Shown: positions 1 through 18,624 of the stretch, piece after piece | Layout of the letters: each line of letters opens with the position of its first letter | Numbering within the stretch: position 1 is the first letter of the stretch | Origin: Desulfovibrio sp. | GTDB taxonomy: Bacteria > Desulfobacterota > Desulfovibrionia > Desulfovibrionales > Desulfovibrionaceae | DNA: 18,624 bases | Direction of reading: 5' to 3' | Assembly (NCBI GenBank): GCA_020217165.1 | Contig: JAIWOE010000056.1 | Coordinates: 1-18,624, forward strand | The notes under the pieces: model-generated | Told to the model about the DNA's origin: nothing | What the model saw: only the letters and a program-made list of their open reading frames with translations | Databases searched by the model: none | Made by a program: the position numbers and the translations under genes

Positions 1-467
1 CCAATCTGGACGAGGAACTGCTGTTCGAACTGGACAAGGAAGCCGGCTGGATCACCCTGGCCGGCGTGGCCACCCTGGGCCTGGCTGGCGCCCTGGGCGC
101 GGCGGCCATGGTGGCCGACGCTTTTGCAGAGCAGTTCAAGCCAGCCCGGCCCGTGGCCACGCCACAATGGCCGACAGTGCCCATGCTGGCCGAACACCTG
201 CCCCGGCCCTGGCAGCAGCGCACGCCCGGGGATATTGTCTGCCATTGCGAGCGGGTAACCCAGGCGGAAATCGAAGCCACCTTCACCTCCCCCCTGCCCC
301 CCGGGGACCTGCAGGGCCTCAAACGCCGCACCCGCGCCGGCATGGGGTTGTGCCAGGGCGACGGCTGCGCCCACGTCACGACCATGCTGGCCGGCCTGGC
401 CAAACCGCCCCTGCGAGTCAAGCCGCCCTACGACTCCCTGGACAAATCCGCACGCAAGAAGGCATAA
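1..467 (+). CDS. GlpA-like FAD-dependent oxidoreductase with C-terminal BFD-type [2Fe-2S] motif (3' end only)
   Basis: Only the last 154 codons are in the window; the frame is open from base 3 with no stop, so the start lies to the left. A GTG at 66 is in frame but falls inside the conserved end of the flavin domain and is not the start. The visible part has the end of an FAD domain (Gly/Ala-rich helix, about residues 20-40 of the fragment), then CHCER and, 34 residues on, C-x4-C (LCQGDGC). This C-x-C-x34-C-x4-C pattern is the BFD-like [2Fe-2S] motif found at the C terminus of anaerobic glycerol-3-phosphate dehydrogenase GlpA and related amine or opine dehydrogenase subunits. The stop is 12 bases before the flavoprotein at 480, so the two probably form one enzyme. 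Substrate is unknown: glycerol 3-phosphate is possible but cannot be shown from this end. Confidence is high for the family and low for the substrate. Confidence 0.8.
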   Translation, partial: NLDEELLFELDKEAGWITLAGVATLGLAGALGAAAMVADAFAEQFKPARPVATPQWPTVPMLAEHLPRPWQQRTPGDIVCHCERVTQAEIEATFTSPLPPGDLQGLKRRTRAGMGLCQGDGCAHVTTMLAGLAKPPLRVKPPYDSLDKSARKKA

Positions 468-479
468 GGATTAAGCATC

Positions 480-1784
480 ATGGCAAAAAAGAAGCGGATT
501 CGCTTTCCGGCCAAGCCTTCGCGGTATGAATTCGATGTGGCCATCATCGGCGGCGGCGTCTCGGGCCTGGCGGCGGCGGCCCAGCTCTCCCGCGTGGCCG
601 AACTGGAAGTGCTGGTCCTGGAAAAGGAAGTGGAGCCCGGCGGCGCGCCCCAACACATCGACAATTATTCCTTTGGCTGGCGCGAATACAAGCGGCCCAT
701 GCAAGGCCCCACCTACGCCAAAAAAATGCTGGCCGGGGCCAAGCGGACGGAAATCCTGGGCGGGGTGCAGGCCCTCTCCATCGACCGGGATGGCGGAGAC
801 CACGCCATCATCCAGGCCGTGGGGCCGCAGGGCTCCTTTGCCGTCAAGGCCCGGCGGGTGCTGCTGGCCACGGGAGCCTGGGAATCCTCCAGATTTTCCC
901 GCCATCTCGCCGGCGCCCGGCCCCTGGGGGTCATGACCTCGGGCGCGCTGCTCCGGCACATGGCCCTCACCAAGGTGCTGCCCTTTTCCCGCCCGGTGAT
1001 GCTGGGCTCGGAGTGGGTCTCCCTGGCCTCCATCGTCACCATGCACAAGGCCGGCATGGAACCGCCCGTCCTGGTGGACGAGTGGCCCGCCCCGGCCGCG
1101 CCTGCCATGGTGCTCAAGGGACTGTGCAAGAAATATGGCATGACGTTTCAGCCAGATACGCGAGTGGAGCGCATCATTGGCCGTCACAAGGTGGAGGCCG
1201 TGGTGCTGGAGCACCAGGGCCGGCGCACCTTGCAGGTCTGCGACGGCGTGCTGCTGACCGGCCGATTCAAACCCGAAGCCCCCTACCTGGCCGGCGGATT
1301 TCTGGATGTGGATGCTGGCTCCAGCGGCCCGGTCACGGACCAGTTTCACCGCGTCTACGAGGGTGACAGCCTCACCCCGGTCTATGCCTGCGGCAACCTG
1401 CTGGGCCTGGCCAAAAGCTCCTGGGTCTGCTCCAAACAGGGAGAGACAGCAGCCTCCCTCCTGGCCAGGGACATTGCCGGCGACCTGGATCAGGCCCCGG
1501 GAGTGCCGGTGCACATTGCCCCGCCCCTCAAATACGTCTGGCCCCAGCGCCACGTGTTCGAGCAGGGAGAGCAATCCCCCAAGTTCTATGTGGATTTCCA
1601 GAAACCTTGCACCGGCGTGCTGGCCCTGCGCAGCGACGGCCGCAAGGTGGCGGACCGGTTCCTGGCCCAGGCCATCCCCGGCCGGCTGGAAGTGCTGGAG
1701 CCGCCGCCGGCCATGCTGCCGGTACTGCGGGGTGGCACTCGCCTGACCGTGACCCTGGAACACCCAGACGACGGCCCGTTTTAA
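480..1784 (+). CDS. FAD/NAD(P)-dependent oxidoreductase, partner subunit of the upstream GlpA-like protein
   Basis: A 434-residue flavoprotein. The N-terminal dinucleotide fold shows GGGVSG at residues 24-29, followed by an acidic beta-strand end (LVLEKE, 45-50) that would bind the FAD ribose. The second typical sites are LLATGAWE (128-135) and VYACGN (301-306), the latter contacting FAD in this superfamily. The central NAD(P) fold is degenerate (no GxGxxG near 174-186), as is common in the second subunit of GlpA/HcnB/opine-oxidase-like pairs. A tail of about 90 residues (after SLLARD) starts with a PLKYVWPQR-type segment that I recall from such partner subunits. The start is set by AGGA nine bases before ATG 480, twelve bases after the previous stop, which suggests one mRNA. 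It is probably cytoplasmic: there is no signal peptide. The electron acceptor may be a quinone or an iron-sulfur partner outside the window; substrate not determined. Confidence 0.82.
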   Translation: MAKKKRIRFPAKPSRYEFDVAIIGGGVSGLAAAAQLSRVAELEVLVLEKEVEPGGAPQHIDNYSFGWREYKRPMQGPTYAKKMLAGAKRTEILGGVQALSIDRDGGDHAIIQAVGPQGSFAVKARRVLLATGAWESSRFSRHLAGARPLGVMTSGALLRHMALTKVLPFSRPVMLGSEWVSLASIVTMHKAGMEPPVLVDEWPAPAAPAMVLKGLCKKYGMTFQPDTRVERIIGRHKVEAVVLEHQGRRTLQVCDGVLLTGRFKPEAPYLAGGFLDVDAGSSGPVTDQFHRVYEGDSLTPVYACGNLLGLAKSSWVCSKQGETAASLLARDIAGDLDQAPGVPVHIAPPLKYVWPQRHVFEQGEQSPKFYVDFQKPCTGVLALRSDGRKVADRFLAQAIPGRLEVLEPPPAMLPVLRGGTRLTVTLEHPDDGPF

Positions 1785-1802
1785 CACACCAGCCTCTGCC
1801 GC

Positions 1803-2594
1803 TTATGGCGTGAGCAATTCCTCAAAAAACACAGTCATGTATTTCCAGGACCGCCTGGCAGCCCGGGCATCGTAGGCGCTGCCCCGGGAAGGGTCCGAAC
1901 CTGCGGTCGGGTCCGTGAAGCTGTGCACGGCATGGCCCAGGAGCACGGCCTGCCAGTCTGCGCCGGCAGCCTCCATCTCATCCTTGAACGCCAGCAGTTC
2001 CGCATCGGGCACGCGGGGATCAATGGCCCCGTGCAGGGCCAGCACGGCGGCCGTCACCGCGCCCGGCGCCGCCGGCAAGGGCGTGCCCAGGGCGCCATGG
2101 AACGACGCCACACCCAGCAGGGGCATGCCGACGCGGGCCATCTCCAGCACCACCGTGCCGCCAAAGCAGTAGCCTAGGGCCAGAACCCTGGCCGGGTCCA
2201 CACGGCCCGTGGCCAGCAGGGCCTGAAAGCCGGCGGCGGCCCGGGCGCGCATGAGGGGCCGGTCCTCCCGAAAAGGAGCGGACAGGGCGGCGGCCTCGGT
2301 GCTGTTGGAGGCGCGCACCCCGACGCCGTACATGTCCAGAGCCAGGGCCACATAGCCCATCTCCGCCAGCCGTCGGGCGGTGTGGATGCTGTGCTCGTCC
2401 ACCCCTTTCCAAGCATGGACCACCAGCACGCCCGGCAGGGGCCCGGTGGCGGCGGGATTGTAGCACAGCCGGCCTTCCAGGGGCACTTCGCCGTGGGTAT
2501 AGGCCAGGAGTTCTTCGATCACGGCGGCATGGGCGGGCCCGGCCGCAAGGCAACACACGAACAACATCACGATGACGGCAACAACACGGCGCAT
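1803..2594 (-). CDS. secreted dienelactone hydrolase family protein
   Basis: A 263-residue alpha/beta hydrolase. The N terminus is a clear Sec signal peptide: MRR, then a hydrophobic stretch to residue 19, then AHA just before residue 24 as a likely signal peptidase I site. No lipobox is seen. The dienelactone hydrolase triad is visible: nucleophile Cys143 in GYCFGG, Asp192 in HGAIDPRVP, and His224 in HAVHSF. These spacings fit the family, and the length is normal once the signal peptide is removed. The reading frame stays open further upstream, but ATG 2594 is preferred because GGAGG lies five bases before it and the signal peptide starts there. The family opens lactones or hydrolyses esters; a periplasmic site and the natural substrate are inference. 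It converges on the flavoprotein with an 18-base gap and no visible terminator between them, and is divergent from the kinase. Confidence 0.85.
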   Translation of the reverse strand: MRRVVAVIVMLFVCCLAAGPAHAAVIEELLAYTHGEVPLEGRLCYNPAATGPLPGVLVVHAWKGVDEHSIHTARRLAEMGYVALALDMYGVGVRASNSTEAAALSAPFREDRPLMRARAAAGFQALLATGRVDPARVLALGYCFGGTVVLEMARVGMPLLGVASFHGALGTPLPAAPGAVTAAVLALHGAIDPRVPDAELLAFKDEMEAAGADWQAVLLGHAVHSFTDPTAGSDPSRGSAYDARAARRSWKYMTVFFEELLTP

Positions 2595-2829
2595 GGCGTC
2601 CTCCACGGGAGATGATGCAAGATGCGTCTGATCCAGGCCATAGGCTACTCCTACGGCACAGGGAAGGCCATGGTCAACGTCGCGACATCGCTCCCCGTCA
2701 GGCCGAGATACCGCCGCCGGGGAAAGGCCTTGACGTACTGCTGGCGCATCAGCAATATCACCTCTTCCATGGGGATTGCGTTGGCACCAATCCTCTCCTC
2801 CAGGCGCAAGGCTAAGCGAACATGCGACC

Positions 2830-4908
2830 ATGCGGCGTGCGTTGATGCAAGAGATCCACCTTCCGCCTGCCCTGCCCGAACGCATTCCCCTGCACCGCGG
2901 CCTGGGCGCGAAAATCGGCCTCACGGTGCTCCTGGTGGAGCTGCTCGTGCTTGCCCTGGTGGCCCACTGGCAACACCAGTCCCTGGACCGCAGCCACGAC
3001 CGGGCCTTCCTCCAGCGCGTCACCTCCGTGAGCGCCCTCATGGGGCGTGGCCTGCTCAGTTATGAAACCTTGATCGATCCCGGCTACCTGGGGCCCCTGC
3101 TGGGCGAGGAGCCCATCATGGCCATGGTGTTGGGGTCGGACGGTCTCATTTACAACGCCATGCCCCCCACCCTGGTGGGCCGGAACCTTGCCGACCTGCC
3201 AGGCATGGACCCCACCTGGCTCCAGGAGATGCGCCAGGGGGTGGTCATCCGTCCGGTGGTGGAGGATGGCGAACCCCGCCTGGTGTGCCTGGCGCCACTG
3301 CACGCCACCGTGGACCGTCCCCCATTTCTGTATGTCTATTTCAAGGTCCACACCAGCAACATCCAGGTGGAAAAGGCCCGGATGACCCGGCTGTTTGTGC
3401 TTGGCGGCGGGCTTGGGGTGCTCATCACCTCGATGCTGTTACTGCTGATTTTTCACCGGCAGCTGTTTTTTCCCATCGCCGCCACGGCCCGGACCCTGCG
3501 GCGTCTGGAAGCCGGCGATCTCACGGCCCGGGTGGAGGGTCCCCTGCGGGACGACCAGCTGGGCGCCCTGCAGCGCGGACTCAATGCCATGGCCCAGTCC
3601 TTGGATGACTCCGTCGCCCAGCTGCAGCGGGAGATCGCCCAGCGCCGAGGCATGGAAGAACAGCTCCGCCAATACAATGAGACCCTGGAGCAACGCGTCC
3701 TGGAGCGCACCCGCGAACTGGAGGACGTAAACCGTCAGCTGCTCCGGGAAATCGCCAGCCGTCTGGACACGGAAGACGCCCTGCGAGAAAGCAACTGCCA
3801 GCTCCAGGGGGTGCTGGACTATTCTCCCACGGCCATTTTCCTGCTGGATGCCGACCACCGGGTGATCCTGTGCAACGTGCGCTTTGCCACGCTCTACGGC
3901 CTGCCGGATTCGGCGGTTGCCCGGGAGCTGGCGGAACCGCAGCTGGAGGCCCTGCTGCCGGCAGAGGTGGCCGCGGGCATCCTCAGGGCCCAGGAGCTGG
4001 TGCGCCGCTCTGGCACGGCCCACACCTTTGAGGAAACCATCCCCAGAGGCGACGGCTTTGCCACCCTGATGACCACCGTCTTCCCCATGCGCGACGCCCT
4101 GGGACGCATCTGGGCCGTGGGCTCCATTGCCACGGACATCACCGACCGCAAACGGCTGGAGGCAGAGCGCCTGCGCGCCGGCCAGCTGGCCTGCCTCGGT
4201 GAGCTGGCCGCCGTCGTAGCCCATGAAATCAACAATCCCATTACCGGCATCATCAATTATTCCCAACTCTTGCTCGACGATGCCCAGGGCGACGCCCGCC
4301 CCCTGCTGGCAGGCGTTATCCAGCAGGCAGAGCGAGTGGCAGCCATCGTGCGCAGCCTGCTGTCCTATTCCAGGGTGGACGAGGAGGCCTTTGCCCCCGT
4401 GGAGGTCACGGCCGTTGTCGAAGACAGTCTTTCCCTCTCCCGCTACCGCCTGGAGCGCGAAGGGGTGCAGGTGACGGCCATGGTGGAGGCCGGGCTGCCT
4501 GTTGTGCGCGGCAGACCCCGCGAGCTGCAACAAGTGCTGTTGAACCTGCTCTCCAACGCCCAGCATGCCCTCATGGAGCGCCGACGGCAGGACCCCCAGG
4601 CCGTTCTGCGCTGCGCCGTCCGCGCCATGCGCCTGGAAGACGGCCGGGTGGCCCTGGAAGTGGAAGATACCGGAATTGGTATTCCCCAGGAATTGCTCCC
4701 CAAAGTCATGCTGCCCTTTTTCACCACCAAGCCGCAGGACCACGGCACCGGCCTGGGGTTGTCCATCAGCCGGACCATCGTGGAAGCCCACGGGGGCGAG
4801 CTGACCCTCCGCAATGTGCCAGGCGGGAACGGCAGGGATGGAGTGAATTCCCCGGCCCGAGGAGTCTTGGCCCGGGTAGTGCTGCTCCCCTGGATCGACA
4901 AGGTCTGA
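2830..4908 (+). CDS. membrane PAS-domain sensor histidine kinase
   Basis: A 692-residue kinase. Order of parts: a first membrane helix (about 27-45), an extracytoplasmic sensor region of about 140 residues with no cysteine-heme motif, a second helix (about 187-208), a HAMP-type linker (about 209-262), a heptad-rich coiled coil (to about 325), a PAS domain (about 326-438), and the kinase core. The phospho-acceptor is His465 in VAHEINNP; the ATP-binding boxes are N576 (LLSNAQHAL), DTGIGIP (613-619), FFTTK (630-634) and GTGLGLS (639-645). The HEINNP box is typical of NtrB-like kinases that often act on sigma-54 activators. No response regulator is adjacent, so it is an orphan here. The start is uncertain: ATG 2830 and ATG 2845 both give a full protein, neither has a good ribosome site, and a seven-codon mini-ORF at 2822-2845 ends exactly on ATG 2845. 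The signal sensed is unknown. Confidence 0.85.
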   Translation: MRRALMQEIHLPPALPERIPLHRGLGAKIGLTVLLVELLVLALVAHWQHQSLDRSHDRAFLQRVTSVSALMGRGLLSYETLIDPGYLGPLLGEEPIMAMVLGSDGLIYNAMPPTLVGRNLADLPGMDPTWLQEMRQGVVIRPVVEDGEPRLVCLAPLHATVDRPPFLYVYFKVHTSNIQVEKARMTRLFVLGGGLGVLITSMLLLLIFHRQLFFPIAATARTLRRLEAGDLTARVEGPLRDDQLGALQRGLNAMAQSLDDSVAQLQREIAQRRGMEEQLRQYNETLEQRVLERTRELEDVNRQLLREIASRLDTEDALRESNCQLQGVLDYSPTAIFLLDADHRVILCNVRFATLYGLPDSAVARELAEPQLEALLPAEVAAGILRAQELVRRSGTAHTFEETIPRGDGFATLMTTVFPMRDALGRIWAVGSIATDITDRKRLEAERLRAGQLACLGELAAVVAHEINNPITGIINYSQLLLDDAQGDARPLLAGVIQQAERVAAIVRSLLSYSRVDEEAFAPVEVTAVVEDSLSLSRYRLEREGVQVTAMVEAGLPVVRGRPRELQQVLLNLLSNAQHALMERRRQDPQAVLRCAVRAMRLEDGRVALEVEDTGIGIPQELLPKVMLPFFTTKPQDHGTGLGLSISRTIVEAHGGELTLRNVPGGNGRDGVNSPARGVLARVVLLPWIDKV

Positions 4909-4934
4909 GCCCCCGCCGAATCTGGGGCTTTTTT
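4908..4934 (+). terminator. intrinsic terminator of the histidine kinase gene
   Basis: AGCCCC (4908-4913) pairs with GGGGCT (4924-4929) around a ten-base loop, and the stem runs straight into a T6 tract at 4929-4934. The stem starts on the last base of the kinase stop codon, so transcription should end directly after the kinase and cytochrome c3 should have its own promoter. Confidence 0.8.
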
Positions 4935-5019
4935 CCATCATGCGGTCTTGACAGCATGACCCGAACGCATGGTAGGGATGGGGACAGTTTTTTTCACGGC
5001 GAGCTCCCGGTTGCGGCAA

Positions 5020-5036
5020 TTGGTTTGCACAATGCT
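5020..5036 (+). promoter_or_regulatory. weak sigma-54-like -24/-12 element upstream of cytochrome c3
   Basis: TTGG at 5020-5023 and GCT at 5034-5036 keep the invariant GG-N10-GC spacing of sigma-54 promoters, 130 bases before the cytochrome start. The rest matches poorly (about 9 of 13 consensus positions), so it may be chance. An alternative is a sigma-70 promoter using TTGACA at 4948-4953, but no good -10 box is found at 16-18 bases. The region 4935-5165 must carry the promoter because a terminator precedes it; its exact place is unresolved. Confidence 0.2.
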
Positions 5037-5165
5037 CCCGGCTGATTGCAGTGTTCGATGCAGACGCGCAATCCCGCACGCGCTTCCAAAACCCCGGGTC
5101 GGACTGTGGCCCCGCTGCTGCCGACCCTTGTTGCAGCACCATAACATAAAGAAGGAGTCGAACCC

Positions 5166-5579
5166 ATGAAACGGACTGTGTTGGCCACCATGGCCGCCGC
5201 CTGTCTCGCGTGCACGGTGGCCCTGCCCTCCCTGCATGCCGTGGACGTCCCTGCCGACGGTGCCAAAATCGATTTCATCGACGGCGGCGATAAGAACCTC
5301 GTTGTGATCTTCAATCACTCCACCCACAAAGACGTGAAGTGCGAAGATTGCCACCACATGCCCGGCGAAAAGCAGTACGCTGGCTGCACCACCGACGGTT
5401 GCCACAACATCCTGGACAAGGCCGACAAGTCCGTGAACTCCTGGTACAAAGTGATTCACGACGCCAAGGCCGAAACCAAGCCCACCTGCATTTCCTGCCA
5501 CAAGGACCTGGCTGGGGAAGACAAGGATCTCAAGAAGAAGCTCACCGGCTGCAAGGGTTCCGCCTGCCATCCTGGCTAG
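5166..5579 (+). CDS. periplasmic type I tetraheme cytochrome c3 precursor
   Basis: A 137-residue precursor with a Sec signal peptide (MKR, hydrophobic core, cleavage after LHA at residue 25), leaving a mature chain of 112 residues, the usual size. Four heme sites are present: C59-x2-C62-H63, C74-x4-C79-H80, C108-x2-C111-H112 and C129-x4-C134-H135. The alternating CxxCH and CxxxxCH spacing is the hallmark of type I cytochrome c3. Further histidines (51, 54, 64, 98) can supply the second axial ligands. The protein takes electrons from periplasmic hydrogenases or formate dehydrogenases and passes them to membrane redox complexes during sulfate respiration. AAGGAG lies eight bases before the ATG, as expected for a highly expressed gene. 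It appears to be transcribed alone: a terminator precedes it and a strong hairpin follows. The mature sequence resembles the D. gigas protein closely from memory. Confidence 0.96.
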
Positions 5580-5629
5580 ATCGGCGCTTCCGGGGCTCTC
5601 CCTGCGCTTGCTTACCCCATGACGGCAAC

Positions 5630-5659
5630 GGCCGGCAGGATCGCAAGGTCCTGCCGGCC
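5630..5659 (+). terminator. perfect 11-bp hairpin after cytochrome c3
   Basis: GGCCGGCAGGA (5630-5640) pairs perfectly with TCCTGCCGGCC (5649-5659) around an eight-base loop, 50 bases after the cytochrome stop. Only a short ATTT follows, so it may act as an imperfect terminator or as a 3' stabiliser of the cytochrome mRNA rather than a full stop. Reading past it would join the next gene to the cytochrome transcript. Confidence 0.6.
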
Positions 5660-5725
5660 ACGCATTTGACCGCCGCCCCGGATCCCGGTATCACCAGCCC
5701 GACATTCCACCCCAGGAGACCGCCC

Positions 5726-6136
5726 ATGGCTGCCGATTTCCGCTCCCTGCTTGTCCTGCTTGATGCCGATGACCCCACCATCCGCCGCTATGACGATATC
5801 CGCATTGGCGACTGGTTCCTGCTCTCCATCCAAACACGCCCCCTGTATGACGATTCCCCCATGGAGCTGGCGGACCCCGCCACCTGCGATGCCTTTACCC
5901 TCTCCCTTATGACCCAGGGCGGCGTCATCAGCTACGGCAGCTGGGGCGTGTGGGAAACCCTGCAGCAAAAGCCCTGGGCCGCGCGCTTCCGCCAGGAGCT
6001 GCCGTTGCTCCTGGTGGCCGAGGACGTGCCCGCTGCGGTGGTGCAGGAAATCCTGGACGACCTGACGGAATTCGCCGCCAACAACACGCCGCCGGTGAAC
6101 AAGAAAAAAGGCCAACTGGCCCAGGACGCCGCCTAG
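5726..6136 (+). CDS. conserved-looking hypothetical protein, 136 residues
   Basis: I do not recognise a family. The start at ATG 5726 is supported by AGGAG eight bases upstream; the frame is open further left but that part overlaps the cytochrome gene and is a shadow. The protein has no signal peptide and no membrane segment, and it is acidic in its first two thirds, with repeated Asp-Asp pairs. A Trp/Tyr-rich middle (about residues 68-87, containing SYGSWGVWETLQQKPW) is followed by a predicted helix, and the tail is short and Lys-rich. It looks like a small soluble cytoplasmic protein. It sits 146 bases after cytochrome c3 beyond a strong hairpin and about 100 bases before serB on the same strand. 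A link with either gene is not established. Confidence 0.7.
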   Translation: MAADFRSLLVLLDADDPTIRRYDDIRIGDWFLLSIQTRPLYDDSPMELADPATCDAFTLSLMTQGGVISYGSWGVWETLQQKPWAARFRQELPLLLVAEDVPAAVVQEILDDLTEFAANNTPPVNKKKGQLAQDAA

Positions 6137-6239
6137 CGTCTTGTCCAGGAAGCAGGTTGCCCCCTGAGTGCACCGCAATTTTGGCGACGCACCACGAGCC
6201 CCCTTCCCATCACGCACCTTTCCGCAAAAGCAGACGCAC

Positions 6240-7460
6240 GTGCAAGATATCGTCCTCATCCGCATTTCCGGCGAAGACCGGCCCGGCCTGCTGGCCGAAC
6301 TGTGCGAGGCCATGGCTCAGAATGACGTGGAGATTCTAGACGTGGGCCAGTCCGTCATCTACGATTCCCTGAACCTCGGCATGCTCATCCGCATTCCCCC
6401 CGAGGCAGAGCGCGCCCCCGTGCTCAAGGACATCCTCTTCAAGGCGCACGAACTGGGGGTGAGCTGCAAGCTAACTCCCATCAGCAAGGAGCACTACGCC
6501 CACTGGGCGGAAACCCAGGGCCGGCGGCGGCACATCGTCACCCTCCTGGGCCGGCGCATTGTGGCCGCCCAGGTGCAGGCCCTGGCGGAGGTGCTCACCC
6601 GGCACGGGCTCAACATCGAGGTGGTCACCCGCCTGTCCCACCCCGCGCCCCTCCATTCCCCCGCGGACCAGCCGGCCCGGGCCTGCGTGGAACTCAAGGT
6701 CAGTGGTGCGCCCGCGGATTCCGCGGCCCTCAAGCGGGAGTTCCTGGCCGTGGCCGGCAGCCTGGGGGTGGACATCGCGTTTCAGGAAGACAACGCCTTC
6801 CGCCGCAATCGCCGCCTGGTGGCCTTTGACATGGATTCCACCCTGGTGGCCGGCGAGCTCATTGACGAACTGGCCCGCGAGGCCGGCAAGGCCGAAGAAG
6901 TGGCCGCCATCACCGCCGCCGCCATGCGTGGCGAGCTGGACTTCAAGGCCTCCCTGCGCAAACGGCTCTCCCTGCTCAAGGGCCTGCCCGAGGCCTGCCT
7001 GCCCGAGGTGGCGGCGCGCATTCCCCTGAATGAAGGGGCGGAACGACTCATCGCCACCCTCAAGTCCCTGGGGTACACCATCGCCATCATCTCCGGCGGA
7101 TTTACGTACTTTGGAAATCATCTCAAGGAGATGCTTGGAGTAGACTACGTTTTTGCCAACGAGCTGGAAATCAGGGACGGCCAGCTTACCGGCGACGTGG
7201 TGGGCGAAATTGTGGATGCCGAGCGCAAGGCCTTGCTGCTCAAGACCATCGCCACGCAGGAAAAAATCAGCCTGCAACAGGTGGTGGCCGTGGGCGATGG
7301 CGCCAACGACCTGCCCATGCTCAACCTGGCCGGCCTGGGCATTGCCTTCCATGCCAAGCCCACGGTCAAGGAAGGAGCCCGCCAGGCCATCAGCACCCTG
7401 GGGCTGGATTCCATCCTCTACCTCCTCGGCCTGCGCGATCAGGACGCACCCACGGCATAG
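6240..7460 (+). CDS. serB: phosphoserine phosphatase with two N-terminal ACT domains
   Basis: A 406-residue protein catalysing the last step of serine synthesis, O-phosphoserine to serine plus phosphate, in the cytoplasm. Two ACT-type regulatory domains (about 2-78 and 98-182) precede the HAD phosphatase. HAD motifs: DMDSTLV with nucleophile Asp197 and acid/base Asp199; SGG with Ser285; Lys330 in DAERKA; and GDGANDLPML with Asp353 and Asp357 for Mg2+. The start is GTG 6240, giving a chain that opens directly into ACT domain 1 (QDIVLIRISGEDRPG), as in relatives; the alternative GTG 6168 would add 24 residues of no family character. Neither has a strong ribosome site, so the start is the weakest point. 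Tandem ACT domains suggest control by serine or another amino acid, which is inference. The gene ends 28 bases from a convergent gene. Confidence 0.93.
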   Translation: MQDIVLIRISGEDRPGLLAELCEAMAQNDVEILDVGQSVIYDSLNLGMLIRIPPEAERAPVLKDILFKAHELGVSCKLTPISKEHYAHWAETQGRRRHIVTLLGRRIVAAQVQALAEVLTRHGLNIEVVTRLSHPAPLHSPADQPARACVELKVSGAPADSAALKREFLAVAGSLGVDIAFQEDNAFRRNRRLVAFDMDSTLVAGELIDELAREAGKAEEVAAITAAAMRGELDFKASLRKRLSLLKGLPEACLPEVAARIPLNEGAERLIATLKSLGYTIAIISGGFTYFGNHLKEMLGVDYVFANELEIRDGQLTGDVVGEIVDAERKALLLKTIATQEKISLQQVVAVGDGANDLPMLNLAGLGIAFHAKPTVKEGARQAISTLGLDSILYLLGLRDQDAPTA

Positions 7461-7488
7461 GGGCAGAAGAATCGGGGACGTCCGGGGA

Positions 7489-8484
7489 TTATCCCCCCAG
7501 CACCGCTTCCCGCTGGGCCGTTCCCAGGAAGATGCCCCGGGGAGGGCGGCCATCCGTGGGATCAAATTCCGTAAACTCCAGCCGCCAGCCCTCGTCCCCA
7601 TTCTCCAGGGGCAGCACCTCGCCATCCCTGGTCAGGCGCACCTGCACCCGCCGCACTTTCAGAAAGCGGCGAGGCGCACGTAAAAAGCCGTCCACCTCCC
7701 GCAGCACCTCCTCGGGATGCCCCAGGGTCACGTCCGCCACTTCCAGGTCATGGTCCAGATCGGCCACCAGCCGGGCCAGTTCCTCCAGGGTGTTCCGTCC
7801 CGCCTCTGTCTCCCCCATGAGCCCGTGCATGGCCTTGAGTTGCAAGGAAAGGGCCTTGTGCTTGGCGGCCAGCACGGCGCGGGTGTCTGCCAGTTCCTTG
7901 CGGTGCAGCTTTTCCTGAATCACGTGGTGCAGGGCCGCGGAAACCAGATACCGCAACCCGGCACGCTGCAGCCCGGCGCGGGTGGCCTCCAGGTCTGGGT
8001 GAGGCTCCAGCAGCCGGTGCTCCCGGAAAGTGAGGGTTTCCATGCGCTCGTCCTTGAGCAGCACCTCGCCGTGCATGCGTGGGCCAAAGGTGGTACGGCG
8101 GTCCGGGGTGGCCGTCACGGCAAAATAGGCCCGGGGGGCGGCGGTGGTTTCAAAATACCGGCGCAGGCCCGCTGCCGGAGACTGCAGGAAGGCATCCAGC
8201 TCGTCAGGCGTGGCAAAGATGGCGTTGACCGTTGGGTCCGTCTGCCACTGGGTGCGGGAAAACAGATGCGCTGCCCCCAGGCTGGCCGTGACGGCCTCCA
8301 CGCGGGCCCCGGCCACCTGGCAGGCCAGGGCCAGCCGCAAGCGCCACCCCCTTGCCAGGCGCAACTCCTGCGGGCCGGTGCGGAACTGATCTTCCACCAT
8401 GTCCCAGGTGCGGCGACGTTCCAGCCCCCGGCGCCACCCGGAGACGGTCACAGCTTCTGCCATCGAGGCGAACATCGGCCACAT
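7489..8484 (-). CDS. hypothetical coiled-coil protein, 331 residues
   Basis: No family recognised. The start at ATG 8484 is set by GGAGG six bases upstream; the open frame to the right (to 8580) has no start signal. The first half is rich in Arg, Trp and Ala with short beta-like stretches. Residues about 186-251 form a long charged amphipathic helix with heptad-like leucines (EKLHRKELADTR onward), probably a coiled coil. The C terminus returns to beta-type sequence. It has neither signal peptide nor membrane helix, so it is probably cytoplasmic. Composition and codon use match the chromosomal genes to the left more than the phage genes to the right. It is on the same strand as the small gene at 8635 but separated from it by a strong terminator, so it needs its own promoter in 8485-8578, where I cannot pick out a convincing one. 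Confidence 0.75.
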   Translation of the reverse strand: MWPMFASMAEAVTVSGWRRGLERRRTWDMVEDQFRTGPQELRLARGWRLRLALACQVAGARVEAVTASLGAAHLFSRTQWQTDPTVNAIFATPDELDAFLQSPAAGLRRYFETTAAPRAYFAVTATPDRRTTFGPRMHGEVLLKDERMETLTFREHRLLEPHPDLEATRAGLQRAGLRYLVSAALHHVIQEKLHRKELADTRAVLAAKHKALSLQLKAMHGLMGETEAGRNTLEELARLVADLDHDLEVADVTLGHPEEVLREVDGFLRAPRRFLKVRRVQVRLTRDGEVLPLENGDEGWRLEFTEFDPTDGRPPRGIFLGTAQREAVLGG

Positions 8485-8578
8485 GGGTATCCTCCAGGGT
8501 GGTTGGGCCCGGTTTCCTTGGATTGGGAGGATACCACACCCCAGGGCGGCCGTGGTGCGAAAGATCTGCCCGCTGCAC

Positions 8579-8602
8579 AAAAAAAACCGCCCCGGAGGGC
8601 GG
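8579..8602 (-). terminator. intrinsic terminator of the 47-residue small membrane protein gene
   Basis: Read on the minus strand, CCGCCC and GGGCGG form a perfect 6-bp stem (plus coordinates 8597-8602 and 8587-8592) closed by a four-base loop, followed at once by eight T (8586 down to 8579). This is a textbook intrinsic terminator and lies 33 bases after the stop of the small gene. Confidence 0.88.
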
Positions 8603-8634
8603 CTGCAGGCGTGTGCAGTTGGAGGGGGCAGTAA

Positions 8635-8778
8635 TCAATGCCTTTCGGCGGGCAGGCCCGGCCCCATGCTCAGGCCGACTTCAGCGTCCCAGGGTCGTGG
8701 ATGCGAAGCGCGCCCCAAACGCCAGTGGGCCAGCATGCTGAGGCCGATACAGATTGCAATCACGGTCAGATACATCAT
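8635..8778 (-). CDS. small single-pass membrane protein, 47 residues
   Basis: An ATG-initiated frame of 47 codons plus TGA. The protein begins MMYLTVIAICIGLSMLAHW, one hydrophobic membrane segment (about residues 3-18), then a short basic stretch (WRLGRASH) and a polar Pro/Gly-rich tail ending in ERH, so the tail would be cytoplasmic by the positive-inside rule. GGAGG stands five bases before the first of two tandem ATG codons. A perfect terminator follows 33 bases after the stop, and a sigma-54-type promoter lies about 200 bases upstream. Start signal, membrane segment, terminator and promoter agree, so I take it as real although it is short. Function is not recognised. It could be a regulatory small protein of a membrane complex, or less likely a phage-borne gene, since the phage module begins 345 bases upstream. 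Confidence 0.72.
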   Translation of the reverse strand: MMYLTVIAICIGLSMLAHWRLGRASHPRPWDAEVGLSMGPGLPAERH

Positions 8779-8845
8779 GGTCACCTCCGTCTGGATCGGG
8801 AAACACCCCGAACATGGCGCTGCGGCTGGATGGACTCGCCGCGCT

Positions 8846-8866
8846 CCCCCGCCCCCCCCGCCCCCC
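8846..8866 (-). other. G-tract with G-quadruplex potential in the mRNA leader
   Basis: On the minus strand this reads as runs of 6, 8 and 5 G separated by single C. The eight-G run can supply two tracts of three, so one strand could form a four-tract quadruplex with very short loops. It would lie about 70-90 bases before the ATG of the small membrane protein, inside the leader if the sigma-54 promoter is used. Composition bias alone could produce it. Confidence 0.4.
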
Positions 8867-8987
8867 GGGAGGGCTTCCCGGCTTCAGGGCTTCCCGCCAC
8901 CCGCGATGGCTTTGAGCGACGGGAAGCACCTGAAAAACCAAGGAGGTGTGTGGAGGAGACTCGTTCATGCAGCGCTGGGATAGAGGT

Positions 8988-9004
8988 AGCCAAATGCGTG
9001 CCAA
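8988..9004 (-). promoter_or_regulatory. sigma-54 (-24/-12) promoter for the small membrane protein gene
   Basis: On the minus strand the site reads TTGGCACG-CATT-TGGCT. Compared with the consensus TTGGCACG-N4-TTGCW it matches 8 of 8 in the -24 box and 4 of 5 in the -12 box, with the obligatory GG-N10-GC spacing (GG at 9002-9001, GC at 8990-8989). Transcription would start near 8977 and first meet the 47-codon gene. It lies between genes, in the right orientation, with a dyad at about -115 as expected for an enhancer-binding activator. Confidence 0.68.
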
Positions 9005-9076
9005 CTACGCAACATTCATACATCCTGGAATATTTTTCGCCCACTCCCAGGCATTGCCCGCAACAATCCTACCATA

Positions 9077-9106
9077 TTGTCGCGTCGTGTCATCCCGGCA
9101 CGACAA
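9077..9106. promoter_or_regulatory. dyad, candidate upstream activating sequence for a sigma-54 activator
   Basis: TTGTCGCG at 9077-9084 and CACGACAA at 9099-9106 are inverted copies with one mismatch in eight, 14 bases apart. A second pairing, GTCGTG (9084-9089) with CACGAC (9099-9104), is perfect over six bases. The centre is about 115 bases upstream of the predicted start of the sigma-54 promoter, the usual distance for enhancer-binding proteins. The runs of A flanking it are on the wrong side for a terminator of the gene ending at 9124. The activator is unknown. Confidence 0.45.
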
Positions 9107-9123
9107 AAAGGTAGTCCCCTTCC

Positions 9124-9483
9124 TCATCTCCACGCCCGCACCTCCGCCAGCTCCCCGCGCACCAGCTGGGCCACGGCCTCCAGGCTCTCCAACCGGTCCC
9201 GGTCCACCTGGCTGGCCGTGCCCGCCACCATGGCCCGCAGGGGGCGGATGGCCAGGGCGTCCAGGTCGGCCAGATCCTGCAGCAGGGCGGCGCGTTCCAG
9301 GCGGGCCAGCACATCCGCATCCATGGCCCCACGCGGGTCCATTCCAAGACTGCCGTCCTCCCCGCGAAACCACCCGGCCATGTCATCCGGGGCGTACAGG
9401 TATTCCGCCCCCGCAATCTCCGGCATGGGCATGTGGTCAAAGCGCTCGTACACAACCTGTCCGTCAACAATGGCGTATTGCAT
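9124..9483 (-). CDS. small phage tail-associated protein, 119 residues
   Basis: The C-terminal half contains IRPLRAMVAGTASQVD followed by RLESLEAVAQLVR, a pattern (I-R-P-L-R-A, A-G-T-A, D, L-x-x-L-E) that I know from many small genes placed after phage tail fibre genes. It is probably helical there. The N-terminal 60 residues (YAIVDGQVVYERFDHM onward) contain several acidic and aromatic residues and look like a separate beta-type domain. The ATG at 9483 has AGGAG five bases upstream, and the start is eight bases after the fibre stop, so the two are almost certainly co-transcribed. A role as fibre chaperone or minor tail protein is inference from position; no enzyme motif is seen. Confidence 0.72.
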   Translation of the reverse strand: MQYAIVDGQVVYERFDHMPMPEIAGAEYLYAPDDMAGWFRGEDGSLGMDPRGAMDADVLARLERAALLQDLADLDALAIRPLRAMVAGTASQVDRDRLESLEAVAQLVRGELAEVRAWR

Positions 9484-9491
9484 GGCGTCTC

Positions 9492-11072
9492 CTAAATGAT
9501 GGTGCTGTAGGCATCCGCACTAGTAGAGGTGGCGCAATCCAGGATGTTCACCGTCCCCACTCGCTGGATCATAGCAGCAGTCGCCGCATGGATGCCAACA
9601 GTACCAGTCACCGTGCCGCTGCCGGCGCTGTTGGGGTCGATGGTGATGGGATAGGTGTTTCCATACAAGGACACAAACGTGTTGCGGTCCGCTGAGATAC
9701 CGCGCCCGGTAAAGTCCAGCACCTCACCACCATACATCCTGAACATGGCCTGGTTGATGACAAAGACTCCATAGTTGCCGCTCCGGATGCGCACCGGCTC
9801 GTTCTGGTTCGTCACGCCTAATGTCAGAAACGCCGCATTGCCGTCCACGAGGACCACCCACGTCCCGGATACGTTGGAGGCATGCGATATTTCCAGGTTG
9901 CAAATTGCCAGACGCGAGGTAACAGTGATTCTGCCGCTGGTAAGGTGCAGCCGCGTCGTGTCTCCTGTGCCATCCCCCATGCCACGGCCCCGGATGGTGA
10001 TGCGCGCGCCATCCACGTGATCCAGGGAAATGCCGCTAGAGAGCGTAAACACCCCGGCTCCCAACTGCACCGTCACGAATGCCGTGCTGGCGATGCGCCG
10101 CATGGAGAGCCACTCCATGGCCCGGATGAGAGTCAAAAAGGGCGCGGCCTCGGACCCGTCGCCGGTGGTGTCGTTGCCCGTGGTGCGGACATGGATGACG
10201 GTGTTCATGGGGATCACCGTGACCACGTTGGCGGCCCACCCCAGCATGTCCGACAACAACACATATTGCGGATGGTCATTGTTGCCCAGGCCCGTCAGGG
10301 CGCTGTGATCCGTCGTGCCCGGAGGACCTGGAGGGCCTGGCTCACCCTGCACACCCGGGACACCCTGCGCCCCTTGTGGGCCACGAGCGCCAGTCAGGGG
10401 ATACCACACGCCGCCAATCAGGATGTATCGCTCCACGATCTCCGGGAAGGGAACTTCGACAAAGGAATCAAGCGCGCCATGATAGATTTTGCCCTGCACC
10501 GGGTCAAAATACGTCATGGCATCAAACGTGTACGCGCCGCCGGACGACGTTGTTTGTGACGAGGATGTCAACCCATTGCGGGTTACAGACGCAAAAGAGG
10601 TGCTGCCGGTAAACGCCTCAACACCGTGCAGCAAGACCGCGGTAAATTCACTGGTGACAAAATTATTCCAGGCGTCAATGCTCGGGAGCATATGCCTGAC
10701 AACCCCCAACCAGTAGCTGGCGCTGCCTCGTACCTTCCTATTTGCCGCGGCTGGCGAGCCGACAAGCGACCAGTTCATAAGTGGGCCGGAAATAATAAAG
10801 TTCTTCTTTCCAGCCGGTTCGTAAACAGTGGGCAGCGTCGCCGTACTAGCAAAGTACCCATCGCGGCAAGGCCCGTAGCCACCGGCGGACAGCTCAAAGG
10901 CCACGGTCATCCAATCAGCCACCGTAGGAGCAACGCCCTGCACAGTGCGCACGTAGATCGTCCCGTCAGGGTGCGCCAGCGCGTCCGGAGGAAGCCCTGT
11001 TCCAGTAAGCACAAGGGCGTCACGCTGCACCGCGTGCAGGCGTCCATCCTCGCCCAATCCAAGCATTCGCAT
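9492..11072 (-). CDS. phage tail fibre with collagen-like segment and beta-helix domain
   Basis: A 526-residue protein. Residues 1-227 have no domain I recognise and would be the virion-attachment part. Residues 228-252 are collagen-like Gly-X-Y triplets (plus coordinates about 10317-10391). They are followed by DHSALTGLG and NNDHPQY (255-269), a linker often seen in phage fibres. Residues about 291-526 begin HVRTTGNDTTGDGSEAAPF, the usual opening of a right-handed beta-helix of the pectate-lyase-like type, then Gly-rich repeating beta sequence to the end. Such proteins are trimeric receptor-binding fibres; host-surface polysaccharide binding or cleavage is inference. The start is ATG 11072 with GGGAGG four bases before it; a second in-frame ATG is at 11066. 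GC content is visibly lower than in the neighbouring genes (about 55-58 percent in the two rows I counted), suggesting separate acquisition. Confidence 0.85.
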   Translation of the reverse strand: MRMLGLGEDGRLHAVQRDALVLTGTGLPPDALAHPDGTIYVRTVQGVAPTVADWMTVAFELSAGGYGPCRDGYFASTATLPTVYEPAGKKNFIISGPLMNWSLVGSPAAANRKVRGSASYWLGVVRHMLPSIDAWNNFVTSEFTAVLLHGVEAFTGSTSFASVTRNGLTSSSQTTSSGGAYTFDAMTYFDPVQGKIYHGALDSFVEVPFPEIVERYILIGGVWYPLTGARGPQGAQGVPGVQGEPGPPGPPGTTDHSALTGLGNNDHPQYVLLSDMLGWAANVVTVIPMNTVIHVRTTGNDTTGDGSEAAPFLTLIRAMEWLSMRRIASTAFVTVQLGAGVFTLSSGISLDHVDGARITIRGRGMGDGTGDTTRLHLTSGRITVTSRLAICNLEISHASNVSGTWVVLVDGNAAFLTLGVTNQNEPVRIRSGNYGVFVINQAMFRMYGGEVLDFTGRGISADRNTFVSLYGNTYPITIDPNSAGSGTVTGTVGIHAATAAMIQRVGTVNILDCATSTSADAYSTII

Positions 11073-11124
11073 TGCGCCTCCCGCATGCTGCAATGAAAAC
11101 CAGGGAGCCCCCCGGCCCATGTTG

Positions 11125-11637
11125 TTACGACAAGGTGACGGGCAGCTCCGGCAAAAAGGCCAGCTCCGTGGCGGACAGGCGCGTCCCCACCGCCTGCACC
11201 ACATTGCCCGCGCCGCTGGGGGCCGTGGCCGTGGCCTGCCCGGCCGTGGTGCTCAGGTACATGCGCGGGCCGCCAGACAGGCCCGTCAACCCCGTCACAA
11301 TGCCCGAGGCGTACACCGTGGCGTTGTTGCCCATGGACGCCGCCGCCAGCACAAAGCCGTGGGCCTCTTTGCCCTGGGTGGTGGCATCGGCCTTGCGCAC
11401 CTTGAGGGCGCCGGCGTCATCAAAGATATTCACCAGGTCCCCGGCCGCCAGGGTTTCCGCCGCCGGCAACAGCTTGGTTTCCGCGCCAATGCCCGTGGGC
11501 AGCATGGACATATCTACTTTGCCCGTGGCGTCCAGGGCCACGATCTTCCCGGCGTCCGCCGCGCCGCTGGACGCCTGCGAGGCCGCCTCTTCCACGATGC
11601 GCCCGCCGCTGTGCTTCAAATACTTGTGTCCCGCCAT
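11125..11637 (-). CDS. phage decoration/fibre-type protein, 170 residues
   Basis: The N-terminal 40 residues (MAGHKYLKHSGG, then an Ala/Ser-rich helix) are followed by LDATGKVDMSMLPTGIGAE, a short linker motif common in phage fibres and decoration proteins. Residues about 55-165 form a beta domain with GDLVNIFDDAGALKVRKADA, AHGFVLAAA, GLTGLSGGPRMYLS and GNVVQAVGTRLSAT. I recall this pattern from small phage capsid- or tail-decorating proteins. The next upstream gene (11650-12114) carries the same layout in diverged form. AGGAG lies eight bases before ATG 11637. The gap to the upstream gene is 12 bases, and 52 bases separate its stop from the fibre start. A structural role is likely; its place on the virion (head or tail) cannot be told from sequence. 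Confidence 0.72.
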   Translation of the reverse strand: MAGHKYLKHSGGRIVEEAASQASSGAADAGKIVALDATGKVDMSMLPTGIGAETKLLPAAETLAAGDLVNIFDDAGALKVRKADATTQGKEAHGFVLAAASMGNNATVYASGIVTGLTGLSGGPRMYLSTTAGQATATAPSGAGNVVQAVGTRLSATELAFLPELPVTLS

Positions 11638-11649
11638 GATGATGACTCC

Positions 11650-12114
11650 TTAGAAAAAACGTGGTTGCAAGGTAATGACCATGCGCGTGGGGCTCACGGC
11701 CTGGCCAATGACGACGATTGGGCCTGTTGCCGGCGGCTCCTGGGACAGTTGCCCCACCCCGACAAGATACACCGGCGCGTCCGGCGTCCAGTTCCAGGAG
11801 GGCTCTTCCATGGGGCCGCTGTCCCGGATGGGCACGGGGTCCCCGGCCAGGGCCGCCCCAGTGGTCAGTCCCACCAGGGCCAGGCAGTCCGCCTCCAGGG
11901 ACTGCAGGGCATAGTAGGCCCGGCCGTCCGGCCCCAGGCGCACGGCCCGGTGCCCGCCCACATCCTCCCCGGCCACGGCGGCCACGGGCTCATTGGCGAC
12001 GATGACGCGACGGTCGATGTGCACCTGGTCCCCCAGCCGCAGGGCAATGGATTCCTCCAGCACCTGCACGGCCACGGGACGATCCTCGGTGACGATGACC
12101 AGCGCCTCGCTCAT
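11650..12114 (-). CDS. phage decoration-type protein, 154 residues
   Basis: A beta-rich protein with the pattern GGHRAVRLGPDGRAYYA, then LVGLTTGAALAGDPV, then EEPSWNWTPDAPVYL, then GPIVVIGQAVSPTRMVI. This series recurs in small proteins of many proteobacterial prophages and is a diverged form of the domain in the next gene (GFVLAAA, MYLS, VVQAVGTRLSAT). The N-terminal 35 residues are a different strand-rich segment. Its ATG overlaps the stop of the upstream gene by four bases (ATGA, 12111-12114), so translation is probably coupled. No enzyme motif is seen. Structural role by analogy and position; exact function unknown. Confidence 0.7.
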   Translation of the reverse strand: MSEALVIVTEDRPVAVQVLEESIALRLGDQVHIDRRVIVANEPVAAVAGEDVGGHRAVRLGPDGRAYYALQSLEADCLALVGLTTGAALAGDPVPIRDSGPMEEPSWNWTPDAPVYLVGVGQLSQEPPATGPIVVIGQAVSPTRMVITLQPRFF

Positions 12115-12485
12115 GGCGCCACCCCCGAGAGGGCATCAGCCACCACCAGTCGGCCCACGGCCCAGACGCGGGGGCCGTCCCCGGCCTCCCACACCGCCCT
12201 GAGTTCACAGCCCCAGGTCCCCGCCGGCAGGGCCGCCGTCTGCTCCGGCGTGAGCACCAGGGCCGTCTTGCCCGCCGCGGCGTCCTCGTGCGCTGTCACC
12301 TGTACCTGCAGCAGGGGCGGATGGCCCTGTTCCACCGGGCCGGCGGCCACGGTGAACACCAGCCGCGCCCCGGTCAGGTCCACGGGCGCCGGCGGATTCC
12401 CCGCCTGCACCTGGATGGCCCAGCGCCGGCCGTCACCCCGGAACACCGGGGCCTGTGCCGCGCCCAAGAGAAACTGTTCACGCAT
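12111..12485 (-). CDS. phage protein resembling the BppU N-terminal (baseplate) domain, 124 residues
   Basis: The sequence has the layout of the small immunoglobulin-like domain known from the N terminus of baseplate upper proteins: RRWAIQVQAGNPPAPVDLTG near residues 21-40, LVFTV, and GKTALVLTPEQTAALPAGTW near residues 72-91, then a Cys-containing strand (GCELRAVW) and a short tail. Such domains anchor receptor-binding proteins to the baseplate; here the protein is only the domain itself. GGAGG stands seven bases before ATG 12485. Downstream it overlaps the decoration protein by four bases. Upstream is the 121-base gap that holds a hairpin repeat, so this gene may begin a new translational block. 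Family assignment is by pattern from memory. Confidence 0.65.
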   Translation of the reverse strand: MREQFLLGAAQAPVFRGDGRRWAIQVQAGNPPAPVDLTGARLVFTVAAGPVEQGHPPLLQVQVTAHEDAAAGKTALVLTPEQTAALPAGTWGCELRAVWEAGDGPRVWAVGRLVVADALSGVAP

Positions 12486-12510
12486 GGAAAGACCTCCAGG
12501 GGGAAAGAAG

Positions 12511-12583
12511 CATGACCAGGGGGGGCAGCGCCCCCCTGGACCCCTGCACAGGGGGTCCGGGGGAACAATGTTCCCCCGGGAAC
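12511..12583 (+). repeat. hairpin-rich GC repeat, copy 1
   Basis: Three hairpins in a row: A, CCAGGGGGG (12516-12524) with CCCCCCTGG (12531-12539), loop GCAGCG; B, GGACCCC (12538-12544) with GGGGTCC (12552-12558); C, CCGGGGGAAC (12557-12566) with GTTCCCCCGG (12570-12579), loop AAT. The start CATGAC-C and the loop sequence recur in copy 2 on the other strand. It fills the 12486-12606 gap between two phage genes. It resembles REP/BIME-type intergenic repeats rather than a terminator: no T tract follows on the minus strand. Confidence 0.7.
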
Positions 12584-12606
12584 AGGCCGTTTCTTCGTCG
12601 TCTGCC

Positions 12607-14403
12607 TCATGGCCGCACCTCTACCCGACGCACAAACGGCTGCTGCCCGGTGTGCAGCCAGTACTCCGAATTGGTCTGGCGCCGCACCCATTGGGCCGGG
12701 GTGAAGCCGCCGGGCGGGGGCGCGAGGACGCTTGCGGCGCTGCCCGGAGCATCCCAGATGTTCCAGACGGCCTGCCAGCCGCCGGACACGTGCCAGGGCC
12801 GCAGGGGCTGGGCCAGCTCCAGGGCCACCAGCAGCCGGTCCGCCGGGGTCCAGGGCCGGGGCAGGTCAAACCAGTCGGATACCAGGGGGCCATCCACGGC
12901 CACGGGATAGTCCCGGCCCGGGAATGGCGCCGGCACGGGCGCGGCCTCGAAGGTATGCAGCTCGCCATGGGCCGCAAAGCCCACCCGCAGGCCGGCCAGG
13001 GTCCAGCAGCGCACCCCGCCGCCGGCATCGGGGATGCCGGACACCCAGGGCAGGTCATGCCAGCACAGGGCCAGGCGCGCCTGACGGGCGGAAGCGGGCA
13101 GGGCCGCTGCGTCTGCCGTCGCCAGGGCCTGCCGGGGCAAGAGGATGCGCACGTGGGACCCGGCGGGCAATTCGAAGGAATACCCGGTGCGGCGGTAGCC
13201 CACGTTGCCCCCCAGGACCTCATAGACGGGCGCGCCGCCAGTGTCAGGACTTGCTGTCGAGGACGGCACATACTCCAGCCCCGCCAGGGCCAGGGGCGCG
13301 CCATCGCCCGGGGCCAAGGGCGCTTCGCCATCCGATTGTTGCGGCCCATGCCACCAGGCCCAGCCCGCCTGGGGGGCCAGGAGGCCCCGGCCATGCCGGG
13401 GGATGGCCGCGCCGGCCGGGCAATCCAGGGTCAGCAACAGATTGGGCGGCGGGGACGCTGCCGCCGGGCCTGGTGGCAGGGCCAGGGGGATCACGTCGGA
13501 GCGGGCCGGCGCCCCCGGGGCCACCGTCACGCCGGGCTGGCCGGCAAACGTCACCGCCACGGATTCCCCGGCAACAGTTCCCAGCCGGGCCGCCGTCACC
13601 TCCCAGGGAACGCCGTGGAGCGCCTCCCCGGGCTGGAGCACCAGCCGCAGGCCTTGCAGTTCCTGGCCATTCTGGGAGGGCAGCTCCAGGGCCGCCCCGG
13701 GAATCCGCAGGTGCAATCTGACGGGTTCGGCCGTCACCTCCGCGCTGTCCCAGGCCACGGGCCACATGGGCGCCGCCGCCCGGTACACGGGCAGGGCTTC
13801 GCCGTCCGCCACTTCCAGCGTCGCCACAAAGGGCAGGGTCGAGGCTTCGGCCATGGACCAATCCACAAATTCCGCCAGCCCGCGGGGGGCCGTCTCCTGG
13901 CAGGCCCGCCGGCCTGGTCCCAGGTAGAGGCGCGCCCCGGTGCCGCCCTCCACGGCAACGCAGGGCAGGTATTCATTCCAATCCCCGGGCCCGGACAGCA
14001 CCACGGAGAGGACAAGATCCTGCCCCGCCGTAAGGGCCAGGGTCGCGGGGTCCGACATGCAGACCTCCCCGGCCCGGGCGGCGGCGGTGGTGTCCCCCCC
14101 AAAGGTCAGGACCACCTGGCTGCCGTCATAGTCCCAGGGTTCGGCGTCAGGGGCCAGGGACCGATGCCCCAGCACCACCCGCCCCAGGACGTAGCCAAAG
14201 GGCATGGTGGGGGTGATGAGCCCCCGGGGCAGGGGCAGCAGGCCCAATCGCACCAGGCGCGGCTGCCCGTCCCCCAGCCTGACCCGCGCCCCGGGGATGA
14301 CCACCCGCACGGTGGTTTCCTCCCGCGCGGGATACCCGGTGTGACTGTTGCCTTCGGGCCGCGGGTCCAGCACATGCCGCCAGGTCAACGCGGGCAGGCT
14401 CAT
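12607..14403 (-). CDS. large beta-rich phage protein of unknown function, 598 residues
   Basis: No domain recognised. The protein is rich in Pro, Gly, Ala and Trp, with alternating beta-type stretches throughout and few predicted helices; no signal peptide, membrane segment or catalytic motif is seen. Length and composition suit a virion structural or baseplate-linked protein. The start at ATG 14403 shares the ATGA of the previous stop (14400-14403), a clear coupling; the frame stays open a few codons further but that would overlap more. Its C terminus (QWVRRQTNSEYWLHTGQQPF and on) is followed by hairpin-repeat copy 1. It is the middle-sized member of the block of three genes lying between the two repeat copies. 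Confidence 0.7.
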   Translation of the reverse strand: MSLPALTWRHVLDPRPEGNSHTGYPAREETTVRVVIPGARVRLGDGQPRLVRLGLLPLPRGLITPTMPFGYVLGRVVLGHRSLAPDAEPWDYDGSQVVLTFGGDTTAAARAGEVCMSDPATLALTAGQDLVLSVVLSGPGDWNEYLPCVAVEGGTGARLYLGPGRRACQETAPRGLAEFVDWSMAEASTLPFVATLEVADGEALPVYRAAAPMWPVAWDSAEVTAEPVRLHLRIPGAALELPSQNGQELQGLRLVLQPGEALHGVPWEVTAARLGTVAGESVAVTFAGQPGVTVAPGAPARSDVIPLALPPGPAAASPPPNLLLTLDCPAGAAIPRHGRGLLAPQAGWAWWHGPQQSDGEAPLAPGDGAPLALAGLEYVPSSTASPDTGGAPVYEVLGGNVGYRRTGYSFELPAGSHVRILLPRQALATADAAALPASARQARLALCWHDLPWVSGIPDAGGGVRCWTLAGLRVGFAAHGELHTFEAAPVPAPFPGRDYPVAVDGPLVSDWFDLPRPWTPADRLLVALELAQPLRPWHVSGGWQAVWNIWDAPGSAASVLAPPPGGFTPAQWVRRQTNSEYWLHTGQQPFVRRVEVRP

Positions 14404-15224
14404 GCGCCACCCCCCTCGGTCCATTCCAGCTCCAGGGCCACGGGCGGCGGAGGCGGCACGTTCTCCCCGCCACCCCGCTCCAGGCGAAGTTCTTCATCCT
14501 CGTCCGCGCCGGCAGGGGGGCCCGCCAGCAGCAGCACGGCGTTGCCCGGCCGCCACGTTGCCGCGTCCACCAGGGGCTGCAGCAGGCCGGCCAGGTCCGG
14601 CAGGGGCGCGTCCGGAGGCGGCGGGTCAAAGTCCCAGCCTCCGGCCGGTGTCCAGCCGGCCCAATTGTAGGGCCAGCTCGTGGCCCAAGGGCCAAAGGCG
14701 CTGACCATGGCGTCATAGCTCTGTGTCCAATTGCCCTGGACGATGCACCAGTCGTAGATTTCCTCCACAGTGGCCATGATGGCCGCCATGCCCTCGGGGG
14801 TGGACGGGTCTCGCTGGCCATGCCATGTCAGATTCCCCCAAAACAGGGCCACGGCATCCGCCTGGACGGTGGTCAGGCCGGGCGTTTCCGCCACGTCTGC
14901 CACCAGCTCCTCCAGCACCAGGGACAACGCCTCGGCGCTGCCAGGGGGATCGGCATCCACCACCCCGTCGCCGGGATGATGCGCTCGGAACCGCCCGCCC
15001 CCCACCAGTTGCAGCCCCGTGAGGGCCACCCGGGTCAGGGTCGCCCCCTGGGGCACGGCCAGGCCCCGGAAGCACCACCAAGCATGCAGCCCCCGGTACC
15101 CGCCGCCGTAGACGTCGGGATGCTCCCCGGGCCGGTGCCAGGTGAGGCGGAGGTCGTGGGAGTGATGCAACTCCAGTTGCCCGGCGTCCCACGGATGGGC
15201 CAGGGGAACCACCTGCGTGGGCAT
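14400..15224 (-). CDS. phage protein of unknown function, 274 residues
   Basis: Not recognised. The first 75 residues are beta-type with many aromatic residues (HHSHDLRLTWHRPGEHPDVY, GLHAWWCFRGL). Residues about 90-160 are helical and acidic. Residues about 165-200 are Trp-rich (GPWATSWPYNWAGWTPAGGW). Then come a Pro/Asp-rich linker and a charged tail with a run of Pro (PPPPP) near the end. GGAGG lies eight bases before ATG 15224, and the start is three bases after the stop of the upstream frameshifted gene; the end overlaps the next gene by four bases. This tight packing indicates one translational unit with its neighbours. A virion role is inferred from context only. Confidence 0.68.
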   Translation of the reverse strand: MPTQVVPLAHPWDAGQLELHHSHDLRLTWHRPGEHPDVYGGGYRGLHAWWCFRGLAVPQGATLTRVALTGLQLVGGGRFRAHHPGDGVVDADPPGSAEALSLVLEELVADVAETPGLTTVQADAVALFWGNLTWHGQRDPSTPEGMAAIMATVEEIYDWCIVQGNWTQSYDAMVSAFGPWATSWPYNWAGWTPAGGWDFDPPPPDAPLPDLAGLLQPLVDAATWRPGNAVLLLAGPPAGADEDEELRLERGGGENVPPPPPVALELEWTEGGGA

Positions 15225-15227
15225 GGG

Positions 15228-15784
15228 CTAATCCTCCACCTGCAGGGTGGTTTCCGACAGGGCGCCGCCCGCCAGGGTCACGGCGTTGCCCGCGCCGCCC
15301 AGGCTGGTGACATGCAACACCAGGATAGCTGCGCCGCAGGTGTCCCACGCCAGCACCGGGGCCAGGTAGTCGCCGCCGCCGGCGCTGTCCCGTAAGGCGC
15401 TGGCCTCGCTGGTCCGGGGCTCCAGCATGCCCGCCACATATAAGACGGCGTTGACTTGCCGCAGCACCACCGGCGTAATGACGGCCACGCCATCCGGGGC
15501 CGTGTGCCGGGGGCCACCACCAGCCGGTCACAGTCCCCCACGGCCACCAGGGAGGCCCCGTACCAGGCGTTCACGGCATGCACGGACGAGGCGGGCAGCG
15601 CCACCGGGTCCGGTGTGGCCACGGCCGAACGCAGCACGCGGGACCAGTCGGGCAATTGCCGCGAGGCGAAGTCCACCAGCTGAATGACGCGGCTGTCCCC
15701 CGTGGCTGTGGGCTGCACGGCGGTGCGGGTGGCGATGACGTCGCCGCCGCTCACGGCGCTGCGAATGCGGGTGCCAAGTTCCAT
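15228..15784 (-). CDS. phage protein split by a one-base frameshift, about 185 residues if restored
   Basis: Two reading frames together make one credible protein. The first starts at ATG 15784 (AAGGAG six bases upstream) and is convincing for about 92-96 residues (MELGTRIRSAV to DRLVVAPGTRP), after which it turns into Trp/Cys/Pro-rich nonsense ending at 15278. The second frame, from about 15495 to 15228, continues in good style (DGVAVITPVVLRQVNAVLYVAG to LQVED) and ends three bases before the next start. One added base between 15496 and 15513, where the minus strand has C4 and C5 runs, restores a single 185-codon frame. The cause may be a sequencing error in a homopolymer, a real mutation, or programmed -1 frameshifting. 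Sequence as it stands encodes two pieces: 15278-15784 and, from GTG 15488, 15228-15488. Function unknown; likely structural. Confidence 0.65.
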
Positions 15785-15807
15785 AGAAGGCTCCTTTGGG
15801 GGAGTGC

Positions 15808-15902
15808 TTGGGGGAGCAGGGCTCCCCCCAAACCCCCGCCAATGGGGTGTTATATGTCCCCCCTGTCGCAGGGGGCCCGGGGGGGCGCTGCCCCCCCGGC
15901 AT
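15808..15902 (-). repeat. hairpin-rich GC repeat, copy 2, inverted relative to copy 1
   Basis: Read on the minus strand it has the same order as copy 1: hairpin A (CCGGGGGGG, 15891-15899, with CCCCCCCGG, 15877-15885, loop CAGCG), a CCCCTGC segment forming B, and hairpin C (GGGGGAGC with GCTCCCCC, 15810-15817 and 15821-15828, three-base loop). The CATGCC start and GGCAGCG core match copy 1. About 25 extra bases, richer in A and T, lie between B and C. It fills the gap between the gene ending at 15941 and the gene starting at 15784. Confidence 0.65.
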
Positions 15903-15940
15903 GCTCCTCTCTTCCTCCGCCCTTCTTCTCCCTCTCCTGG

Positions 15941-18535
15941 CTACGCCTCCGGGAACGGGTACGGCGCGGGGGTGATGGCGCTGCCGGCGTAGCGGGTCAC
16001 GCCCTTGGTGATGCGCAGGGCCACCAACAGTCCGCTGAAGTATCGGGAGGCGTTGTCCCCGGCCCGGCCGATGCCCAGGGGGGACACCAACGTGCGCGGG
16101 GCGCCAGAAAAGCTGACGATGCCCTCCCGCACGCCATTGACGTACAAGGCCAGGTGCGTGCCCGTGAACACCCCGGCCAGGTGGTAGAGGGTGTTGGGGG
16201 CCAGGACGCTGGAACCCAACACGCTGAAATTGGTGTTGCTGGCGTTGGCCACCAGGAATTGGGCCTTGCCGTTCACCAGCTGCAGCTGCCAGGGCGTGTA
16301 GGCCCCGCCGCTGTTGCGCACGCCGCACCAGGTTTGCGAGGCTCCGCTGGCGGGCACGGTGTCGAACTGCAGCCAGGCTTCCACGGTGAATTCGGCATCA
16401 GGATAGAAGGCGTCGGACTGGGGCACGCTCAAATAGTCCCCGCTGCCGTCAAAGCGCAGGGCCGGCACGGGCAGGGCGGCCGTGTCCACGGCCACGTCTC
16501 CGTACCGGGTGACGGGTTTGCCTGTGGCATCCAGCACGGGCAGGGCGGCCGGGGCGTTGAGGCACAGTTGCACGAACTCGAAGGACGCATCCACGGTGCG
16601 CCAGGCCAGATGCAGGCGCGGGGCCTGTTCTGGCAACGCGTCCACCCCCAGGCCGCAGCACAGGAGGGAGGCCGCCAACGCCGGCTCCTCCGGCGTCAGG
16701 GGGGTCTGGTCCAAACAATGCAGGGTCAGACTGCTGCCGGGGTTCCAGTGGGGATGGGACAGCGCCTCCTGCACCACGTCCGTGAGGTCCGGGGAGGTGA
16801 GCACCTGGCCCGGCGCGGCGTCCCGGGGCAGGGACCAGGCCACGGCGGCGGTGGTGCCGGGCACGGCGTTCCAGTCGTCAAAATTGCGGGGCCTCGAGGC
16901 ATCGCCCAGGGCGCTGGCCTGCAGGGTCAGGGTGATGTCCTGTTGCGGATTGAACAGGCGGCGGTCGTGCAGGGCCTGGGGGGACACCGTCAGCTCCAGG
17001 GCCGCGGCGGTGACCTCCACCCCGGCCGGGATGGGCAGGTCCTCAAAGGTCAGGCAGGCGGCATGGCGCTTGTAGCCCGGCACCGGGGGCCACACCCCCA
17101 GGCGGATGACGGCTGCGCCGTGGGTCAGGCGGTTGTCTTCGGCCACCACCTGCATGACGTCGGCCCGGTGGCGCACGGGGAACACGGCGGCTCCCGTGGG
17201 CAGGGGCTCAACGGTGACGGGTGGGGCGGCTTCGCCGGCTGCTTCAACAGCGCCTTGGGATATGGCTGGGGGCGCATTGCCCGTCACCTGGCACGCCACG
17301 CCGAAGAACCAGCGCGGGCCAGCCCCGGCCGGGGCGCGCACGCTGGTGTAGGCCTCGATCTGCAACGCGTCGGCCACGGTCCAGATGGGGGTGAACAGGC
17401 CATATCCTGTTCCGGCCCCGGCAAAATACAGGCCGATGATCTTGAACTGCCCGCCGATGAGCCCCAGGACCACGCTGCCCGAGTCCCCGGGCTGGTTGGT
17501 GACGCCGCCGGAGGCCCCCGCGGCAAAGACCATCTGCCCCGTGAACACGGCGGCCAGGGTCTCCACAAACCGGGGCACGGCGTCCTGTTCCCAGCCGGGC
17601 AGGCGGGAATAGACATCGCCATAGCTGATGGTGCTGGCGGCGCTGGTGCTCAAGATGGTGCCCAGGGCCGGGGGCACGCGCCCCGTGGTGCGGCCGGCCT
17701 TGTAGATGGGCATCCCCCGCACCACCTCAGCCCGGGTGGCAAAGGGCAATGGCCCGGCGGTGATGTCCAGCATGCCCCAGGCGGCTTCCACCCCCGCATC
17801 CAGGGCAATGAGCCCGCCGTCCACGGTGTTGGCCGGGGCTGCAGGGAATTTCACCACAACATCCGGGAAGGGCCAGACGGCAAACCCCTCGTCAGGAACA
17901 CCATTTGGATGGTCCAGGCGGGTGGCCTCGGCAAAGGCCAGGGGCGCCATGCGCTTGGCCACGCCAATGCGGTCGCGTTCAGGGTGCCCCGTGTCCGGCA
18001 CAGCGGGCTGGTGCACCACCACGCGGCTGGGATCGTTCTCCCCGAACCAGGGACGGCCGTAGGACGGATGATAGGCCAGCCCCAGGCAATGGTTTTTGGT
18101 CAGCCCCACCAGCCGCCCGTCCCCGGCGTCCCGCACCACGGCCCCCAGGGTGCCGGCGGCTTCGGCGCACCAGGGCCAGCGGGCATGAAACATGGAAATG
18201 CCGCCCACCAGGGGCCGATGCCGGGCAATGGCCCGGTCGCAGCCAAGGTCGCGGACCTCGGGGCAGTTGCGGCGGGGCCGGGCCGTGGGCCGGGGCATGG
18301 TCACCACATCCGTGGGCACGCTGCCCCCTGGCCCCATGAGACGGGGGGGAACGACCGCTTCGGGGGGCAGCTCGTGCAGGGGCACCTTTTTAGGCACGGC
18401 CACCACCACGGCGGGCTGCCCCGTGTCCTTGCCGCCGGTGGTCTTGGTGCCGGCCATGACCAGGGTGGCGCCGGTGCGGGCCATGAGGTCCCGGGCCTGT
18501 TCCGCCACCATGGATTCCACACGCTGCATGCTCAT
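15941..18535 (-). CDS. phage-borne Nal1-like serine protease fused to DNRLRE-like and LamG-type domains
   Basis: An 864-residue protein of three parts. Residues 1-120 hold the leading segment usual in this protease family (GKDTGQPAVVVAVPKKVPL, GSVPTDVV, GGISMFH). Residues about 125-400 are a trypsin-fold protease: His149 in LTKNHCLG, Asp239 in NTVDGG, Ser352 in PGDSGSVV, with the typical KAGRTTG at 279-285. All three catalytic residues are present. Residues about 445-640 contain EDNRL and repeated beta strands with a FDDWN segment, like DNRLRE surface domains. Residues about 675-855 are a LamG/concanavalin-like jelly roll (ALRFDGSGDYLSV, FTVEAWLQF, YHLAGVF, LALYVNGV, ALRITKG). The start is ATG 18535, immediately after the upstream TAA. 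It has no signal peptide, so it is not secreted by Sec; it is probably a virion protein. Protease target is unknown: self-cleavage, virion maturation or host-surface proteins are all possible. Confidence 0.8.
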   Translation of the reverse strand: MSMQRVESMVAEQARDLMARTGATLVMAGTKTTGGKDTGQPAVVVAVPKKVPLHELPPEAVVPPRLMGPGGSVPTDVVTMPRPTARPRRNCPEVRDLGCDRAIARHRPLVGGISMFHARWPWCAEAAGTLGAVVRDAGDGRLVGLTKNHCLGLAYHPSYGRPWFGENDPSRVVVHQPAVPDTGHPERDRIGVAKRMAPLAFAEATRLDHPNGVPDEGFAVWPFPDVVVKFPAAPANTVDGGLIALDAGVEAAWGMLDITAGPLPFATRAEVVRGMPIYKAGRTTGRVPPALGTILSTSAASTISYGDVYSRLPGWEQDAVPRFVETLAAVFTGQMVFAAGASGGVTNQPGDSGSVVLGLIGGQFKIIGLYFAGAGTGYGLFTPIWTVADALQIEAYTSVRAPAGAGPRWFFGVACQVTGNAPPAISQGAVEAAGEAAPPVTVEPLPTGAAVFPVRHRADVMQVVAEDNRLTHGAAVIRLGVWPPVPGYKRHAACLTFEDLPIPAGVEVTAAALELTVSPQALHDRRLFNPQQDITLTLQASALGDASRPRNFDDWNAVPGTTAAVAWSLPRDAAPGQVLTSPDLTDVVQEALSHPHWNPGSSLTLHCLDQTPLTPEEPALAASLLCCGLGVDALPEQAPRLHLAWRTVDASFEFVQLCLNAPAALPVLDATGKPVTRYGDVAVDTAALPVPALRFDGSGDYLSVPQSDAFYPDAEFTVEAWLQFDTVPASGASQTWCGVRNSGGAYTPWQLQLVNGKAQFLVANASNTNFSVLGSSVLAPNTLYHLAGVFTGTHLALYVNGVREGIVSFSGAPRTLVSPLGIGRAGDNASRYFSGLLVALRITKGVTRYAGSAITPAPYPFPEA

Positions 18536-18624
18536 TTAGACCGCCCAGTCCGGCGTGGTCTGGCCGGTGTTGGGGTTCGAGCCGGGCACGGGCTCCCAGA
18601 CGGCCAGGGCCGCGCCGCCCAGGG
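18536..18624 (-). CDS. phage gene, last 28 codons only
   Basis: The frame is open from the window edge to TAA at 18536-18538, whose last base is followed directly by ATG of the protease gene, so the two are coupled. The 28 visible residues (ALAVWEPVPGSNPNTGQTTP and a final DWAV) have no recognisable family. The start and most of the gene lie to the right of the window. Confidence 0.6.
   Translation of the reverse strand, partial: LGGAALAVWEPVPGSNPNTGQTTPDWAV

Follow-up and report, generated by a model that had tools for sequence, protein, structure and literature searches.

A probable small membrane protein gene under sigma-54 control, with a structured leader RNA, common to one genus of sulfate-reducing bacteria

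The stretch of DNA analysed here (the window; 18,624 nucleotides, contig C191 of genome G000, which is 87% complete) probably carries a real transcription unit, common to the sulfate-reducing genus Megalodesulfovibrio, that combines a sigma-54 promoter, a folded leader RNA and the gene for a 47-residue membrane protein. The reading that we favour, with a probability of about 0.72, is a sigma-54 mRNA that depends on an enhancer, has a structured leader and encodes a single-pass membrane protein. An initial annotation had described an architecture of five signals, namely an upstream dyad, a -24/-12 element, a Shine-Dalgarno sequence, a short frame opening with a membrane helix and a terminator. 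All five were located at the places given for them (Table 1); that description had overlooked the leader RNA with its 19-pair hairpin, which is the best-conserved stretch after the promoter.

Table 1. Features of the predicted transcription unit in the window
Feature	Position	Strand	Evidence
Dyad, core TTGTCG-N18-CGACAA at 9077-9106	9069..9114	.	Inverted repeat in window and G001
-24/-12 sigma-54 element TGGCACGCATTTGGCT	8988..9003	-	One mismatch; 15/16 identical in G001
Conserved 5' leader RNA, from predicted start (~8977) to hairpin end	8884..8977	-	78/94 identical to G001
Invariant 14-mer UCUCCUCCACACAC	8946..8959	-	Identical in both genomes
Leader hairpin, 19 pairs	8884..8933	-	All 19 pairs form in both sequences
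Shine-Dalgarno GGAGG	8784..8788	-	Sequence; G001 has AGGAGGTG before its ATG
47-codon gene, predicted single-pass membrane protein	8635..8778	-	Orthologues P0002 and P0003; dN/dS; predicted helix
Putative intrinsic terminator, T8	8579..8604	-	Stem 8604-8585; eight T at 8586-8579

Conservation of the promoter region

The DNA-level comparison is one of two genomes, G000 and G001. Along the unit, identity between them is 34/46 in the dyad, 31/65 in the spacer that follows it, 15/16 in the promoter, 2/10 in the ten-base stretch just ahead of the predicted start (8987-8978), 78/94 in the leader, 27/105 from the end of the leader to the ATG (8883-8779), 83/144 in the frame and 58/135 after it, and a separate comparison of segments with slightly shifted borders gave the same picture. 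Conservation thus halts after the -12 element and restarts at +1, which is the pattern that a real transcription start would give. Among 365 other 16-column stretches of intergenic alignment, seven are also at least 15/16 identical, and all seven lie in the dyad or at its edge.

The near-consensus -24/-12 match reported earlier is borne out, with one mismatch to TGGCAYGN4TTGCW and an intact GG-N10-GC. Its counterpart in G001, TGGCATGCATTTGGCT, is one base away, a change that the consensus allows, and in both genomes GG and GC lie exactly 10 bases apart in an element with one mismatch. Taken alone, such a match does not rise above chance: the window contains one site with at most one mismatch against 0.60 expected, and 85 of 200 shuffles have at least one. 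Across the whole genome, G000 has 77 sites of this quality against 25 for a reversed-pattern control, and G001 has 74 against 32; hence some 57-68% of these sites would be genuine before position is taken into account. As promoter and terminator are each found at about chance level, the case rests on conservation at the same place in G001. Loss of the frame or of GG-N10-GC in a close relative had been named at the outset as the observation that would speak against the unit; in G001 both are conserved, and a small membrane protein gene under predicted sigma-54 control is therefore well supported by the sequence comparison.

Both genomes were searched for the trans-acting components that such a promoter would need. 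Matches to the activator domain PF00158 number 25 in G000, of which 22 score above 140 bits, and 28 in G001, of which 25 do; as matches to this domain occur in all 14 control genomes, only the strong ones were counted, and by these both genomes encode candidate enhancer-binding proteins. In G001, the 80 kb on either side of the locus contain no PF00158 match. The sigma-54 gene (PF04552) is present in G001, and the lack of a PF04552 match in G000 perhaps reflects its incomplete assembly.

The small membrane protein

The frame comprises 47 codons and a stop, and its ATG at 8778 is preceded at five bases by the GGAGG, as had been described. A search of 39 genomes, among which G001 is the only other member of the genus, matched the protein in two, G000 itself and G001 (57% identity over 42 residues). 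A search of 5.8 billion proteins adds two orthologues, P0002 (85%) and P0003, the latter a hypothetical protein of Megalodesulfovibrio gigas by its NCBI name and identical letter for letter to the G001 frame; the longer N-terminus of P0002 is probably the gene-caller's choice of an upstream start. When a profile of the family was run against 247 genomes of the bacterial family, 62 had a match with E of 0.1 or less, of which only G000 and G001 are strong (E of 1.4e-26 or less), the remaining 60, considered only as a group, having E of 0.004 or worse and scoring below 19 bits. No copy was found in viral contigs, nor in a broad genome-contig collection from which near relatives may be absent. None of the three members matches a Pfam family up to E 10, and the window protein has no PHROG match.

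Over 38 aligned codons the window and G001 frames differ by 20 synonymous and 17 non-synonymous changes, distributed 9/7/21 over the three codon positions (dN 0.23, dS 2.0, dN/dS about 0.12). The two shifted frames of the same strand lack such an excess of dS, so that on the minus strand only the 47-codon frame has dS above dN; one antisense frame also has it (1.35 vs 0.29), as expected because third positions face each other. These values, with the orthologues, indicate that the short frame is indeed a gene, under purifying selection at the sequence level and predicted to be translated. The invariant residues lie mostly from residue 13 on, and comprise L-S-x-L-A-H-W-R, G, A, HPRPW and AE. An AlphaFold prediction with three sequences (mean pLDDT 72.7) places one helix at residues 2-25 and a weaker one at 29-37, pLDDT being about 91 in residues 1-20; the hydropathy peak is the 17-residue stretch starting at residue 1 in all three proteins. 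The membrane helix proposed to open the frame is thus recovered by both approaches, and the models predict one membrane-spanning helix.

The leader RNA

The hairpin forms the end of the conserved leader. Of its 19 pairs, 15 are unchanged between the window and G001, three show one-sided changes, one a double change, and none is broken. Folding z-scores of the two sequences are -2.24 and -2.47, and sliding the pairing partners lowers pairing from 100% to 40-61%. When the same five substitutions are dealt randomly over the stem, all pairs are kept in 7548 of 200,000 trials (about 4%), so that the pair-preserving changes lend the predicted stem moderate support; a covariation shuffle control (245/500) is powerless with two sequences. 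Ahead of the hairpin lies UCUCCUCCACACAC, which resembles an anti-Shine-Dalgarno sequence, and has a mean unpaired probability of 0.78 in the window and 0.45, partly paired, in the full-length fold of G001.

Searches at the DNA level matched the leader in two of 59 genomes, both of the genus. A covariance search of the 247 family genomes returned 12 with E of 0.1 or less, of which only G000 and G001 are convincing. The other ten lie outside the genus (E 9e-5 to 0.09, the best in G045 with 9e-5); nine of these ten loci were inspected (L028-L031 and L033-L037, with L032 left out), and none has a consensus-like promoter element at the right distance, some carrying a bare GG-N10-GC, so these matches were taken as chance. 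Rfam gave no match in the window, and three weak ones in 8550-9150 (E 1.5 to 4.5), none above the gathering score. No leader was found in viral contigs, and three contigs from unrelated phyla that fitted the leader pattern in the genome-contig collection were likewise attributed to chance. Two other identities of this segment were rejected: as a coding frame it would be broken by a 2-base indel between the genomes, and as a terminator the hairpin would need a U-run after it, which it does not have.

The upstream dyad

The dyad had been placed about 115 bases upstream of the predicted start. It is present, its centre lying some 114 bases ahead of 8977 in the window and, in G001, some 113 ahead of the start predicted there near G001:C2:158661. 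In the window its 19-nt arms (9069-9087 and 9096-9114) are 79% complementary, and in G001 its arms of 15 nt are 100% complementary; the core and its spacing are exact in both genomes, and this is the only exact copy in each. Copies of the core with one mismatch number two against six for a control pattern in G000, and six against six in G001. The dyad was accordingly dismissed as a marker of a wider regulon, there being no second exact copy in either genome and near copies being at control level. What it binds is a matter of interpretation: a role as the activator site is a candidate that we put at about even, and rate as the most likely of three options, the other two being that it is an operator and that it forms a hairpin at the 3' end of the phage-like tail operon upstream. 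In G001 the stop codon of the tail gene sits between the arms of the dyad. A second GG-N10-GC site, TGGTAGGATTGTTGCG (9059-9074, minus strand), overlaps the dyad edge in the window; its G001 counterpart has one base missing and the spacing is lost.

The terminator and the downstream gene

The proposed T8 terminator is present in the window, with its stem starting 30 and not 33 bases after the stop codon, at a level where 0.9 such structures are expected by chance in 8000-9600. Nothing terminator-like was found in the equivalent stretch of G001 (L003:8200-8850), and therefore a downstream gene of 331 residues might be co-transcribed with the small gene in M. gigas. The gene order common to the window and G001 is a serB-like gene, the 331-residue gene, the small gene and tail-type genes.

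The 331-residue protein (window 7489-8484, minus strand) has no Pfam or PHROG match. Distant relatives (21-30% identity) occur in six of 79 genomes beyond the genus's two, and adjoin different genes in the loci listed. Seven other proteins of the window were compared with the 3.6-kb loci around these relatives (L008-L014) and none matched, so that genomic context gives no function for it.

The phage-derived neighbourhood

Upstream of the unit the window contains a phage-derived cluster of tail-type genes (9124-18535, minus strand), with a counterpart in G001 (L052:1321-13291) where, as read from the list of open reading frames, genes for a coat protein of the P22 type and for a likely scaffold are followed by apparently cellular ones. 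Of the ten G001 cluster proteins scanned, none was recognised as a portal or terminase. Relatives of the coat protein occur in five of 59 genomes, with 92% identity between the congeners and 68% in G011. The cluster may represent a domesticated particle or a gene-transfer agent. An 864-residue protein of the tail cluster (15941-18535, minus strand) has a protease-type N-terminus (phrog_20754, and a NARROW LEAF 1 match below the Pfam cut-off) and a C-terminal lectin-like Laminin_G_3 domain.

Alternative readings

Two alternatives give the RNA itself a larger part; both are variants of the preferred reading, and the odds assigned to the different readings do not sum to one. In a self-regulated mRNA, which we consider unlikely, the CUCCUCC of the leader would mask the message's own GGAGG, forming a cis switch thrown by a ligand, temperature or ribosome traffic. 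The leader and Shine-Dalgarno regions folded alone do form duplexes (-15.8 kcal/mol in the window and -13.3 in G001), but the masking pairs are at 0.0 when either full transcript is folded as an equilibrium ensemble, and conservation is lacking in the spacer that leads from the leader to the gene. That same figure, 0.0 expected pairs between the 14-mer and its own Shine-Dalgarno sequence in both full transcripts, is in favour of a dual-function RNA, in which UCUCCUCCACACAC would pair with other mRNAs at their ribosome-binding sites and the molecule that carries it would also encode the 47-residue protein. We regard this as slightly less probable again. The 14-mer is invariant and the leader is more conserved at the DNA level than the coding part (78/94 against 83/144); against this, the hairpin is not followed by a U-run, Rfam holds no match, and in the full-length G001 fold only about half of the 14-mer is unpaired. 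The sequence TGTGGAGGA followed by 3-10 bases and an ATG occurs five times in G000 and six times in G001, against 0 and 2 for the controls, one of the five being this locus on its other strand and two of the six being a single site; these 9-nt complements upstream of an ATG are few in number, and chance may account for all of them. Two of these sites are common to both genomes, one of them inside a longer open frame. The other (G000:C198:7074-7091 and G001:C2:491036-491053; L062 and L063) is an evident ribosome-binding site, complementary to UCUCCUCCACACAC over 9 bases, before the gene for a 167-residue iron-sulfur-type protein that we take to be the beta subunit of APS reductase, an enzyme at the core of sulfate respiration. 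This predicted complementarity is a lead only, as by our estimate chance alone would give a few such sites. The fuller proposal, that a Megalodesulfovibrio sigma-54 dual-function RNA represses its targets, with the APS reductase operon as candidate, through an exposed anti-Shine-Dalgarno sequence while the membrane protein serves the same response, is a long shot. Nothing was found in the literature on a link between an sRNA and APS reductase in Desulfovibrio, or on CUCCUCCC sRNAs of Rhodobacter.

The remaining alternatives concern the origin of the transcript and of the gene. A sigma-70 promoter might lie over the dyad, with an extended -10 TGGTAGGAT ending at 9066, in which case the dyad would be a repressor operator and the -24/-12 match incidental. 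There is a single 9/12 match that has TG ahead of its -10 (0.2 expected in 8000-9600), and the TGGTAGGAT segment is identical in G001; yet G001 has no matching -35/-10 pair on this strand, and such a promoter does not predict the sequence of 31/65 identity between dyad and -24, 15/16 in the element and 2/10 before +1, which makes it decidedly improbable. More improbable still is that the frame serves the adjoining phage-derived capsid and tail cluster as a lysis or accessory gene, the unit being part of a domesticated particle. The small gene does come after the last tail-type gene in both genomes, and the cluster of G001, with its coat and likely scaffold, is matched in G000 by a coat protein 92% identical. 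However, the small gene appears to have its own promoter, neither the window protein (PHROG) nor any of the three members (Pfam) matched a known family, and G011 has the coat gene yet no match to the small protein.

A model for the unit and comparison with known systems

Under the preferred reading of an enhancer-dependent sigma-54 mRNA, an enhancer-binding protein, probably sitting at the dyad, would allow RNA polymerase with sigma-54 to open the promoter, and the transcript would start near 8977 and end at the terminator at 8579. Its first 94 or so nucleotides would be the leader, in which a long hairpin follows a short CU-rich stretch. The conservation of the leader is observed directly, and its function may be control of the translation or stability of its own mRNA. 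The message would then be translated into a single-pass membrane protein of 47 residues (50 in M. gigas). By the positive-inside rule the conserved second half, LAHWR-G-A-HPRPW-AE, is predicted to be cytoplasmic, and it would most likely dock on a larger partner in the inner membrane when the signal of the activator is present. The simplest model of its role is that of a small subunit or modulator, induced by a signal, in a larger membrane complex; the initial annotation had suggested that it may tune a transporter or kinase.

Sulfate reducers have unusually many sigma-54 activators, and 87 sigma-54 promoters, 36 regulons and four non-coding RNAs are reported for D. vulgaris (PMC4641369). The D. 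vulgaris regulons resemble the present unit in having a GG(-24)/GC(-12) promoter and an upstream dyad and in being small, four of the units being non-coding RNAs (PMC4641369). The dyad common to our two genomes reads TGT-N22-ACA, whereas a TGT/ACA spacing of 9, 11 or 12 bp is reported for three of the D. vulgaris motif groups (PMC4641369); of our two sequences, the window alone also contains a TGT-N12-ACA. A further difference from D. vulgaris is that the 247 family genomes hold no convincing homologue of the leader or the protein outside the genus. Among the matches listed, no literature on this sigma-54 unit appeared under the genus or species name, which is not proof of its absence from print.

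PspG of E. coli is, like the small protein here, encoded by a stand-alone gene. It is a small inner-membrane protein controlled by PspF and sigma-54, and is predicted to have two helices against the one predicted for the window protein (PMC2763126). No homology to PspG is apparent, as judged from the absence of Pfam matches for the three members noted above. A different parallel is offered by SgrST and VcdRP, in the first of which the small protein SgrT has 43 residues. On one transcript these systems, too, carry a frame for a small protein (29 residues in VcdP) together with a non-coding segment that is conserved, but their pairing sequence is distal, after the frame (PMC8672173), whereas here the conserved RNA precedes it and pairing in trans is putative. 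The leader, having no Rfam match, also stands apart from the Qrr sRNAs of Vibrio. The latter are not known to carry a small membrane protein. They are comparable as sigma-54-dependent regulatory RNAs (PMC10162802).

Significance

Neither the small protein, in Pfam, nor the leader, in Rfam, matched a known family here, and the exact coordinates of the unit can be tested cheaply in M. gigas, a cultured species. If the reading is true, the sigma-54 regulome of sulfate reducers would gain a family of small proteins as well as a structured leader RNA.
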